DNA of 64,000 bases from Candidatus Koribacter versatilis Ellin345 (GTDB lineage: Bacteria > Acidobacteriota > Terriglobia > Terriglobales > Acidobacteriaceae). Numbering within the stretch: position 1 is the stretch's first letter; each line of letters begins with the position of its first letter. Location: assembly GCF_000014005.1 (NCBI RefSeq), contig NC_008009.1, positions 2,542,001 to 2,606,000 on the forward strand. The letters run 5' to 3'. The translations under genes were made by a program, and so were the position numbers. Below are positions 1 through 64,000 of the stretch, one piece after another. A model generated the notes under the pieces. The model saw only the letters and a program-made list of their open reading frames with translations, ran no database searches and was not told the DNA's origin.

Positions 1-1849
1 GCATTGGGATGCGGGTGCCGTCGCCAAAATAATCGAGCGGCTGGATGAAGCCGGAGTCGTAGTAGCCGCCGCCTTCATCGAAGGTGATGAAGATTGCGGT
101 GTCCTTCCAAACCTCGGGGTTCGACTTCACTGCGTCCACAATTTTCTTGGTGAAGCCTTCAAACAAGTTCAGTTTCGACGAAGCGGGATGGCCATCTACC
201 AGGCCGCTCGGCTTTACGAACGACACGGCCGGAAGCGAGTTGTTCTGAATGTCGTGGTAAAGGTCCGTGGTGTCCTTCATGTGTGCGTTGCGGACCTTCG
301 CATCGGCCATGATCGAGGTGTCGTACTGGAACGGGTTGCAGATGTTGCAGTATTCGTCGGTGTTCGTGCCGATCGCGCCGTAATTCAACTGGTAAGGATC
401 GGGCACATAGTTGTTCCACTGGTCGCCGTAATACTTCCACGAGACCTTCTTGTCGCTCATCTCGTCGCCGATGCTGCGCACCTCGGACGGCGGGATCGTG
501 AACACCGTGTTGTTCGCGTTGGTGTCGGTGTAGGCATTGTTGCCGTTGCCGAAGTAGCCCGGGTTGTAGTTGTTCAGCAGGTAATAGTGGCCCTTCTCGC
601 AATTTGCCTTCACCGGACGCTTAAGCGAATGAAGATAGGTCACGACTTCCGCTACGCCCGGCTGGCTGAGGTCCGCACAGTCACTATACGAGCCACCGCC
701 GTACGATGGCGAGCCGAAGGAACCGCCGCCGTAGCCATCTTCGGTGTACCAGTTGTTGGTGCCCGGAGCCGGATTCGGGTTCTCAATTTGATCTACGATC
801 CCCGCACTCGGAGTGCCGCTCGCGACTTCCTGGTTGTGCGGCGGTTTCGCAGCGTGCCCCTTGCCATCGCTGAAGAAGATCATGTCGCCGTGGCCAAGCA
901 TAATGTGGTTCGCACCAGTGCCGCCCTGGACGGACTGATGGAAGTTGTCGCTCATCGCATACTGGTCAGCGAGCTTCTTGAAGTAAGGAGCATCACCTTG
1001 CAGCATGTTGTAGAAGCCCATCGCGGTCGAGCCTTCGCCCGTGGTCACCGCGCCGGGAGCATAGTCGGTGCTGAAGTTGGAAGGCTGCGCAATGCCGTTC
1101 GCGCCGGCTCCCACCGTCGTTTCCACCCACGGGAAGAGTTTCGAGTTACAGCCCGAAGGATTGGATTTTGTCGCACGCTTCGCGCTGCAATTCAGCTGCT
1201 GCCACATCTGGTAGAAGCGGTGCACTGGGCTGGCCGCGTAGGCGTTGTAGTCCAATGTGCTGCTGTTGGTGAGCTGGAACGGCCCTGGAGGAAGGTTGTT
1301 CACGTTGGTAATGCGCGTATCGGGTGTCCGCGATGTCAGTCCCGTTCCGCCGGAGATTAGGTACTGGTAATAGTCGGAGGGCAGTCCGTTCTCCGACTGC
1401 TGCGCCAGCGTGAGGCTGTCGCCCGGGATCGGAGAGTCTTTTGCGCCTCCCACGAGGGGAGCGGGCATTACATTTCCGGGGAACGAGGTTTTGGGTGGGC
1501 TCAGAAGAAAGGCATCGGGAGCAGCGTCACTGGCTGCCTTTTGCTCAGCGAGTTTGAACTTCGGTCCGGGTGTTCCGTCGGCGTTGATGATGCCTTGAGA
1601 GAGCAGGTTCCAAACACTCTCGCCGCGTTTGGGGATGTAGGTGGCAAAGACGTGATCGAAGGTACGGTTTTCACCGATGATGACGATCACATGCTTGATG
1701 GGGGTGCGCGTATCCGCATCTTTCGTCGAACGATTGTCTTCGACGACGCCTGCGAAGCTTGAGCCGACTGCGAACTGGAACATTGCGAGCGTTACAAGTC
1801 CAGTGCGCATGCTGCGCAGAGCTCGTGATGCGATCTGCTTGAGAGACAT
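1..1849 (-). CDS. Secreted phosphoesterase (phospholipase C / acid phosphatase family), 3' end cut by window
   Basis: This frame is open from the start codon to the window edge, 616 codons without a stop, so the C-terminus is missing. An AGGAGG site lies five bases before the ATG. The N-terminus is a signal peptide (hydrophobic stretch about residues 15-32, cleavage near SFA), so the enzyme is exported. The phosphoesterase family metal-site motif ENRTFDHVF is at about residues 60-68, followed by GHGDM at about 319 and DEGGGYYD at about 591-598, the usual order of phosphate-ester hydrolases of the phospholipase C/AcpA type. The substrate (phospholipid or small phosphomonoester) cannot be told. 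A short GC hairpin lies in the leader at about 1867-1882. Family call is firm; substrate is open. Confidence 0.88.
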   Translation of the reverse strand, partial: MSLKQIASRALRSMRTGLVTLAMFQFAVGSSFAGVVEDNRSTKDADTRTPIKHVIVIIGENRTFDHVFATYIPKRGESVWNLLSQGIINADGTPGPKFKLAEQKAASDAAPDAFLLSPPKTSFPGNVMPAPLVGGAKDSPIPGDSLTLAQQSENGLPSDYYQYLISGGTGLTSRTPDTRITNVNNLPPGPFQLTNSSTLDYNAYAASPVHRFYQMWQQLNCSAKRATKSNPSGCNSKLFPWVETTVGAGANGIAQPSNFSTDYAPGAVTTGEGSTAMGFYNMLQGDAPYFKKLADQYAMSDNFHQSVQGGTGANHIMLGHGDMIFFSDGKGHAAKPPHNQEVASGTPSAGIVDQIENPNPAPGTNNWYTEDGYGGGSFGSPSYGGGSYSDCADLSQPGVAEVVTYLHSLKRPVKANCEKGHYYLLNNYNPGYFGNGNNAYTDTNANNTVFTIPPSEVRSIGDEMSDKKVSWKYYGDQWNNYVPDPYQLNYGAIGTNTDEYCNICNPFQYDTSIMADAKVRNAHMKDTTDLYHDIQNNSLPAVSFVKPSGLVDGHPASSKLNLFEGFTKKIVDAVKSNPEVWKDTAIFITFDEGGGYYDSGFIQPLDYFGDGTRIPM

Positions 1850-2003
1850 GCCATCCTCCTAAAACTCGGGGCAGAAACCCCGGTAGAGGAGTGATAAACG
1901 CCGCTCATTGCAGTCTGGTTTCTCGTCCGTGAACGCCAGAAGAATCGCGAGTGAATATACACACGCCAAATGTAGTGGAAGGTAAACCCTTAGTACTCTG
2001 GTG

Positions 2004-3752
2004 CTACCGCGCCACACCTTTTGGTGCGTCTAAGGCCGCTTTTGACGGGGTATTTCTCGTAGTCTCGCTCGGCACAACTTGAATCGTTGCCATCATTCCG
2101 CGATCTTCATGCTCGAGGAGATGGCAATGAAACGCGAATGTTCCCACGATGTTCGGATCGCGAAAATCCATGCGAATGCGAATGCTGGGATACGACAGTG
2201 TGTGTCCGTTGAAATACGGCACGTTTACGATGTCGCGCAGGAACGGCTCGTTCACGGTCTTGCCGTCGTAATCAAGCAGCATGAAATGCAACTGGTGAAT
2301 GTGGAACGCGTGAAGTTCAGAGGAGCGGTTCTCGATGATCCAGTCTTCGACAGTGCCTTGCGTCACGGTGACATCGGGCTGCTTGGAGTTTGGATCGAAG
2401 GCGCGTGGCGTGTGGCCTTCCTCCGTAATGTAGAACTCACTGGCGCTCGCGGGATTGTTAGGGTCGTCGAGCTTTTCCGAAAAGTAGAACTTGCGGACCT
2501 GCGTCGGCGCCACGCTGCCGAGCCATGGTTGTTTGGGGGCCGGAAGCGGTTGCGGCGCAGCATCTAGCTTTACGCGCGGCTCGGGCGCATCGGCTGAAGA
2601 TCGAATGATCGCCAGCGGCCGATTGGGATCGTTCTCGCCGCCTGGGCCTGTGTCCACAGTATGTGTGACGAAGGCCTCGCTGACGCCAGCCTCCGGCGCT
2701 TCGACGATGAACTCAGCCCGGCTTCCGGGCGGCAATCCGATGTGAGTTTGCCAATCGACAAAGTCGGCAGGACCTCCGTTAAGATTCAGGGGCACTCCAT
2801 CAATCGCGATCAATCCCACGCGCTGCGCTGCGCGGTTACGCAAAATCGAGAGATTGAGATAGGTGATCGCCGAAGCGTTGAGCACTCGCCAAAGCTGGCG
2901 TTCCCCCGGCTTCATGAGAATGGTTGCTGGTTCGTAGTTCGGGTAAGGCACCGTGACGAAGTTGATCGAGAGATCTTTGGCGGGCTTGCCGAAGCCGGTG
3001 CCGGTATTCACCGCATCGCCATCGTTGTCGAGCAGGAATTTCGGAATCACCGGTTCCGATTTCGCGGACGGTGCATTGGGATTGACCAGATCCTGGTCGC
3101 GAATCACGAAGACTCGCTCGGGTAGTCCCGCCACAGCGCGATCGGCACGCTCAGTGCCTTCCACAATCAATGCGCCCGAGGCCCCACCCAGCAGTTCGAC
3201 GCGGCTGAAGCCGTGCACGTGCGGGTGATACCAGTAGAGCCCGGGAGGCTCGTCGTCGGGAATGCGAAAGCTGTAATCGAAGACCGGATCACCGGGGTGG
3301 ATCAGTGTCTGCAGCACCTCATCCTGGTGGCACGTGGGCGGGATGGTCAGCCCATGAAAATGGAGATTCGTGGTCACCGGCGTCATTGCCCCTCCGGTAC
3401 AAGGACCGGTCGAGGCGGAGGCATGGTGCTGGTGTGGCGATGTTTTATCCGGCGTGATGTTCGTCAGTTCGTTCTTCAGATGGATGGTAACCAGATCGCC
3501 GGGCTTCACGCGCAGTGTGGGCGACTCGTTGCCGCTGGCATCGATGAAGCAGTACCGCGCGGAGCCGTTGGTGGCAGCAGCGTTGCGTGCCGTCAGAGTC
3601 AATTCAAGAACGCCGTTATGGCTAAAGAGATCAGGCGGCTCCTGCACCACGCTACCTAGCGCGGGACGAGGGCAGGCCTCGGTGGCAGCACGAGCCAGCG
3701 CGGGATAGAGAAGGAATGTGAAGGCGAAAAGGGAAGACAGCCAACGGAACAT
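2004..3752 (-). CDS. Multicopper oxidase, exported
   Basis: The product is a 582-residue exported multicopper oxidase that would couple one-electron oxidations to four-electron O2 reduction in the periplasm. I chose the ATG at 3752, which has AAAGGA five bases upstream and begins a clear signal peptide (MFRWLSS to ALARA); the frame stays open 43 codons further upstream. All four copper motifs are present: HFHG at about 131-134, WYHPHVHG at about 174-181, HAFHIHQLHF at about 481-490, and HCHLLEHEDRGM at about 542-553. The set is complete for the T1 and T2/T3 centres. There is no long Met-rich segment as in CueO, so a laccase-like or nitrite-reductase-like role is not decided. It is divergent from the PagL homologue across 206 bases. 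Confidence 0.9.
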   Translation of the reverse strand: MFRWLSSLFAFTFLLYPALARAATEACPRPALGSVVQEPPDLFSHNGVLELTLTARNAAATNGSARYCFIDASGNESPTLRVKPGDLVTIHLKNELTNITPDKTSPHQHHASASTGPCTGGAMTPVTTNLHFHGLTIPPTCHQDEVLQTLIHPGDPVFDYSFRIPDDEPPGLYWYHPHVHGFSRVELLGGASGALIVEGTERADRAVAGLPERVFVIRDQDLVNPNAPSAKSEPVIPKFLLDNDGDAVNTGTGFGKPAKDLSINFVTVPYPNYEPATILMKPGERQLWRVLNASAITYLNLSILRNRAAQRVGLIAIDGVPLNLNGGPADFVDWQTHIGLPPGSRAEFIVEAPEAGVSEAFVTHTVDTGPGGENDPNRPLAIIRSSADAPEPRVKLDAAPQPLPAPKQPWLGSVAPTQVRKFYFSEKLDDPNNPASASEFYITEEGHTPRAFDPNSKQPDVTVTQGTVEDWIIENRSSELHAFHIHQLHFMLLDYDGKTVNEPFLRDIVNVPYFNGHTLSYPSIRIRMDFRDPNIVGTFAFHCHLLEHEDRGMMATIQVVPSETTRNTPSKAALDAPKGVAR

Positions 3753-3958
3753 CGGGATCCTTTGGTCGGTGCCGGATGAGCGTCCGGCGGGGAATGACTT
3801 ATGGATAGTTAAAATCGCGATCTTCAACACTTGATGAATAACGATGGATTTGGCAAAAGAAGGCGAGTTCCCGAAAACCACAGGCGGAATTTCGCGAATC
3901 GCGGATGGGGCGGATCACTGGCATCTAAGAGCCAAACCTGCTAACTTCTTGAGTTCGC

Positions 3959-4588
3959 ATGAAACCGCAATTACTTCTCGCCTTCCTTCTGCTGAGCGTG
4001 TGCGCCGCTGTGGCGCAGGATTCGATCGAGACCGTGCGTTCTCCCCACTGGAACTACGGCATCTGGGCCGATTATGGCAACGGCCTCGGCACGCGTTCGG
4101 ACGTTCACATTGGCGGCGCCGGCTTTCGCGTGGGCCGTGTGCTCACCAACGAGCACGGCAGCAACTGGATGCGCGGCACCTTCGAATACGACATCGATCT
4201 CACCCCGGTCGAGATCTACCACTTCCCGAAATACACGGAGTACAGCGGTCCATACACGATCCTGTGGCCGTCGCGGAACTACTACACCGGCGGACTGAAT
4301 CCTTTCGTCGCGAAGTGGAACTTCACCAAGGGACAGAAGTGGGTGCCTTACATCGCGGCGGAAGGCGGAGTCGTCTTTTCCGACGGCAATATGCCCCAGG
4401 GCGACACCGCGGAAACGAACTTCACCTCTGGCGCAGCTTTTGGTGCGCACCGCTTTGTGAGCGATCACGGGGCGTGGACGTTCCAGGGGAAGGTGTTTCA
4501 TCTCTCGAACGCCAGCATCGGGAACCACAATCCTGGCGTGAATATCGCGATGCAATTCAAGATTGGTTACACCTGGTTTAAGAAGTAG
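3959..4588 (+). CDS. Acyloxyacyl hydrolase / PagL-like outer-membrane beta-barrel
   Basis: This 209-residue protein has a signal peptide (about 1-19, ending AVAQ) followed by alternating aromatic/hydrophobic strands and a C-terminal ...YTWF, as expected for a small outer-membrane barrel. It matches the lipid A 3-O-deacylase family, which trims ester-linked acyl chains from lipid A in the outer leaflet. The catalytic His-x-Ser-Asn signature is visible as HLSN at residues 181-184, followed by NHNPGVN. In PagL the third catalytic residue is a Glu fourteen residues after the His; here that position (195) is Asn. It may therefore use a different acid or be altered in activity. The ftcD start lies 28 bases downstream. 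Confidence 0.75.
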   Translation: MKPQLLLAFLLLSVCAAVAQDSIETVRSPHWNYGIWADYGNGLGTRSDVHIGGAGFRVGRVLTNEHGSNWMRGTFEYDIDLTPVEIYHFPKYTEYSGPYTILWPSRNYYTGGLNPFVAKWNFTKGQKWVPYIAAEGGVVFSDGNMPQGDTAETNFTSGAAFGAHRFVSDHGAWTFQGKVFHLSNASIGNHNPGVNIAMQFKIGYTWFKK

Positions 4589-4616
4589 CTTTTATTCCTC
4601 CGCAATACGAATTCAT

Positions 4617-6089
4617 ATGCCCTCTACTCTTGTTGAATGTGTTCCGAATTTCTCTGAAGGCCGCAATCAAGCCGTAGTTGATGAAATCATCGCCGCCATG
4701 AAAGTGGACGGCGTTTACCTGCTCGACCGCGAGATGGACGCCGACCACAACCGGTGCGTCATTACGCTGGTCGGCGACCGCACCAACATTGCTGAAGCTG
4801 CAATCCGTGGCGTCGGCAAAGCTGCCGAACTGATCGATCTCACCAAGCACACCGGAGCCCATCCGCGTATGGGCGCCAGCGACGTGATTCCGTTCATCCC
4901 GATCGAAGGCGTGACGCTGGAAGACTGCGTGGCCATCGCCAAGTATGTAGGCGAGGAGATATGGAAGCGCTACCAGATTCCGATCTATCTCTACGAATCG
5001 GCAGCACAGCGGCCTGAGCGCACCAATCTCGAAAACATCCGGCGCGGTCAGTTCGAGGGAATTCGCGATTCGATTGCCACCGACGACGCGCGCATCCCGG
5101 ACTTCGGTGAACGACGGGTACATCCTACCGCTGGAGCAACTGTTGTCGGCGCACGCAAATTCCTCGTCGCTTACAACGTTTATCTCAACACGACCGACGT
5201 TGAGGTCGCGAAAAAAGTCGGGAAGGCAGTGCGTTTCTCGAACGGTGGACTGCGCTTCGTGAAGGGCATGGGCATCAGCGTTCGGGGCTTGGCGCAGGTC
5301 TCGATGAACCTTACCGACACCGACCAGACGCCGATCGCCCGCGTGTACGAATATGTGAAGCGCGAGGCTGCCCGCTACGGCGTGATGCCGCTATCGAGCG
5401 AAATCGTCGGATTGATTCCGAAGAAGTCGCTGGAAGATGCGGCCGAGTGGTTCCTGCAGATCGAGAATTTCGACTCATCGCTAATCCTCGAGAACCGTCT
5501 CGCAGCGGTGATGGGCGGCAAGATGTCCGTCGGTGGACTGCGCGCAGGCTTCGAACCGTTTGTCGAACAACTCGCAGCGCCTGTGGCGGCACCCGGTGGC
5601 GGAAGCGCGTCGGCAGCAGCGGGCGCGATGGCTGCGGGCCTAGGATCCATGGTCGCCGGAATGTCGCGGGGCAAGAAAGCCTATCTGCAATACGAAGCGC
5701 CGTTGAGTGAAGCGATCGGAAAACTCGCAAGCTTGCGGGAAGAATTCAAAGCCGCGGCCGACGCCGACACGGCAGCCTACGAAGAAGTCGTGAAGGCGTT
5801 CCGCAAACTTAAAACTGATCCTACGGCGCAGACCGAGGTCGTAACGGCGCTAAAGCAGGCGACGAATGTTCCGCTGGGCGTGGCCCAAAATGCGCACCTG
5901 ACAATCTCGATCCTGGAGTCGCTGCGACCGATCACGAATCCCAAGATGGCGTCGGACCTGACCACTGGCCTCGCGTTGGCGCGGGCAGCGCGTGAAGGCG
6001 CGCTGGCAAACGTCGAAATCAACCTCGCCGACATGCAAGACGCGGAATTCGCCGGCTGGGTGCGCGAGAAGGTGGCGGCACTGAAATAG
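4617..6089 (+). CDS. ftcD: Bifunctional glutamate formimidoyltransferase / formimidoyl-THF cyclodeaminase
   Basis: The 490-residue protein covers both activities of histidine breakdown: transfer of the formimino group from formiminoglutamate to tetrahydrofolate, then cyclodeamination to methenyl-THF. The start MPSTLVECVPNFSEGRN is the family's typical N-terminus, so the ATG at 4617 is preferred over the upstream extension. Residues 1 to about 300 form the transferase and about 310-490 the cyclodeaminase, with a Gly/Ala-rich turn (APGGGSASA) near 324-332. It is slightly shorter than the mammalian fusion of about 540 residues. No hut genes are adjacent, so the rest of the histidine pathway must be encoded elsewhere. 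Cytosolic. No strong ribosome binding site is seen. Confidence 0.93.
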   Translation: MPSTLVECVPNFSEGRNQAVVDEIIAAMKVDGVYLLDREMDADHNRCVITLVGDRTNIAEAAIRGVGKAAELIDLTKHTGAHPRMGASDVIPFIPIEGVTLEDCVAIAKYVGEEIWKRYQIPIYLYESAAQRPERTNLENIRRGQFEGIRDSIATDDARIPDFGERRVHPTAGATVVGARKFLVAYNVYLNTTDVEVAKKVGKAVRFSNGGLRFVKGMGISVRGLAQVSMNLTDTDQTPIARVYEYVKREAARYGVMPLSSEIVGLIPKKSLEDAAEWFLQIENFDSSLILENRLAAVMGGKMSVGGLRAGFEPFVEQLAAPVAAPGGGSASAAAGAMAAGLGSMVAGMSRGKKAYLQYEAPLSEAIGKLASLREEFKAAADADTAAYEEVVKAFRKLKTDPTAQTEVVTALKQATNVPLGVAQNAHLTISILESLRPITNPKMASDLTTGLALARAAREGALANVEINLADMQDAEFAGWVREKVAALK

Positions 6090-6216
6090 GGGGCGCCTAG
6101 GGCATGCAACTTATTGTGAATAAGTGCGTTTCTTCGCGCGGGAACGGGACATTCACTTTTATACTGGGTGTGCACACATTCCAGAGCGTCTGTCGTCTAA
6201 CTTTGCAGGTATATCC

Positions 6217-7149
6217 ATGAAAAAAGCTCTTCTCGCGGTTGGGACTCTTCTCGCCGGCAGCATGGCGTTCGGCTCGCCCCTGAACTCAAACGCGCGGTCA
6301 GTGATTCCCGCGTCCTCCCAGCAAATTATCAGCGTTGACTATCGCGCCATGCACAACTCGCCCACGGCGATGGAACTGAAGGCGCGTGTGCTTCCCGAAG
6401 CGTTGAAGGAAGTGGAAAGCTCGCTGCGGCAAATGGGCATCGATCCTGACAAGGACGTGGACCAGCTCACCTTCGTGTCCTTCCGCACCCAGAAGAACGG
6501 ACTGCGGAGCATCGGCATTGCGCAGGGCCAGCTCAACCAGAAGCAGGTTCTTGCCGGATATAGGAAGCGCAAGGTCAACGGCACAAAGTATCTCAACAGC
6601 ATTCTGTACCCAGTGTCGACCGGCATCCAGATGACCTTCCTGGATGAGAACACGATCCTGTTTGGCGAGCCGCAGTCAGTAAAGGACGGCCTCTCGGCAC
6701 AGAACGGCGACACGCCGGGTATCGCGACCAACGCGGACGTGACCGATCAGATCTCAAGTGCGGAGAGTGAACCGGTGTGGAGCGTGCTCGATGCACAGGG
6801 CACCCAGACCATGCTGCGCAACGCGCTCGGCGACGCCTCCAAGCTCGCCGACTACGACACCATCAAGAAGCGGCTCGGCGGATCCCACTACACGCTGGAC
6901 TTCACCCGCGGCGTGGATTTCCAGCTGATCGTGAGCACCAGCGACGGAATGACCTCCGGCACGCTCTCGGCGCTGATCAAGGCCGGCATGATGTATCGCA
7001 AGATGGGCGCGAGCCCGATCGAAAAGGGCGCCATCGACAACATGACCGTGGATTCCGATAGCAGCAGCCTGCGGATCCACTACAAGAGCGATGACCACCA
7101 GTTCCAGGCGCTTCTGCACTCGGACCTATTCGCTTCCGTCTCGCGGTAA
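6217..7149 (+). CDS. Secreted protein of unknown function
   Basis: I do not recognise this 310-residue protein. It starts MKKALLAVGTLLAGSMAFG, a clear signal peptide, and the rest is soluble and mixed alpha/beta. The mature part has two recurring phrases of the type SVDYRAMHNSPTAMELK and TFVSFRTQKNG, which resemble a family of acidobacterial periplasmic proteins whose members carry a repeated ferredoxin-like fold, but I cannot name it. No cysteines, metal motifs or lipobox are visible. The frame extends upstream to 6124, but that part is not signal-like. The gene ends 16 bases before a strong intrinsic terminator and stands alone. Confidence 0.8.
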   Translation: MKKALLAVGTLLAGSMAFGSPLNSNARSVIPASSQQIISVDYRAMHNSPTAMELKARVLPEALKEVESSLRQMGIDPDKDVDQLTFVSFRTQKNGLRSIGIAQGQLNQKQVLAGYRKRKVNGTKYLNSILYPVSTGIQMTFLDENTILFGEPQSVKDGLSAQNGDTPGIATNADVTDQISSAESEPVWSVLDAQGTQTMLRNALGDASKLADYDTIKKRLGGSHYTLDFTRGVDFQLIVSTSDGMTSGTLSALIKAGMMYRKMGASPIEKGAIDNMTVDSDSSSLRIHYKSDDHQFQALLHSDLFASVSR

Positions 7150-7165
7150 ATTGTTTGCAGTTCGA

Positions 7166-7193
7166 GGGCGCTCCTACGGGAGCGCCCTTTCTA
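7166..7193. terminator. Intrinsic terminator between convergent genes
   Basis: A nine-base-pair perfect stem (GGGCGCTCC at 7166-7174 with GGAGCGCCC at 7179-7187) closes a four-base loop and is followed by TTTCT. It ends the secreted-protein gene at 7149. It overlaps the last codons of the convergent minus-strand gene, so it may act in both directions. Confidence 0.85.
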
Positions 7194-7511
7194 ATGGAAA
7201 CTCAGGTTTGTCAGGATCGCGCCCCAGCACGCGACGGACAAAACCACGTTCAACGCGATGGAAAGTAAGACGCCTTTGGCCTCGCCGTGCTGACCTTTGC
7301 CGCGGTAGGAGAAGAAAAGCGGGAGCGTCCACGCCAGTTGAATGAGCGCATAAGGGACGACGATGATCAGCCCGAAGCCGACCGCAATGCCTGCGAGCCC
7401 AACTAGCGCGATGCCCGCCGAGATGGCGCAGGAAACGAGAAAGCCGCGTAGGACTCCGGAGGATTGGGAAGGGGTTGGAATGGGAGTAGGAATCGGCGGT
7501 TGAGTGCTCAT
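7191..7511 (-). CDS. Small membrane protein, last gene of the Lgt-like/Tes-like unit
   Basis: This 106-residue protein begins MSTQPPIPTPIPTPSQ, a proline-rich cytosolic-looking tail, followed by three hydrophobic segments (about 24-50, 50-66 and 82-102). The start is the ATG at 7511, whose last bases overlap the stop of the preceding gene as ATGA, so the two are translationally coupled. No family is recognised. It is the fourth gene of a unit beginning with the Lgt-like gene at 10023, and its small size and membrane location suggest an accessory subunit or a partner for lipid handling; that is inference only. The C-terminus runs into the shared terminator. Confidence 0.72.
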   Translation of the reverse strand: MSTQPPIPTPIPTPSQSSGVLRGFLVSCAISAGIALVGLAGIAVGFGLIIVVPYALIQLAWTLPLFFSYRGKGQHGEAKGVLLSIALNVVLSVACWGAILTNLSFH

Positions 7512-7819
7512 TTGATTTTTTCGAGAGATGTCGAGAAGGCCAAACCCCAGCACGGCATGAAGACGAGCGCTGCCACTGCCGCACCTACGATCCAACCGTG
7601 CATGGCTCTCCTGTAGCCGTTCTTTTTAGCACGATAAATCAAGGGACCGATATACAAGAATTGCGAGATCGGTAATGCTGCCCACAGAATCATCTCAATA
7701 CGCTCAACCGAACCGAACAAAACTCCGACCGCAATGATGTAGCCGAGGCCTGCGAGGAACGCGAAGAAAACTGGCCATCCGAAGCTGGAAGAATCGACCT
7801 GTGCAACCGTCTCAAACAC
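7508..7819 (-). CDS. Small three-helix membrane protein
   Basis: Read from the GTG at 7819 (GGAG six bases upstream), this is a 103-residue protein with three likely transmembrane helices at about 14-35, 43-63 and 76-95, with a basic loop YRAKKNGYRR between helices two and three. A TTG at 7837 in the same frame has no ribosome site. The gene starts inside the last codons of the radical SAM gene (8-base overlap) and its stop overlaps the next start by four bases, so the whole unit is co-translated. Family unknown. The tight linkage to the Tes-like enzyme points to a related membrane role. Confidence 0.72.
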   Translation of the reverse strand: MFETVAQVDSSSFGWPVFFAFLAGLGYIIAVGVLFGSVERIEMILWAALPISQFLYIGPLIYRAKKNGYRRAMHGWIVGAAVAALVFMPCWGLAFSTSLEKIK

Positions 7820-9251
7820 CCTCGGCTCCGATCTCAACGAACCTGCTCTCTTCCAACCGCCGCAAAGGCGCGAGTCGCGTCTGTTCCAACGAGTCGCGAT
7901 AGAACATGTTGTAAGTGTCGAAGGGAATCAGCCGCCCGTCTGGATGCACGATGTGCACGCAGCTCTTCTTTACCGAGCGGACGTCGAATGCATGCGCGTC
8001 AATGAACTGCATGATCAGAACGCGGAAGACATTCTGATAGCCGAGACCTGAGGGAGCATTGATGTGCGGCAGGCAGCAGAGCAGGTCGCGCAGCGTGTTC
8101 GCGCCGGATTGCGGCGAGTGGTTCGTGGAGAACAGGCGGAAGATATGGTCCTTCACCTGGTCTTCCTGTTCATACAAGATGGTGTTTCGTCCGCCATTGA
8201 TGAGCACTTGCGGGTCGATCATGCCGGTGAGGGGCGTCACCCGTCCATCGAGTTTCAGCGCATAGGCCATCGCCAGGCTATCGGGATGGCAGGGAACTGG
8301 AATTACATCCTCGGGCCGGAACACTTTCGTCTGTTCCAAAATTTTGCGCCGGACTTCCGTGAGCGTCAGACGATCGCGCGCGGGATCGAATCCTTCCGTG
8401 CGCCCCGCATCCTGCACTGGTTGAAAGGTCACACCGCGGATACACGGCTGTTCGAGCGCCCAATCAATGGTCTTGCCAATCTCATGATCGTTCAAGCCCT
8501 TCTGTAAGGTGACAACCAAGGTCGTCGAAATGCCGAGCGCATTCAATCGTTCGACAGCCTTCTGGCGAATAGAGCGCAAATCCGCGCCCCGAAGTATCAT
8601 TAGCGGCTCGCGCTCGAAGCTGTCGAACTGCAGATACAGTTCGAAGTCCGGCATGTACGTAGCGAGTCGCTCGGCAAAGGCCTCATCCTGCGCGATGCGA
8701 ATACCGTTGGTATTCACCATCAGGTGTCGAATGGGGCGCGCCTTCGCGAGGTCGAGCACTTCAAAGAACTGCGGGTGAATGGTCGGCTCACCGCCGGATA
8801 TCTGCACGACGTCAGGATGTAGTTCGTTTCGAACCACGGCATCGAGCATCTTCTCAATCTGCGCCAGTGAACGGTAGCTCTGCCGCGACGGCCCGCTCTC
8901 TGCATAACAGATGGGGCAGCTCAGGTTGCAGTGGTCGCATATCTCGATGAGCGACAGGCAGGAGTGCTGTTCGTGATCGGAGCAAAGCCCGCAATCATAC
9001 GGGCATCCCCACTTCACAGGAGTGTTGTAAACCGCCGGCATCTCTGGAGGCTTGATGAAGACTTCGCGGCAACGGCGGTAATAATCAACGTCGTCCGCGA
9101 TCAGTACTTTCTCATTGCCGTGCACCGGGCAACGCTTCAGCAGATAGACACTGTCGTCGAGAAAGACGATCTTCGCATCAATCTTGCGATAGCAGCGAGC
9201 GCAGATCGAAACGGCGACGTCGTAGAAAATGTAAGGACGCGTCTTCGGCAA
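7812..9251 (-). CDS. Radical SAM enzyme of the tetraether-lipid-synthase (Tes) type
   Basis: From the TTG at 9251 (AGGAG six bases upstream; another TTG at 9275 lacks one) the protein has 479 residues. Its layout matches archaeal Tes (MJ0619 type), which joins lipid tails through C-C bonds. There is a rubredoxin-like N-terminal set (CARC at about 17-20, then C41 in a CPVHG turn). A second cysteine group follows, GCPYDCGLC at about 82-90. Then comes the radical SAM cluster CNLSCPIC at about 108-115, with GGEP for SAM binding near 154. Later cysteines include CC in LLCCLPH and C in KKSCVHI, followed by PDGRLIPF, typical of the family's C-terminus. The start is one base after the Lgt-like stop, so translation is coupled. 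The family resemblance is strong, but the product (tetraether, iso-diabolic acid or other coupling) is inference. Other radical SAM enzymes with extra clusters remain possible. Confidence 0.82.
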   Translation of the reverse strand: MPKTRPYIFYDVAVSICARCYRKIDAKIVFLDDSVYLLKRCPVHGNEKVLIADDVDYYRRCREVFIKPPEMPAVYNTPVKWGCPYDCGLCSDHEQHSCLSLIEICDHCNLSCPICYAESGPSRQSYRSLAQIEKMLDAVVRNELHPDVVQISGGEPTIHPQFFEVLDLAKARPIRHLMVNTNGIRIAQDEAFAERLATYMPDFELYLQFDSFEREPLMILRGADLRSIRQKAVERLNALGISTTLVVTLQKGLNDHEIGKTIDWALEQPCIRGVTFQPVQDAGRTEGFDPARDRLTLTEVRRKILEQTKVFRPEDVIPVPCHPDSLAMAYALKLDGRVTPLTGMIDPQVLINGGRNTILYEQEDQVKDHIFRLFSTNHSPQSGANTLRDLLCCLPHINAPSGLGYQNVFRVLIMQFIDAHAFDVRSVKKSCVHIVHPDGRLIPFDTYNMFYRDSLEQTRLAPLRRLEESRFVEIGAEGV

Positions 9252-9252
9252 T

Positions 9253-10023
9253 TCAATCTCCTGTGGCGACGGCAAGCTTGGGATCGCGGCGCCGCAGCCA
9301 GCGCCAGATATCGGGAAGGTAGAACAATATCACCCCGACGCAAGCCCACTGAATCGCGGTAATGCCGAGCACAAGCGGCTCGCGGTCTTTTAGAAACTCG
9401 GTCGCAAATCGCCACCCCATGTACGTGCACATAAACATCTTGAAGACATCGCCATTTGCGTGCGGTCGGTTGAGCACACGCCACAGCAACGCAGAGAGCG
9501 CAAGCAGGAAGACAATCTCATAGAGCGGCAGCGGATGCCGCCGGGCGCCATCGCCGAAGTCCATCGCCCACGGCAGGGAAGACGCCGCACCGAACGTATG
9601 GTCGCCCGGACCGGTGAGAAAGCATCCGACGCGTCCAATCGCTATGCCAATACAAAGCGGCAGGACGAATAGATCCCCAGTGCGCTCGCGTTCGCCGAGC
9701 TTCTTCTTGCAGAACTCCACAGCGATCCAACCGCCAATTAGTCCGCCGACGATCGTCTTTCCGTTCAGCAACACAAACGGTTCGCGCCAGTGCGTAATGA
9801 GGTAGCTGGGCTCTTCGAGTACCGAAAGCAACTTGCTACCGGCCGCAGCGCCGAGAGCGGCAGCCGTGATCACCCACCAGCGGATGTCCTCGTGTACCAC
9901 ATCGCCGCGCGTGCGCCGCAGATGAAGATAGATACGAAATCCAACGAAGTAAGCCAGCGCTTCAAAGATCAGGTGTGCGGGTAGATGCAGCGGCCCGAGC
10001 GGCAGGTAGAAGGGGAAGTGCAT
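9253..10023 (-). CDS. Prolipoprotein diacylglyceryl transferase (Lgt)-like membrane protein, divergent
   Basis: This 256-residue polytopic protein has about seven hydrophobic segments. It resembles Lgt, which moves diacylglycerol from phosphatidylglycerol to lipoprotein cysteine. Lgt-like features are KTIVGGLIGG near 89-98, GRVGCFLTG near 129-137 (Lgt has GRxGNFxNxE), RHPLPLYE near 159-166, and GWRFATEFLKD near 205. The His of the Lgt HGGLIG motif is replaced (TIVGGLIG) and the NFxNxE part is changed, so it may not be the housekeeping Lgt. It opens the unit with the Tes-like enzyme, suggesting it handles a glycerol or diacylglycerol moiety of phospholipids instead. A terminator for the upstream receptor gene separates it from that gene. 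Confidence 0.72.
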   Translation of the reverse strand: MHFPFYLPLGPLHLPAHLIFEALAYFVGFRIYLHLRRTRGDVVHEDIRWWVITAAALGAAAGSKLLSVLEEPSYLITHWREPFVLLNGKTIVGGLIGGWIAVEFCKKKLGERERTGDLFVLPLCIGIAIGRVGCFLTGPGDHTFGAASSLPWAMDFGDGARRHPLPLYEIVFLLALSALLWRVLNRPHANGDVFKMFMCTYMGWRFATEFLKDREPLVLGITAIQWACVGVILFYLPDIWRWLRRRDPKLAVATGD

Positions 10024-10064
10024 GCGGTCACACGATTGTGCCGATGACGTCGGCGCGGCGCAAG

Positions 10065-10098
10065 AAAAAATGGGCGCCGGTTTGGCCGGCGCCCAAAA
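10065..10098 (-). terminator. Intrinsic terminator of the TonB receptor gene
   Basis: A nine-base-pair GC stem (10072-10080 with 10086-10094, five-base loop) is followed on the minus strand by TTTTTT (10070-10065). It lies 18 bases past the receptor stop and before the Lgt-like start, so the lipid unit needs its own promoter in the short gap 10024-10064. Confidence 0.88.
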
Positions 10099-10115
10099 GA
10101 GTCAGTTGTGGGAGT

Positions 10116-13100
10116 TTAGAAGGTCAACTTCAGGGCAAGCTGTAGCTGCCGAGGATCGCGTGCGGACAGTATCTGTCCGAAGAGCGAGCTCGTCGCACTG
10201 ACGTTGGGAGCGTTGAAGTTCGTGTGGTTGAGCACGTTGAAAGCTTCCGCACGGAACTGCAAGTTCAAGCGTTCGGTGAACTTGATGTTCTTGAACAGCG
10301 AAGCATCCCAACGGAAGTAGCCCGGCCCCACGATGACGCCGCGCGGCTCGTTACCCACACGGACGTCGCCGGCTGGCACGAGCGCAAACGCTGAGGTATT
10401 GAACCACTTGTCGAGATGGTTCGGTGCGCCCTGCTGAGGGTTGCCAATGAGGTCGGGGCGCCCGCCCTCGAAGGTGTTCGGATCACGCAAGCCGAGGCCG
10501 CCGGGATCGCGCGATGCGCTCGCGGTGTAGTGCGCCCCGCTATACGCATAGAACAATCCGGAGACTTCCCAACCGCCGAGCACGTGTCCCGCAACCCCCT
10601 GCTGGTGCTTGAAGAACGGCAGGTCGTACACATAGTTGGCGGTGAACATGTTGCGACGGTCGTAGTCGAGGTTGCCGTATTCCGCGCCAATATCCATGGA
10701 ATACTGCGGCGCACGGTAGTCGCTCGAAGCTGTGCCCAGAGCGTGCGACCAGGTGTAGTTCAGCACGATCATCGAATTCTCGGTGAAGTGCTTGGTGAAC
10801 GACGTCTGCAGGCCGTTGTAGCTCGACGTAAATACCGGCGAGAACAAGTCGATTGACGCATAGCCCTGGTACGGACGGATCTGATTGAGCTTCTGCGTGT
10901 CACCGGAACTGACCGGCCCCGGAATGCCGAGGGCTTGGAAGCCGCCGAGTGGCGCTTGGTTTACGTCTACAACGCCAATAAGATGGCGTCCCGCGTTGCC
11001 GTAGTAGCCAATGTCGAAGATGGTGGACGGCGTGAACTGGTGCTGCACGTCCAGGCTCCACATCATCGTGTACGGCTGCTTCCAGTTAGGAGCGATGCCG
11101 CCAATGTCGGGAGGTGACAGGTTTGGCGCCGCCTGTACTGAACCCGGATTGTCGAAATTGGTGTTCGAAATTGAGGTCGAAGTAACGAACGGCGGATTTC
11201 CCGGCTGGAACTGTTCCATGCTGTTCACGGCAGGTGAATCGAAGAACAGTCCGAATCCGCCGCGGATAGAAGTCGTGCCGGTATGCGTCGGGTCCCATGC
11301 AAACCCTAAGCGCGGCGCGAAGTTGAGTTTCGGCGTGCGGTTCACGGCATCGCCATACGGAGAATCCTTGCCGCCGATCAGGATGCCATTGGTATACGGC
11401 GCAGATGGCACGGCCGCGTAAAGACCGTTGCTGTCGATCGCGGGCGTGTTGGTGGAATCGAACTTCGACGGATCGAAGGTCGTAAGCAGGCCGTTGCCGT
11501 AGGTGGGCGCCTGGAAGAGCGAGTAGCGCACGCCGTAGCTGAGTGTGAAGTACGGTGTGAGACGCCACTCATCCTGACCAAAGAATTCCCACTGGTGCTG
11601 ATGTACCAGCGCGCGGAAGTCAATGTTTGTCTGGTTGAACGACGACACGTTGCCGTTGAGGAAGTTCGCCCACTCCTGATCGGTGCTGCCGGTGTCGGAG
11701 CAGGGATACGGGCTGGTGACGGTAGCACTGCTATCCACGCAATCCGCGAACGTGTAGGAGCCCGATTGCAGCCCGTAGCCATTCACGTTCTCGTCCTTGG
11801 TGTAGTAGTTGAAGGTCCCGCCGAATTTCAGCGAGTGCTTTCCAATCACCTTCGTCAACGTAGCGAACGCGTTGTGGTTGTAGTTGTAGTCGTTGTATGG
11901 ACCGAATCCGGCGAGCCCCTGCGTGGAATTGAAGAATCCGATGCCCGGAAGCAGCGGACCGAGTCCGAAGGGAAGCGTCGGATTCACATCCGGCGAATTC
12001 GCTGAGGCCATGGTTCCCGCCGGCGAACTGATGACCGCGCCATACGAGTACGCATAGCCCATGTCCGCCAGCGTCGTGGGCGAGAACGCAATCGTCGCGT
12101 GAATCGAGGCGTTGCGTCCGGGAGCATTCGTGTTGGTCACAGCAACGCCAGGAACGGCGAGACCGGTAAACAGACCGCCAGGCTCCTGCGTTGGGATCTG
12201 GTCGTCGAGGTAGCGTCCGAAGATGCTGAACTTGGACGAGAAATTGTGGTCAACGCGAACGTTCTCTTCGCGATAGTTGAACTGGTTGCGTCCTACCCAG
12301 GTGAGCGTTCCGTCAGCATTGTTGGGCGCTGGGAACTTTGAATAGATGTCGTTGATGTATGCCTGCGCCGTGGGACTAATCGTGGAGACATGATTGCCCA
12401 ACGCTGCGCACGTCCCATCGGGATTCAAAGCGACGCAAATCGTGCTTCCGAAATCGCCTCCGAGGTTTGCCGACGTGGGCAGCACGCCGCTGGTGAACGT
12501 GTTGTAGGTGATGATCTTTCGCCACTCTTGCGAATAGAAGAAGAACGTCTTGTTCTTTTCCGTGTTGTAGTGGCCGGGAATGTAGATCGGTCCGCCGATG
12601 GTGAAGCCAAAGTCGTTCCAACGCATCGCGGGGCGTTCAACGTCGGCACGATTATTGAAGAAGTTGTTGGCGTTCAGCACATCGTTTCGGAAGAACTCGT
12701 ACGCGCTGCCGTGGAAGGCGCTGGTGCCGGAACGCGTGATGACGTTGACCTGTCCGCCTGAGCTGCGTCCTTGTTCCGGCATGTAGTTCGAGCGCAGGAC
12801 GTTGAACTCCTGGATCGAATCCACGCTCGGATAGGCGAGCAGCGTCAGGTTGGCGCCGCGGTCCACGTTGTCGGAACCGTCGATCTGCCAGTTGTTCTGC
12901 GTTGGACGGGTGCCATTAATCGAAAAGTTGATCTGGTTTGAGGTGCCGACCGGATTGCTTACGCCGACGAACAGCTGATCGGAAGCGAGGTTCGTCGAAA
13001 CGCCGGGAAGGGCTGCAACCAACTGCTCGTAATTACGCGTGACGAGTGTGAGCTGCCGCACCTGGTTGCCGGTGATCACGCCTTGGGCAGTCGCGTTGTC

Positions 13101-13490
13101 GAGATTCACCTGGCTGGGATTCTCGTTGACCGTTACGGTCTGGCCGCTAGAGCCGACCTGGAGCGTTTCATCCACCGTAAGGCGATCATGCACGTTCAAG
13201 ACCACATTGTTGGTCTCAGCTGCCTTGAAGCCTTCCTTCTTGACCGAGACCTTGTAATGACCGACGGGTAGGTAAGCGGCAACGTAATTGCCGTTGGTAT
13301 CGGTCGTGACGGTACGAATTGTCGTGTTGCGATCAGTGTTGGTTACCTCAACGGTGGCTCCGGCGACGAGTGCGCCCGAAGCATCTTTCACAATTCCGCG
13401 GATGTCGCCCGTAATCTCCTGGGCGAACAGACTTCCCGCACACAAGCAACCAAGTAACAACGCGCCCAGGCGAAGCCGCCAATGGCTCAT
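10116..13490 (-). CDS. TonB-dependent receptor, Oar-like, with carboxypeptidase-regulatory domain
   Basis: The 1,124-residue outer-membrane protein starts at ATG 13490 with GGGAGG seven bases upstream. It has a signal peptide (about 1-23, ending SLFAQ). A carboxypeptidase-regulatory-like beta-sandwich follows at about 27-105 (GIVKDASGALVAGATV... TDTNGNY). A plug domain lies at about 125-240 (QLTLVTRNYEQL..., SINGTRPTQNNWQIDG), then a long beta-barrel ending in an aromatic residue (KLTF). This is the Oar-like class abundant in Acidobacteria, usually linked to uptake of large or complex substrates; the ligand cannot be read from sequence. No TonB or ExbBD gene is near. It is transcribed alone, bounded by its own terminator. 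Confidence 0.93.
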   Translation of the reverse strand: MSHWRLRLGALLLGCLCAGSLFAQEITGDIRGIVKDASGALVAGATVEVTNTDRNTTIRTVTTDTNGNYVAAYLPVGHYKVSVKKEGFKAAETNNVVLNVHDRLTVDETLQVGSSGQTVTVNENPSQVNLDNATAQGVITGNQVRQLTLVTRNYEQLVAALPGVSTNLASDQLFVGVSNPVGTSNQINFSINGTRPTQNNWQIDGSDNVDRGANLTLLAYPSVDSIQEFNVLRSNYMPEQGRSSGGQVNVITRSGTSAFHGSAYEFFRNDVLNANNFFNNRADVERPAMRWNDFGFTIGGPIYIPGHYNTEKNKTFFFYSQEWRKIITYNTFTSGVLPTSANLGGDFGSTICVALNPDGTCAALGNHVSTISPTAQAYINDIYSKFPAPNNADGTLTWVGRNQFNYREENVRVDHNFSSKFSIFGRYLDDQIPTQEPGGLFTGLAVPGVAVTNTNAPGRNASIHATIAFSPTTLADMGYAYSYGAVISSPAGTMASANSPDVNPTLPFGLGPLLPGIGFFNSTQGLAGFGPYNDYNYNHNAFATLTKVIGKHSLKFGGTFNYYTKDENVNGYGLQSGSYTFADCVDSSATVTSPYPCSDTGSTDQEWANFLNGNVSSFNQTNIDFRALVHQHQWEFFGQDEWRLTPYFTLSYGVRYSLFQAPTYGNGLLTTFDPSKFDSTNTPAIDSNGLYAAVPSAPYTNGILIGGKDSPYGDAVNRTPKLNFAPRLGFAWDPTHTGTTSIRGGFGLFFDSPAVNSMEQFQPGNPPFVTSTSISNTNFDNPGSVQAAPNLSPPDIGGIAPNWKQPYTMMWSLDVQHQFTPSTIFDIGYYGNAGRHLIGVVDVNQAPLGGFQALGIPGPVSSGDTQKLNQIRPYQGYASIDLFSPVFTSSYNGLQTSFTKHFTENSMIVLNYTWSHALGTASSDYRAPQYSMDIGAEYGNLDYDRRNMFTANYVYDLPFFKHQQGVAGHVLGGWEVSGLFYAYSGAHYTASASRDPGGLGLRDPNTFEGGRPDLIGNPQQGAPNHLDKWFNTSAFALVPAGDVRVGNEPRGVIVGPGYFRWDASLFKNIKFTERLNLQFRAEAFNVLNHTNFNAPNVSATSSLFGQILSARDPRQLQLALKLTF

Positions 13491-13804
13491 CGTCGAACCT
13501 CCCGAATTGACTATCTAATTTGTCGCTGCAGAAAAAACGTTAGTGAAACAAATGAGACATCCTGGGGCTTTTACCGTGCGGATAATTCTGACCCTCGGAC
13601 TGGAACGAGCAATTCCAGTGACTAGCGGGACATCTTATCTCTGGTCGCCAAGGATGCGACTATATCGAATTGCGATTAGTAGATAACGGTGTAGCTGCTG
13701 GTGTCAAGGCAGGGTGGGACGAAACGCAACGTTTGTTTCACGACACAAACGATTACAAATTTGAAGGGAAAATATTCCCATGCGGCACATGAATTGCTCG
13801 CGAT
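13491..13804. promoter_or_regulatory. Upstream region of the receptor gene, with inverted repeat
   Basis: These 314 bases between gpsA and the receptor hold no gene. They contain a perfect inverted repeat, CGTTTGT (13730-13736) and ACAAACG (13745-13751), separated by eight bases, about 240 bases upstream of the receptor start, which could be an operator. A short GGGAA/TTCCC hairpin at about 13768-13781 lies ahead of the gpsA 3' end. No convincing promoter hexamers were found. Confidence 0.4.
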
Positions 13805-14818
13805 TTACAGCCAAACTTCCGTGGTGGAAGGCCGCGACATCAGCTCGCGAATCGCGTCACTGGGAGATTTACCTTGGTGAAGGATGGCGTGCATCTGCTG
13901 CGTGATCGGCATCTCGACCCCATGCTTGTTCGCCAGGCCAATGGCGGCATTTGTCGTTAGTACTCCTTCGGCCACCATGCCGCGCATGCCTGCAATGATG
14001 TCGGCAAGTTTGCGGCCTTTACCGAGTTCGACACCGACCGTGCGATTACGCGAGAGCCCGCCGGTACAGGTGAGAACGAGGTCACCAAGCCCCGCCAGAC
14101 CGGCCATAGTTTCGATGTGCCCGCCACAGGCAAGCGAGAGGCGCGTGATCTCCGCGAGTCCGCGCGTGACCAGCGCTGCAACACTGTTATGCCCAAGTTC
14201 GAGACCGTCGCAAATGCCCGCCGCTATGGCGATGACGTTCTTCAGCGCGCCGCCCAGTTCCACGCCAACCACGTCGCGATTGGTGTAGACACGGAAGCGC
14301 GGATCGCTAAACTCGTGCTGAACCGTGCGCGCCAGATCCTCGTCGGAAGACGCGGCGGTGATCGCGGTCGGATCTCCCTTCGCAACTTCTTTCGCGAAGG
14401 TCGGACCGCTCACCGCAACCAAGCGAGGAGAAAACCTCGGAGTCACGACTTCCTCGATCACTTCCGTCATGCGGAGATAGGTCTGGTCTTCGACGCCTTT
14501 CGTAGCGCTCACGAAAACCATGTCGTCGCTGAGGTGCGGGAGCATCTGCGTGAAAAGCCGACGGACGTGGTGTGAAGGCATCACGCTCAGGACGATCTCT
14601 GCGCCGTTTAGTGCGTCCGTAAGCGAATCCGTAACAGTAACCGTCGCTGGGATGGATGCCTCGGGAAGAAAAAGGTCATTCGTGCGTCGCGCCAGAATGG
14701 AAGCGACGACTTCCTGCTCGTAAGCCCAGAGTCGCACGGCGTGACCGCCACGACGGCCGAGCACAATCGCCAGCGCTGTGCCCCACGCTCCCGCGCCAAT
14801 CACCGCAATGCGGCTCAC
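13805..14818 (-). CDS. gpsA: Glycerol-3-phosphate dehydrogenase [NAD(P)+]
   Basis: GpsA reduces dihydroxyacetone phosphate to sn-glycerol-3-phosphate, the backbone for phospholipids. The correct start is GTG at 14818 (protein begins [20 protein letters not shown] seven bases upstream), giving 337 residues, the normal length. The frame stays open 109 codons further upstream through plsY in another frame, which is not coding. The Rossmann motif GAGAWGTA is at about 8-15, and the substrate-domain run with the catalytic Lys ([13 protein letters not shown]) is present, followed by CTGGLSRNR. The GTG overlaps the plsY stop as GTGA, so the two enzymes, consecutive in phosphatidic acid synthesis, are translationally coupled. 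Confidence 0.96.
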
Positions 14819-15462
14819 GCTTTGCCCTCCGTCGGTTTGCTCGCTGGGAAGCGGTTCTCCGTGCCGGCAATCAGACGCTGAATGTTGGAACGGTGACGCC
14901 AGATGATCAGCAGGGAAGAAGCGCCCATGATGGCGTAGGTCGCCGCCGGATATTGATTGCGATACAGGAAATAGACGACGAATGGAAACGCGGCGGCCGC
15001 AAGGATCGATCCCAGCGAAATGTAATGCGTCAGCAGAACGACCAAGGCAAACAGACCAAGCACAATTCCGATCGGAGTAGGCGCGAGCGCGAGAAAAACG
15101 CCAAGTGCGGTTGCAACGCCCTTGCCACCTTTGAACTTTAGCCATACCGGGTAGAGATGGCCGAGGATGGCGCAGAGCCCCGCAAAGGCCGGAATCAACC
15201 GAACATCAACGTTCGCTGGGTTGGAGACGCGCGCGATAAAAATCGTCGCAGCGAACACTGCAACCCAACCCTTAACTGCGTCGAGCAGCAACGTAAGAAC
15301 TGCGAGGCCCTTGGCGCCCGTGCGCGCAACGTTGGTCGCGCCAATATTGCCACTACCCGTCTGGCGAACGTCGGCTTTCAAGAAAAGCTTTACCAGGATG
15401 AAGCCGAAGGGTATCGAGCCGCACAGATACGCGAGGAGGGCGATAGGGACGAAGGTCTTCAT
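14815..15462 (-). CDS. plsY: Glycerol-3-phosphate acyltransferase PlsY
   Basis: The 215-residue integral membrane enzyme uses acyl phosphate to acylate position 1 of glycerol-3-phosphate. It shows the three PlsY signatures: SIPFG near 16-20, [11 protein letters not shown] at 37-47, and FKGGKGVAT near 108-116. Five to seven hydrophobic segments fit the family. The C-terminal tail is slightly longer than usual (EGKA end). It sits between thpR (20-base gap) and gpsA (overlap), forming a minus-strand operon thpR-plsY-gpsA. Confidence 0.96.
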
Positions 15463-15482
15463 GCTATTGGCTCACCCGGCGC

Positions 15483-16055
15483 TCAGGTGAGAGGGAAGCG
15501 CGCGAGCTTGTTGTACTGCGCCCCGCGCGGCGACAGCTTGCTCTCATAGAGAAAGAACTCACTTGCCGTCATTGTACCGAACTCAGGCGGCGGATTTTTC
15601 TCGGCCAGATACACCAGCGCGCGGAATCCGGCGACAGGCTGTTCGTCACCGCGCGGCCTGGGTGATCCAGACCCGTTGCGCGCCAATGTAAGATGCGGAT
15701 GAAACGGGCGATCCTCGCGAGGGAACCCGGCTTGCGCAAGTGCATCCTCGAGCGCAGTTGCCAGGTTTGGCAAGCCTTCGTCGGCATGGATGCCTGCCCA
15801 AAACACTCGCGGCGCTTTCGCATTGGGGAAGAAACCGACGTCGCAAAACGCAACCTCGAATCGCGGCGATCGTACGGTAGCCACCGCGCTTTTCGCGCGC
15901 TCTACGTCCTGCACTTCACCCAGGAATTTCAGCGTGACGTGGTAGCTCTCCGGCGCCATGAACCGCACGCCCGGCACCCGTCGGAGGGAGTCGACGTAGT
16001 CCGTGAGCGAGCGTCGGATCTCGGAAGGAATATCGAGCGCAAAGAACAATCGCAT
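15483..16055 (-). CDS. thpR: RNA 2',3'-cyclic phosphodiesterase (2H superfamily)
   Basis: This 190-residue cytosolic protein starts MRLFFALDIP, the standard ThpR opening. It carries two HxT motifs, HVTLKF at 39-44 and HLTLAR at 121-126, which form the 2H active site that opens 2',3'-cyclic phosphates. The linkage to plsY and gpsA is tight (20 bases), although the RNA-end function is not obviously connected to lipids. It is the first gene of the unit, so its promoter should lie in 16056-16240. Confidence 0.92.
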   Translation of the reverse strand: MRLFFALDIPSEIRRSLTDYVDSLRRVPGVRFMAPESYHVTLKFLGEVQDVERAKSAVATVRSPRFEVAFCDVGFFPNAKAPRVFWAGIHADEGLPNLATALEDALAQAGFPREDRPFHPHLTLARNGSGSPRPRGDEQPVAGFRALVYLAEKNPPPEFGTMTASEFFLYESKLSPRGAQYNKLARFPLT

Positions 16056-16444
16056 CGCAAAGGATTTTAGTCGACGCTGGGTGTCCCACTTTTGCGGTAC
16101 AGTTCCACTTTCGTCCGAATTCTTGTCAAGTCACAAAATTTGTAAAAATCGAGCTAAACGCATGACTCTCCTCAAGATATAAAGTTCGGAAAAGTGTCCG
16201 GTTTACCCCCTCCGATTTGATATTCTAAGAATAGAGAGAAAGAAAAAAGGCGACTCCCACCCGGGTCGCCTTTCTCTTTTGCGGCTGAACTCGTCACCCG
16301 CCGCTTTCTCTTTTGTTTTGAATATTTTGAGATTTAAGTCCCTTGAAGTCAAAGATTTAGCAGAAGAATCCCGCTAACCTGCTGATTCTTGGAGATCGGG
16401 GATATGGGAAGGGAGGCGGCTTTGCGTCGCAAGCTTCGCTCCGG
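16056..16444. other. Non-coding stretch between thpR and cinA
   Basis: No gene is supported in these 389 bases. The AT-richer part at about 16120-16200 probably carries the thpR promoter. It also holds an intrinsic terminator at 16243-16278 and a pyrimidine-rich run (TTTACCCCCTCC) near 16203. The sequence has the look of a dispersed intergenic element, but repeat status cannot be shown from one copy. Confidence 0.5.
16243..16278 (-). terminator. Intrinsic terminator, probably of cinA
   Basis: A stem AAAGGCGAC / GTCGCCTTT (16246-16254 with 16265-16273, ten-base loop) is followed on the minus strand by TTTTTTCTTTCTC. It lies about 170 bases past the cinA stop. On the plus strand the tail is also T-rich, but no plus-strand gene precedes it. 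Confidence 0.75.
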
Positions 16445-17689
16445 TCAGATCAGTTTTTTGCGCACCATGTCGAGCGCCACTTGGCTCGACCACCAGCGGA
16501 TGCGTTCTCGATCGCCGGGGAAACGTCGTTCTACGACATCGGTTCCGAGCTCGTCGGCGACGGCGATGTACACGAGGCCAACTGGCTTGTCTTCGGTGCC
16601 ACCGGTCGGTCCGGCGATACCAGTGATCCCGACGCCGATGGTCGAGTTGGTGATCTCGCGGAAGTTTTCGGCGAGCGCAACGGCAACTTGCCGGCTCACC
16701 GCGCCGTGCTCTTCGATCATCAGCGGGGGCACGTCGGCGAGCAGGGTTTTCATCTGGTTGGAATAGACCACCACGCCGCCGATAAAATAGCGCGAGCTGC
16801 CGCTGACGTTCGTCAGCCGTTCCGCGAGCAATCCGCCGGTGCAGCTCTCGGCAACGGAGATCGTTCCGCTGCGCATTTGCAGGTAGTAGCCGACGATCTG
16901 TTCGAGCGATTCGCCGTTGGTAGAGAACACAGCGTCATCGAGTTCGTCTTCGAGTTCGGCCGCGAGTTGATCGACCGCGGCCTGCGCCTGTTCCATCGTG
17001 GCGGCGCGGCTCTTCAGGTGCAAGCTGACCTCACCGGGTTTGGCGAGGATCGTGGTGTCGACGTTTTTGTACTTGGTGTAAATCGGGGCGACGCGGGCGT
17101 CAACGGTCGATTCCCCAAGGCTGGAAATCCGCAGCTCGCGCGTGGCGATGTAGGCGCGAGGTAGACGGTCGCGCAGCGTATGGTGGCACTTCTCATTCCA
17201 CATCGCCTTGAGTTCGTGTGGAGGCCCGGGCAGCAGGAAGATGTATCGCGGCTGGCCGTCTTGTTCGCCTTCGATGAACTGTCCCGGCGCCGAACCGTTG
17301 TCGTTCTGGATTATTTCGGCTCCGGCAATCACGTCGGCCTGGCGCATGTTGTTGTCGGGCATGGTCACGCGGCGCGATGCGAAGCGCTTGTAGAGTTCGG
17401 CAACGAGATCGGGATTGCGCTTGAGGCGAAGACCGAGCGCATCGGCGACGGCTTCACGGGTGAGGTCGTCTTCGGTTGGGCCAAGGCCGCCCATGAAGAG
17501 GACGATGTGCGAGCGGGCGATCGCGGTACGTGCCACGCTCGCCAGGTTCGCGCGACTGTCGCCGACAATGTTTTTGAACGCGACCTCGACCCCCATCTCG
17601 TTCAAGCGTTGGGTGAGGTAAAGCGAGTTGGTGTCCTGACGAAAGGGGGTTAGGAGCTCAGACCCAATAGCGACGATCTCGGCGATCAC
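16445..17689 (-). CDS. cinA: CinA: competence/damage-inducible protein with nicotinamide-nucleotide amidase domain
   Basis: The 414-residue protein has the standard two-domain form. The N-terminal MoCF-like domain (about 1-170) carries IAIGSELL and MGGLGPTEDDLT. The C-terminal CinA domain (about 255-414) carries SVAESCTGGLLAERLT and GVGITGIAGPTGGT. The C-terminal part deamidates nicotinamide mononucleotide in pyridine nucleotide salvage, and the N-terminal part is linked to ADP-ribose pyrophosphatase activity in some species. The start is GTG at 17689. It stands alone, with a terminator about 170 bases downstream. Confidence 0.95.
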   Translation of the reverse strand: MIAEIVAIGSELLTPFRQDTNSLYLTQRLNEMGVEVAFKNIVGDSRANLASVARTAIARSHIVLFMGGLGPTEDDLTREAVADALGLRLKRNPDLVAELYKRFASRRVTMPDNNMRQADVIAGAEIIQNDNGSAPGQFIEGEQDGQPRYIFLLPGPPHELKAMWNEKCHHTLRDRLPRAYIATRELRISSLGESTVDARVAPIYTKYKNVDTTILAKPGEVSLHLKSRAATMEQAQAAVDQLAAELEDELDDAVFSTNGESLEQIVGYYLQMRSGTISVAESCTGGLLAERLTNVSGSSRYFIGGVVVYSNQMKTLLADVPPLMIEEHGAVSRQVAVALAENFREITNSTIGVGITGIAGPTGGTEDKPVGLVYIAVADELGTDVVERRFPGDRERIRWWSSQVALDMVRKKLI

Positions 17690-17721
17690 TTGTCCAGTTT
17701 ACGAGGAAAGGCAAAATCTTT

Positions 17722-17873
17722 AAACACGAAGGACACGAAGGGCGCCCGAAGGAATATTTATTTCTGGGGTGTTGGAAAGGACACACATCGCCGGAAGTAC
17801 ATAGAAGGCCGTAAAGCAGTCCGCACTCAAAAGACTTAAAAAGCCTTCGTGAGACCTTCGTTTCCTTCGTGTT
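17722..17873. repeat. Intergenic element with inverted CACGAAGG-type ends
   Basis: The left end AAACACGAAGGACACGAAGG (17722-17741) reappears inverted and slightly changed at 17855-17873 (minus strand AACACGAAGGAAACGAAGG), about 150 bases end to end. A similar element begins at 49426. The copies share the short CACGAAGG unit and lie between genes, so this looks like a dispersed non-coding repeat family with fold-back ends. Confidence 0.65.
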
Positions 17874-17886
17874 GAAAGCTTTTGAT

Positions 17887-18927
17887 TTAGAGAAGCGGCC
17901 GACCCTGGATATCCCACCAGAGATGATGGACGGCGTCGGTAGTCGCGAGTACTACAGCGCGGCCTGGAGTGAAGCAGAGGCCGACGAGATTGTTGCCGGA
18001 AACGACCAGTTCGGCGCGACGCTGCGGCGTGATTCGCACGATGCCGCGTTTGCCATTGAGTGACGCGGCGACGTACAGGTTGCCGTCAATATCGAAGGCG
18101 AGGCCTTGCGGGCGTCCTAGGCCGCGGTAGTAGAGCGTGACCTCTCCCTCCGGAGAGATCTCGTAAACGGCGTCGAAACTGGATGTGGTTGGGCCGGTAA
18201 CGTAGAGATTTCCGGCTGGCCCGAATGCAAGGTGATAAGCGGAAACACTCGGTTCCAAGGTGGCAAAGACGTAAATCTGACGGTCGCGGCCAATCTTGAA
18301 CACCGTTCCGCTACGGTCCCCGACGAAGAGGTTTTCTTCGGTGTCGAAGGCGATCCCGGTCGCGACGCCCATCCCCTCGGCGTAGGTGGTCATGGTGCCA
18401 TTCGCCGCAACGCGATAGACGGCGCCGTCGAATCGCGACGAGACAAAGAGATGTCCGGTGCGGTCGAAGGCCATGCCGGTCGGGTTCATCATTTCGTTGA
18501 GGAACGGTCGGACGGTGTAGTTGGTATCAACCTTGTAGATCGCTACCGGGACTTTTTGTCCGCGCGATCCGGAGAACGTGACGTAAAGATCGCCTTCGCG
18601 ATCGACAGCCGGGCTGGTGACGGGGTGCAGGTTCTCGGCGATCGGCATGGCCACGCGGACCATGCGCTCGTTGCTCGCGCGCCCATTTACGTGGACGGAG
18701 ACGTTGCTTGAGGGCACATCGTTGGGAACCCGGGCGAGTACAAAGTTTTCGGAGCCAATGATGACTGGCGCTGCGGTGTCGCCGAATTGCACGTGCGGGC
18801 GGCGAAGATCGTGGGGCGCGAGCGCGTGACCAACAAGCTTGACCTCTCCGCCGGGCATGGCAAATGCCGGTTCGACGGAATCGATGTGGGGCGCGCCGTT
18901 TCGATGAATGAGGCCGGGGTTACTCAT
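17887..18927 (-). CDS. IPT/TIG plus NHL/SMP-30-type beta-propeller protein
   Basis: The 346-residue protein has an N-terminal IPT/TIG-like beta-sandwich (about 14-92: PHIDSVEPAFAMPGGEVKL...). A run of propeller blades follows from about 100, with recurring units such as GMAFDRTGHLFVSSR, GIAFDTEENLFVGDR, LAFGPAGNLYVTG and GLAFDIDGNLYVAAS. These resemble SMP-30/gluconolactonase or NHL repeats, which bind ligands or hydrolyse lactones. No signal peptide is seen, so it may act in the cytosol. No catalytic metal residues can be assigned. It follows pgpA by 94 bases on the same strand. Confidence 0.82.
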   Translation of the reverse strand: MSNPGLIHRNGAPHIDSVEPAFAMPGGEVKLVGHALAPHDLRRPHVQFGDTAAPVIIGSENFVLARVPNDVPSSNVSVHVNGRASNERMVRVAMPIAENLHPVTSPAVDREGDLYVTFSGSRGQKVPVAIYKVDTNYTVRPFLNEMMNPTGMAFDRTGHLFVSSRFDGAVYRVAANGTMTTYAEGMGVATGIAFDTEENLFVGDRSGTVFKIGRDRQIYVFATLEPSVSAYHLAFGPAGNLYVTGPTTSSFDAVYEISPEGEVTLYYRGLGRPQGLAFDIDGNLYVAASLNGKRGIVRITPQRRAELVVSGNNLVGLCFTPGRAVVLATTDAVHHLWWDIQGRPLL

Positions 18928-19021
18928 CGCTTCGCAGCATCAAGGGTACCAAAAAGCAGGAGATCGCGGAGGCCGCAGCGGCGTGGAAAAAGGGAATTGG
19001 AACGAAAGGAAATTCGCAGGA

Positions 19022-19549
19022 TCAAGTCAGCCAATGCCAGCCGTGGGTGCGGCCGAAATAAAGCAGCCCCTGGAGGACGATCCAACCGTAAACGCCGGCA
19101 CCGAGATCGTCGACGACAATGCCGGTGCCCTCCGGAAGTTTCTCCAATTTTCGGATGGGCCACGGTTTCCAAATATCGAAAGCGCGAAACAGGAGAAAGC
19201 CAATGAACATCGGCCAGAAGCGGACCGGTGCGGCGATGAGCGTAACCAGTTGGCCGGCGACTTCGTCGATCACGACGTGCGACGGATCCTTGCGTCCACA
19301 GCCGCGGGCTTCGAGCGTTGCCGCCGGAATCCCGACGACGACAGAAAGGACGGTGAGCGCAAGAATCGCGTAGAGCTGGTAGGGAACAGGAGTGAAGTGG
19401 GCGATGCCAGCCCAGAGCAAAACGGTTGCCGCCGCGCCCCAGGTGCCGGGGCCAGGCTTGCCGAGACCGGCGCCAAAGAAGATGGCGACCCAATGGGCCC
19501 AGGCCGGCGTAGGTGTGGTGGATTTAGTTAGGCTTCCCGGATCCGCCAT
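19022..19549 (-). CDS. pgpA: Phosphatidylglycerophosphatase A
   Basis: This 175-residue membrane protein dephosphorylates phosphatidylglycerophosphate to phosphatidylglycerol. The family signatures are GLGKPGPGTWGAA near 29-41 and the metal-binding DPSHVVIDEVAGQ near 88-100, with four hydrophobic segments. The start overlaps the yacG 3' end by 26 bases. It belongs to the rimO-yacG-pgpA unit. The phosphatidylglycerol made here is the donor lipid for Lgt. Confidence 0.94.
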   Translation of the reverse strand: MADPGSLTKSTTPTPAWAHWVAIFFGAGLGKPGPGTWGAAATVLLWAGIAHFTPVPYQLYAILALTVLSVVVGIPAATLEARGCGRKDPSHVVIDEVAGQLVTLIAAPVRFWPMFIGFLLFRAFDIWKPWPIRKLEKLPEGTGIVVDDLGAGVYGWIVLQGLLYFGRTHGWHWLT

Positions 19550-19766
19550 TCGGCTCTTTCGTGCGTCGCTTGCTCATATCGTAGTCGCCTTGCAGGTCTT
19601 CGCCGGCGTTATTGATCGGCGTGGAGATGACGTATCCGTTGCTCGCCCATTTGCCGAGGTCGATCATCTTGCAGCGCTCGGAGCAGAAAGGGAAGTCGGG
19701 ATCTTTGCGCAGCACGATCTTGCGGCAGGTCGGACAGCGCAGGCCGGCAGTTTTCTTCGTCGCCAT
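19524..19766 (-). CDS. yacG: YacG-type zinc protein (DNA gyrase inhibitor family)
   Basis: The 80-residue protein carries the YacG zinc ribbon: C11 and C14 (CPTC), C28 and C32 (FPFCSERC), followed by KMIDLGKWASNGYVI, the family's hallmark. E. coli YacG binds GyrB and inhibits gyrase. The C-terminal tail is basic and Gly/Asn-rich and overlaps pgpA. It starts two bases after rimO ends, so co-translation is likely. Confidence 0.93.
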   Translation of the reverse strand: MATKKTAGLRCPTCRKIVLRKDPDFPFCSERCKMIDLGKWASNGYVISTPINNAGEDLQGDYDMSKRRTKEPNGGSGKPN

Positions 19767-19768
19767 AG

Positions 19769-21283
19769 TTAAAGTAAGCGGGCCACCAGGTCGTAGTCGT
19801 GGGCTTCGGTAATTTCGCAGCGGAACACTTGGCCGGGCTCAACGTTCTCGTGTTCTGCGAAATCGTTGATGTAAACCTTGCCGTCAATTTCCGGCGCATG
19901 CATCGCAGTGCGACCCTCCCAGAGGAGGTCGGTTTCTTCCGATGGGCCTTCGAGAATGACATCGAATTCGCGGCCGATCAGAGCCTTGCGTTTCTTTTTG
20001 CTGATCTGCTTTTGCAACGACATCAGCTTCTTACGGCGGCGTTCGATTTCGCGCGGCGGGACTTTTTCATCGAGTGCGAAGGCCTTTGCGCCTTCTTCGT
20101 CGGAGTAGCTGAAGACACCGAGCCAATCGATCTGCGCAGCCTTGACGAACTCGCAAAGCTGGTTGAAGTCTTCTTCCGTTTCGCCGGGGAAGCCAACGAT
20201 GAACGACGTACGAAGCGTGAGATCGGGAATCACGCGCCGCATCTCTTCGATGGACTTGAGGAAGATGTCGCCGTGCGCGCCGCGCTTCATGCGCTTCAGG
20301 ACGTTGGCGGCGGAATGTTGCAGCGGCACGTCCATGTACTTCGGGATCTTCGGATTGTCGGCGATCGTCTGCAGCAGGCGCTTGGTGATCTTGTTCGGGT
20401 AGGCGTAGAGGAAGCGCACCCACTGGAGTTCTTCGATCTGCGCGAGACGCTCGAGCAACTGCGCAAGGCCGTCTTTCAAGCCGAGATCTTCGCCATAGCA
20501 GGTGGTGTCCTGGCCGATGAGGGTGATTTCTTTGACGCCTTGCTTGGCGAGGCGTTCAGCTTCGGCAACGACCGATTCAAAGCGGCGTGAGCGGAACTTG
20601 CCGCGCAACTGCGGAATGATGCAGAACGAGCAGGGATGATCGCAGCCCTCGGCGACCTTGATGTACGCCATGTATTTCGGCGTAGCAAGCACGCGCGGCG
20701 TGTTCTCGTCGTAGAGATAGTTGGGGAGGTCGGCGACAGCGCCGTCCCAATCTGTTCGTGCGAAGCGTCCAGCCTCTTCGCGGGCTGCGCCTTCGGGACG
20801 ATCGGCGATGCCGGACTTCAACTGCTGGCTGGCGCTCGTGGAATTCAGGATGACGAAAGGAGAGTTCGCTTCGGACTTGCGTGGCTCGATCCCGCTCGCG
20901 GCAAGGATGGCTTCGAGTTCGCCGGTCCCGACGACAGCATCCACTTCCGGAATGTTCTTCTGGATCTCGTTGCGATAGCGTTCGACCAGGCATCCAGCAA
21001 CGATCAGCTTCTGCGCGCGTCCGGTCGCCTTGTGGCCTGCCATCTCGAGGATGGTGTCGACCGACTCCTGCTTCGCGGTGTCGATAAACGAGCAGGTATT
21101 CACGACGATGATGTCGGCATCTTCGGCGCGCGCGGTGATCTCGGCGCCATTGGTGGCCAGCAGGCCCATCATTACTTCGGAATCGACCAAATTTTTCGGG
21201 CAGCCCAGGGACACGAAACCGACCTTCTTCGGCTTGGTTTCCGGCTGTTCCAGGGTGCTCACAGAAGACTTCGTTTCAGGCAT
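19769..21283 (-). CDS. rimO: Ribosomal protein S12 methylthiotransferase RimO
   Basis: RimO is a radical SAM enzyme that methylthiolates Asp of ribosomal protein S12. The N-terminal UPF0004 domain carries three cluster cysteines (C28 in SLGCPKN, C64 in NTCSF, C98 in AGCLV), the radical SAM motif is CDHPCSFC (214-221), and a TRAM domain closes the C-terminus. SLGCPKNLVDSE is diagnostic of RimO rather than MiaB. At 504 residues it is longer than usual (about 440) because of an insertion at about 132-188 between the first two domains, plus an N-terminal tail. First gene of the rimO-yacG-pgpA unit. Confidence 0.95.
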   Translation of the reverse strand: MPETKSSVSTLEQPETKPKKVGFVSLGCPKNLVDSEVMMGLLATNGAEITARAEDADIIVVNTCSFIDTAKQESVDTILEMAGHKATGRAQKLIVAGCLVERYRNEIQKNIPEVDAVVGTGELEAILAASGIEPRKSEANSPFVILNSTSASQQLKSGIADRPEGAAREEAGRFARTDWDGAVADLPNYLYDENTPRVLATPKYMAYIKVAEGCDHPCSFCIIPQLRGKFRSRRFESVVAEAERLAKQGVKEITLIGQDTTCYGEDLGLKDGLAQLLERLAQIEELQWVRFLYAYPNKITKRLLQTIADNPKIPKYMDVPLQHSAANVLKRMKRGAHGDIFLKSIEEMRRVIPDLTLRTSFIVGFPGETEEDFNQLCEFVKAAQIDWLGVFSYSDEEGAKAFALDEKVPPREIERRRKKLMSLQKQISKKKRKALIGREFDVILEGPSEETDLLWEGRTAMHAPEIDGKVYINDFAEHENVEPGQVFRCEITEAHDYDLVARLL

Positions 21284-21361
21284 GGAATTGTTCTATTTTA
21301 CCATTGTGACGCCCCATTTCGCCGTTGCTGAGAGGGTTGCTCTCAGATAGAAGTAGTTGGT

Positions 21362-22042
21362 ATGAACCCCATCTTCACGGCCATTCGACAAGACCCTGTT
21401 GGGTATTTAGGAACTAAGACTCTGTCTGGATTCTGGCATTTTGTTCAGGGCTATTGGGCGCTTTGTTCCGAGGAGGGTACGCTATTCGATTTGCAATTCG
21501 ACGGGCACGGATTCCACAAGTTCGTATGCGCGAAGTTTCACCTTCTGAGCCACGCTGCCAGCACAAGCTCCAGCCTCATCATTACGTCCTACAGTGCCAA
21601 CGACTCGGAAGCCTTCGATCGGTACTTCGATCTACTGCAGGAATACTTGTCTGGAGCGCCTCCGCATTTGCCCGAACGAATCAACGGTAGAGTGATACGC
21701 ACATTCATCGAACGCATGAAGGCCATTCGTGAGCGTCCGGCAATGTTTCTCGGATGGCGATCCTTCTACGCGTTGAAGTTCTACTTGAGAGGCTATGAGC
21801 GGGCAAGGGCCGACCTACCGGTCTCAACCGATGCCGAGCGCGAGTTGATGAGTGAATTTTGTCGTTGGGTTGAGCGCGAGAAGAATTACGGTGATCCGCG
21901 TCCCTGGTTCAAGATCATTGAGTGCTGGGGTTGGACCGATCCTGGATCGTTCAAACTGTTTTTCGCGTTTCTAGACGGCTACGTGAAGGAAATTGGCCGG
22001 CCAGATTTGTTTAAGGTCGAAATTGAACGTGGAGTAGATTAG
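21362..22042 (+). CDS. Unknown protein with two copies of one domain
   Basis: This 226-residue cytosolic protein is not recognised by name. It consists of two similar halves: IRQDPVGYLGTKTLSGFWHF near 8-27 matches IRERPAMFLGWRSFYALKFY near 122-141, and SEAFDRYFDLLQEYL near 79-93 matches PGSFKLFFAFLDGYV near 198-212. The pattern (R-x-x-P-x-x-LG...F-x-x-GY, then acidic-F-x-x-F) recalls small stand-alone proteins of the immunity or contact-system type, but that is a guess. No toxin gene is adjacent. Its stop overlaps the convergent transglutaminase gene by four bases. Confidence 0.75.
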   Translation: MNPIFTAIRQDPVGYLGTKTLSGFWHFVQGYWALCSEEGTLFDLQFDGHGFHKFVCAKFHLLSHAASTSSSLIITSYSANDSEAFDRYFDLLQEYLSGAPPHLPERINGRVIRTFIERMKAIRERPAMFLGWRSFYALKFYLRGYERARADLPVSTDAERELMSEFCRWVEREKNYGDPRPWFKIIECWGWTDPGSFKLFFAFLDGYVKEIGRPDLFKVEIERGVD

Positions 22043-24273
22043 CGTTCCCGCTGACGAACCTTCAGGCGTTGAAACAGCTCCGGCAAACGGCTCGCGCTGG
22101 TCGCAGAACCTCCGAATCGTGCCTGTTCATAAAGCAGTGTGAACTCTTCCATCGTCCGGCGCATGGTTTCGTGGTCGATGCTCTGCGCGTATTCCGCGGG
22201 CGTTTGCGAGGGTTGCTTGGCCCAACCGTAGCGTGCGAGGTGATGCGTAGCGCGGCCATACCAGATGGAAGCAGCGGCTTCGGGCGCGTCGCCGGGATGC
22301 GCGGCGATCCGGCGCATCTTGAGAAGATGCCAGGCGCGCGGCGCGATGACGATGAGCAGCATGAGGCAAATTACGGTCACGGCTAGTCGCGATTGGCGCT
22401 GCGGCGATTCTGAGAATGATTTCTGTACCTGGCGCGCGCGGCCGAGCATGCGGTCGTATTTCGCGGAGATCCAATCGCGCAGGCTCATGCCTTTTTGCAG
22501 GGACTCGGTGGTCACCGCGGCCGTGAGGGTGCGCTGGTGCTGGAAGTCGTAGTTGATGATCCACTCACGCCAGAACTCGTTCATGGCATCGGCGTAGAGG
22601 CGTAAGCGCCCGAATAGACCGGCCGGCTCCATTGGCGCCGCAGCGGTTGGATCGAATGTCACCCACCCTTGGTTTGGGAAATAGACTTCGACCCAGGCGT
22701 GAGCGTCGCGGGCACGAATGATGTAGCTGCCCGTGATGTCGTTGTACTCGCCGCCACGGAAGCCGGTAGCGACGCGCGTAGGAATGCCCACGGAACGCAG
22801 CATGACCGCCATGGCGCTGGCGAAGTATTCGCAGTGGCCCTGCTTGCGCTCGAAGAGGAAATTCGCAAGTGGATCGGCTGGAGGTACGAGAGGAAACTCG
22901 AGGGTGTAGCCGTAGCTGCTCTGGAGATAGGTCTCCATAGCATGCGCTTTGTCGTAGGGGTTCGATGCCTTCGCCGTTACTTTGCGCGCGAGATCGGGAA
23001 TCCGCGGATCAAGTGGCGGCAGTTGCAAATAGCGCTGCGCGACGCGGGCGGGATAGTCGCTGCCCGCTTGCCGCAGCAGGGCGGGATCGGGAGGCGCGAC
23101 GTTCGCGACTCCCCAGTAGTCGTTCGAGGGATGGCCGCCGTCGAGGTTGATGTAGGACTGTGCGCTATCGAACGCGATCTGACGGAAGCTGCCCTGGAGT
23201 TCAATCGTGCCCTTCACCAGGAACAGGACCGAACTCATCGTCGGCTCCATCGAGACGCGATAAGGCATGTTCTGGTTCTTGTGCGTGGCCGAGACGCGCT
23301 CGAGATACGGATCGGCAGCCAGCGTCTCGTTGGAGATGTCATAGCGGCCGAAGCGCGAATTGATGACGTTCATGTAGCGCGGTGTGTCGGCCCAGGAGCG
23401 GCCATCGAAGCGGGAGAGGACCGAGCCGCGAACTTTGCCGTCGAAGGCCGGATGGTCCCCGGTGATCTGCAGGTGCATGACGACTTGCGACGATTGCTGG
23501 ATGCGGCCGATTTGTCCGAGCAGGATGTTGTCGCGGAAGCCGCTGACCGGATCGGAGCCACGCGTGTAAGAGCCGAGATAGCCGCCCGAGATGCGCGGAA
23601 GGGTGAAGAACAGGACCGTCGCGCCGAGGAGGATTGTGGTCGCCAACATCAGCGCGGTGCGCGACAGGGAAGTGTTGACCTTCGTCGCGTGCGGTCGCGA
23701 ACGCGATGGGATCGCGTTCAACGATTGCACGGAGTCGGCTGCCAGCGCGGAGCGGCGCATTTCGAAGCTGACGAAGGTTGCGATCGCGACGAGCAGGAAG
23801 AGTGCGAAGCCACCGAGGAACGCAGTGTTCACCGTGAGGACCGAGGCGGCGAGAATCATGAGGAACGACAGCACACCGAGGTACAGCAGGTCGCGCTCGC
23901 GGTGAACCGAGAAGACCTTAACAACCATTCCGAATAGAACGAGGTGAACCGTGGCGGTGACGAAGTCGCGTGAGAGAAAGAAATAATCGGCGGCGTAGAC
24001 GGCGACGTAGGCAATCGTGAGCGCAGTGGTCCAGCGTTCCGGAATAATGATTTGCTTGTTCTGCGCGAGATGGATTGCGCGGAGACCTAACGCGGCGAGC
24101 ACGAAGACAACCGACAGCAAGTCCAGTTTTCCGGTGCCTGCCAAGGTTACGAAACCGGTGATCAAGAGCAGGAACAACGACACCTGGAAATAGTGCTCAA
24201 TCGGTTCGGGAACGCGCGCTGCGGTTTCGTGCAGGGCGCGGTTCAGTCCGGATTGGGTCGCTGTGGATGCCAT
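22039..24273 (-). CDS. TgpA-like membrane transglutaminase
   Basis: The 744-residue protein has an N-terminal block of about six transmembrane helices (DUF3488-like, about 25-235), a periplasmic transglutaminase core, one more helix at about 620-640, and a DUF4129-like tail. The thiol-protease triad is visible: Cys in GHCEYFASAM near 472-480, His in DAHAWVEVYF near 518, and Asp in FDPTAA near 534. TgpA of Pseudomonas is an essential envelope protein of this design. In many bacteria it sits next to a MoxR ATPase and a DUF58 protein, but neither is nearby here. Confidence 0.9.
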   Translation of the reverse strand: MASTATQSGLNRALHETAARVPEPIEHYFQVSLFLLLITGFVTLAGTGKLDLLSVVFVLAALGLRAIHLAQNKQIIIPERWTTALTIAYVAVYAADYFFLSRDFVTATVHLVLFGMVVKVFSVHRERDLLYLGVLSFLMILAASVLTVNTAFLGGFALFLLVAIATFVSFEMRRSALAADSVQSLNAIPSRSRPHATKVNTSLSRTALMLATTILLGATVLFFTLPRISGGYLGSYTRGSDPVSGFRDNILLGQIGRIQQSSQVVMHLQITGDHPAFDGKVRGSVLSRFDGRSWADTPRYMNVINSRFGRYDISNETLAADPYLERVSATHKNQNMPYRVSMEPTMSSVLFLVKGTIELQGSFRQIAFDSAQSYINLDGGHPSNDYWGVANVAPPDPALLRQAGSDYPARVAQRYLQLPPLDPRIPDLARKVTAKASNPYDKAHAMETYLQSSYGYTLEFPLVPPADPLANFLFERKQGHCEYFASAMAVMLRSVGIPTRVATGFRGGEYNDITGSYIIRARDAHAWVEVYFPNQGWVTFDPTAAAPMEPAGLFGRLRLYADAMNEFWREWIINYDFQHQRTLTAAVTTESLQKGMSLRDWISAKYDRMLGRARQVQKSFSESPQRQSRLAVTVICLMLLIVIAPRAWHLLKMRRIAAHPGDAPEAAASIWYGRATHHLARYGWAKQPSQTPAEYAQSIDHETMRRTMEEFTLLYEQARFGGSATSASRLPELFQRLKVRQRER

Positions 24274-24413
24274 CGGTATTCCATTTTGCGGTGTTTGGCC
24301 CGCAAAAGGAAGAGACGTTCTAGCGACGCCAAGGTTGCAAAATCGAACAGGAGCTCAGAAAGCGCAAATCGTAACTTGGGCAAACTGTCCCGGCTCTGAT
24401 ATCCTCCGGCGTG

Positions 24414-25274
24414 ATGGAACATGCACTCGATGTTTGCATCGTGGGTCCGGGACGCCTTGGGACGGCGCTCGCCACGCAATTGCAGCGCAACTATGATTGC
24501 GTCGACACGGTGGTGGCTCGGCACTCGAGCATCGCCAAGGCGATCGCGCTCGCCGAAAAGATTGACGCTGCCGCAAGCGAGTTCGATTCCGCTGATTTCG
24601 ATCAGACCGTCACTTGGCTATGCATTCCCGATGCAGCCCTTGCGCCTTGCGCCAAGGCGCTCGCGCAAAAACGTGAATGGCGCGGCAAGATTGTTCTGCA
24701 CTCCAGCGGCGCCCTGAGCAGCGATGAACTGCAGCCTTTGCGCGACAAAGGTGCGGCAGTCGCTTCCGTACATCCGATGATGACCTTCGCGCCGGAAGCC
24801 ACGACGCAATTGGCTGGCGTTGTGTTTGCACTCGAAGGCGACCACAAGGCAGTGGAAGCCGCTCGTCGTCTGGTGACTTCGCTGCATGGCAACGAGTTTG
24901 TTATCGCGAAGGAAAACAAAGTTCTCTATCACGCGTTTGGGAGCTTCCTCGCGCCCCTGCTTCTAACCACGCTTGCGACGGCAGAAAAAGTCGGAGAGCA
25001 AGCAGGCGTTCCGCCCAAGTTGATACGTGAGGCGATGAAGCGCATCGTTGGCCAGACGGTGGACAATTTCTTCAAGCTCGGAGCCGAAGCCTCGTTTACT
25101 GGACCGTTCATTCGCGGTGATGTCAGCGTGGTGAAGAAGCACCTTAAGGCGCTTGATCCGACACAGCGTGAGGCCTATGTAGGCCTGGTAAAGGCTGCGT
25201 TGGCTTACTTGCCGGTCGGCAAGGCGGAGGAAATTCGTTCGCTGCTTGATGAAGCCTATTCCGCTGCAAAATAA
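24414..25274 (+). CDS. Rossmann-fold DUF2520 protein, predicted oxidoreductase
   Basis: The 286-residue protein has an N-terminal NAD(P)-binding fold (VCIVGPGRLGTAL near 7-19) and a C-terminal all-helical DUF2520 domain, a layout shared with 6-phosphogluconate or ketopantoate reductase-like dehydrogenases. The motif SVHPMMTFAPE near 118-128 is typical of DUF2520. It starts GTG ATG; I take the ATG at 24414, the alternative being GTG at 24411. The substrate is unknown. A panC-type neighbour, often found beside this family, is absent. Confidence 0.85.
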   Translation: MEHALDVCIVGPGRLGTALATQLQRNYDCVDTVVARHSSIAKAIALAEKIDAAASEFDSADFDQTVTWLCIPDAALAPCAKALAQKREWRGKIVLHSSGALSSDELQPLRDKGAAVASVHPMMTFAPEATTQLAGVVFALEGDHKAVEAARRLVTSLHGNEFVIAKENKVLYHAFGSFLAPLLLTTLATAEKVGEQAGVPPKLIREAMKRIVGQTVDNFFKLGAEASFTGPFIRGDVSVVKKHLKALDPTQREAYVGLVKAALAYLPVGKAEEIRSLLDEAYSAAK

Positions 25275-25296
25275 AAAGCGCGGATTGCTCCGCGCT
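25272..25296 (-). terminator. Intrinsic terminator of ribA
   Basis: A stem AGCGCGG / CCGCGCT (25277-25283 with 25290-25296) is followed on the minus strand by TTTTTATTTT. It lies in the gap between the convergent DUF2520 and ribA genes and has the right tail for ribA only. Confidence 0.78.
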
Positions 25297-25317
25297 CATC
25301 GGTGACATTTAATTGTT

Positions 25318-25992
25318 TTATCCGAAGATGTGACCCATCTTGTCTTTCTTCGTCTGCAAATAGGCCTTTGAGGTCGGATACGCCTCGACTTCGGCTGAAA
25401 CTCGTTCGACAACTTCAATGCCGGCGTCTTCGACCGCCTTCACTTTCTCGGGATTGTTCGAGAGCAAGCGCAGGCGAGTGATCCCGAGCGCCTTCATGAT
25501 TTCAACTGGAAGCGTGTACTGACGGTAGTCGGCTTTGAGACCGAGTTGTTCGTTGGCTTCGACGGTGTCGAGTCCTTTGTCTTGCAGCTCGTAGGCTTGC
25601 AGCTTTGCCATCAGGCCGATGCCGCGGCCCTCCTGCTCTTCGTAGATGAGCACACCATTGCCGGCGTCGGAGATCATCTGCAGCGCCAGTTCAAGCTGTT
25701 GGCGGCAGTCGCAGCGTTGCGAGCCGAAGACGTCGCCCGTCAGACACTGGGAGTGGATCCGCACCAGCGGTGGCTGGGAGTGGATGTCGCCCATGACCAG
25801 CGCGACGGCGCTTTCCTTGCGCCGTTCAATCACGCCATCGCGCGCAAGATCGTTGGCGCTAGCGGAATCGGGCACTTCTTCGAAGGTGCCTTCGAACCCA
25901 TAAATGCGAAACCGTCCCCAACGAGTAGGGAAGTCGGCTTCTGCCATTTTGATTACATGTGGATCGGTCACAATCAAATTATAAGCTGCCAC
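25318..25992 (-). CDS. ribA: GTP cyclohydrolase II
   Basis: RibA opens GTP to start riboflavin synthesis. The 224-residue protein carries the zinc ligands C83, C94 and C96 (CLTGDVFGSQRCDC) and the GTP-binding run YEEQEGRGIGLMAKLQAYELQDKG near 114-137, followed by LGLKADYRQY. No 3,4-dihydroxybutanone phosphate synthase domain is fused to it, so ribB must be elsewhere. It has an N-terminal extension of about 25 residues relative to the shortest family members. No FMN riboswitch was recognised upstream. Confidence 0.95.
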   Translation of the reverse strand: MAAYNLIVTDPHVIKMAEADFPTRWGRFRIYGFEGTFEEVPDSASANDLARDGVIERRKESAVALVMGDIHSQPPLVRIHSQCLTGDVFGSQRCDCRQQLELALQMISDAGNGVLIYEEQEGRGIGLMAKLQAYELQDKGLDTVEANEQLGLKADYRQYTLPVEIMKALGITRLRLLSNNPEKVKAVEDAGIEVVERVSAEVEAYPTSKAYLQTKKDKMGHIFG

Positions 25993-26087
25993 TTGGGAAT
26001 CCTCTGGTGATGCGCCTCACAACGCGCTAAGGAATGGATGTTTGGCGCGCGAAAAAGAAGCAAGCGCGGCGCGATGGGTGCGAAGTC

Positions 26088-26117
26088 TTGGCAGAAATTT
26101 CGCAAGCTTGTTACAAT
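26088..26117 (+). promoter_or_regulatory. Sigma-70-type promoter of the tRNA gene
   Basis: TTGGCA (26088-26093) and TACAAT (26112-26117) are 18 bases apart, with transcription expected to start near 26124, about 30 bases before the tRNA. The hexamers match five of six consensus bases each. Confidence 0.65.
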
Positions 26118-26154
26118 CATCGTACCGGTTCAGAAACGAATCGCGCCTCGGAGT

Positions 26155-26230
26155 GGGGCTATAGCTCAGTTGGGAGAGCGCTGCAATCGCACTGCAGAGG
26201 TCGTCAGTTCGAACCTGACTAGCTCCACCA
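26155..26230 (+). tRNA. tRNA-Ala (anticodon CGC)
   Basis: This 76-base cloverleaf has an acceptor stem GGGGCTA/TAGCTCC with a G3-U70 pair, the alanine identity element. The D arm is GCTC/GAGC, the anticodon arm is CTGCA/TGCAG with loop ATCGCAC (CGC), the T arm is GTCAG/CTGAC with TTCGAAC, and the CCA end is encoded. It would read GCG codons. A promoter is visible upstream. Confidence 0.95.
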
Positions 26231-26458
26231 AAAACTTCCACTTTTGAGTAATCGTCGGCGCGCTCATGCGCGTCTCGCGCAGGTCCCGCTTGCGCGACGC
26301 AGTAGCGATTTGTACGCGGTCACGTTTGTGCCTGAATTCCATTGACGCGAAAGCAGGAACTCTCGATAATCGTTTGACTTCCCCCTACGCCGGATAGTTT
26401 TTTGGCGGCCCTGCTCGGTGTCTGGAAAATCAAGCTCTTGATCAAGACGGAGAGAGTT
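26231..26458. other. Spacer after the tRNA
   Basis: No gene or clear terminator is seen in these 228 bases. The stretch has several GCGCG-rich words (about 26255-26300) that could fold and end the tRNA transcript, but no T-run follows them. Confidence 0.35.
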
Positions 26459-29002
26459 ATGCGTTTGTCGAGAATTCGCAGCTGCATCCTGTTGTTATGC
26501 CTATTTGGCCTGATTCCCGTGACGCGTGCGTTCGCGGCTGATGAAAATGCTCCCGCCACAGGGAAGAACTTCGTCGTTCAAGCGCGGCACGGGAAGAGTA
26601 TTCCGATGCGCGAATTGCCGACGATCTACATCGTGGATCCAAAGGAGATGGTTGATCACGAACCTTTCCCATCTCCGTTTCCACTTCCGAATCCCACGGG
26701 GCGCGCGGACGCAGTAAGGCAGGTACTCCCTACATTTTCTGGTGCTACTCCGACCATAGGGGCAAATTTTGAGGGGTTAGGCACGGATCTCGGAGGCCTC
26801 GGTGGCGATCCTCCGGATTCTGATGGTGCAGTTGGCTCAACGCAATACGTTGAATTTATCAACACGCGCTGGGCCGTCTTCAACAAGGCGACAGGCGCCA
26901 TGACCGCGGGCCCGTCGACACTGAGCGCATTATTCGCGAGTTCGAGCGACACTACCCTGAAAACTGGGAACTGTGCGAAGTACGACAACGGTGATCCGAT
27001 CGTGCTGTGGGACAGGGCTGCACAGCGGTGGGTGGTTACGCAGTTCGCAGTTTCGGGGGCTCCGGTTTACGACGAATGCGTTGCGATCTCCCAGACCGCG
27101 GATGCGACGGGTGCCTACTACTTGTACGATTTCACGTACACCGCATTCAACGACTATCCAAAGATGGGCGTGTGGAGCGACAAGTACTTGATCACGTACA
27201 ACCTGTTCGGCCCAACCGGGAGTTCCTTTACCGGCACGGAGGTTTGCGCTTTCGATCGCACCAACATGCTGCTGGGCAACGCGGCGAACCAGGCCTGTTT
27301 TACGTTCCCGTACCCAGCGGGGCCTTTTGTCTACAGTCTGCTTCCATCTGATGTTGATGGAAACACTGCTCCGCCAGCCAGTTCGCAAGGGTATTTTGCC
27401 GGACTGACGGGTCTCAGCGACCTCGTTTTGTACAGCATTACGGGCGTAGATTACGCGACCGGCGCACTTACATTGAATGCCGGGCAAACGATTCCTGTAA
27501 CTGCGTTCACGCAGGCGTGCCAAAGCAACCCGGGCGGATACAGGATCTGTATTCCGCAGCCGAGTGGCAGCGGCGGTTTGACGCAATCTCTTGCCTCGCT
27601 GGGAGATCGCGCGATGTTCCGGCTGGCTTATCGGAATTTCGGAAGCTACGAAACGATGGTATTCAATCACTCGGTGGATCCCGGTGGCACGGGGTCCGGT
27701 CAGACCGGTGTTCGGTGGTATGAGCTGCATCAGCCCACGCCGAACGGCGTACCTTCTGGTAGTTTTTCCGTCTTTCAAAGCGGGACGCTGGCGCCCAGCG
27801 ACACGCTATGGCGTTGGATGGGCAGCGCAGCCATGGATTCGTATCGCAATATAGCGGTGGCGTACAGCACATCGGGATCCTCCGCGGCGCAGTTCCCGTC
27901 AATGTCCGTGGTTACGCGCGCACCTGGTGATGCCCTGGGTACGCTGGGCAACGAAACCGGGCTCTTCTCCGGTTCGGCGTCGCAGCTCGATGTCACGAGT
28001 TGCGGCTCTGGGTGCCAACCGTGGCGTTGGGGGGATTACACCGCCCTTTCCATCGATCCCACCGATGACTGCACCATGTGGTACATCAATCAATACTTAT
28101 CCAGCGCGGCTCTGTTCAATTGGAATACCCGCGTGGTCAGCTTCAAGATTGCGGGTTGCGGCGACACACCGGTTGCTGCTGCAATGACGAGCCCAAGCGC
28201 GGGTTCGACGTTGGGCGGAACGACACAGACCTTCACGTGGAACGCCGGTACCGGGGTGCAGGATTACGACATCTGGGTCGGAACAAATGCAGGCGGCAAA
28301 GACATCGCCAACATTGACACGTTCGGCGCACTTTCCACGGACGTGAGTGGTCTGCCGAGCAACGGCCAGGGCGTGTACGTTACGTTGTGGTCGAAGATCG
28401 GTGGAACGTGGTCGCAGTCTAACCGCTACGTCTATGCCGCCACTGGTTCGGCGACTCCGGGCGTGATGAGCAGCCCGACCGCGGGCAGCACGCTCTCCGA
28501 CCCCACCACGTTTACCTGGACCGCCGGAACGGGCGTGACGCAATACTCGATCTACGTTGGCACTACGGCGGGCGCGCATGACATCGCGTTTGTCAATGCG
28601 GGCACCGGAACCAGCGCCAACAACGTCACCATTCCGCAGAACGGCGCGACGGTGTACGTCACGCTGTACTCGCTGATTGCGGGGAACTACCAGAAGCAGC
28701 AGGTGCAGTACGTGGCCGGTGGCGCCGCGAGCAAAGCGACAATCTCGTCGCCTGTTTCAGGCACGACCCTCCACGGCGGTACCGCCACGTTCAACTGGAG
28801 TGGTGGTTCGGGCGTGACCCAGTACACGGTGTACGTGGGCACCACGCACGGCGCGCACGACGTCGCGTTCGTGAACGCTGGACAGAACACGACCAGCGGT
28901 GCAGTTACGATCCCGACCAGCGGAACGATTTATGTGACGCTGTACTCGCTGATCAACGGATCGTACCAATACACCACGGCAAGCTATCCGTGCGCACCGT
29001 AG
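26459..29002 (+). CDS. Large secreted protein with three C-terminal Ig-like repeats
   Basis: The 847-residue protein begins with a signal peptide (MRLSRIRSC... RAFAA) and GGAGAG is just upstream of the ATG at 26459. The N-terminal half (about 60-580) is rich in Gly, Ser, Asn and aromatics with phrases such as DPPDSDGAVGSTQYVEF and FPYPAGPFVYSLLPSD, as in secreted acidobacterial surface proteins. From about 583 three repeats of roughly 85-95 residues follow, each with SPxxGSTL...TFTW...YxIYVGTxAGxxDIAFVN...VYVTLYSLIxGxYQ, resembling an Ig or FnIII fold. Function unknown, perhaps adhesion or substrate binding outside the cell. It is followed by a terminator. Confidence 0.82.
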   Translation: MRLSRIRSCILLLCLFGLIPVTRAFAADENAPATGKNFVVQARHGKSIPMRELPTIYIVDPKEMVDHEPFPSPFPLPNPTGRADAVRQVLPTFSGATPTIGANFEGLGTDLGGLGGDPPDSDGAVGSTQYVEFINTRWAVFNKATGAMTAGPSTLSALFASSSDTTLKTGNCAKYDNGDPIVLWDRAAQRWVVTQFAVSGAPVYDECVAISQTADATGAYYLYDFTYTAFNDYPKMGVWSDKYLITYNLFGPTGSSFTGTEVCAFDRTNMLLGNAANQACFTFPYPAGPFVYSLLPSDVDGNTAPPASSQGYFAGLTGLSDLVLYSITGVDYATGALTLNAGQTIPVTAFTQACQSNPGGYRICIPQPSGSGGLTQSLASLGDRAMFRLAYRNFGSYETMVFNHSVDPGGTGSGQTGVRWYELHQPTPNGVPSGSFSVFQSGTLAPSDTLWRWMGSAAMDSYRNIAVAYSTSGSSAAQFPSMSVVTRAPGDALGTLGNETGLFSGSASQLDVTSCGSGCQPWRWGDYTALSIDPTDDCTMWYINQYLSSAALFNWNTRVVSFKIAGCGDTPVAAAMTSPSAGSTLGGTTQTFTWNAGTGVQDYDIWVGTNAGGKDIANIDTFGALSTDVSGLPSNGQGVYVTLWSKIGGTWSQSNRYVYAATGSATPGVMSSPTAGSTLSDPTTFTWTAGTGVTQYSIYVGTTAGAHDIAFVNAGTGTSANNVTIPQNGATVYVTLYSLIAGNYQKQQVQYVAGGAASKATISSPVSGTTLHGGTATFNWSGGSGVTQYTVYVGTTHGAHDVAFVNAGQNTTSGAVTIPTSGTIYVTLYSLINGSYQYTTASYPCAP

Positions 29003-29017
29003 CGCATTGGTACTGAC

Positions 29018-29053
29018 GAAAACGCCTGTGCTTAGCGCAGGCGTTTTCTTTTG
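29018..29053. terminator. Intrinsic terminator between convergent genes
   Basis: An eleven-base-pair stem GAAAACGCCTG / CAGGCGTTTTC (29018-29028 with 29038-29048) is followed by TTTTG on the plus strand, and its A-rich left arm gives a T-run on the minus strand. It serves the secreted protein gene and probably the DUF4112 gene as well. Confidence 0.85.
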
Positions 29054-29057
29054 CTAA

Positions 29058-29576
29058 TTAGTGTCGTTCCCAGAGTGCGTGGAAGAGGAGGGTGACGATT
29101 ACGATCGGCACAACAATCACGGTCGCGAGAGCGAAGACAATGCCGAGGAGGAACGCCCAGTCTTTCCACGTTTGCCGACGCGAAGCGGATGCAGAGGATC
29201 GCTGAAGCAATGTGAGGTTTTTGCGGTTCGATTTCCACGCTACATCGAACATGTCGCCCGCGACGGGAATGCTGCCAACGAGGGTATCAATCACGACGTT
29301 GGTCACCATGCGCACGAGGGTCACGCGCGGCAGGTTGCGCTGCCATCCCGCAAGAATGATGAGGAATGAGGCTGCACCGGTGATGAGATCGCCGACACCG
29401 GGGAGTAGCCCAATCAACGGATCGAGGCCGAAGCGAATCGGCGTGCCGGGAATTCGGAATAGATCGTCGAGCAGCGACGCGAGCAATGCGAGAGTCTCGT
29501 CACTCAGCATGTCGCGGTGCGGGCGCGGAGATTCGCCGGGCGGGATGATCTCGGGTTCCGGCATCTGCGAGCGCAT
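29058..29576 (-). CDS. DUF4112 membrane protein
   Basis: The 172-residue protein matches DUF4112: the run LDDLFRIPGTPIRFGLDPLIGLLPGVGDLI near 35-65 and GSIPVAGDMFDVAWKSN near 100-116 are the family's conserved cores. It has two or three hydrophobic segments (about 60-80 and 140-165) and is probably an inner-membrane protein. The function of the family is unknown. It ends five bases after the shared terminator and is separated from the TPP enzyme gene by 40 bases on the same strand. Confidence 0.88.
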   Translation of the reverse strand: MRSQMPEPEIIPPGESPRPHRDMLSDETLALLASLLDDLFRIPGTPIRFGLDPLIGLLPGVGDLITGAASFLIILAGWQRNLPRVTLVRMVTNVVIDTLVGSIPVAGDMFDVAWKSNRKNLTLLQRSSASASRRQTWKDWAFLLGIVFALATVIVVPIVIVTLLFHALWERH

Positions 29577-29616
29577 GTTTCTAGGATGCCACTAACTGGC
29601 TACGCGCGGTGAGTTG

Positions 29617-31371
29617 TCAGATCACCTCGCGCACTTTGTTCTCGACCACAGTCTTGATGATCTCCGCGGCGTCCTTCTGGCCGCTCGCCAGGGCTTCCGC
29701 GAAATGTAGGGCCTGCTTCAGACTCACGTTGCCGGGCAGTGGCGGCTCGTTGGCGTCCACCGTTGCTTCAACAAGGGCCGGTCCATCATGCTCGAGCGCT
29801 GAGCGGAGGACCCTCTCTGCGTCTGCGGGATTTTCGAGTTTGAATCCAGCCACCCCGCAGGCTTCGGCAACCTTCGCAAAGTCAATGGGCTGCAACTCAA
29901 CTCCGAATTGTGGATTGGCATCAAGCACCATCTGCTCCCACTTGATTTGTCCGAGCACGTTGTTCTTGATCACGACGATCTTCACGGGGAGTTTGTATTT
30001 CACCAGCGTCGCGGGTTCGCCCATCAGCATGGTCAAACCGCCGTCGCCGATGATGCAGACCACCTGGCGGCCGGGGTGTGCCACTGACGCGCCGATACTA
30101 TAGGGGAGACCGTTCGCCATTGTTGCTAGCGTTCCTGATACTGAGAATTGCATGGTTCCGCGCATCTCGATGTAGCGCGCCGTCCAGGTGGTGATGGTGC
30201 CGCTGTCGGTTGAGACGATGGCATCGTCCCTGAGAAGCTGATTAAGAGTGTGGGTGACGACTTGCGGCTTCATCGGCAGGTCAGTACGCGTGCCGCGCTC
30301 TTTCATCAACTCATTCCAACTCTCCATCCGCTTCTGCGCTGTCTCGAGGAAGGACCGGTCCTCTCGTCTCTTCAAGAGAGGGACCAGCGCCCGGAGAGCA
30401 GTCCGTGAGTCCCCCACGAGCCCGACATCTGCAGGGTGGCGCAAGCCGATGCGGGTGGCATCAATGTCAATCTGCACGCACTTTGCTTTCCCCGGCTTGG
30501 GATAGAACTCGAGGTAAGGGAACGACGTTCCGACAATCAGCAGAGTGTCGCATTCCTCCATTGCGTCCTGCGAAGGCGCCGTGCCCAGTAGACCAAGGCC
30601 ACCGGTTGTGTAGGGGCTGCGATCGGGCAGCACTGCTTTTCCGAGCAAAGCCTTGGCCACTGGCGCGGCGAGCAGTTCCGCAACCTGTTCAACCTCTGCT
30701 CGCGCCGCGAGGCATCCCTGGCCAACGAGGATTGCGACCTTTCTGCCTTGATTCAGAATGTCCGCTGCCCTCCGTAGCAGCTCTTGTGGAGGTTGTGGAT
30801 AGGCAGGCTCGAAGATAGCGCCACTGTGGTCGGGCACGTTGGCGGGAGAGCGATGAAAATTCGAGGCACGCCATTCCTGGATGTCTTTAGGAATCGTGAG
30901 ATGTGCGACCGTCCTGCGGGACAGGGCTGTCCGGACCGCCTCATCAAGCGCGCTCTCCACGTGCCCTGGTCCCATGATGCGCTGGTTGTAGGCAGCGACA
31001 TCCATGTACAGCTTGTCGAGATCCACGTCCTGCTGGTACGAGGTGCCGATCAAATCGTGGAAGGTATGACCTGTGATTGCAAGCACCGGCTGCCCGTCGC
31101 ACTTGGCATCATAGAGACCGTTCAAGAGGTGGATGCCGCCCGGACCTGAAGTTGCGATGCAGACCCCAAGCCGGCCCGTGTATTTCGCGTAACCGCAGGC
31201 TGCGAAGGCGGCGGCCTCTTCATGCCGGACCTGGATGAAGCGAAGCTTCTCCTGGTGAGTGCGAAGGGCTTCAAAGAGGCCGTCCACGCCGTCTCCCGGC
31301 AACCCGAAAACTGTGTCCACTCCCCAGTGGATCAGACGTTCTATGAGCAGATCAGCAACGAGCTTTGCCAT
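29617..31371 (-). CDS. Thiamine-pyrophosphate enzyme, pyruvate oxidase / PoxB type
   Basis: The 584-residue protein has the three-domain layout of the pyruvate oxidase/acetolactate synthase superfamily. The N-terminal domain has GLPGDGVDGLFEAL with the catalytic Glu in RHEEAAAFAA near 48-57. A middle FAD/nucleotide-binding domain follows (LLGTAPSQDAMEECDTLLIVG). The C-terminal domain carries GDGGLTMLMGE...IKNN near 421-450. It best resembles pyruvate dehydrogenase (quinone) PoxB, which makes acetate and passes electrons to quinone at the membrane, but the substrate could be another 2-keto acid. I prefer the ATG at 31371 with GGAG upstream. It stands alone. Confidence 0.85.
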   Translation of the reverse strand: MAKLVADLLIERLIHWGVDTVFGLPGDGVDGLFEALRTHQEKLRFIQVRHEEAAAFAACGYAKYTGRLGVCIATSGPGGIHLLNGLYDAKCDGQPVLAITGHTFHDLIGTSYQQDVDLDKLYMDVAAYNQRIMGPGHVESALDEAVRTALSRRTVAHLTIPKDIQEWRASNFHRSPANVPDHSGAIFEPAYPQPPQELLRRAADILNQGRKVAILVGQGCLAARAEVEQVAELLAAPVAKALLGKAVLPDRSPYTTGGLGLLGTAPSQDAMEECDTLLIVGTSFPYLEFYPKPGKAKCVQIDIDATRIGLRHPADVGLVGDSRTALRALVPLLKRREDRSFLETAQKRMESWNELMKERGTRTDLPMKPQVVTHTLNQLLRDDAIVSTDSGTITTWTARYIEMRGTMQFSVSGTLATMANGLPYSIGASVAHPGRQVVCIIGDGGLTMLMGEPATLVKYKLPVKIVVIKNNVLGQIKWEQMVLDANPQFGVELQPIDFAKVAEACGVAGFKLENPADAERVLRSALEHDGPALVEATVDANEPPLPGNVSLKQALHFAEALASGQKDAAEIIKTVVENKVREVI

Positions 31372-31470
31372 CGCATCTCCAGAGTCTGTCGGCGAAAAAG
31401 GCGACAAAGAATCTACCGGGTACGATGGGATGCGGTTAAGGACTGTTGCCCGTGACAGAGTGGTCCGGGG

Positions 31471-31899
31471 CTAGTCGGGAGAATCGGCGCTGATGTTGTG
31501 AATCCGATGCCAGCTCGCGACGCGAGAATCCTCCTGCGCGATATGCCGAATGAGGAGTTCGCGTAAAGCGTGGAGGCCCTGGAGCGACGCGTCCTCGCGG
31601 CCGGCTTGCAGGACCTTTTCGTATTCGTAGAGCTTGCGGTACATCGCCTCGTGAGCTTTGTGGTGGCTCTCGCGGTTCGGATAGGAATCCGTTTCCATCA
31701 TCTGCTCTTCCGAGCGGTTGTTTACGCGAACGTACGTTTCCAGTTCGTGGTGAAGCCGACGTTGTTCCGACAGCGCTACCCGGTGGTGGATTGCATCGTG
31801 CAATTCGTTCATGAGACGGGCGATATTTTCGTGCTCATCGTCGATTGCTTCATGACCGAGATTCGGGAAGTCCTCAGGTTTTGCGAATGCCGCCCACAT
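31471..31899 (-). CDS. Hemerythrin-like protein with one altered iron ligand
   Basis: Read from the ATG at 31899 (GAGG upstream) the product has 142 residues; the frame extends about 20 codons further. The four-helix hemerythrin ligands are H23 (IDDEHEN), E64 (SEEQMM), H79 and H83 (HHKAH), H119 and D124 (HIAQED). The His of the canonical HFxxEE motif is Asn here (position 60). Hemerythrins bind O2 or sense iron and redox state through a di-iron site; losing one ligand should change that site. The protein has no fused sensor domain. It is 63 bases from the divergent BON-domain gene. Confidence 0.8.
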   Translation of the reverse strand: MWAAFAKPEDFPNLGHEAIDDEHENIARLMNELHDAIHHRVALSEQRRLHHELETYVRVNNRSEEQMMETDSYPNRESHHKAHEAMYRKLYEYEKVLQAGREDASLQGLHALRELLIRHIAQEDSRVASWHRIHNISADSPD

Positions 31900-32063
31900 G
31901 ATTGCCACCCTCGCATCCGGCAGCATGCACCTAGTCGAGAGTTCCTGGAATTCCACGATTGAGGGAGTCGTTACAAACTTTGGCCTGTGTCGGGCATCTC
32001 AGGTTCAGGCGATTTGCCCAAGTGTGGGACCGCCTCAAATCCGATGCTCAGGGGATTGCGGCC

Positions 32064-32447
32064 ATGCGATGTCGGGCTTTGTTATGTTCCGTTTTGCTAG
32101 TGACTGGAGCTTTGTTCGCGCAAGCCCCGGTTCCGGTGGGGAAAGTGCAAACGTCTGCGAAGAACTATCGCGGCGCCGATGGCACGACACTCTCCAAAAA
32201 CTCAAGTGACTCCGAACTCGAGAACGCCATTAACGCGGGCCTTTCCGATAATCCGGAGTTCCGTGAGGTTCGCGCGTCCGTACACAAGCACCACGTGACC
32301 TTGATGGGTAACGTCTCCGACAAAGACGTGAAGCACCGCGCCGAGTCCAAAGCGGACCACTTCGTGGGCGTGCGCAGCGTGAAGAACAAGATCAAAGTCG
32401 GGGAAATGGAAACGCAGCGGGCGACCATCAGCACCTCCGCGCAGTAA
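32064..32447 (+). CDS. Secreted BON-domain protein
   Basis: The 127-residue protein starts with a signal peptide (MRCRALLCSVLLVTGALFAQA) and has AGGGG upstream of the ATG at 32064. After a low-complexity stretch, one BON domain follows (about 54-110) with ENAINAGLSDNPEF and VSDKDVKHRAESKADHF...VRSVKNKIKV. BON domains bind phospholipid and stabilise the envelope, as in OsmY. Periplasmic or surface location is expected. It sits 34 bases upstream of the DinB gene. Confidence 0.85.
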   Translation: MRCRALLCSVLLVTGALFAQAPVPVGKVQTSAKNYRGADGTTLSKNSSDSELENAINAGLSDNPEFREVRASVHKHHVTLMGNVSDKDVKHRAESKADHFVGVRSVKNKIKVGEMETQRATISTSAQ

Positions 32448-32481
32448 CGCCGCTGCCGTACCTCTCGTCTATACTGACGCC

Positions 32482-32937
32482 ATGAATCCGCTCGCCAGGG
32501 AATTCTGGTCCCGAATGGACGCCGCCGAGCAGAAACTCTCACTCGTTTCTGAAGAAGACGCGCGGCAACCGCTGCGTCCCGACGGCTGGTCACGGAAGGA
32601 AATCCTCGGACATCTCGTCGATTCTGCTTGTATCAATCACGTTCGGATCGTCTTTGCGACGACGCTCGACGGCTACGAGTGTCCGAAGTACGATCAGGAC
32701 GCGTGGGTCGTACTCCACGGCTACGCGCAGGTGCCATGGCCAGCGATCCTGGATCAGTGGCGGGCTCGCTATACCTGGATGGCGGAGATGGTCACTAATC
32801 TTCCGGATGCCGCCCTCGATCGCCAGTTCACGATCACCGGGTTCCCACCTACGACGATTGCGGACTGGATCAACGACTGTCTCCAGCACCTCGATCATCA
32901 CGTCCATCAGATCGTGACCGTACCTGCCACAACCTAG
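32482..32937 (+). CDS. DinB-family protein
   Basis: The 151-residue four-helix protein belongs to the DinB superfamily, whose members bind a divalent metal and often act as thiol-dependent transferases. Likely metal His residues are in ILGHLVDSACINH near 41-53 and in HLDHHVHQI near 136-144. In bacillithiol-producing organisms some DinB proteins are bacillithiol S-transferases, and this genome has bshC, so that role is possible but not shown. It overlaps the convergent ACT-domain gene by four bases. Confidence 0.85.
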   Translation: MNPLAREFWSRMDAAEQKLSLVSEEDARQPLRPDGWSRKEILGHLVDSACINHVRIVFATTLDGYECPKYDQDAWVVLHGYAQVPWPAILDQWRARYTWMAEMVTNLPDAALDRQFTITGFPPTTIADWINDCLQHLDHHVHQIVTVPATT

Positions 32938-33335
32938 TCTGCAGACAAACTGCGAAGTACTGCCATCGCCGCGTCAGCCTTGCTCGCGGGTATGAACAGA
33001 TGATCGTGGTAGAACGCAGAGATTGTGTTCGCGGGAATTCCGGCTTGCGTCAGCTTAGCTGCGATCGCGGCGAGAAACCCAACCGCTTCGAGCGCCGAGT
33101 GGACGGTGAGGGTGATCATCCGACAGGGAAACGCGAAGGAAAGCCCGGCGCGTTCAGCCTCGCTACGTTCGAGGATCAACGTATTTCCTTCTTTCTCAGC
33201 GATCGTAGCGAACAGGCGAAGTCCTGCCGGTATCGGCTCGCCGAGCGAAAGCGCGACGTACACGAACTCCTGCGGCTGCAGTTCGGGCTTCATCCCTGCG
33301 AGAAGCGTCCGAAGATCCATTTCACCAGCACTCAT
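32934..33335 (-). CDS. ACT-domain protein
   Basis: The 133-residue protein contains two ACT-like halves: FATIAEKEGNTLILE near 42-56 with a DUF2241-type opening, and ITLTVHSALEAVGFLAAIAAKLTQAGIPANTISAFYHDHLFIP near 73-115, the usual ACT_7 pattern. Stand-alone ACT proteins bind amino acids and regulate metabolism, but no enzyme partner is adjacent. Cytosolic. The start ATG at 33335 leaves 123 bases to the divergent permease gene. Confidence 0.85.
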   Translation of the reverse strand: MSAGEMDLRTLLAGMKPELQPQEFVYVALSLGEPIPAGLRLFATIAEKEGNTLILERSEAERAGLSFAFPCRMITLTVHSALEAVGFLAAIAAKLTQAGIPANTISAFYHDHLFIPASKADAAMAVLRSLSAD

Positions 33336-33458
33336 GGCGTTATGTTAATGCGAACGTTCAAGACTTTGGTTGAGTGTACGGCACGAATGGGGAGTCCATT
33401 CTGACTCTCCGGTTGTTACACTGAATCCGACACCGAAAGACATAGATAAATCCAAAGA

Positions 33459-35699
33459 ATGTCCACAATTCCAAAGCCAGCCGTAAAGGTCTTCGTTGCC
33501 ACTACGGTGATGCTGACCTTCATCTCTTTTTGGCGCGCGGCCGCCATTGTTCTCTCAGACTTAGCGTCTTCCGCATACTACGTCGGTGGCGACGCCGAAA
33601 AGGTCATCGGCAAGAGCGCACCCTGGTTCGTCCTAGCGGTCATGCTGTTCAGCTATGCGGTCCGCGCCATTTATATCGAGTCGAGCTCGATGTTCGTGCG
33701 TGGAGGCGTCTACAAGGTCGTCAAAAGCGCCATGGGCGGTCAGCTTGCAAAGCTGTCGGTATCCGCGCTGCTCTTCGACTACGTCCTGACCGGCCCGATT
33801 AGCGCTGTTTCTGCCGGACAATATCTCGTCGGCTTCCTGCAGGACCTGTCCACGCGGCTTCATCATCCGATTACGTTATCCGACGCCGGCGTGAATTACT
33901 GTGCCGCCGTCTTCGGCTGTCTCGTGACCGGTTATTTCTGGCACAAGAACATCCAGGGCATTCACGAAAGCAGCGAGAAGGCGCTTCGCATCATGCAGAT
34001 CACCACGGTCATGGTGGTGATTTTGATCGGCTGGTGCCTGGCAACGCTCGTGATTCATCCCAGTACGGCGCACCTTCCACCTTTGCCATCGGGCCACAAC
34101 CTGCTCAAGACGGACGAATCTCTGGGTTGGCTGCACGGGACGATGTTCGCCAATCTGACCTGGATTCTGTTGCTGGTGGGTTTCGGACACTCCGTGCTGG
34201 CAATGAGCGGCGAGGAATCGCTCGCACAGGTGAACCGCGAGATCGAGCACCCGAAACTCAAGAACCTGGAAAAAGCGGGCCTGGTCATTTTCTTGTACAG
34301 CCTGCTGTTCACCGGCCTGGTTTCGTTTTTCGCGGTGATGATTATTCCCGACAATGTTCGCCCGAATTATTTCGCGAACTTGATCAGTGGATTGGCGATG
34401 AACGTTGCCGGTCCCTACAACGTAAAGCTTCTGTTCCAAGGCTTTGTCGTGATCGTGGGTGCACTGATCCTGTCGGGAGCAGTCAACACGGCCATCGTGG
34501 GCGCCAACGGCGTTCTGAACCGTCTCAGCGAAGACGGTGTAATGACGCCATGGTTCCGCAAGCCACATCATCGGTTCGGGACAAGCAGCCGCATCATCAA
34601 CCTGATTGCTGGCTTGCAGATCGCGACGATTCTGGCGAGCCGCGGCAATGTTTACCTGCTGGCTGCTCTGTATGCCTTCGGCGTGATCTGGTCCTTCTCG
34701 TTCATGTCGCTGGCGGTGTTCGTCCTGCGATTTACGAGTCCAGAGGGCCGCGAGTGGCGGGTGCCAGGCAACATTCGGATCGGCGGGAAGGAAATTCCGG
34801 TCGGCGTTGGACTGATTGCGGTGTTGCTCTTCTCGATCGCAATCGTCAATTTGTTCACCAAGACGCTTGCGACCAAATACGGCATTGCCTTCAGCATCTT
34901 CCTGTACGTCGTGTTCACGATTTCGGAGCGGCTTAACCAGAAGACCGTTGCTGGTGGCGGCCACGATCTCGAACAGTTCCGCGTGCAGGCGCAAGACGAC
35001 ATCACCGCGGAAGCGATGGAGGTCCGACCGGGGAACATCCTGGTAGCGGTCCGCGACCCTCGCAATCTCTTCTACCTGCGCGAGGTGTTGAAGCACACCG
35101 ATACGACCAAGCAAGACGTCGTGGTCATGACGTCACGCCTCTACCACCGCGAGTACTCGTTCAGCGGCAACACCAACCTCGACAGCTCAGAGGTCTTTGA
35201 GGAGTATGAGCGTCAGTTGTTCACCGCGGTCGTGAACGAGGCTGAAAAACAGGGCCGCCACGTTTCACTGCTGGTTGCGCCGACGAACGATGTGTTTGAA
35301 AGCATCGTGGCCACTGGCGCGCGTTTGCACTCGACCGTAATCGTCTGCGGGTTGTCGAACAAATTGACCCCCGAAGAGCAGGGCAAGCTGACCGGCGACG
35401 CCTGGGAACGCCTACCTGATCCCAAGCCGCGCATGAGATTGATTGTGGCTTCGGCGGACGGACAGAAATGGGAGTTCGAGCTTGGTCCGCACACCCCGCG
35501 CATGCGTCGCGAAGACTTGAAGCTCATGCACGACATCTGGCTCCAGGTCACCCGCGATCCGGCATACAGCAAGCTGCATCACTACCACGTCATCGCCGTC
35601 GCGTTGAAAGAGCTGCAGCAGCGGCTGAATGGCACCGAGAGCGCCGCGGCGCTTTCCGATATTCGTGACGAGATCGAGCGCAAGGACGAAGAGTTCTGA
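33459..35699 (+). CDS. APC-family permease with C-terminal USP-like domain
   Basis: The 746-residue protein has about twelve transmembrane helices in residues 10-490, in the amino acid/polyamine/organocation pattern (FWRAAAIVLSDLASSAYYVGG, IVILSGAVNTAIVGANGVLNRLS). A soluble alpha/beta C-terminal domain of about 230 residues (from NILVAVRDPRNLFYL) resembles universal stress proteins. The fusion suggests regulated uptake of an amino acid or related compound; the substrate is unknown. A terminator follows at 35729. The nearby ACT protein is on the other strand. Confidence 0.85.
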   Translation: MSTIPKPAVKVFVATTVMLTFISFWRAAAIVLSDLASSAYYVGGDAEKVIGKSAPWFVLAVMLFSYAVRAIYIESSSMFVRGGVYKVVKSAMGGQLAKLSVSALLFDYVLTGPISAVSAGQYLVGFLQDLSTRLHHPITLSDAGVNYCAAVFGCLVTGYFWHKNIQGIHESSEKALRIMQITTVMVVILIGWCLATLVIHPSTAHLPPLPSGHNLLKTDESLGWLHGTMFANLTWILLLVGFGHSVLAMSGEESLAQVNREIEHPKLKNLEKAGLVIFLYSLLFTGLVSFFAVMIIPDNVRPNYFANLISGLAMNVAGPYNVKLLFQGFVVIVGALILSGAVNTAIVGANGVLNRLSEDGVMTPWFRKPHHRFGTSSRIINLIAGLQIATILASRGNVYLLAALYAFGVIWSFSFMSLAVFVLRFTSPEGREWRVPGNIRIGGKEIPVGVGLIAVLLFSIAIVNLFTKTLATKYGIAFSIFLYVVFTISERLNQKTVAGGGHDLEQFRVQAQDDITAEAMEVRPGNILVAVRDPRNLFYLREVLKHTDTTKQDVVVMTSRLYHREYSFSGNTNLDSSEVFEEYERQLFTAVVNEAEKQGRHVSLLVAPTNDVFESIVATGARLHSTVIVCGLSNKLTPEEQGKLTGDAWERLPDPKPRMRLIVASADGQKWEFELGPHTPRMRREDLKLMHDIWLQVTRDPAYSKLHHYHVIAVALKELQQRLNGTESAAALSDIRDEIERKDEEF

Positions 35700-35728
35700 C
35701 GATTCCCGTTTAATAGCGCCACAAACGT

Positions 35729-35759
35729 CCCCGCTCGTACCACAGAGCGGGGATTCTTG
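35729..35759 (+). terminator. Probable terminator of the APC permease gene
   Basis: A perfect eight-base-pair stem CCCCGCTC / GAGCGGGG (35729-35736 with 35745-35752) is followed by ATTCTTGT. The T-run is weak, but position and stem fit. Confidence 0.65.
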
Positions 35760-35807
35760 TGTCAGGCGATCGGTCGCAAACTGGATTCGACTAGAAAAGA
35801 GACCGTT

Positions 35808-36167
35808 ATGGCCACTGCAGTTTATTTCAATCCGGTTCGCACCCAGTTCGATTGGCATCGTCGTATTGTTGACAGCCTCGGCTTACACTTTGTGGCCACA
35901 GCTTCGGTGACTGAAACGCTGCATTTCATGGAAGAGAAATTTGTGTCGCTCGTGCTGCTTAGCAATAGCGGCGGTTATGGCCTCGAAGACGCTGCGTTTC
36001 CTATCAAGGCGCGCCACACCGATACAAAGGTGGTCGTTTTGGCCTCTAATCAGGCTCCGGATCGCTTGCCCGACCACGTTGACGCCTGGATCTGTGTCGC
36101 CGATCACGAGGACATTGTGCGCGAGCGTCTACGGGCATTCGCCGGCAGCGAGGTTGCTGTCTCCTAG
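35808..36167 (+). CDS. Pseudo-receiver domain protein
   Basis: The 119-residue protein has the size and strand pattern of a response-regulator receiver (AVYFNPVRTQF, FVSLVLLSNSGGYG, TKVVVLASNQ, DAWICVAD). The residues for phosphorylation are missing: no acidic pair in strand one (FNPV), Asn/Ser at the phospho-acceptor Asp (about 52-53), and no Lys in strand five. It would not be phosphorylated in the usual way and may act through binding only. I read from the ATG at 35808, since upstream codons are not receiver-like. It stands alone. Confidence 0.65.
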   Translation: MATAVYFNPVRTQFDWHRRIVDSLGLHFVATASVTETLHFMEEKFVSLVLLSNSGGYGLEDAAFPIKARHTDTKVVVLASNQAPDRLPDHVDAWICVADHEDIVRERLRAFAGSEVAVS

Positions 36168-36188
36168 TTTCTAGCGTCTAATCTCTCG

Positions 36189-36614
36189 ATGAAGTTTTGC
36201 GTACTCGTTCTATGGCTGGTCGCGAGTTTCTGCGCCGCGCAAAATAGCGCCGAGCCTCCCGCCACGACGGATCCAGCCACAAAAGCTCCGCTCACCATGG
36301 ATTGGAACGGAATCCCGACAGTCAACGTCAACGTGGTGAAGGGAAGTGTCGTCGTAGCCAACCAGGCTGGAGATGACTTCGACCAAACCGTGATCATCGA
36401 AGCCGTGAACGAGGTAGGGAAAGCCTTCGCGCTCGGATATCAGCACTTCAGCCTTCGCAGCCATTCCCGCAGTGTTCCCATCAGTTTTGAAACCAAGCTG
36501 CCGCCCGGACATTACAGCATCCACGCTGACGCGGTCGCAGAGATCGCCTCGAAGCATGCCATCTACCGGCAACATATCGAAGGGCCCACCACGTTTTCTA
36601 TCACCGTTATTTGA
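36189..36614 (+). CDS. Small secreted protein of unknown function
   Basis: This 141-residue protein has a signal peptide (MKFCVLVLWLVASFCAAQ) and a soluble, beta-rich mature part (VNVNVVKGSVVVANQAGDDFDQ...). No motif or family is recognised. It ends seven bases before a perfect hairpin and faces the convergent unknown gene at 36667. It may share a transcript with the pseudo-receiver, 21 bases upstream. Confidence 0.68.
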   Translation: MKFCVLVLWLVASFCAAQNSAEPPATTDPATKAPLTMDWNGIPTVNVNVVKGSVVVANQAGDDFDQTVIIEAVNEVGKAFALGYQHFSLRSHSRSVPISFETKLPPGHYSIHADAVAEIASKHAIYRQHIEGPTTFSITVI

Positions 36615-36620
36615 GCAGCA

Positions 36621-36646
36621 AGAATGGCGGCCGCAGCCGCCATTCT
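36621..36646. terminator. Hairpin between convergent genes, possible terminator
   Basis: A perfect eleven-base-pair stem AGAATGGCGGC / GCCGCCATTCT (36621-36631 with 36636-36646) has a four-base loop. There is no real T-run on either side, so termination would be weak or need help. Confidence 0.5.
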
Positions 36647-36666
36647 GTGAATCGAATCCGAGGAAA

Positions 36667-37074
36667 TTACGCCGACATCTTCGATGGGTTCTTCTGCGCC
36701 AGCAACGCTTCCAGCAGCGACTTGGCCACTTCCATGGCGTTCGGCTTCAACTCGTTGCCATCGGTCACGTAGACTTCTCCATCGGCCAGCATGGAGAGAG
36801 GCATGTCCTTGCGCTTGAGCGGATACTCCATCTCGCGATCGTGATATTCCTTGAGATGGATCGCATGCTTCTTCAAATCGAGCGACGCGATCACACTGCG
36901 GTCGGAGGACTCGTGGAGAAGGTGAACGGCTTCCGGAGTGATCTTGCGGCAGACGATGTGGGAGCGCTGTTCGGGGACGTAGCGGTTAACGCTCGTGATG
37001 CGAGTTTCCAGCGCGGAAAGAACATCAGCCCAAAGGGCACGGCAGCGAATCTCGATGTGCGTATTATCGTGCAA
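36667..37074 (-). CDS. Unknown cytosolic protein with TTG start
   Basis: The likely start is TTG at 37074, five bases after GGGGGAGG, giving 135 residues. The frame stays open to 37263, but the part upstream has no protein-like composition. The sequence is mixed alpha/beta and charged (ALWADVLSALETRITSV, VIASLDLKKHAIHLKEYHD). No family is recognised. It is divergent from the decarboxylase gene over about 245 bases, where promoters for both must lie. Confidence 0.6.
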   Translation of the reverse strand: MHDNTHIEIRCRALWADVLSALETRITSVNRYVPEQRSHIVCRKITPEAVHLLHESSDRSVIASLDLKKHAIHLKEYHDREMEYPLKRKDMPLSMLADGEVYVTDGNELKPNAMEVAKSLLEALLAQKNPSKMSA

Positions 37075-37319
37075 TGAGGCCTCCCCCAAATTGAGGCAGT
37101 ACCGAAGCAGTCGTATTCTCCGCCAGAGCGGCGAGGGGCACCAATAGTACCCCAGACCATGTACTTTCGGGGAGAGGGTGCGGGGAGTAACTAGGCGGAT
37201 ACCTGTCGTCGCGGAGAATTGCCGTCTTTTTGAATTCGATGACACTGTTACGAGCACTTTCACGCGAAATAGAATAAGTCGTAAGTATAGCTATCACAAT
37301 AGTTTGATAGGTTTACTAA

Positions 37320-38759
37320 ATGAATCGCATGAAGAACAACTTTCATATGCTTCCTGATGATTTTCGCGCTGCCGGACACAAAGTGATCGACTGGGTGGCC
37401 GATTATCACGCGCACGTCGAAGACTTTCGGGTGCTCTCCCAAGTGAAGCCCGGGGAGATTTGCGATGGCTTACCGGACAGTCCGCCTCAGCAGGGGGACT
37501 CAGTCACCAACATCCTTCCGGACATCGAGCGCCATGTCCTGCCGGGCATCACCCATTGGCAGTCGCCGAACTTCTACGCCTACTTTCCCTCGAACAACTC
37601 GGGGCCATCCATCCTCGGAGATCTCGTCTCCTCCGGACTCGGAGTGCAGGGGATGTTGTGGGCGACGAGCCCTGCTTGCACCGAAGTCGAGATGAAGATG
37701 CTCGACTGGCTCGTTCAAATGCTCGGCTTGCCAGAGCACTTCCTCAATTCGTCGAAACATGGCGGCGGGGTCATCCAGGACAGCGCTTCAAGCGCAACGT
37801 TGTGCGCATTGCTGGCCGCGCGCGAGCAGGCCACGAATGGCCAAACGAACGAGGAAGGATGCCGACTGCCGCTGGTTTGCTACACCTCAAACCAGGCACA
37901 CTCGCACGTCGAGAAGGACGTGAAGGTCGCCGGCCTCGGCCGCAAGAACCTGCGTCTGATTGATGTTGACCAAGAATTTGCAATGCGTCCCGAAGCGCTC
38001 GAACGTCAGATCGTCGAAGACAAAGCGGCAGGGAAGATCCCTTTCTTTGTCTGCGCGACCATCGGCACAACTTCCAGCCTTGCGATCGATCCGATCCCGG
38101 AGATTGCTGCCATCTGTAAGCGGCACGGTCTCTGGCTACACGTGGATGCCGCCATGGCGGGGACGGCAGCGCTTTGTCCTGAATTTCGCTGGACGCACAA
38201 CGGCGTCGAACTGGCCGACAGTTACGCCTTCAACCCGCATAAGTGGATGTACACCAACTTCGACTGCACCGCCTTCTGGGTCAAGGATCGGCACGCGTTG
38301 ATCAACAGCTTGAGCGTCGTGCCGGAATACCTGCGCAACCAGGCGTCCGAACAAGGCGAGGTCTTTGATTATCGCGATTGGCACGTGCCCCTGGGACGCC
38401 GCTTCCGCGCCCTGAAGCTATGGTTCGTGATCCGACACTATGGCGTCGAAGGCCTGCAACATCACGTGCGGCAGAATGTCGCATGGGCGCAGGAATTTGC
38501 CGCGTGGGTCAAGGCGGATTCGCGTTTCGAACTGGTCGCACCCCACCCGCTGAGTCTCGTGTGCTTCCGACTGAAAAGCGGCGACGCCGCCAGCGAACAG
38601 CTGCTGAAGCGCGCGAATGAAAGCGGGAAGATATTCATCTCGCACACCAAGCTCGACGGCAAATATGTGCTTCGGTTCTCGATCGGGCAGGCGAAAACCG
38701 AACGGCATCACGTCGAAGCGGCCTGGAAATTGATTAGCGATCTTGCAGATCGGTCCTAG
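37320..38759 (+). CDS. PLP-dependent group II decarboxylase, aromatic amino acid type
   Basis: The 479-residue enzyme belongs to the group II decarboxylases (glutamate/aromatic amino acid/histidine). Family signatures are HWQSPNFYAYFPSNNS near 76-91, GGGVIQDSASSATLCALLAARE near 148-170, and the PLP lysine K308 in NPHKWMYTNFDC. The overall pattern is closest to tryptophan/tyrosine/DOPA decarboxylases, which release CO2 and form the amine; the substrate is not decided. No transporter or amine pathway gene is adjacent, apart from the APC permease about 1.6 kb upstream, which could import a substrate. The last codons overlap the convergent DUF4118 gene. Confidence 0.88.
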   Translation: MNRMKNNFHMLPDDFRAAGHKVIDWVADYHAHVEDFRVLSQVKPGEICDGLPDSPPQQGDSVTNILPDIERHVLPGITHWQSPNFYAYFPSNNSGPSILGDLVSSGLGVQGMLWATSPACTEVEMKMLDWLVQMLGLPEHFLNSSKHGGGVIQDSASSATLCALLAAREQATNGQTNEEGCRLPLVCYTSNQAHSHVEKDVKVAGLGRKNLRLIDVDQEFAMRPEALERQIVEDKAAGKIPFFVCATIGTTSSLAIDPIPEIAAICKRHGLWLHVDAAMAGTAALCPEFRWTHNGVELADSYAFNPHKWMYTNFDCTAFWVKDRHALINSLSVVPEYLRNQASEQGEVFDYRDWHVPLGRRFRALKLWFVIRHYGVEGLQHHVRQNVAWAQEFAAWVKADSRFELVAPHPLSLVCFRLKSGDAASEQLLKRANESGKIFISHTKLDGKYVLRFSIGQAKTERHHVEAAWKLISDLADRS

Positions 38760-39172
38760 GAATTCTTCGGCGCCTTCGGTTCATCCTCATTGCCCGAATT
38801 GGCGTAGGAAAGCGCGATGCCGGCGAAGAGCATGAGTGCCAGATTCCAGAGCGCTTGGTGGTCTTTGATCTGAAGCGAGCCGTAGGGCTCAAAAAGGAAG
38901 ACCGCGAAGAGGCCGCTTGCAATGATCGAGGCTACGACCCCGGCAAGCATGCCGAAGTATCGTGCGCAAAGAATGATAAAGACGAGAAAAACGACAGGGA
39001 CGATGAGGGAACGGTGCGTCCCGCGCACTGAAAAAATCAAAAAAACCGCCAGCAAAACGCTGACGACGATGCCCGCCAAAGAGAGGAAATGGCGCCGGTA
39101 GTGCTCTTGTCTGTTCACACCCGCCCGTTGTTCACAGAGTAACGGACAGCCAAAGCAGTTCCAATGGCACAT
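38756..39172 (-). CDS. Stand-alone DUF4118 membrane protein
   Basis: The 138-residue protein has four transmembrane segments (about 30-50, 57-72, 75-95 and 108-125) with RYFGMLAGVVASIIASGLFAVFLFEPYGSLQI, the DUF4118 pattern found at the N-terminus of KdpD-type sensor kinases. No kinase domain follows, so here it is a free-standing membrane sensor part or remnant. The N-terminal 18 residues before the GTG at 39118 are Cys-rich and the true start could be there. The stop overlaps that of the decarboxylase gene. Confidence 0.72.
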   Translation of the reverse strand: MCHWNCFGCPLLCEQRAGVNRQEHYRRHFLSLAGIVVSVLLAVFLIFSVRGTHRSLIVPVVFLVFIILCARYFGMLAGVVASIIASGLFAVFLFEPYGSLQIKDHQALWNLALMLFAGIALSYANSGNEDEPKAPKNS

Positions 39173-39407
39173 AGGCGCTGAAAGCGCCGCCAGCAGGCGG
39201 TTTCTTCCGAATTATATGAATTGACGAAATCCATTCAGAGTACGTCACAAGACTGTTTGCTCACGTTGCTGTCCGTGATGGGAAACGGCCCTTGGGTCAC
39301 GGCAGCAGTTCTGCTTGACCCTGAAATCAGAGGGCCGCATAATCGCTGCTTCTACAACGTTTGGGCCATTCCATATTTTTACCTGGGTATTGCGGAAAGG
39401 GGTTGTC

Positions 39408-40391
39408 ATGCGTCGTTTCACTACTGCTGCGGTGATTGCGCTGTTGCTGCTCTCCGTGTCTGCCTTCCCTCAGGCGACACGCAAGAAACGCGTTGCGATC
39501 ATGAGCTTCGACTACGGCACTGTTCATAGCAGCGTCGCCGCCATCTTCGGTTCCGATCAAGATGTGGGGAAGGGTATCTCCGACCTTCTTATTCAGAAGC
39601 TCGTCAACGACGGAGATTATTCCGTGATCGAGCGTGCGCAGCTCGACAAGATCATGGCCGAGCAGAACTTTTCCAATAGCGATCGCGCCGATCCGAACAG
39701 TGCCGCGAAGATCGGCCGTCTGCTGGGCGTGGATGCCATCATCACCGGCAGCATTACCCAATTCGGTCGCGATGACCAGCACACCAACGTTGGCGGAGGC
39801 GGCTACGGCGGGATTACCGGCCGCTACGGCATCGGCGGCGTAGGCACGCACAGCGCAAAGGCGGTGGTCGGTATCACCGCTCGCCTGGTTGATGTAAACA
39901 CCGCGGAGATCCTTGCGGCTTGTACCGGCACGGGAACTTCGAAACGCAGTGGCGTTTCACTGCTCGGAGCAGGCGGCAGCGGGTGGAACGGCGGCGGCGG
40001 ATCGCTAGATATGGGGAGCTCAAACTTCGGCGAGACGATCCTCGGCGAAGCGGTGCATCAGGCCGTGGATTCCCTGGGAGCACAACTCGACGCCAAGGCT
40101 GGCGCACTTCCGACGAACAAGGTTGTGGTTAGCGGCGTGGTGGCTGATGTCTCCGGAAACTCGATCATCATCAACGTCGGCAGCCGGCAGGGCATCAAGG
40201 TCGGCGACCAGCTCGATGTCGAACATCCGACCCGCACGGTGAAAGATCCGACGACCGGCAAGGTCCTGCGAACTGTGTCTGACCACCTCGGCAGCGCGAC
40301 TGTGACCGAAGTGGATGAAGGCTCAGCAACACTCAACTTCAACGGCAGCGGCAAGCCCGCCGTGGGCGACACCGTGAAGTCTCCTCAGTAG
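39408..40391 (+). CDS. CsgG-like envelope protein
   Basis: The 327-residue protein has a signal peptide (MRRFTTAAVIALLLLSVSAFPQA) with AAGGGG upstream of the ATG at 39408. The CsgG domain follows, with KRVAIMSFDYGTVHSS near 26-42, GISDLLIQKLVNDGDYSVIERAQLDKI near 58-84 and LGVDAIITGSITQFGRD near 108-124. A C-terminal FlgT-like portion has SRQGIKVGDQLDV near 262-274. CsgG forms the curli export pore in enterobacteria; here no curli subunits are nearby, and CsgG-like proteins also occur in other envelope contexts. No lipobox cysteine is seen, so attachment differs from CsgG. The downstream gene starts 22 bases later. Confidence 0.82.
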   Translation: MRRFTTAAVIALLLLSVSAFPQATRKKRVAIMSFDYGTVHSSVAAIFGSDQDVGKGISDLLIQKLVNDGDYSVIERAQLDKIMAEQNFSNSDRADPNSAAKIGRLLGVDAIITGSITQFGRDDQHTNVGGGGYGGITGRYGIGGVGTHSAKAVVGITARLVDVNTAEILAACTGTGTSKRSGVSLLGAGGSGWNGGGGSLDMGSSNFGETILGEAVHQAVDSLGAQLDAKAGALPTNKVVVSGVVADVSGNSIIINVGSRQGIKVGDQLDVEHPTRTVKDPTTGKVLRTVSDHLGSATVTEVDEGSATLNFNGSGKPAVGDTVKSPQ

Positions 40392-40413
40392 TGCAACCGA
40401 ATAGGAGGTTGCC

Positions 40414-41154
40414 ATGAGTACTCCGCAAACGAATTACACGCCAATGCCGCCTGCGAACAAAAGCAACGCGGCATTGGTCGTCATTCTCGTCATCTTTGGT
40501 TTGATCGTCGTGGTAGGCGTTGCCGCCGCGATGTTTCTGCCGAAGATGTTGCGCGCACGGATGGACGCCAAGCACGCGACGCCCGCTGCCTCCACGCAAT
40601 CACCGGCGGCGGCAGACCAACCCGCGCAGCCAGCGCCAACCCAGGCTAGCAGCGCAGACGCCGCCAGTCCGCCTACCAGCCCAACTCCAGACAGTTCGCA
40701 GCCGGCTCCGACCGCGGATGCTCCTGGCAGTGCCAGCGACACGCTGCAAGCCATGGGACACGCCGGGAAAGCTGGTGCCAAGAGCTCAGGCGCGAAAGTC
40801 GGCCATGGCTCGGCGGCTGATTACGGCACAAGCGCTGCGGACGCCCAGGCAGCCGCGCAACAAGCAGCCGAACGTGAGGCGGAGCAGCGCGAACTCGACA
40901 AGCTTGCCCACGAGCACAGCCTGCTAAGTACGCGCATGGCTTCTGTGGATAGCACGATCGAGACCATGAAGCAGGAACAAGCTCATCAAGGTCTCGGGAT
41001 GCGTGGCGACATCGTTGCTACCCAGCAGAGGCTCCACGGCAACATGAACCGTCTTGAATCGGCCATCCAGGCGCACGACCTCAAGGCCGCACAGCAGTAC
41101 ATGGATCTCTGCGACCGCGACGCCGATACCCTCGACAAATTTGTCGGTCATTGA
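40414..41154 (+). CDS. Membrane-anchored Ala/Pro-rich protein, partner of the CsgG-like gene
   Basis: This 246-residue protein has one transmembrane helix at about 20-43 (AALVVILVIFGLIVVVGVAAAM). A long Ala/Pro/Ser/Gln linker follows (about 50-135), then a charged helical C-terminus (AAEREAEQRELDKLAHEHSL onward) likely to form a coiled coil. AGGAGG is five bases upstream of the ATG. It probably reaches from the inner membrane into the periplasm. The family is unknown, and it is in one operon with the CsgG-like gene, ending at a strong terminator. Confidence 0.75.
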   Translation: MSTPQTNYTPMPPANKSNAALVVILVIFGLIVVVGVAAAMFLPKMLRARMDAKHATPAASTQSPAAADQPAQPAPTQASSADAASPPTSPTPDSSQPAPTADAPGSASDTLQAMGHAGKAGAKSSGAKVGHGSAADYGTSAADAQAAAQQAAEREAEQRELDKLAHEHSLLSTRMASVDSTIETMKQEQAHQGLGMRGDIVATQQRLHGNMNRLESAIQAHDLKAAQQYMDLCDRDADTLDKFVGH

Positions 41155-41172
41155 AATCGAAAGCATTTCGTC

Positions 41173-41197
41173 GCGCGGGCTTCGGCTCGCGCTTTTT
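41173..41197 (+). terminator. Intrinsic terminator with UUCG tetraloop
   Basis: The stem GCGCGGGC / GCTCGCGC (41173-41180 with 41185-41192, one G-U pair) closes a TTCG loop and is followed by TTTTTC. It ends the CsgG-like operon. Confidence 0.88.
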
Positions 41198-41262
41198 CAT
41201 GGGACAAAAAGTGAGTCGGTTATCCTGTTGGCACATCTCTTTCAAAAACATCGGAGAACCTA

Positions 41263-41766
41263 ATGGCCGAAACTGCACAGGAATATGTCCAGCGCATTAT
41301 CGCCACTCTCGGCGACATTGATCCGCTGCAATCGCTCGCAGAAACTCCGGGAAAACTCGACAGGATATTGAGCAGCTTTCCGGAGGAGCAGATTCGTCGC
41401 CGCCCGGCGCCAGGGAAGTGGTCGCCGGCAGAAATTGCAATTCACCTCTCCGAGGTCGAGATGGTGGTTGGGGTTCGCGTGCGGCTCGTCATTGGCACTA
41501 ACGGCATCGCGATTCAAGGGTTCGATCAGGACTCCTGGGCCACTCGCTATGGTCACACCGACCTCGACATCGCGCTCGAAGCGTTTCGCGCACTGCGGGC
41601 TGCCAACGTCGCTTTCTATCGGAGCTTGAGCCCGGAACAATGGGAGCAGTACGGCATGCATTCGGAGCGCGGCAAGGAGACCGCACGCCGGATCGTAGAA
41701 CTTTGCGCCGGACACGACATCAACCACCTTCGCCAAATCGAGGCGATACCCTTTGGATCGAACTGA
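41263..41766 (+). CDS. DinB-family protein
   Basis: The 167-residue protein is a second DinB four-helix protein, with metal-type His residues in PAEIAIHLSEVEMVV near 59-70 and GHDINHLRQIE near 148-158. It has the GKWSPAEI... and HDINHLRQI phrases typical of DinB_2. As for the first DinB gene, bacillithiol transfer is possible but unproven. It starts after GGAG and ends 74 bases before the phosphoesterase gene. Confidence 0.88.
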   Translation: MAETAQEYVQRIIATLGDIDPLQSLAETPGKLDRILSSFPEEQIRRRPAPGKWSPAEIAIHLSEVEMVVGVRVRLVIGTNGIAIQGFDQDSWATRYGHTDLDIALEAFRALRAANVAFYRSLSPEQWEQYGMHSERGKETARRIVELCAGHDINHLRQIEAIPFGSN

Positions 41767-41840
41767 CCTCGTGCGAACAATTAACCGCGTGGAAACTCAT
41801 CGGCCCGCGGACTCGCTAGAATCGGAGTAGGAGTCCACGG

Positions 41841-42950
41841 TTGCTCTTGTTCTTGATCGTTTTCCTGTTGCTGTGGGGAGGCATGCACGTATACGTCGTG
41901 CAGCGCCTCCTTTCCATTCCCACGCTTGCGGCGCATCTCCCGCTCAAAATCTTTCTTCCCATCGTCACTTTCCTGGCGCTGAGCTACGTCGCCTCCAGAA
42001 TCATGGAGCACTATGAGCTGGGTAGGTTCTCGCACGTTCTCGAGTACATCGGGGCGACCTGGGTCGGCATCGTTTTTCTTCTGTTTGCGATGTTCGTTTT
42101 CGCAGATGCGCTCTCGGGTTTCGGTCTCTTTTTCCGTGAGCAACAGGTCCTGATTCGCACCGTCGCGCTTTGCACAGCCTGCGTTCTCATTGCCATCTCC
42201 TACGTTCAGGCGTGGCGCACTCCTGTCGTCACCGAGCACGAGGTCGCGATGCCGGGACTGCCGGCGTCGGCCGATGGCACCGTGGTTGTGGTTGGTACAG
42301 ATCTCCATCTTGGCTCCATGCTGAATCACCGCTGGGCGAGCGCGCGTGCGGAACAGTTCAAGGCGCTCAAGCCCGATCTGATCCTGCTGATCGGCGACAT
42401 TTTCGAAGGCGAGAAAGAAACACACGCGGGATGGCTTCCGGTGCTTCAGAAATTTCGCGCTCCGCAGGGCGTCTACGCTGTTACCGGAAACCACGAGTTC
42501 TATGCCGGACCGGACGCAATCATCGAACTGATGGGCCGAGCCGGGTTTCGTGTCTTACGCGACGAGAACGTGGAGCTATTGCCGGGGTTGGTGATCGCTG
42601 GGGTGGATGATCCTGCATTCCGCAAGCGCGGCAATCGCGATCAATCGGTGGCGCTCGATCAGGCCTTCGCCGATCATCCCGGAGGCGCCACGATTTTTCT
42701 CTCCCACACGCCGGTACTTGCCGAGAAAGCCGCGCAACTTGGCGCGGGGCTCATGCTCTCTGGCCATACTCACAAGGGTCAAATCTGGCCCTTTCAATAC
42801 ATCGTACGGCTGGCGTTCCGCCTAGTCTCCGGACGCTACGACATAAGCGGTATGACCGCGATTGTCTGCCGCGGTACTGGCACTTGGGGGCCGCGCATGC
42901 GCCTGTGGCAGCCCAGCGAGATTTTACGTATTACGCTGAAATCTATGTAA
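41841..42950 (+). CDS. Membrane-bound metallophosphoesterase
   Basis: The 369-residue protein starts at TTG 41841, seven bases after AGGAG. Four hydrophobic segments fill residues 1-125. A calcineurin-like phosphoesterase domain then follows with GTDLHLGSML (metal site one), LLIGDIFEG, VTGNHEFYAG and LMLSGHTHKGQIWP near 305-318. This is the YkuE/YkoQ-like group of membrane phosphoesterases, often linked to lipid or envelope phosphates. The active site faces the side of the membrane opposite the first segments; the side cannot be determined. It precedes the B12-radical SAM gene by 66 bases, perhaps in one unit. Confidence 0.88.
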   Translation: MLLFLIVFLLLWGGMHVYVVQRLLSIPTLAAHLPLKIFLPIVTFLALSYVASRIMEHYELGRFSHVLEYIGATWVGIVFLLFAMFVFADALSGFGLFFREQQVLIRTVALCTACVLIAISYVQAWRTPVVTEHEVAMPGLPASADGTVVVVGTDLHLGSMLNHRWASARAEQFKALKPDLILLIGDIFEGEKETHAGWLPVLQKFRAPQGVYAVTGNHEFYAGPDAIIELMGRAGFRVLRDENVELLPGLVIAGVDDPAFRKRGNRDQSVALDQAFADHPGGATIFLSHTPVLAEKAAQLGAGLMLSGHTHKGQIWPFQYIVRLAFRLVSGRYDISGMTAIVCRGTGTWGPRMRLWQPSEILRITLKSM

Positions 42951-43016
42951 CGGATTTGTCTGAGCGGAATTGCCATCCTGCGCGTCCAAGACGTAACATC
43001 TTCGCCGCGGGGTTAA

Positions 43017-44504
43017 ATGAACATTCTCCTCCTTTCGATGCCGGATTCCTTCGAGCATATGCCGCCGGTAGCGATCCGCATGCCGAACGGCGCGTTGACC
43101 TCGCTTGCCGGGAACATCGATCCGCAGCATAAGGTCGCGGTCGCAGACCTCATCCTCTGTCAATCGAAAGTTCGCGAGACGGTCACGCGATTCATCAAGG
43201 AACTCGATCCGGCGGTCGTCGGTTTGTCGGTGATGACATTCCAGCGTCGCACTGCATCCCGCATCATCGATCTCATTCGCAGGCTTAAACCGGATACCAA
43301 GATCGTGGTTGGAGGCTACGACCCGAGCCTCGCCACGCAGGCTTACGAATCCATGCCGCTTGATTTCATCGTGCGTGGGGAAGGGGAGTTGCCTTTCCGC
43401 CGAATGCTGCGCGCTCTGGAGAGCGACAACAATTTCGCGTCAATCCCAGGACTCTCGTATCGTGCACACGATGGATGGGTGCACAACGCGATCGGGCCGG
43501 TGCACCGTCTGGAAGATGGCGAGATCCGATTACCCAATCGTGATGCGCGGGTGTTGAAGGGCTACACGCTGCTTGGACGCCAAGTGGATGTGATCGAGAC
43601 ATCGCGCGGCTGCACTTACGACTGCAGTTTCTGCTCGATCATTGAGATGCGCGGCCGTAACTTTCACACCTATTCATTCGATCGCGTCCTCGACGACATC
43701 CGCGACGCCCGTGACCACGGCGCCCGCACCGTCTTCCTTGTTGACGACAACATCATGCTCAACGTGAAACGCTTCGAGGCTTTGTGCGAAGCGATCATTG
43801 CCGCCGGGCTCAACAACATCGATTACTTCGTTCAGGCAATGACCTCGTCTATCGCCAACCACGGCGAGACGATTGCACCACTCATGCAACGGGCGGGATT
43901 CCGCTACGTCTTTCTTGGTATTGAGAACGTCGTCGAGAGCGACCTGGTATTTCTCAAGGCTTCCGCCAAAAACACTGCGAAGGAGAACGGCAAGAACATC
44001 GGCAACGCCACCATGCGCGCGGTAGACATTCTGCACAAGCATAAGATGCTCGTCGTCGGCGGGTTGATCATCGGCAACCCGGATGACACCCGCGAAACGA
44101 TTGAGATCAATCTTGAGTTTGCGCGCCAGTATGTGGATTGGCCATACATCCAGCACCCGACGCCGTATCCGCGCACGCCGATGACGGCAGAGTTTCGTGA
44201 GCGCGGATTAATTGCTAACGAACGTCTGGAAGAGTACGACGGCACCACGGCAGTCGTGCGCACGGAGCATGTGTCGTCCGACGATATCGAGTATGCGCGC
44301 TGGAAGGCAGAACGCTGGATGAAGACACGGCACCTGCCCGCCGTCTTTAAGCATGACCCTTGGTTTGTCGCGACCCACGCTCGAGAGATGACCGCGTTCA
44401 CCTTCCGCGGTTCCACGTTGAAAACCTGGCTGGGTTTAGAAGATGAGCGAAAAGCATTTGAGCGTTACAAGGAAATCCGCCAGCAGGAACGGGAATACCT
44501 CTAG
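43017..44504 (+). CDS. B12-binding-domain radical SAM protein
   Basis: The 495-residue enzyme has an N-terminal cobalamin-binding-like domain (about 1-155, with VVGLSVMTFQRR and IVVGGYDPSL). The radical SAM core follows, with the cluster motif CTYDCSFC at 199-206 and GIENV and GGLIIGNPDD further on. It lacks the DxHxxG cobalamin motif of base-off binders, as many members do. This class includes methylases and ring-forming enzymes, such as hopanoid and chlorophyll enzymes, but the substrate here is not known. It follows a membrane phosphoesterase, so lipid or polyprenyl processing is one idea. The stop precedes the convergent response regulator by six bases. Confidence 0.8.
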   Translation: MNILLLSMPDSFEHMPPVAIRMPNGALTSLAGNIDPQHKVAVADLILCQSKVRETVTRFIKELDPAVVGLSVMTFQRRTASRIIDLIRRLKPDTKIVVGGYDPSLATQAYESMPLDFIVRGEGELPFRRMLRALESDNNFASIPGLSYRAHDGWVHNAIGPVHRLEDGEIRLPNRDARVLKGYTLLGRQVDVIETSRGCTYDCSFCSIIEMRGRNFHTYSFDRVLDDIRDARDHGARTVFLVDDNIMLNVKRFEALCEAIIAAGLNNIDYFVQAMTSSIANHGETIAPLMQRAGFRYVFLGIENVVESDLVFLKASAKNTAKENGKNIGNATMRAVDILHKHKMLVVGGLIIGNPDDTRETIEINLEFARQYVDWPYIQHPTPYPRTPMTAEFRERGLIANERLEEYDGTTAVVRTEHVSSDDIEYARWKAERWMKTRHLPAVFKHDPWFVATHAREMTAFTFRGSTLKTWLGLEDERKAFERYKEIRQQEREYL

Positions 44505-44510
44505 CCGCGG

Positions 44511-45125
44511 CTATCTAAAATCGTCGTCTTCCGAAATGTGTGGGATCGCCCGAGTGAGGTGATAGCTCACCGCACACAATCGACACGGCGGAAGCACAAT
44601 CCCCGCAAACAAAACAATCGAGCCACTCGGCAGATGGTCGCCGTCGTGGGTCACGTCGTACAAGCCGGAGACTTGAACGATATCTCCGGCTTCGATGCTT
44701 TCGCACCCGGTCACTTGTTCGAGCTCCGTTGCAGACCTCGAGCGACGCATCGCCACCGATCCAATGAGCACAGCCTTGAGCTGTTCGTCGTCGACGGGAT
44801 AGGTGAGGAAGGCGTCCGCGCCTGCGTCGTACGCACGGTGCACGGCCGGTTCGGAGGCATCGGACGCGGAATGGAAGATGATCGCAGGCTGAGGAATCGA
44901 ACTTTCCGAACGGATGCGCTCGCAGGTCTGGTACCCATTCAGGCCAGGCATGTTGATGTCGAGGAGGATCGCGTCGTACTTTCCGCTGCGGAGTTCTGCG
45001 AGCGCTTCGGGCCCACTGTGTACGCACTTCACCACAAACCCGCTGGCGCGCAGCTTTTTCTCCATCGCGTAAGCATGAACGCGATCATCGTCAACCGCGA
45101 GCACGGATGTGGAACCGGACACCAT
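44511..45125 (-). CDS. Response regulator with atypical receiver and a C-terminal CxxC domain
   Basis: I read from the ATG at 45125 (no clear ribosome site; the frame continues to 45158). Residues 1-125 form a receiver with the acidic cluster (VDDD, 11-14), phospho-acceptor D56 (LLDINMPG) and S86. The conserved Lys before Pro is Tyr here (TYPVD, position 109). The C-terminal part (about 150-195) has GDIVQVSGLYDVTHDGDHLP...LPPCRLCAVSYHL, a short CxxC module I have seen associated with acidobacterial proteins of unknown role. There is no DNA-binding domain, so output may be by protein contact. No histidine kinase is adjacent. Confidence 0.78.
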   Translation of the reverse strand: MVSGSTSVLAVDDDRVHAYAMEKKLRASGFVVKCVHSGPEALAELRSGKYDAILLDINMPGLNGYQTCERIRSESSIPQPAIIFHSASDASEPAVHRAYDAGADAFLTYPVDDEQLKAVLIGSVAMRRSRSATELEQVTGCESIEAGDIVQVSGLYDVTHDGDHLPSGSIVLFAGIVLPPCRLCAVSYHLTRAIPHISEDDDFR

Positions 45126-45300
45126 AAAAACAGGGAAACTGTTTGTGGAGCATATCACCGCGAGGAATTCTGGAAGTTAAAAAATGTCAGCTGGTTGTAC
45201 GAAGTAAGCGTCATTTTGCGCCAACCTTCCCGAAGCCCCTGCATCGAAACTAATTAACTTTCGATAATTGCCCCAACGTCGGCTGGTGAGGCCGCTCCAT

Positions 45301-45555
45301 ATGCTGTCGAACCCGATGATTTACGCAGTTCGGTTACCGGCCATCCTGACGCCAGAGAGCCTGGACAGCTACGTGGTTATTGGGGTGCGCTGCCCGCGCT
45401 GCGACGTAGCGTACTCGCTCGCGTTGCCGAGGAGCCGAAACCGCCGCGAAGACATCGCATTGGCAACGCAGTGGGCCGAGTCCAACCTCGGTGAGTGTGG
45501 CTCCCATCCTGCAGTTCTCTACGAAGTAGAAAGCGGCCCCAAGCAGGGTCGCTGA
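45301..45555 (+). CDS. Small Cys-rich protein, uncertain
   Basis: An 84-residue frame from the ATG at 45301 (GAGG nine bases upstream) has a zinc-like pattern VRCPRCDVAYSLALP near 30-44 and GECGSHPAVLYEVES. Composition and the start signal make it a plausible gene. No family is recognised, and an overlapping minus-strand frame is longer but lacks any domain. It ends 63 bases before the symporter gene. Confidence 0.5.
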   Translation: MLSNPMIYAVRLPAILTPESLDSYVVIGVRCPRCDVAYSLALPRSRNRREDIALATQWAESNLGECGSHPAVLYEVESGPKQGR

Positions 45556-45618
45556 GCCCGCTTCCATTGATTCGCGCAGCAGCGTATGCTTCGGACTCCG
45601 AACAGTGGCCGCCGACCT

Positions 45619-46464
45619 ATGCGCTACCTCGTACTCATCGCGCTGTTCTTCCTCATGGTTTCCGTAGGCCTCAGCCTTCAGCCATCTGAGCTGATTACGC
45701 GTTGGAAGCGCCCCACCATTTCGGGTTGGATCGCGTTGACGCTGGTGACCTTCGTCGTTCCGCCTGCCATCGCGCTGATCCTTGCCTGGATCTTTCGGCT
45801 GGACTACGGTGAAACCGTGGGTCTTTTTCTGCTCGGAGTCTCTCCGGGAGCGCCGCTCATGACGCGTAACCTGGGGAAGAGCGGGTACGATATACATCTC
45901 GCTGCGAGCTATCAGATATGGGCAGCGCTCATGATTCCCATCATGCTTCCGCTACTCGTGGCGGCAGCTGCGCGGTTCGGTGGCCGAGCGCTCTGGATTT
46001 CGCCGCTGGTTCTGCTCTGGCAGATCGTTCTGAAGCAGTTGCTTCCTCTCGGCCTGGGAATGCTCGTCGCATGGTTCTTTCCGGCATTCGCAGAACGCAA
46101 TCGTCCCCTCGCAGGCCGAATCGGAAATATCCTCTTCATCCTCGCGCTGGTCCTGATTCTTTATGCGCTGGGGGCCGAGCTCAAGCACCTCACGCTCTTC
46201 CTTCCGCTTGCCGCGATCCTGCTGGCAGTGAGCTCGGTCGCAATCGTCCTGGTCGTCGACATTCGCGATGAAGCGATGCGCAAGACGTTCGCGATCTGCA
46301 ACACCAACCGCAACGCAGGATTAGCTCTGCTTCTTTCGGCGCAATACGTCGGAGCGCGAGATTCCGCACCGACGTTGGTCTACTACGCCCTGTTCGCGCC
46401 AGTCGTGATGCTGATTTATTCTCGGATCGTTTCGAAGCCAACGGAAACATCAGCAATCGCATAA
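45619..46464 (+). CDS. Bile acid:sodium symporter-family protein
   Basis: The 281-residue membrane protein has about nine to ten hydrophobic segments and the BASS/SBF-type phrases FLLGVSPGAPLMTRNLGKSG near 74-94 and FAICNTNRNAGLALLLS near 233-249, which hold the sodium-site residues. Bacterial members move organic anions such as pantoate, pyruvate or bile acid with sodium; the substrate is unknown. The ATG at 45619 has no strong ribosome site. It converges on perM, the stops being 19 bases apart. Confidence 0.8.
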   Translation: MRYLVLIALFFLMVSVGLSLQPSELITRWKRPTISGWIALTLVTFVVPPAIALILAWIFRLDYGETVGLFLLGVSPGAPLMTRNLGKSGYDIHLAASYQIWAALMIPIMLPLLVAAAARFGGRALWISPLVLLWQIVLKQLLPLGLGMLVAWFFPAFAERNRPLAGRIGNILFILALVLILYALGAELKHLTLFLPLAAILLAVSSVAIVLVVDIRDEAMRKTFAICNTNRNAGLALLLSAQYVGARDSAPTLVYYALFAPVVMLIYSRIVSKPTETSAIA

Positions 46465-46483
46465 GCAACCACAGGCCTCGTCG

Positions 46484-47548
46484 TCAGACATCTTCAAGCC
46501 AGATGAGAAACAACTTGTAGCCGACGGAAAGAATGATGGCGCCGATGAACAATCCAATCGTGCCCATCGCGATGAAGCCGCCAATCACGCCGAGAAAAAC
46601 CACCAGGGTAGGTACCTGATTGCCACGCCCCAGCAACATCGGTTTCAGCACGTTGTCGATTACGCCAACGAACATGCACCACACGAGAAAAATGACTGCT
46701 GGAGTTGTGCTCGTGATCGTGAATGCAAAGGCCACAGCGGGAAGCAGAACCACAACTCCCACTTGCAGGACCGCTGCAACGAAAAACAACAGGCTCCACA
46801 TTCCGGCGCCCGGCAAGCCAACAACGAGAAATCCGAGGCTCGCCAAGATGGTTTGAATCAGCGCCACGCCGACAATGCCGTTGGTCACGCTACGAACCGT
46901 GTTCGCCGTCAGCGTCTCGAACTCGTCGCCCTTCTCGCGGAAGATGCGTCGAAAGATCTTTTGCGAGAATTCGGCATTGCCCCGACTGCTTGCCAGTAGA
47001 AAGCCTGCAAGCACTATCGAGAGGATGAACTGGAGGAGAGTGCCCCCTAGCTTGGCGCCGGCCGAGAGCAAGGTGGGGGCATACTTCTGGATCACGGGCG
47101 AGACCTTGTTCAGCGCCTGCGTGGCGTCCGTGGAGGCCGTTGTCCAGACCTTATTCAGGGGCTTGCCGATGAGCGGCCAGCCCTGGACCTTCGCGGGTGG
47201 GGGTGGAATGCGGAAGTTGCCGCTCTGTACCTGGCTGGCAATGGACCTCGCGCCATCCGTCAGTGTGCCTGCGAGCAGCACGGCAGGAATCACGATCAGG
47301 CTGAGCAGGATGAGGGTGCACAACACCGCGGCGAGCTTCTCGCGACCTCCCAGCGCCGCAGCGAGCTTGCGATAGCCCGGATAACCTGCGGTGGCGATGA
47401 TTACACCCCAAGCGAGAAGCGGGATGAATGCTTTGAGGATGACGAAGCACGTGAGCGCGAGGAGGGCAATGAGGCTGAGACGAATCGCCACTTCTCGTGT
47501 GCGGAAGAAGTGATCGCTTTCGGAGACGATCGGCGTTGAGGTCGCCAC
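46484..47548 (-). CDS. AI-2E family transporter (PerM-like)
   Basis: The 354-residue protein has eight transmembrane segments and the AI-2E family signatures VVLFVGLPGAGMWSLLFFVAAVLQVG (from near 245) and GRGNQVPTLVVFLGVIGGF near 305-323. It is a PerM/YdiK-type permease; some members export AI-2 or act as sodium/proton antiporters. The start is GTG at 47548, four bases after AGGAGG. Upstream sits the terminator of the YXWGXW gene, so it is transcribed from its own promoter. Confidence 0.9.
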   Translation of the reverse strand: MATSTPIVSESDHFFRTREVAIRLSLIALLALTCFVILKAFIPLLAWGVIIATAGYPGYRKLAAALGGREKLAAVLCTLILLSLIVIPAVLLAGTLTDGARSIASQVQSGNFRIPPPPAKVQGWPLIGKPLNKVWTTASTDATQALNKVSPVIQKYAPTLLSAGAKLGGTLLQFILSIVLAGFLLASSRGNAEFSQKIFRRIFREKGDEFETLTANTVRSVTNGIVGVALIQTILASLGFLVVGLPGAGMWSLLFFVAAVLQVGVVVLLPAVAFAFTITSTTPAVIFLVWCMFVGVIDNVLKPMLLGRGNQVPTLVVFLGVIGGFIAMGTIGLFIGAIILSVGYKLFLIWLEDV

Positions 47549-47623
47549 GTGTCCTCCTATTCGAAATTGAAGGGCAGCGTAGAAGACGGGTTAGGTTATG
47601 GACACTGGCAGATTTGTCAGCGC

Positions 47624-47653
47624 AGAAAAACGCCCCGAAAAATCGGGGCGTTT
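47624..47653 (-). terminator. Intrinsic terminator of the YXWGXW gene
   Basis: A perfect eleven-base-pair stem AAACGCCCCGA / TCGGGGCGTTT (47628-47638 with 47643-47653) has an AAAA loop. On the minus strand it is followed by TT and CTGCG after the T-rich arm, 23 bases past the stop of the gene. Confidence 0.85.
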
Positions 47654-47675
47654 GCTTAATGTTTAGGTTGAAGTT

Positions 47676-49115
47676 TTAACCCTTTGGCTTCTCTTCCTTC
47701 TTAGGAGCCTCGCTCTTTGGAGCGGACTGGTGGGCCGGGGCTGCTTCATGTTTTGGTTGCGGTGCCGGCTTAGCGCTTGCCTGGTGCTGCGGAGCGCTGG
47801 CGTGCGACTCCGGCTTGGGGGCAGCCTTAGGTGCCGGTGCTGGCTTCGGAGCAGCCTCATGCGAGGGCTTCGGAGCACTGTGGGTCGTTGGACCGCGGTC
47901 CGACTGAGGCATACCCATCGAACGCGGTTCGTTGGACGGCTTCGTCTTAGGCTCGTTCTTGCTGGCCGAGACTGCAGGCCGCGTCGGTTCCGGCTTCGGA
48001 GCCGCATGCGGCTGAGCCGCTGGCGATGGCTTCGAGGCGGTTTCCGTTCGCGTCGGCGGAGCGGTTACGTGTTCATTGGCCTTGGCATTGGCGTGTTCGG
48101 TCGCGGCTGGCGGCTTCGGTACGTTGTGGGCCGTAGCGCGCGCGGGCTCGTTGCTACGTTTCGATTCGTTCGCATTTGCCGGCTTTGGAACATTGCGGGC
48201 CGGTTCATTCGGACGGTTTGCATTGGCGTTGCGCGTGGGCTCGGGTTTGGTCGCAGCCGGATGCGCAGGTTCGTTGCGGTTTGCGCCGGTGCTGCGTGCC
48301 GGTTCGGGCTTCCCAGGGTTTTTCGCAGGTTCGTTGCGTTTGGCCTTAGCGCGTGGCGCCGCGGTCTTCGGCGTGGCCGTCAGGGCCGCGCGATTTACTT
48401 TTCCGCCGGCAGATTTCGCAGCGACGGCCGCTTTGAAATCGTTGGGGCGAGCGGTGGCTGCGATCGGAGGCCGGCCGTTATTGTTGCGCGCCAGGAGCTG
48501 CGTGTTGCGGGCAGCTGCCTCGCGGTGCTGGCGCTGCATCTCCGTCGCCTCGACGTGATGCTGCTGGCGATACGAAACCTGTTGCTGGGTTGGACGGGCA
48601 TATACGCCGCCGGATCCGCCGTTATAGCTGACGCGGCTGTTGTTGTTGACGACGACCGTCTTGTTGTAGACGTTGTGAATGTTGGTGACGTTCACGTTGT
48701 TCACGCGACGGTTGTAATAGAAATCGTGGCCGCGCCACTCGCCGCCGTAGTAGCCCCGCCCGGTATAGCCGAAGCCGTAGTTAATGCCGCCATAGAAGCC
48801 GACTTCGTTGCCCCAGTAGCCGTCGTTCCAGCCGTAGGCACCCTCATTCCAGCCCCAATAGCCAGGCGTCCAGTAGAGGCCGGCCTGAGGCGGTTGCACC
48901 CACGTACCCGGGACCCAGTAATAACCTTCATCACCGTAGCCCCAGTAGCCAGGTGTCCACATGTAGCCGGCGCCGGGGCAGGGAGGTTGGGTGTAGACCG
49001 GGATCGGCGGTGGGCCGACGGAAACTGATAGAAATACGCCGGCGTACGAGACGGCGGATAGCGAGATAAAGAGCGCCGCGAGTGCTACCAGGCGCAGGAG
49101 CCGATTTGCATTCAT
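47676..49115 (-). CDS. Secreted YXWGXW-repeat protein with long Pro/Ala/Lys-rich tail
   Basis: From the ATG at 49115 (GGAG upstream; GTG at 49118 also possible) the protein has 479 residues. A signal peptide is followed by aromatic YXWGXW-type repeats in residues about 45-115 (MWTPGYWGYGD, YWVPGTWVQPP, YWTPGYWGWNE). A Gly/Asn/Tyr-rich linker follows, then a tail of about 260 residues dominated by Ala, Pro, Lys, Glu and Asn (KPEPARST, NRNEPAHP). The repeat motif is known in secreted proteins of soil bacteria; the tail could bind cell wall or nucleic acid by charge, but that is a guess. Composition is unlike its neighbours because of the repeats. Confidence 0.85.
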   Translation of the reverse strand: MNANRLLRLVALAALFISLSAVSYAGVFLSVSVGPPPIPVYTQPPCPGAGYMWTPGYWGYGDEGYYWVPGTWVQPPQAGLYWTPGYWGWNEGAYGWNDGYWGNEVGFYGGINYGFGYTGRGYYGGEWRGHDFYYNRRVNNVNVTNIHNVYNKTVVVNNNSRVSYNGGSGGVYARPTQQQVSYRQQHHVEATEMQRQHREAAARNTQLLARNNNGRPPIAATARPNDFKAAVAAKSAGGKVNRAALTATPKTAAPRAKAKRNEPAKNPGKPEPARSTGANRNEPAHPAATKPEPTRNANANRPNEPARNVPKPANANESKRSNEPARATAHNVPKPPAATEHANAKANEHVTAPPTRTETASKPSPAAQPHAAPKPEPTRPAVSASKNEPKTKPSNEPRSMGMPQSDRGPTTHSAPKPSHEAAPKPAPAPKAAPKPESHASAPQHQASAKPAPQPKHEAAPAHQSAPKSEAPKKEEKPKG

Positions 49116-49118
49116 CAC

Positions 49119-49896
49119 TTTTCTCCCTCACAAGCTGGTGATGCTCTGTATTAAGGGAGTCGGCTTAATGACTGGCAGTTGTACGAGTAGGGCGCGGTTT
49201 TGCCGAACTATATTTCGGTTCTCCGGGGCAACTCAGCCGCTCATTTGCGAGTACCCCACCCCCCCTCCCCACCTTCTAGTGTTTTCAGCGACTTAGAGTA
49301 TGCAATCTTCGCAAATTCCTCTTTCTAAACATAGTTAGAGGTAAATTCCTCTCGGCGTAGGAGTTAGGTGCATTTTTCGCGAGAATTCTGCGTGTTATCG
49401 GACATTGAAGGGCAACATCTTTCACCACGAAGGACACGAAGGGAAGACGAAGAAATCGGGGGATCAAAACGTTCGCATTCCCACGAATTTCGAGGCTAAA
49501 TGTACGAAAAATGAGGAGATTGTGCGTGTCTTTCGTGATTTCGACGCAAATATTCGTGGTTTTCAGGAGCAATTTTCTGCTCCGGGGAGAACAGCAGATT
49601 CTTCGTCGGGCTGCCGCCCTTCTCTGAATGACAAGAGAAGGTGGTGGAAAGGGAAGCGACTTGGCGGGCCGGCCGCGCGGATTTTCAAAGAGCTTGGGAT
49701 TGCTGATGGGGTAGGCCCGCATGCGCAGAGTATTTGACGGCTGGCGAAGGCGCGGTGACGGGGAGCACGGGTCGTGGTGCGATGGGTCACAGATTCATCG
49801 CAGAGGGCATTGCGGTGGCGATAGGGGTGGTTCGACTGCGAATCCGCATTGGTATGCGGATTCTTCGCTCACCATGACAGAGAGACTCGCTTCGTC
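49119..49896. repeat. Non-coding region rich in dispersed repeat elements
   Basis: No convincing gene fills these 780 bases. Elements seen: a pyrimidine run ACCCCCCCTCCCC near 49258; a CACGAAGGACACGAAGGG element from 49426 with degraded partners near 49528-49566; a segment with GAATGACAAG near 49623-49635; and a hairpin GAATCCGCA / TGCGGATTC (49840-49848 with 49855-49863) after the MocR gene. Two short open frames (49405-49737 plus, 49285-49722 minus) are the translated repeats and are not believed. Confidence 0.6.
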
Positions 49897-51330
49897 TTAG
49901 AGGACGCGGGCGAGGCGACGGATTCCATCTTCGATTTCGGATTCGCGTAGGCGGGAATAGCCCAGCATGAGTCCGGCAGCGCGCGGTGGATGGATGTAAT
50001 ACGGCGCGATGCCGTAGACGCGGACACCAACTTCAGCGGCGGCCTGCACGAGCTTGTCTTCGTTGCGATTGCGATTGAGCCAAAGGACGATGTGGGCCCC
50101 GGCGTTTTGTCCGGTAACAGTGACTCGTGAGCCGAGATGTTTGGCGATTGACTCCAGCAGGACTTCGCGACGTTTGCTGTTGCGTTGGCGAACGCGCCGG
50201 AGATAGCGCTCGTAGTGGCCTCCGGCGAGGAACTCAGCGAGCGTCTGCTGCTCGAGAGTTGGGCTGTGGCGATCGCAGAGCCACTTTGCGGCGGAGAAAG
50301 CTGCGATCAGAGACTTCGGGACGATGAGATAGCCGAGTCGAAGCGCGGAAAAGATCGTCCGCGAGAAGGTGCCGATGTAGATGACGCGGCCTTCGCGATC
50401 CAGACCCTGCAGCGATTCGAGTGGATTGCCGGCGTAGTTAAACTCACCGTCGTAGTCGTCTTCCACGATGAAGGCGTTGGCGCGCTTCGCCCAGCGCAGA
50501 AGTTCGATCCGCCGTGCGAGAGGAAGAATTGCGCCGGTGGGGAACTGATGCGACGGCGTAACAAACGCCAGGCGCGCACGTGATGGCAACTTGGATGGGA
50601 TGATTCCAGCGGCGTCCACCGCGATCGGCAAGAGCTTAGCGCCGGCGACGCGCAGGGCCTCACGCGTGCCCTGGTAGCTGGGGTCTTCTATACACACGGG
50701 ATCGCCACGCTCTAAGAGCACGCGAGAAATGAGATCGATCGCCTGTTGCGAGCCGTTGACGATGATGACCTGATCGGTGTCGCACTGCACGGCACGCGCG
50801 CGACGCACGTGGGTGCAGATCAATTCCCGAAGTTGCGAATTACCTTCGGGGGGACCGTAGTCGAGTTCGGCGACGCGGGTGCGGCGTGCGCTACGGAGCA
50901 GCAATCGTCGCCAGAGCGCGAAGGGAAACGTTTCGAGATCACTGCAGCCGACAGCGAAGTCGAGTGGCAGCGGACGCTCGGCGCGAGAGGGAAGGTGGAC
51001 GGCAGCGCGGGCCTGCGCGGCCGCTACCCCGTATTTCGAGAGCGCAATGCGCGCAGGATGGGAGCGCTTCGGGCGCACGTCCGGCGAGATGGCGTTCGAG
51101 ACATAGGTTCCCGAGCCGGTGCGTCCTGTGACGAAGCCCTCGGCAAGAAGCTGTTCGAAAGCTGTGACGGCGACGGTACGCGAGATCCCGAGTTGTGTCG
51201 CCATTTCGCGCGTGGAGGGTAGGCGGGAACCAGCCGGGACTTTCCCGGTAAGGATAGCGTCACGAAGGCCGGCATACACCTGCTGAAACAGTGGCGCCTG
51301 GTCTCGCGAAAGTGGTATTACGAATTGCAT
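49897..51330 (-). CDS. MocR-type transcriptional regulator (GntR fused to aminotransferase fold)
   Basis: The 477-residue protein has a winged-helix GntR N-terminus (about 8-75: PLFQQVYAGLRDAIL..., LPSTREMATQLGISRTVAVTAFEQL) and a type I aminotransferase domain. The PLP-lysine motif GTFSK of MocR/GabR is GTFSR here (R324). Without the lysine it cannot form the internal aldimine in the usual way and may be a PLP-independent sensor. MocR proteins often regulate pyridoxine or GABA genes, but here it is divergent from a secreted protein gene 57 bases away. Confidence 0.85.
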   Translation of the reverse strand: MQFVIPLSRDQAPLFQQVYAGLRDAILTGKVPAGSRLPSTREMATQLGISRTVAVTAFEQLLAEGFVTGRTGSGTYVSNAISPDVRPKRSHPARIALSKYGVAAAQARAAVHLPSRAERPLPLDFAVGCSDLETFPFALWRRLLLRSARRTRVAELDYGPPEGNSQLRELICTHVRRARAVQCDTDQVIIVNGSQQAIDLISRVLLERGDPVCIEDPSYQGTREALRVAGAKLLPIAVDAAGIIPSKLPSRARLAFVTPSHQFPTGAILPLARRIELLRWAKRANAFIVEDDYDGEFNYAGNPLESLQGLDREGRVIYIGTFSRTIFSALRLGYLIVPKSLIAAFSAAKWLCDRHSPTLEQQTLAEFLAGGHYERYLRRVRQRNSKRREVLLESIAKHLGSRVTVTGQNAGAHIVLWLNRNRNEDKLVQAAAEVGVRVYGIAPYYIHPPRAAGLMLGYSRLRESEIEDGIRRLARVL

Positions 51331-51387
51331 GGGAAGTGGATATTGGAAGATACCACAACCCAAGCGAGACTAGTTGCGGAGAATCTT

Positions 51388-52467
51388 ATGAAAACGCTCC
51401 GCAGAATTTGCCTCGCCGTACTCTTCGCCGCAACTTCTTTTTCCGCACTCGCGCAAAGCACAAGCGCGGCCGCCGGGCCGGAGATCCGTGACGGTCAGCA
51501 TGATTGGGACCAGCTCTTCGGCAATTGGAAGATGCACTTACGGCGTCGGCTGAATCCGTTGACAGGATCGAACCAGTGGGTGGACTTCGAAGCGCATGAC
51601 GTGTTCCGCGGTGTTCTGGCAGGACGGGCCAATCTCGACGAGTTTGAGGCCGAAGGGGCGACCGGTCACATCGAAGGGCTGACGCTGCGGATGTATGACC
51701 CGACTAACCATTACTGGCGGATTTATTGGGCAAACGCCGCCGGACCCACGATGGACGGCCCACCGATGGTGGGTCGCTACACGAACGGTCGGGGAGAGTT
51801 TTACGACCACGAAATCTGGCACGGGAAATCTATCTACGTGCGGTTTTTGTGGACGAATGTCAGCGATCACTCGGGAGATTTCGAGCAGTCGTTCTCCGAG
51901 GACGGAGGGAAAAACTGGGAGCCGAACTGGAACACCACAATGGAGCGCGAAGAAGTGCCGGGAGCGAAAGTTGCGCCGAATCCCGACATCCATGATGGGC
52001 AGCACGATTTCGATTTTGAATTCGGTACTTGGCATGGCCATTTGAAGCGGCTCCTGAAGCCACTTTCCGGATCGAGCGAGTGGAAGGAATACGACGGAGG
52101 ATTCACCGTCGGCAAACTTTGGAACGGCCGCGCCAACATTGCGGAACTGCAGATGACAAACGGCGGCACGAAGATTGAGGGCGTGAGCCTGCGGCTCTTC
52201 GATCCGAAGACGCGCCAGTGGACGTTGTGGTGGGCCAACCTGCACGACGGCGTGCTGGACGAGAAACCGCTCGCGGGATGTTTCCAGAATGGCCGCGGCG
52301 AGTTCTTTGGGCAGACGGTGTTGGATGGAAAGTGGGTGATGGTGCGCTTCGAATTCAGCGGCCTCTCGGATACAGCGGAGCATGTGGAGCAGGCGTTCTC
52401 AACCGACGGCAAGACATGGGAGACGAATTGGACTGGGGACTTCACGAAAGAAAAGAAGGGGCAATGA
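51388..52467 (+). CDS. Secreted protein with two tandem copies of one domain
   Basis: The 359-residue protein has a signal peptide (MKTLRRICLAVLFAATSFSALAQ) and GGAGA upstream of the ATG at 51388. The mature part consists of two repeats of roughly 155 residues, each starting DGQHDWDQLFGNWK / DGQHDFDFEFGTWH and sharing GRANL/GRANI, TLRMYDPTNHYWRIYWAN / SLRLFDPKTRQWTLWWAN, and FSEDGGKNWEPNWN / FSTDGKTWETNWT. The pattern is similar to DUF1579-type beta-barrels, but I cannot name it. The NIPSNAP gene starts within its stop codon (ATGA), so both are co-translated. Confidence 0.82.
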   Translation: MKTLRRICLAVLFAATSFSALAQSTSAAAGPEIRDGQHDWDQLFGNWKMHLRRRLNPLTGSNQWVDFEAHDVFRGVLAGRANLDEFEAEGATGHIEGLTLRMYDPTNHYWRIYWANAAGPTMDGPPMVGRYTNGRGEFYDHEIWHGKSIYVRFLWTNVSDHSGDFEQSFSEDGGKNWEPNWNTTMEREEVPGAKVAPNPDIHDGQHDFDFEFGTWHGHLKRLLKPLSGSSEWKEYDGGFTVGKLWNGRANIAELQMTNGGTKIEGVSLRLFDPKTRQWTLWWANLHDGVLDEKPLAGCFQNGRGEFFGQTVLDGKWVMVRFEFSGLSDTAEHVEQAFSTDGKTWETNWTGDFTKEKKGQ

Positions 52468-52781
52468 TTGTCGAGCTGCGGACGTACCGGTTGAAGGCGG
52501 GATGCTGCGAAGCGTTCCTGGAAGCCTTTCGCGCGAAGTCGATGCCGGCGCATGCAGAGATCGGGATGAAGATCGCGGGACCGTGGGTATCTCTGGAAGA
52601 GCCAGACACGTTCTTCTTTATGCGCGGATTTCCGGACATGGAGTCGCGCGAGCCGATGAAAGCGAAGTTCTACGAAGGCGAGTTGTGGAAGAGGGAACTG
52701 GAAGCGCAGCTGATGCCGATGATCGTGAGCTATGAGGTTGTGCTGGTGGAGATGCGAGAGGATGGGGTGAAGTGGACCTGA
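52464..52781 (+). CDS. NIPSNAP-family protein
   Basis: The 105-residue protein begins MIVELRTYRLKAGCCEAFL, the NIPSNAP ferredoxin-like opening, and continues with GPWVSLEEPDTFFFMRGFPDMESRE. The function of the family in bacteria is not known. It is translationally coupled to the secreted duplicated-domain gene by ATGA overlap, although it lacks a signal peptide and should stay in the cytosol. Confidence 0.85.
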   Translation: MIVELRTYRLKAGCCEAFLEAFRAKSMPAHAEIGMKIAGPWVSLEEPDTFFFMRGFPDMESREPMKAKFYEGELWKRELEAQLMPMIVSYEVVLVEMREDGVKWT

Positions 52782-52940
52782 GATTACGCATTCTCCACTA
52801 ACTCGAAGGGGCCGGGCATTGTCCGGTAGGGAGGTGGAGGGAGGTACTTAAATCATCTCCGTTGGGAGCCTGGGCGTGGTACTGTGTGCGACTCCAGAAC
52901 GGAATGCCGGGTTTTTCAGCTACTTCAGTGGCGGTGCCCC

Positions 52941-54806
52941 ATGCCTGACCCAGATACCACTCCCACGCTCGTCGAGCCGACTACGAATGTGGATGATCCT
53001 GCAGACAACCAACAAGTAGAAGCAACGAAGGAAACTTCGAAGGTCGCACAAAAGCGGAGTCCCACGAGCAGCGACACGTGGATCGGCTATGTATTTTGGC
53101 TGATCATCATCTTTTGGATTCTGGTGGTGAAAGTTCCACCTATGCACGCGTTTTTTTGGCGGTATTGGTGGGAGTCGCTCATAACCCTGGTGTTGTTGAT
53201 CGCGGTGATTGGATCGTACGCGCCGTGGCGGCAGAAGATTCGGAGCAGCGTACACACACGGGTTGGCTCGGTGATCGTGGCGCTCGCGGGTATCTCGATT
53301 CTTGAGGGCGCTATCAGCGTTCTTCCACAGCGATACCAGATCCTGGCGTTGCGCTCCACCTTCCTGCTGGTGGTGTGCCTGTTTCCGGTGATCCTGTATT
53401 ACCTGTTCATCACAACGCGAAAGTACAGCTTACTGAATGAATTCATCACCAACCTGGAACGTCTCGGATTGCTGCGCGAACGAGTGACGACTCCGCGTTC
53501 GGCTTCATCTGCCGCGAAGGAGATCGCCCCGGACTCAGCGTTGAATTTGCGTATTCTGACATATTTGCAAAAATTCGAGGCGGTTTACGGAAGCCTGGAT
53601 CCAGAACTCGTGAGCGAACTCGTGGCTGCTACAGACCCAGCGGCGGTGTTTGCGAAGCCGGAGTGGAACCGACGCGCCACTGCGGGATTCTCCAGCATCT
53701 TTACTCCTGAAACTACGGCTCCACTGGTTACAGCTACCGGGCTGATTGCGCTCGGGTGGATCCTGGCGTTACCGCCATGGCAGGCGGCTGCGCCCCAGCC
53801 GCTTGCGGCTCAAGCCAAGAGCGCCAACACGCAGGTGCTTTCGGCAGCGACGCCGGGATTGCCGACGAGCGCAACTGGAAGTACGGAGACTCCGCTGCCC
53901 GCGAAGGCCGCAGATGCCGCGCCGTCGACGGTGGCACAGACGAACACAGTGTCGTGGCTGCGGGCTTTGTATCCGGACGAATCGCCGGTGTATTTCGCGT
54001 TCCTGGGCGCATATTTCTTCTCGATTCAAATGCTGTTCCGCCGATATGTGTTGAAAGACTTGCGCTCGAGCGCCTATGTAGCAGTGTCGCTGCGGATTGT
54101 GATGGCGGTAATGGGGACGTGGGTGATGATTCCGACCGCGCGCACGTTGCACATCCTGGATAGCTCCTCAGACCTGAACACCAATTCCAAGCTGCTGGTG
54201 CTGAGCTTTGTGATCGGAGTGTTTCCGCCGGTGATCTGGCAATTCCTGCAGGCGGCGTTCAAGAAGATCAGCGGGGCACGATATTTCTTGCCGAGCTTGA
54301 GTTCGGAGTTGCCGCTGAGCAGCCTTGATGGACTGACCGTGTGGCACGAGGCGAGACTCGAAGAAGAAGACATTGAGAATGTGCCGAACATGGCAACGGC
54401 GAGCATTGTGGACCTGATGCTGTACACGCGCTTTTCGCCGGACCGGATCATTGACTGGATCGACCAGTCGATTCTTTACACCCAGCTCGGACCTGACCGA
54501 AAGATCGGAAACAGTGAGGTTACGGTGCGGGCGAAGTTGCGGTCACATGGAATCCGCACAGCAACGGCATTGCTGGAAGCGTATCGGAAAGCGACAGACC
54601 CAGAAGATAAGAGGGGGTTCGAGGCGATTCTCGAAAGCGACGGACGGCCACCCATCCGTACGCTGACAGATGCTCTGCTAACAAGTCCGAACCTGGATCT
54701 GGTACGAAACTGGCGCGCTCTGGAGCCATTTGCGGGAGGCGAGTGGGTGTCGCATACGGCTCCGGTACACCATAATCGCGCGTTGGCGGTGCAAGCGAGA
54801 GGGTAG
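52941..54806 (+). CDS. Large membrane protein of unknown function
   Basis: The 621-residue protein begins at ATG 52941 with a charged N-terminus (TTNVDDPADNQQVEATKETS). Hydrophobic segments lie near 47-67, 76-92, 110-130, 140-160 and 275-290. An Ala/Ser/Thr-rich linker follows (about 290-345), then more segments at about 365-440. The soluble C-terminus has LPLSSLDGLTVWHEARLEEEDIENVPNMATA and FSPDRIIDWIDQSIL, a helical pattern seen in other uncharacterised membrane proteins. No catalytic motif was recognised. The spacer to the GYD gene is 76 bases. Confidence 0.78.
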   Translation: MPDPDTTPTLVEPTTNVDDPADNQQVEATKETSKVAQKRSPTSSDTWIGYVFWLIIIFWILVVKVPPMHAFFWRYWWESLITLVLLIAVIGSYAPWRQKIRSSVHTRVGSVIVALAGISILEGAISVLPQRYQILALRSTFLLVVCLFPVILYYLFITTRKYSLLNEFITNLERLGLLRERVTTPRSASSAAKEIAPDSALNLRILTYLQKFEAVYGSLDPELVSELVAATDPAAVFAKPEWNRRATAGFSSIFTPETTAPLVTATGLIALGWILALPPWQAAAPQPLAAQAKSANTQVLSAATPGLPTSATGSTETPLPAKAADAAPSTVAQTNTVSWLRALYPDESPVYFAFLGAYFFSIQMLFRRYVLKDLRSSAYVAVSLRIVMAVMGTWVMIPTARTLHILDSSSDLNTNSKLLVLSFVIGVFPPVIWQFLQAAFKKISGARYFLPSLSSELPLSSLDGLTVWHEARLEEEDIENVPNMATASIVDLMLYTRFSPDRIIDWIDQSILYTQLGPDRKIGNSEVTVRAKLRSHGIRTATALLEAYRKATDPEDKRGFEAILESDGRPPIRTLTDALLTSPNLDLVRNWRALEPFAGGEWVSHTAPVHHNRALAVQARG

Positions 54807-54882
54807 TGGCGCCGGCGCAGTTAAAAACTTGACTACGCGCAAGCGCGAACCCTATTGTTGCAGACCCTAAGGAGGGACGCCA

Positions 54883-55173
54883 ATGCCACATTACATAAGT
54901 TTGATTCGTTACACGCAGCAGGGAGCAGCGAATATCAAGGAGAGTCCGAAACGCCTCGACGCGGCGAAAAAAGCGGCGAAGGCGGCGAAAGGGAAGGTCC
55001 ACTCATGGTTCCTGACCATGGGCAAATATGACGCTGTGATCATCTCGGAGTTTCCTGACGATGAGACGGCAGCACGATTTCTGTTGTCGACGGGAGCGGC
55101 GGGCAACGTCAGCACCCAGACGCTGAAAGCGTTCACGGAAGACGAATTTCGAAAGATTGCCGGATCGTTGTAG
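54883..55173 (+). CDS. GYD-domain protein
   Basis: The 96-residue cytosolic protein has a ferredoxin-like GYD domain (PHYISLIRYTQQGAANI..., LTMGKYDAVIISEFPDD). AAGGAGGG is about eight bases before the ATG. The family is small, widespread and of unknown function. A terminator follows directly. Confidence 0.88.
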   Translation: MPHYISLIRYTQQGAANIKESPKRLDAAKKAAKAAKGKVHSWFLTMGKYDAVIISEFPDDETAARFLLSTGAAGNVSTQTLKAFTEDEFRKIAGSL

Positions 55174-55196
55174 CGGACTTGATCGGAGACGGACTG

Positions 55197-55217
55197 GCCG
55201 CTCACGGGCGGCTTTTT
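55197..55217 (+). terminator. Intrinsic terminator of the GYD gene
   Basis: GCCGC (55197-55201) pairs with GCGGC (55208-55212), and TTTTT follows. The stem is short but GC-only, and the position fits the gene end at 55173. Confidence 0.75.
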
Positions 55218-55235
55218 CATTGCACGGTTCATCAG

Positions 55236-55991
55236 CTAAGCAGGAGATTCAGCCAGGTGGAGTGCCTTGCGCGTAGCATTCAATGTGTTGATCAGCGATT
55301 CCTTCGGGACCTTCCCTACGATCGGATCGATGATCCAGGCCAAGGCCTTGGGAACATCTCGCGACAGGGAAATGGCGCGGCATTCAATGGACACATCTTC
55401 CTGCTTTTCTTCAAAACGCCAATACGAGTTCAATCGCCATAAGAATCCATGTCCGGTGTCGGGCTGCAGGATTTTTTGGTCTTTCGCGTCCGCGTTCTGG
55501 ACTTCGGAAATGCTCGTTGTGTGCGACCAGCAGGTCCAGCGAGTTGCGCTTATCTGCGAGTAATGGACGGCGTGCTCCGTGTCGAGGACGACGGAGATCA
55601 CTTTTTTCTTGAGCAGGCGCAGGAAGATTTTAAAGTCGTCGCCGGCGTGGGTAACGAGTTTCGACTCCATGACGTCGGGCTTGTAGATTTGCTTGTGATT
55701 GTCATAGTCCTGCACAACGCGGAGAACTTGCGACACTTTGACTCTGGGAATATACGCAGCGCCCACCCAGTCGTGGATCAGGCCTTGGGGCACGTGAATG
55801 GGTTTGGTGCCTGACCAGAACTGCGCCAGAACTTTGCCTTTTGCGACTTCGGAGGAGCGCTTGAGGTCGGCGTCGGCCCAGAGAAACGGATCCGTGGTGG
55901 CGCGCATGGAGGCTTCGGCATCGGCGACGTAAGTCGTGAAGGCCTGCAAGGTCTCGGCGTTCAAACGGATTGGTTCCACCGTTTGCGACAT
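55236..55991 (-). CDS. Unknown protein, SRPBCC-like fold possible
   Basis: The 251-residue cytosolic protein is not recognised by name. Its sequence, with IHDWVGAAYIPRVKVSQVLRVVQDYDNHKQIYKPDVMESKL and a long beta-rich middle, looks like a START/SRPBCC ligand-binding fold. This assignment is weak. There is no signal peptide. It is separated from the tmRNA gene by 37 bases and lies on the same strand. Confidence 0.65.
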   Translation of the reverse strand: MSQTVEPIRLNAETLQAFTTYVADAEASMRATTDPFLWADADLKRSSEVAKGKVLAQFWSGTKPIHVPQGLIHDWVGAAYIPRVKVSQVLRVVQDYDNHKQIYKPDVMESKLVTHAGDDFKIFLRLLKKKVISVVLDTEHAVHYSQISATRWTCWSHTTSISEVQNADAKDQKILQPDTGHGFLWRLNSYWRFEEKQEDVSIECRAISLSRDVPKALAWIIDPIVGKVPKESLINTLNATRKALHLAESPA

Positions 55992-56028
55992 AGATTGTCA
56001 GGGGATGCTTGAAACGAAAAGAAGGAAT

Positions 56029-56395
56029 TGGTGGAGGCGGCGGGAGTTGAACCCGCGTCCGCAAGCGAAGTCAGTCAGGAGCCTACATGTGTAGTCCTAT
56101 TCCATGCGCCGGGATAAACCGGCACCTTCGCGTCTTGGGCTTAGAAAGGACAAGAAACCCAATCGGCTAGCCTGAAGATCTCAATCGAACGCCCAGACGT
56201 AGCGTTCAATCCAGCCTACTGTGCGACGCCCTGACTCCGGCCCGTAGGCGAAGCTGGAGAGGACGGCAACTTAATTAATTAAGCTGCGTAAGCCATCTGC
56301 GTGTTGGCAGATATTGTTTTGCACACGATCACGGGTGCGTGCACCCCGACATGCCTCCTGGCCGCAAACACTTCCGTCGAAGCCGTGACGCCCCC
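56029..56395 (-). ncRNA. ssrA: tmRNA
   Basis: The 367-base gene has the tmRNA ends: 5' GGGGGCG pairs with 3' CGCCTCC ahead of CCA (acceptor-like stem with one G-U pair), and the T-arm GCGGGTTCAACTCCCGC is present. The tag reading frame (56308 to 56279) encodes ANTQMAYAA followed by TAA, with a second in-frame-like TAATTAA run after it. tmRNA rescues stalled ribosomes and marks the incomplete protein with this degradation tag. One-piece layout. Confidence 0.96.
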
Positions 56396-56402
56396 ACGTT
56401 GG

Positions 56403-56432
56403 TTTTGCAACCGGATGATGACTGGTTGTCAA
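56403..56432 (-). promoter_or_regulatory. Probable ssrA promoter
   Basis: On the minus strand TTGACA (56432-56427) is a perfect -35 and lies 37 bases from the tmRNA 5' end, the expected distance. The -10 position reads TGCAAA, a poor match, so strength is uncertain. Confidence 0.5.
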
Positions 56433-56533
56433 AGAGCTAAGTTCAGATTAGCACCGAATCGCCGCCAAAGCGATGAAATGGCACACTGAACTCGGTTACT
56501 CATTGGATGAACTGAGGAGTCGTAAGGATTCTT

Positions 56534-58255
56534 CTAGTCAACCTGGAGGGGTGCGCCGAGGGTGCCAATTTTGCCGTTACCGTCGTCACGGACGACGAAG
56601 AGAAGCTGGTAGTGGCCCTTCGCGATAACCAACTCTTCCGCAAGGCGAAAGCCGTTCTTGTTGACTCCCGGCAGAGATTCGGGCTTGAGATGCGCGCTGA
56701 TGGTCTTGGCAAACACACGGACCGACTTGCCCTTCTCGTCGGTGGCGATGGCTTCAATGTCGAGGCCGATTGCATTATCGGGAGCCGCAATGGAGATGCT
56801 GTTCGCAGGAAAGTGAAGATCGAAGCTCACCTTGCGGGTGTTGTTTTCCGCGGGTGCAGCCTTCGCTATGTGAACTTCCATTGGCACTGCGGTGAACGCA
56901 AGCGGGGAAGAATAGGCGAGTTGCAACTCGTTGCGGGCGCGCTTCGAGTCGGGCGCCGGATTGTCGCCAACGTAGAAACCGTCGCGGGCACGAATCTCGC
57001 CGTGAGCGCCGGCGACCTGCACCTTCAACTTGCGCCAGCCGGGCTTGCGATCGTCGGAAGGAAGGTAATAGCTCAACAGGTAGTACTGCGAGGAATCTTC
57101 TTCCGCGCGGGCAAAGCAGGTGGCGAGGTCGTTCTGGTTGATACAGGGATGGCCGCCAGTGGAGTGGGCAAAGGCGCGTAAGGAATCTTGTGCATTCTGG
57201 CGCGGATCGACGGGCAGAGGAGTTGGGGCTCGAACCCCGGTACGGGAAGCCTGGGTCATGGCGGGCGGACGCGAGCGCGCACTCATGGCGCGTTGCGACA
57301 GGTCGGGTCCGAGGAGCCCTTGGGCGTCCACGGGATACACAGCGATCTCCGCGGCGTTGAGAGCCCGCCATGTGCGCTGGTAATTGTCCATCAAGGTAGT
57401 GTCGATGCCGGTGACGCTGTCCGGATCATTCAGAAGGAAGGGAAGACCACCCGTCGCCCAGATAAGAGTCTTTCGGCCCGGAATGCCGGCATAGGACTGC
57501 GCGATCTGATCGAGTGCATCGAGGGTAGTGAGCGTCTGGATGCGCTGCTTGTAGGCGCCGAAGTCGGCATCGGCGCGCTGATTCATGATCTCGAGCAGTT
57601 GGCTGGCCTCGGTGGAAGAGGGATCGTCGAGGGCATTACTGGATTCCGGATTGACGAAGGCGCCTGTGGCGAGTTCGTCTTGGGTAGAGATATTGGACTT
57701 CAGCTTGTTGAGGGCGGCGATGAGGACGCTGGTGTCGGTGGTAAAGCTGTGCACCGGCCGAAGACCGTTGCGGTTCAGGACATTGAGGGCCGTGGGACCG
57801 TTGTCCTGAAGATGGTTGCTGAGAAACTTGACGATCTCGGCGCGGGCGCGCGCCTGGTAGAGAAAGGGCGTATTCAGCAGATCCACTACGATGATCGTGA
57901 CGCGACGAGTTTGGCCATCGCTCGGAATGAAATTCGAGAACTCGTACTGTGCCGCGGGTCGAGGCTTCAGTGGGGCAGCGGTGGTGGTGATCTCCTCGAA
58001 GTTAGCAATTTCGCGGCGATGACCGTTTTCTTCAAGGGTGAAATCTGTTTGCTTGAGCCCGGTCATGTGCTTGCCGGATTTGTCGTTCACGATGACGGGA
58101 ACCGTGACCAGCTCGGTACGCGAGGAGAATGTAGTCGGCTTGTCTGGAGCTGCGGGCTGCTGCGCAGCGATGGTGGTTCCGAGAAGGATGAGCGCGAGCC
58201 CGAACAGGGTGCGGTGCGTCACGAACTTACTCCCGATGTGAACGTTACATTCCAT
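56534..58255 (-). CDS. VWFA-related acidobacterial protein, copy 1
   Basis: The 573-residue exported protein belongs to the VWFA-related family of Acidobacteria. A signal peptide (about 13-32) is followed by a short beta-domain with VPVIVNDKSGKHMTGLKQTDFTLEENGH (about 50-80), then a von Willebrand-A-like domain with IVVDLLNTPF in place of the usual DxSxS metal site. Later it has GRKTLIWATGGLPF, YQRTWRALNAAEIAVYPVDAQGL, and TGGHPCINQNDL with a conserved AEEDSSQYYLLSYYLPSDDRKPGWRKLKV run. The function is unknown. It is the last of three tandem paralogues; the second lies 15 bases upstream. Confidence 0.88.
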   Translation of the reverse strand: MECNVHIGSKFVTHRTLFGLALILLGTTIAAQQPAAPDKPTTFSSRTELVTVPVIVNDKSGKHMTGLKQTDFTLEENGHRREIANFEEITTTAAPLKPRPAAQYEFSNFIPSDGQTRRVTIIVVDLLNTPFLYQARARAEIVKFLSNHLQDNGPTALNVLNRNGLRPVHSFTTDTSVLIAALNKLKSNISTQDELATGAFVNPESSNALDDPSSTEASQLLEIMNQRADADFGAYKQRIQTLTTLDALDQIAQSYAGIPGRKTLIWATGGLPFLLNDPDSVTGIDTTLMDNYQRTWRALNAAEIAVYPVDAQGLLGPDLSQRAMSARSRPPAMTQASRTGVRAPTPLPVDPRQNAQDSLRAFAHSTGGHPCINQNDLATCFARAEEDSSQYYLLSYYLPSDDRKPGWRKLKVQVAGAHGEIRARDGFYVGDNPAPDSKRARNELQLAYSSPLAFTAVPMEVHIAKAAPAENNTRKVSFDLHFPANSISIAAPDNAIGLDIEAIATDEKGKSVRVFAKTISAHLKPESLPGVNKNGFRLAEELVIAKGHYQLLFVVRDDGNGKIGTLGAPLQVD

Positions 58256-58270
58256 TCCGAGTCCCTTTGT

Positions 58271-59986
58271 TTATTCAAGATGGATTGGCACGGTGACGCT
58301 GCCCATTTTGCCGGACTGGCCGTCGCGGACAACGAAGCGGAGGAGCGTGGCTTTGCCGGCGGGGACGACGAGGTCGCTGGTGAAGCTGACGCCTTCCTTC
58401 ATGACCTTCGCGATGTTGTCGGGCTTGATGTGGGCGTCAATGGTTTGGCCGAGGACGCGGGCAAGCTGCCCCTTGCCATTTTCGACAACGGCGCCGATAT
58501 CAACGTAAACGTGGTTGTTGTCGGCGATGTCGATGGTGAGCGCGCCCGATTGCGCTAGCAACGTGAAGGAAACGTTGTGGTCTCCGTTCGCGGCCTTGGT
58601 GATTTCCTTGAGTTGGATGGCGAGCGGGATTGAAGTGTAGTCAATCGGGGAGACAGCGGCGGTATCGAGTTGTTCTTTGAGGCTGCCTTCCGAGTGCTGC
58701 TTGGTATCGCCGATAAAGAAACCGTCGCGGGCGCGGATTTCGACGGACGACACGGCGACGTGGACCTTCAACTTTCGCCAGCCGGGCTTACGGTCGTTCT
58801 GGGACAGGTAATAGCTCAGCAGATAGTACTGCGAAGAATCGGTCGCGGCCTTCGCGAAGCAGTTAGCTAGATCGTTGGTGTTGAGGCAGGCCTGACCGCC
58901 GGTGGCGGCTGCGAAGGTACGCAGCGAGTCTTCGATGTTGGTGCGGGCATCAATGGGCAGTCTCGTCGGACGATTCGGAGCCAGCGATGATCCGCGCGAC
59001 GCGACAGACGTGCGGGACGACGCGAAGCCGCGCTGCGACGTGTCGGGCGGAAGCAGGCCTTGGGAATCGATTGGATAAAGCGCGATGTTGGCGGCGTTGA
59101 GGATCTGCCAGGTGCGCTCGTAGTTCTGCATCAGCGAACTATCAATGCCGATGACGCTGCGGGGATCATTGAGGAAAAACGGAAAGCCGCCGGTCGCCCA
59201 AAGGAGCGCTTTCCGTCCGGGAATTCCGGCGTAGGCCTGGCCGATCTGCTCGAGTGCTTTGAGAGTCTTCTGGGTGTTGAGGCGCTGATCGTAAGCAGCG
59301 TAGTCGGCATCAACGCGCTCGGCCATCACTTCGAGGAGTTGTGTGGAGGTGTCGGCGACATTGATGTCGGCCGTGGCGTCGTCAAAGGGATGCGGGCTGT
59401 CGGGGTTCACCAGGTTGCCGGCCGCCTGCAGGTCCTGCGAAGAGAGCTTTCCGTTCACCAGCTTGAGAGCGTCGATCAGGACGGAAGTATTGCTAGTGAA
59501 GCTGTGGATCTGCTTTAAGCCGTTGCCATCCAGAATACAAAGGGAAGTGGGGCCGTTATCTTCCACATGCTTTGAGAGGTAGGAAATGATCTCTTTGCGC
59601 GTTTGCGCCTGGTGACGGAACGGGGTATTCAGCAGATCGATAACGATGATCGAGGTGCGGCGGACGTTGGCATCCGTGGGAATGAAGTTAGAGTATTCAC
59701 GCGCGACCTTGTCGGGAACACGGTAGGCTTCGGAAGTCGGTGAAATCTCTTCAAAGTGAGAGATCTCGCGACGGGAGCCGTTCTCTTCAAGGGTGAAATC
59801 AGATTGTTTGAGGCCGGTGATGTGCTTGCCGCTCTTGTCGGTGACGACAACGGGAACGGTGACGAGCTCGGTCTGTGTGCGGAACGTAGGGAGCGGGACA
59901 GCGCCTGAGGCTGCCTGGCCGGAAGACTTTGCGAGCACAGAGGGGAGCATAGCTGCAAGAAGGAAGATGGGAAGGGGCCGGATCAT
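58271..59986 (-). CDS. VWFA-related acidobacterial protein, copy 2
   Basis: From the ATG at 59986 (GGAG nine bases upstream) this is a 571-residue secreted protein, closely similar to copy 1: VPVVVTDKSGKHITGLKQSDF, IVIDLLNTPFRHQAQTRKEI, GRKALLWATGGFPFFLND, and SSQYYLLSYYLSQNDRKPGWRKLKV. The vWA site is degenerate in the same way. The signal peptide is MIRPLPIFLLAAMLPSVLAK. It sits between copies 1 and 3, with only 15 bases to copy 1, so these two are probably co-transcribed. Confidence 0.88.
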   Translation of the reverse strand: MIRPLPIFLLAAMLPSVLAKSSGQAASGAVPLPTFRTQTELVTVPVVVTDKSGKHITGLKQSDFTLEENGSRREISHFEEISPTSEAYRVPDKVAREYSNFIPTDANVRRTSIIVIDLLNTPFRHQAQTRKEIISYLSKHVEDNGPTSLCILDGNGLKQIHSFTSNTSVLIDALKLVNGKLSSQDLQAAGNLVNPDSPHPFDDATADINVADTSTQLLEVMAERVDADYAAYDQRLNTQKTLKALEQIGQAYAGIPGRKALLWATGGFPFFLNDPRSVIGIDSSLMQNYERTWQILNAANIALYPIDSQGLLPPDTSQRGFASSRTSVASRGSSLAPNRPTRLPIDARTNIEDSLRTFAAATGGQACLNTNDLANCFAKAATDSSQYYLLSYYLSQNDRKPGWRKLKVHVAVSSVEIRARDGFFIGDTKQHSEGSLKEQLDTAAVSPIDYTSIPLAIQLKEITKAANGDHNVSFTLLAQSGALTIDIADNNHVYVDIGAVVENGKGQLARVLGQTIDAHIKPDNIAKVMKEGVSFTSDLVVPAGKATLLRFVVRDGQSGKMGSVTVPIHLE

Positions 59987-60079
59987 GACATGGAACTCCA
60001 CTGCCACAGTGAGACTCCGCGAACCGAATTAAAGCAGGAGCGATGGATCGCCGCAAGCGGCCTTATAGTGACGGGCTCG

Positions 60080-61714
60080 TTATTTTGAGTTGGTATTCAA
60101 GCGTGCGACCACGCTGCCGATTTTGCCCGTGAGGTTATCGCGAATTACGAATTTCACTCGATTCGTATTCGCGGGAAGGGTGATCGTGTCGTGCATCGCA
60201 AAACCCTGGCTCTCGATGTGGTCCGCGTTCTCGAGAGTGAGGTTTCCGGTGATGCGTCGTGCGAAGATGCCGCTGGACTGATGGTGTGGACCGAGGGCGA
60301 CGGCGGCAAATTCGATGTTGGCAAAATTGTTGTTTTCGCGATCGATGCGGAAGGAGCGCGGTGGTACCGTGAGATCGAACGTGAGGTTAGCGCCGGAAGC
60401 CAGCGCGGAGACCTTGATTGCGATCGGAAAGCCGGTGTAGGCGACGGGGGAGGCGAATGCGAGTTCCATTTCCATCTTGAGGCTCTTCGGTTCCGGCTTT
60501 TCGGAATAGCCGGAGAAGAATCCGTCGCGGGTGCGAACCGCGGTCTCCTTGCGGTCGACCTTCACCTTGATCTTCTCCCATTGCGGTTTGCCGTGGCTTT
60601 CGTGCGGCAAATAATAGCCGATTTCGTAGTACTGAACCGCGTCCTGCACGGCGTTGCGAATGCCCACCCCTATGTCGTTGCGATTGTAGAAGGCGGTGCC
60701 GCCTGTGGCGTCGGCGAACGCATTCATCGTGGATGTGAGGTTCAGGTGCTTGCTCATGGACTCGAGCCCAAGACCGTGGGCATCAACCGGGTAGACAGAG
60801 AAGTTCGCCGCGTTGAGAACGAGAAAGGTGCGGCGATAGGTGTCGAGCATGATGTCGCCGTACGCGGAGATTGAAGTTGGATCCAGGATATTCATTGGCA
60901 AGCCGCCGGTGATCCAGATCATGATCTTGCGCCCAGGGATGCCGGAGTAGGCGTGGGCCAGTTGTTCGAGAGAAAAAAGGGTGATCTCGACGTCATGATG
61001 CGTGCGGTAGCTTTGATACGCGGCCTCGGGGTTCGGGTTCGAGGTGCCGAGTTTGGTGCCGGGGCCGCCGATCGAATTCTGAAGTTGAGCAACGGTTTCC
61101 TGATACTGGTTGTAGAGGTACTTGTCTCCGAGGTCCCATCCGAATGTTGCCGATTCGTGAAGGTCTGTCGGGTTCGGGGTGCCGACCCGATCGAGGGCAG
61201 TCTCTAGAATGCGCGGGTCTGAGTGCAGTCCGAAAATCTCGTGGAGTCCTGTACTGTTAATGACCATTAACGATACGGGGATGTGGGCGTCGATCAGCAC
61301 CTTGGCGTTATTAAATAGGGCCCGTCGCGCGTCAGCCGAGTCGGCGAAAGGTGTGTTAAGGAGGTCCATAACGATGACCATCACGCGGCGCGAGACGTTG
61401 TCAGTCGGGACGGCGTTGGAAAAGACGCCGTCGGGAGTCTGGTGCGGGGGAAGCGCCGTGTCCTGGGTGTTGATCTCATCGAAGACGGCGATCGGCATTG
61501 ATTTGCCGTTTTGCAGGACGGCGAAATCCTCCTTCTTTAGCCCTTTGACGTGCTGGCCGGACTTGTCGGTAACCACCACCGGCACCATGACCAATTCTGA
61601 CCGCGATGTAAACTTAGGGATGCCGCTGTCTGAGGCAGGCGCTGTTTGGGCGAAGGTGAGTGGGACAAACAGGGTGGAGAGAAGGACAACTTTTGCGACG
61701 AATTGAGTTCGCAT
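60080..61714 (-). CDS. VWFA-related acidobacterial protein, copy 3
   Basis: From the ATG at 61714 (AAAGGAG eight bases upstream) the protein has 544 residues. It has the same domain order as copies 1 and 2 but has diverged more: VPVVVTDKSGQHVKGLKKEDFAV, IVMDLLNTPFADSADARRAL, GRKIMIWITGGLPMNILD, and AVQYYEIGYYLPHESHGKPQWEKIKVKV. It has a signal peptide (MRTQFVAKVVLLSTLFVPLTFAQ). The 93-base gap to copy 2 and the divergence suggest an older duplication. It is divergent from bshC, with 58 bases between the starts. Confidence 0.88.
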   Translation of the reverse strand: MRTQFVAKVVLLSTLFVPLTFAQTAPASDSGIPKFTSRSELVMVPVVVTDKSGQHVKGLKKEDFAVLQNGKSMPIAVFDEINTQDTALPPHQTPDGVFSNAVPTDNVSRRVMVIVMDLLNTPFADSADARRALFNNAKVLIDAHIPVSLMVINSTGLHEIFGLHSDPRILETALDRVGTPNPTDLHESATFGWDLGDKYLYNQYQETVAQLQNSIGGPGTKLGTSNPNPEAAYQSYRTHHDVEITLFSLEQLAHAYSGIPGRKIMIWITGGLPMNILDPTSISAYGDIMLDTYRRTFLVLNAANFSVYPVDAHGLGLESMSKHLNLTSTMNAFADATGGTAFYNRNDIGVGIRNAVQDAVQYYEIGYYLPHESHGKPQWEKIKVKVDRKETAVRTRDGFFSGYSEKPEPKSLKMEMELAFASPVAYTGFPIAIKVSALASGANLTFDLTVPPRSFRIDRENNNFANIEFAAVALGPHHQSSGIFARRITGNLTLENADHIESQGFAMHDTITLPANTNRVKFVIRDNLTGKIGSVVARLNTNSK

Positions 61715-61772
61715 ACATCCAACTCCTTTGCCAAACCGCTGACAGCTTGGTACATGTTCCCGGAGAGCGTGA

Positions 61773-63371
61773 TTGATCCCTGACTGTATACCCTTGGCCG
61801 AAGTTCCGCATACCACGCGGCTTTTTGCGGACTATCTCGCTCACTCTGCCAAACTGCAGGCATTCTATCCCGCGTTGAAGTACAACCAGAACCTCGCTGC
61901 ATACACTTCTTCCATCCAGTACCAACCCGGTACTCGGGATCGAGTTGCAACCGCTTTACAAATCTTGAATGAGCGTTTGGGCGCCTCGCCGGAAGCGCTG
62001 GCGAATATAGAACGGCTGCGTCGCGGCGCGTATGCGGTGGTGTCAGGACAGCAGGTTGGACTGTTCGGCGGCCCTCTGCTGGCGGTGTTGAAGGCCGCGC
62101 ACGCGGTACGGTTGGCGCGCGATCTGACGGCGCAAGGGACAGATACGATTCCCGTGTTTTGGATGGCGTCGGAGGACCACGACCTTGCGGAAGTGGACCA
62201 CGTCTTCCTTCCCAAGAATGATTTTTCGCTGCAGCGCTTCACGGCGGATGCAACCGGCACGACGGGCGCGCCCATGTCGGACCTGCGCTTTGAACCTACG
62301 ATCGAGAACCTAGTTCAGCAGACCTCCGAGCTATTGGGCGACAGCAGTCTGGTTGACATCCTGCGCGAAAGCTATCGGCCGGGCGAGACCGTGGCCGGCG
62401 CATTCGGCAAGCTCTTCGCACGCTTGTTTGCGAAGCATGGGCTGGTACTGCTCGATCCCGCGGATACGGAGTTGCATCGGATTGCCGCGCCATTGTTCCG
62501 GCGCGCCGTGGCCGAGGCCGCAGAGATTGCGCGTGCGCTGGTGGATCGCGGCAAAGAGCTGGAACATGCCGGATATCACGAGCAGGTAAAGGTGAGCGCG
62601 TCGAGCGTGCTGCTGTTTGGCATTCAGGACGGCGCGCGAGTAGCGATCCAGCGCCAGAACGACCACTTTAGCGTCGGTAAAGAGAAACTGACCCAGGAAG
62701 AGCTTCTGGCGCGGATTGACGCCGAGCCGGAGAAGTTCAATGCCAACGTGCTGCTGCGTCCGGTAATGCAGGACACATTGCTGCCAACGCTGGCATATAT
62801 CGGCGGGCCGGCGGAAGTGGCGTACTTCGCGCAAGGATCAGTGGTTTATGAACGATTGCTTGGACGAGCCACGCCGATTCTGCCACGCTTCAGTGCGACG
62901 CTGATCGAACCGAAGGTCGAAAAGCTGCTTGAGAAATATGACTTGAAGTTCGAAGACATCAACCACGGTGCGGATGCTCTCGCCGAGAAGCTGGCGCAGA
63001 AGACACTGCCGCCGGAATTGGATGAACAGTTCCGCGTCGCATTGGCGACCGTGACGCAAACCATGGCGCAGGCAAAGGACGCGCTGGCCAAAGTCGACGC
63101 AAGCCTGGTGGAAGCGGCGGAGCGGGCGACGTCGAAGATGCGCTACCAGGTCGGAAGATTGCATCGGCGGGCGGCGCGGGCGGCGCTGCGGAGAACCCAT
63201 GTGCTCTCGCAGCATGCGGACCTGATCGTAAATGCGCTGTATCCGGAGAAAGAGCTGCAGGAGCGCACCGTCGGGGCAGCGTATTTCCTGGCTAAGTATG
63301 GACTCGATCTCGTGGATACCCTGGTGGATGCAGCGGGGACTTGTCCGGAGCATCGGGTGATTCGGGTTTGA
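61773..63371 (+). CDS. bshC: Bacillithiol biosynthesis cysteine-adding enzyme
   Basis: BshC adds cysteine to glucosaminyl-malate, the last step in bacillithiol, a low-molecular-weight thiol. The 532-residue protein starts at TTG 61773 with GGAGAG upstream. Family signatures are AVVSGQQVGLFGGPLL near 87-102 and FWMASEDHDLAEVDHV near 127-142. BshA and BshB are not in this window. The two DinB-family proteins here belong to a superfamily that includes bacillithiol S-transferases. Confidence 0.93.
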   Translation: MIPDCIPLAEVPHTTRLFADYLAHSAKLQAFYPALKYNQNLAAYTSSIQYQPGTRDRVATALQILNERLGASPEALANIERLRRGAYAVVSGQQVGLFGGPLLAVLKAAHAVRLARDLTAQGTDTIPVFWMASEDHDLAEVDHVFLPKNDFSLQRFTADATGTTGAPMSDLRFEPTIENLVQQTSELLGDSSLVDILRESYRPGETVAGAFGKLFARLFAKHGLVLLDPADTELHRIAAPLFRRAVAEAAEIARALVDRGKELEHAGYHEQVKVSASSVLLFGIQDGARVAIQRQNDHFSVGKEKLTQEELLARIDAEPEKFNANVLLRPVMQDTLLPTLAYIGGPAEVAYFAQGSVVYERLLGRATPILPRFSATLIEPKVEKLLEKYDLKFEDINHGADALAEKLAQKTLPPELDEQFRVALATVTQTMAQAKDALAKVDASLVEAAERATSKMRYQVGRLHRRAARAALRRTHVLSQHADLIVNALYPEKELQERTVGAAYFLAKYGLDLVDTLVDAAGTCPEHRVIRV

Positions 63372-63395
63372 TCCTGAAGCGACCTTGTAACCATA

Positions 63396-63445
63396 GGGGT
63401 CCTTCGACTTCGCGGTCTGCGCCCGCTCCGCTCAGGATGACATCG
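63396..63445. repeat. Dispersed intergenic element (GCTCAGGATGAC type)
   Basis: The sequence TCCTTCGACTTCGCGG...CGCTCCGCTCAGGATGACA lies between bshC and the next gene. Its minus-strand translation reads CHPERSG, a phrase that recurs in the intergenic spacers of many acidobacteria and other soil bacteria. A related but degraded segment sits at 49575-49640. Only one good copy is seen here, so repeat status rests on recognition. Confidence 0.5.
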
Positions 63446-63461
63446 GTAGTAGAATCTCCCA

Positions 63462-63770
63462 ATGGCCAAGCATGCTGCTCCTTTCGAGACGACCTGCCCC
63501 TGCTGCGGGGCGGTGCTGAAGATTGATCCCGAGACGAAGGCGGTCTTGTCGCACGTTCCCAAGGCCGTGCCCAGAATGTTCGCGGATTTGAACGAAGCGG
63601 CCAAGGCGATGAAGGAACAAGAAGGCCGCAAGGAATCCATCTTCAAGCAGTCGGTGGAAAATCAGAAGAACGCGTCTGACCTGCTTGAGAAGAGGTTCCA
63701 GGAAGCTCTCAAGAAAGCCAAAGAGACGCCTGACCCAGGCAAACCAATCCGCGACTTCGATCTCGATTAA
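63462..63770 (+). CDS. Small zinc-ribbon-like protein of unknown function
   Basis: This 102-residue protein has an N-terminal CPCC (about 12-15) as the only cysteine pair, followed by a charged alpha-helical rest with a likely coiled coil (AAKAMKEQEGRKESIFKQS). The cysteines could bind one metal through dimerisation. No family is recognised. It is six bases upstream of the glycerophosphodiesterase gene and probably in one transcript with it. Confidence 0.72.
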   Translation: MAKHAAPFETTCPCCGAVLKIDPETKAVLSHVPKAVPRMFADLNEAAKAMKEQEGRKESIFKQSVENQKNASDLLEKRFQEALKKAKETPDPGKPIRDFDLD

Positions 63771-63776
63771 CGTCCT

Positions 63777-64000
63777 ATGGGCGAGCAGTCCAAAAGGCCG
63801 CTCCTGCTGGGTCATCGCGGGCAGCGGCACACGCGGCGGAAGATCATCCGATACTTCCAGCCGCAAACCATTCCTCCCGACAATACGATCGCCGCTTTCG
63901 AACTCACCATGCAGCGCGGCTGCGATGGCTTCGAATTCGATGTGCGCTACACCCACGACCGCCGCGGCGTGATCTGCCACGATCCGGATTATCGCGGACA
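63777..64000 (+). CDS. Glycerophosphodiester phosphodiesterase, N-terminal part
   Basis: The gene runs off the window after 74 codons. It shows the GDPD signature: LLLGHRG near 9-15, NTIAAFE near 36-42, FEFDVR near 53-58 (FEFDVRYTHD), and ICHDP near 66-70. These enzymes release glycerol-3-phosphate from deacylated phospholipids. The spacing between GHRG and NTIAAFE is longer than usual (about 20 residues), so an insertion is present. No signal peptide, so a cytosolic enzyme is likely. Confidence 0.88.
   Translation, partial: MGEQSKRPLLLGHRGQRHTRRKIIRYFQPQTIPPDNTIAAFELTMQRGCDGFEFDVRYTHDRRGVICHDPDYRG

Follow-up and report, generated by a model that had tools for sequence, protein, structure and literature searches.

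A radical SAM enzyme of the Tes fold in a conserved gene module with an Lgt-like protein and small membrane proteins

Genome comparison shows that the genes for an Lgt-like protein, a radical SAM enzyme and small membrane proteins are a conserved, co-inherited module, one copy of which lies on the minus strand of the window (the whole 64,000-nucleotide stretch of DNA that was analysed). The 479-residue radical SAM enzyme folds like the lipid-joining tetraether synthase (Tes) of archaea and keeps its first three metal sites, yet it is not Tes. The gene set is apparently new to the literature and present in many bacterial phyla; a unit of Lgt-like, Tes-like and small-protein genes is not described in the accessible portions of the open-licence literature searched, including PMC8941075, PMC11868695, PMC13274423, PMC10087280, PMC9433317, PMC13188914 and PMC8939145. 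A preliminary description of this DNA had reported four minus-strand genes, overlapping or one base apart, between 10023 and 7191, and the open reading frames agree with it. The features of the locus are:

10071 to 10095, minus strand: terminator-like stem-loop separating the four-gene unit from the outer-membrane-receptor-like gene upstream
9253 to 10023, minus strand: Lgt-like integral membrane protein, 256 residues, ATG start (Pfam LGT and structure-model match)
7812 to 9251, minus strand: radical SAM enzyme of the Tes fold, 479 residues, TTG start (open reading frame, family profiles and structure)
7508 to 7819, minus strand: small membrane protein 1, 103 residues, GTG start within the 3' end of the radical SAM gene
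7550 to 7552, minus strand: codon of Cys90 of small protein 1 (FMPCWG), a conserved position
7191 to 7511, minus strand: small membrane protein 2, 106 residues, ATGA overlap with small protein 1
7227 to 7229, minus strand: codon of Cys95 of small protein 2 (SVACWG), a conserved position
7166 to 7187, minus strand: inverted repeat GGGCGCTCC/GGAGCGCCC directly 3' of the last stop, read by eye from the sequence

Loci in other genomes lend comparative support to the four-gene unit. Using scan patterns derived from alignment A1, the best 80 of at least 556 confirmed loci were examined. An Lgt-like gene was detected by tblastn in 73 of these 80, and in 69 it precedes the radical SAM gene on the same strand by no more than 2 kb; the seven loci where none was detected include three with fewer than 500 bases of upstream contig. 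Shewanella and one betaproteobacterium carry a DUF547 gene and a methyltransferase-like gene in its place. In 53 of the best 80 loci the radical SAM gene is followed by a small membrane ORF, compared with 13 of 378 control ORFs (a crude longest-ORF choice, some of which may not be genes), and one to three small proteins follow in tandem. The pattern scan found no small protein beside the enzyme pair in 23 of the 80, in four of which no more than 300 bases separate the radical SAM gene from the end of the contig; at loci L037, L078 and L085 the small protein is located upstream of the Lgt-like gene instead. Across 297 Acidobacteriota genomes, 17 have both enzyme genes, one the radical SAM orthologue only, one the Lgt-like gene only (on a contig that stops at that gene) and 278 neither (Fisher 1.7e-25). 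The distances among Lgt-like proteins follow those among radical SAM proteins (r 0.83 for 59 pairs; at most 0.19 in any of 2000 permutations). Orthologues at 59-78% identity, among the matches listed, come from Bacillota, Bacteroidota, Pseudomonadota, Cyanobacteriota and other phyla. Two distant Lgt-linked relatives group loosely in the tree, at a point where several long branches meet.

The whole fold of the radical SAM protein is common to archaeal Tes, or GDGT-MAS (MJ0619, 7tol, 7tom). The match to PDB 7tol (E 8e-68) is beyond chance, and the structure model, in which residues 353-401 fall below pLDDT 50, aligns with 7tom at Z 43.6 and rmsd 2.4 over 409 residues, the next fold reaching Z 19.9; Foldseek gives E 2.7e-36 to the GDGT-MAS fold. 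The Tes-type fold proposed in the preliminary description is thus upheld by the structure-model comparison, and the cysteine layout matches the one described there: C17xxC20..C41xxH44, C83x3C87xxC90, C108x3C112xxC115, C321, C392, C393, C431 and CVHIVHPDGRLIPF. Three of the metal sites are those of archaeal Tes, namely a rubredoxin-type CxxC..CxxH, an auxiliary CX3CX2C with a His, and the radical SAM CX3CX2C. In the first, C17, C20 and C41 are kept in 95 of 95 orthologues and H44 in 94. All 95 retain C83, C87, C90, H93 and H96 of the N-terminal auxiliary site, where either of the two conserved histidines may be the cluster ligand, and all 95 also retain C108, C112 and C115 of the radical SAM site.

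The differences from Tes lie in the C-terminal part, where the Tes cluster ligands (HPHC, C455, C470) are presumed from conservation. The equivalent of C455 is Ser in 80 of the 95 orthologues, Thr in 14 and Ala in one, that of C470 is Asp in 61 and Glu in 34, and a new CC pair appears at 392-393. The Tyr459 equivalent is mostly Ile, and the labile Met439 of Tes corresponds to Met (72), Val (21) or Ile (2). On the Tes model NF045702 the window protein scores 268.4 bits, under the curated cut-off of 450, as do five orthologues tested (266.8-297.1 bits). Its top NCBIfam score, 308.6 bits, is to the TrsS model NF045646, whose curated cut-off is 490; the alignment spans most of the length, and the five orthologues score 306.3-332.4. 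A TrsS member from the same phylum, L027, reaches 549.8 bits and is placed elsewhere in the tree, whereas the window protein and its orthologues form a separate clade; a difference from the (seleno)protein TrsS is that the window gene has no in-frame TGA. Because the protein is below both cut-offs, has lost two presumed C-terminal ligands and falls in its own clade, it is not Tes, and a reading of it as Tes proper lacks support. The candidate role of the organism's Tes was likewise discarded, given the sub-cut-off score, another protein encoded by the host genome that exceeds the Tes cut-off (585.6 bits), and the motifs HPHC, RCVIHY and PFC retained in paralogue L001. A further difference from Tes is the gene neighbourhood, in which an Lgt-like gene and small membrane genes accompany the enzyme.

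The Lgt-like identity of the first protein, also proposed earlier, is sustained by the Lgt fold of its structure model (E. coli Lgt 5azb: E 1.7e-7, TM 0.64; Foldseek gave a single match below E 0.001) and by a Pfam LGT score of 93.9 bits, for which the gathering cut-off is 24.9. It scores 43.5 bits on the Lgt equivalog TIGR00544, under the cut-off of 118.9, and 54 against 334 on the best other NCBIfam model. The fold, domain, and GRxG and HP..YE motifs of Lgt, the prolipoprotein diacylglyceryl transferase, are kept; the family differs in having its own invariant residues E103, K106 and K212, with K89 nearly invariant, and in lacking a lipoprotein gene context. C134 is also present in the genome's other LGT protein, which scores higher (198.4 bits). 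The loss of the His and Asn of E. coli Lgt was rejected as proof of a new function, since this other, better-scoring protein (L114) is without them too.

The downstream small proteins in the best 80 of at least 556 confirmed loci are short, with two to three helices, and 62 of 69 have a Cys within the last 20 residues, where Cys accounts for 69 of 1380 residues, compared with 55 of 5061 elsewhere in these proteins. Lys and Arg number 188 ahead of the last helix and 24 behind it, and the C-terminal end is therefore predicted to be outside. A set of 18 small proteins chosen from Acidobacteriota, Bacillota and Cyanobacteriota has Q58, P64 and C95 in every member, and a profile of this set gives nine matches across the 297 Acidobacteriota genomes, eight inside these units. 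With a profile built from Bacillota and cyanobacterial members only, the two window ORFs take the top two places among 927 six-frame segments, with E values of 4e-9 and 5e-6 ahead of 0.13 for the third, and by this sequence measure both are members of the Cys-ended group. A permissive BLAST puts 67 of the 69 downstream proteins in one group and so gives no independent family counts. A search of the host genome for paralogues of small protein 2 returned small protein 2 only. The earlier view of these two as new components is borne out, and their lack of a known family holds for Pfam and NCBIfam, which give none at cut-off for either; relatives do exist, however, in other phyla. N-terminal parts vary and some are zinc-finger-like. 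In Acidobacteriaceae the small proteins sit between the two enzymes, and some have a Cys in the first helix.

Lgt relatives move diacylglyceryl from phosphatidylglycerol onto an outer-face cysteine. We tentatively favour, from the inferred roles of the proteins, a dedicated module yielding a small membrane protein with a radical-modified lipid. The small proteins, whose Cys sits where an in-to-out helix would reach the outer face, would be acceptors or carriers; the Lgt-like enzyme would put a lipid on that Cys, or act on a lipid beside it. The cytosolic Tes-like enzyme, its C-terminal Fe-S site putatively rebuilt around C321, C392 and C431, would form a radical on a lipid tail, leading to a C-C or C-S bond, and the end product would be the small protein bearing the modified lipid. 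It cannot simply act on the small-protein Cys, as the Cys is predicted outside and the enzyme is expected inside. A wider claim, that this is a widespread post-translational lipidation system (Lgt paralogue, Cys at the outer helix end of the small membrane proteins, no signal peptidase) in which a Tes-type enzyme with a re-ligated auxiliary cluster couples the attached tail to another lipid or to the protein, yielding a lipid-protein conjugate made by radical chemistry, seems rather unlikely. The 23 loci without an adjacent small protein, the seven without an Lgt-like gene and the Acidobacteriaceae small proteins, most of which have no C-terminal Cys, run against the module-product reading.

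It is only slightly less probable that lipids alone are modified: the Tes-like enzyme would join or alter phospholipid tails, the Lgt-like protein would supply or rearrange glycerol lipids, and the small proteins would be a scaffold or serve electron transfer, their Cys being structural or redox-active. Tandem, fast-diverging proteins that keep little beyond Q, P and Cys nevertheless resemble substrates or carriers more than a fixed subunit, and we know of no lipid trait that tracks the module's distribution. Some loci do appear by scan to do without a small protein, both enzyme folds are typical of lipid enzymes, and density in the Tes pocket has been interpreted as phosphatidic acid (PMC9433317, in the portion available). 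Small proteins in tandem after a radical SAM gene, with variable, sometimes zinc-finger-like N-terminal parts and a single conserved Cys, might also suggest peptide maturation, the radical SAM enzyme installing cross-links or thioethers directly in the small membrane proteins and the Lgt-like protein anchoring or shielding the product. This is improbable: the Pfam hits of the enzyme include no SPASM or peptide-recognition domain, peptide maturases are far poorer fold matches (SuiB Z 19.6, SkfB 18.9, against 43.6 for Tes), and the Cys lies, by prediction, outside.

The preliminary description had connected the unit with membrane-spanning lipids. That the window enzyme joins fatty-acid tails into the iso-diabolic acid or branched tetraethers of Acidobacteria would fit its Tes-type fold, the proposal of bacterial Tes homologues for such lipids (PMC8941075, PMC10087280) and the iso-diabolic tetraesters of the acidobacterium believed to be the window's host (PMC13274423), as far as the available parts of these sources go. 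It is nonetheless very improbable. An orthologue occurs in five of 31 genomes of the host's family, compared with another Tes-like paralogue in 31 of 31; the window protein is below the Tes cut-off and a paralogue above it; and its C-terminal cluster site is altered. The link lacks support because the orthologues at 59-78% identity are spread over many phyla, close ones being found in Bacillota and Bacteroidota.

Published proposals assign the making of branched tetraethers to bacterial Tes homologues, which are tallied in surveys (PMC8941075, PMC11868695, available parts). The present clade makes clear that a different and self-contained system, equipped with partners of its own, is found among these homologues, and surveys by "Tes homologue" should therefore separate it. 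Culturable carriers of the module are test cases for other chemistry of Tes-type radical enzymes, strains of Paenibacillus, Mucilaginibacter and Flavobacteriaceae being among those that carry it, and the module is a test of Lgt-type action on cysteines besides the lipoprotein one. A defence system was also considered and rejected, PADLOC having matched the radical SAM core only, to prokaryotic viperin models.

Within the unit, the TTG of the radical SAM gene at 9251 is one base past the Lgt-like stop, and an alternative TTG at 9275 would lengthen the protein to 487 residues. The GTG of small protein 1 at 7819 creates an 8-base overlap with the radical SAM gene, and the ATGA at 7511-7508 starts the ORF of small protein 2, which stops at 7191. 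The inverted repeat at 7166 to 7187, which has no T run and is absent from the stem-loop search list, is possibly the end of the four-gene unit. Stem-loops like that at 10071 to 10095 number five in the region, against 3.0 expected from shuffles, and this one has the longest stem.

Co-occurrence, gene order, folds and conserved residues show that the unit (four minus-strand genes, 10023-7191) is a real, conserved, three-part module, apparently previously undescribed, whose two enzymes lie within known fold families and outside the named Tes and named Lgt equivalogs. Re-reading the sequence and checking the ORFs bears out its four-gene layout as proposed in the preliminary description. Beyond the last stop codon lies an inverted repeat, and a terminator-like stem stands between the unit and a large outer-membrane-receptor-like gene upstream. 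A 1124-residue ORF (10116-13490, minus strand) ends just upstream of the unit and by eye resembles a carboxypeptidase-regulatory-type outer-membrane receptor.

Judged from sequence comparison, the unit is a module that crosses phyla. A scan of genome contigs confirmed at least 556 relatives, of which the best 80, all with 59-78% identity, were kept. By record titles these best 80 comprise 28 Bacteroidota, 17 Bacillota, 12 Pseudomonadota, 11 Acidobacteriota, 4 Cyanobacteriota/Melainabacteria, 4 Planctomycetota and 4 others; one locus carries an archaeal title, which may be a binning error. Grouping their ORFs yields only two widely shared families, radical SAM (77 loci) and Lgt-like (58, with crude ORF calling); next come a family that by eye is ABC-transporter-like, at 14 loci, and one of small proteins, at 13. 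By tblastn, the Lgt-like gene is present at 73 of the best 80 loci, in 69 cases on the same strand and within 2 kb upstream of the radical SAM gene; it lies directly downstream in L062 and 2-4 kb off in L063, L084 and L109. The Lgt-like profile gives each of the 73 at least 178 bits, and the other LGT protein of the own genome 87.7. Among 297 Acidobacteriota genomes, 18 score 272-377 bits, the next two scores (177.6 and 123.9) belong to genes adjoining two distant radical SAM relatives (L023, L031), and the rest reach at most 104. Mapping the gene order across this phylum, as had been suggested, finds the pair co-occurring in 17/297 genomes, a count that includes G084, where both genes are broken and the scored Lgt-like piece is on a different contig, and G051, where about 2.5 kb separates them. 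In the Lgt-only genome (G015) the contig stops right after the Lgt-like gene, and in the radical-SAM-only genome (G233) no Lgt-like gene was found in 12 kb. Pairwise distances of the two proteins correlate (r 0.83, 59 pairs), in part because the host genomes share descent.

The pattern has exceptions. The Lgt-like gene was not detected by tblastn at 7 of the best 80 loci, with at least 5 kb of upstream sequence at four (L042, L055, L081, L102) and less than 500 bases at three (L046, L074, L086). L102 and L086 instead encode a DUF547 protein (assigned by Pfam in L102; that of L086 groups with it) and a methyltransferase-like one (by eye), both located after the orthologue (L102:8469-10192 and L086:1947-3640; Shewanella and a betaproteobacterium). 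A distant locus, L121 (G193 contig 448), has the order radical SAM, ICMT/PEMT-family, DUF4395, Lgt-like and three small membrane proteins, two of which end in SSCGW; its radical SAM gene contains one in-frame TGA. The chained-ORF scan found no small protein at 23 of the best 80 loci, in four of which (L043, L066, L081, L100) the radical SAM gene is no more than 300 bases from the contig end. Two Paenibacillus loci (L078, L085) encode, immediately upstream of the Lgt-like gene, a zinc-finger-like protein with TICGA-type terminal residues, and L037 has a protein with a late Cys in that position. Acidobacteriaceae loci carry small proteins between the two enzymes, most without a C-terminal Cys and some with a Cys in the first helix.

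The window radical SAM protein is Tes-like but is not Tes. Pfam assigns it a radical SAM core and an HMPTM zinc ribbon, which among 14 control genomes is matched in three archaea only. Its PDB sequence match is GDGT-MAS (E 8e-68), in two pieces that leave residues 324-400 unmatched. The AlphaFold model (20 sequences, mean pLDDT 82.6, 353-401 under 50) fits 7tom with Z 43.6, MoaA lying far behind (19.9). The proposed Tes likeness holds for the fold and the first three metal sites, but the protein stays below the NCBIfam cut-offs for both Tes (268.4 bits against 450) and TrsS (308.6 against 490), as do five orthologues, and its C-terminal site is altered. In 95 orthologues (L061 and L014 being identical), the first three metal sites are kept as in Tes in 94 or 95; unlike in Tes, the C455 position is Ser/Thr in 94/95 and the C470 position Asp/Glu in 95/95. 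Conservation suggests that C455 and C470 of Tes are cluster ligands; in the part of the GDGT-MAS account available, Met439 is the sole C-terminal site residue named (PMC9433317). Window-type proteins keep C321 (94/95), C392 (93/95) and C431 (95/95); the L010 (G094) orthologue has Arg at Cys321. A 109-row tree separates the 95 orthologues from all other rows by a branch of support 99. Four rows labelled Tes-like stand apart (support 100) and rows labelled TrsS-like fall in two places, among several long branches; of the labelled rows, L001 and L027 are the ones shown to pass a cut-off.

The third part of the module is a small membrane protein. An ORF downstream of the radical SAM gene was counted when it was chained, 50-180 residues long and predicted to form at least two helices; such ORFs occur at 53 of the best 80 loci, vs 13/378 for control ORFs. 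A Cys lies within the last 20 residues in 62/69 of these downstream proteins, by group in Bacteroidota 36/38, Bacillota 13/13, Pseudomonadota 3/5, Acidobacteriota 4/5, Cyanobacteriota/Melainabacteria 3/3, Planctomycetota 0/1 and others 3/4. Cys frequency is 5.0% there and 1.1% elsewhere; as many of the proteins are mutually related, p-values on these counts overstate independence. If a Cys is instead sought in the last helix and the five residues beyond it, 67/81 unit proteins qualify, those encoded between the enzymes among them, as do 4/13 controls. Since 188 Lys+Arg precede the last helix and 24 lie beyond it, the Cys end is predicted to be outside. At -2, 56/62 carry Gly, Ala or Ser, a pattern that we read as somewhat lipobox-like. 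Gln58, Pro64 and Cys95 (numbering of small protein 2) are common to eighteen chosen small proteins of three phyla, and a profile from 14 Bacillota and Cyanobacteriota loci alone matches the window small proteins at E 4e-9 and 5e-6. The 18-protein profile, which includes some of the very sequences matched, gives nine matches in six of the 297 genomes, eight inside units and one weak; it misses the units of the remaining genomes, which have different small proteins.

The substrates of Lgt are phosphatidylglycerol and a Cys on the outer side of the membrane. The conserved Cys of the small proteins is predicted on that side too, where an in-to-out helix ends, so the Lgt-like protein would most simply take it as its target. 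The predicted model supports an Lgt fold, as first proposed, and backs the fold only; the named Lgt equivalog was not borne out. Tes forms a tail radical and then a bond to cluster sulfur before C-C coupling, according to the abstract of PMC9433317, so by analogy its relative would most simply act on a lipid tail.

The proposed link of the unit to membrane-spanning lipids is not supported. Orthologues with 62% identity or more occur in 18/297 Acidobacteriota genomes (counting the broken copy of G084 and a G233 match starting at residue 59, and leaving out a short G167 fragment) and in 5/31 of the window's own family, vs 144/297 and 31/31 for relatives (E <= 1e-100) of L003. PMC13274423 reports abundant iso-diabolic acid in 17 cultures belonging to subdivisions 1 and 3; if the own family is subdivision 1, as seems probable, this lipid cannot depend on the window gene. 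The reported spread of iso-diabolic acid is better tracked by L003 than by the window gene. A genome search finds three zinc-ribbon proteins in the own genome. L003 (L137:2523-4697, at 980510-982441 in the own genome) is a second Tes-like paralogue, about 700 residues long; it scores 316.6 bits for Tes, under the cut-off, and lacks the N-terminal auxiliary cysteines. L001 (L137:15567-17252) scores 585.6 bits, above it, and aligns continuously with GDGT-MAS (485 bits), keeping HPHC, RCVIHY and PFC; it may be the Koribacter homologue with 42% identity described in PMC8941075. L001 starts about 13 kb from L003, and between them lie a VKOR-thioredoxin-rhodanese fusion, a methyltransferase and a di-haem oxidoreductase family protein.
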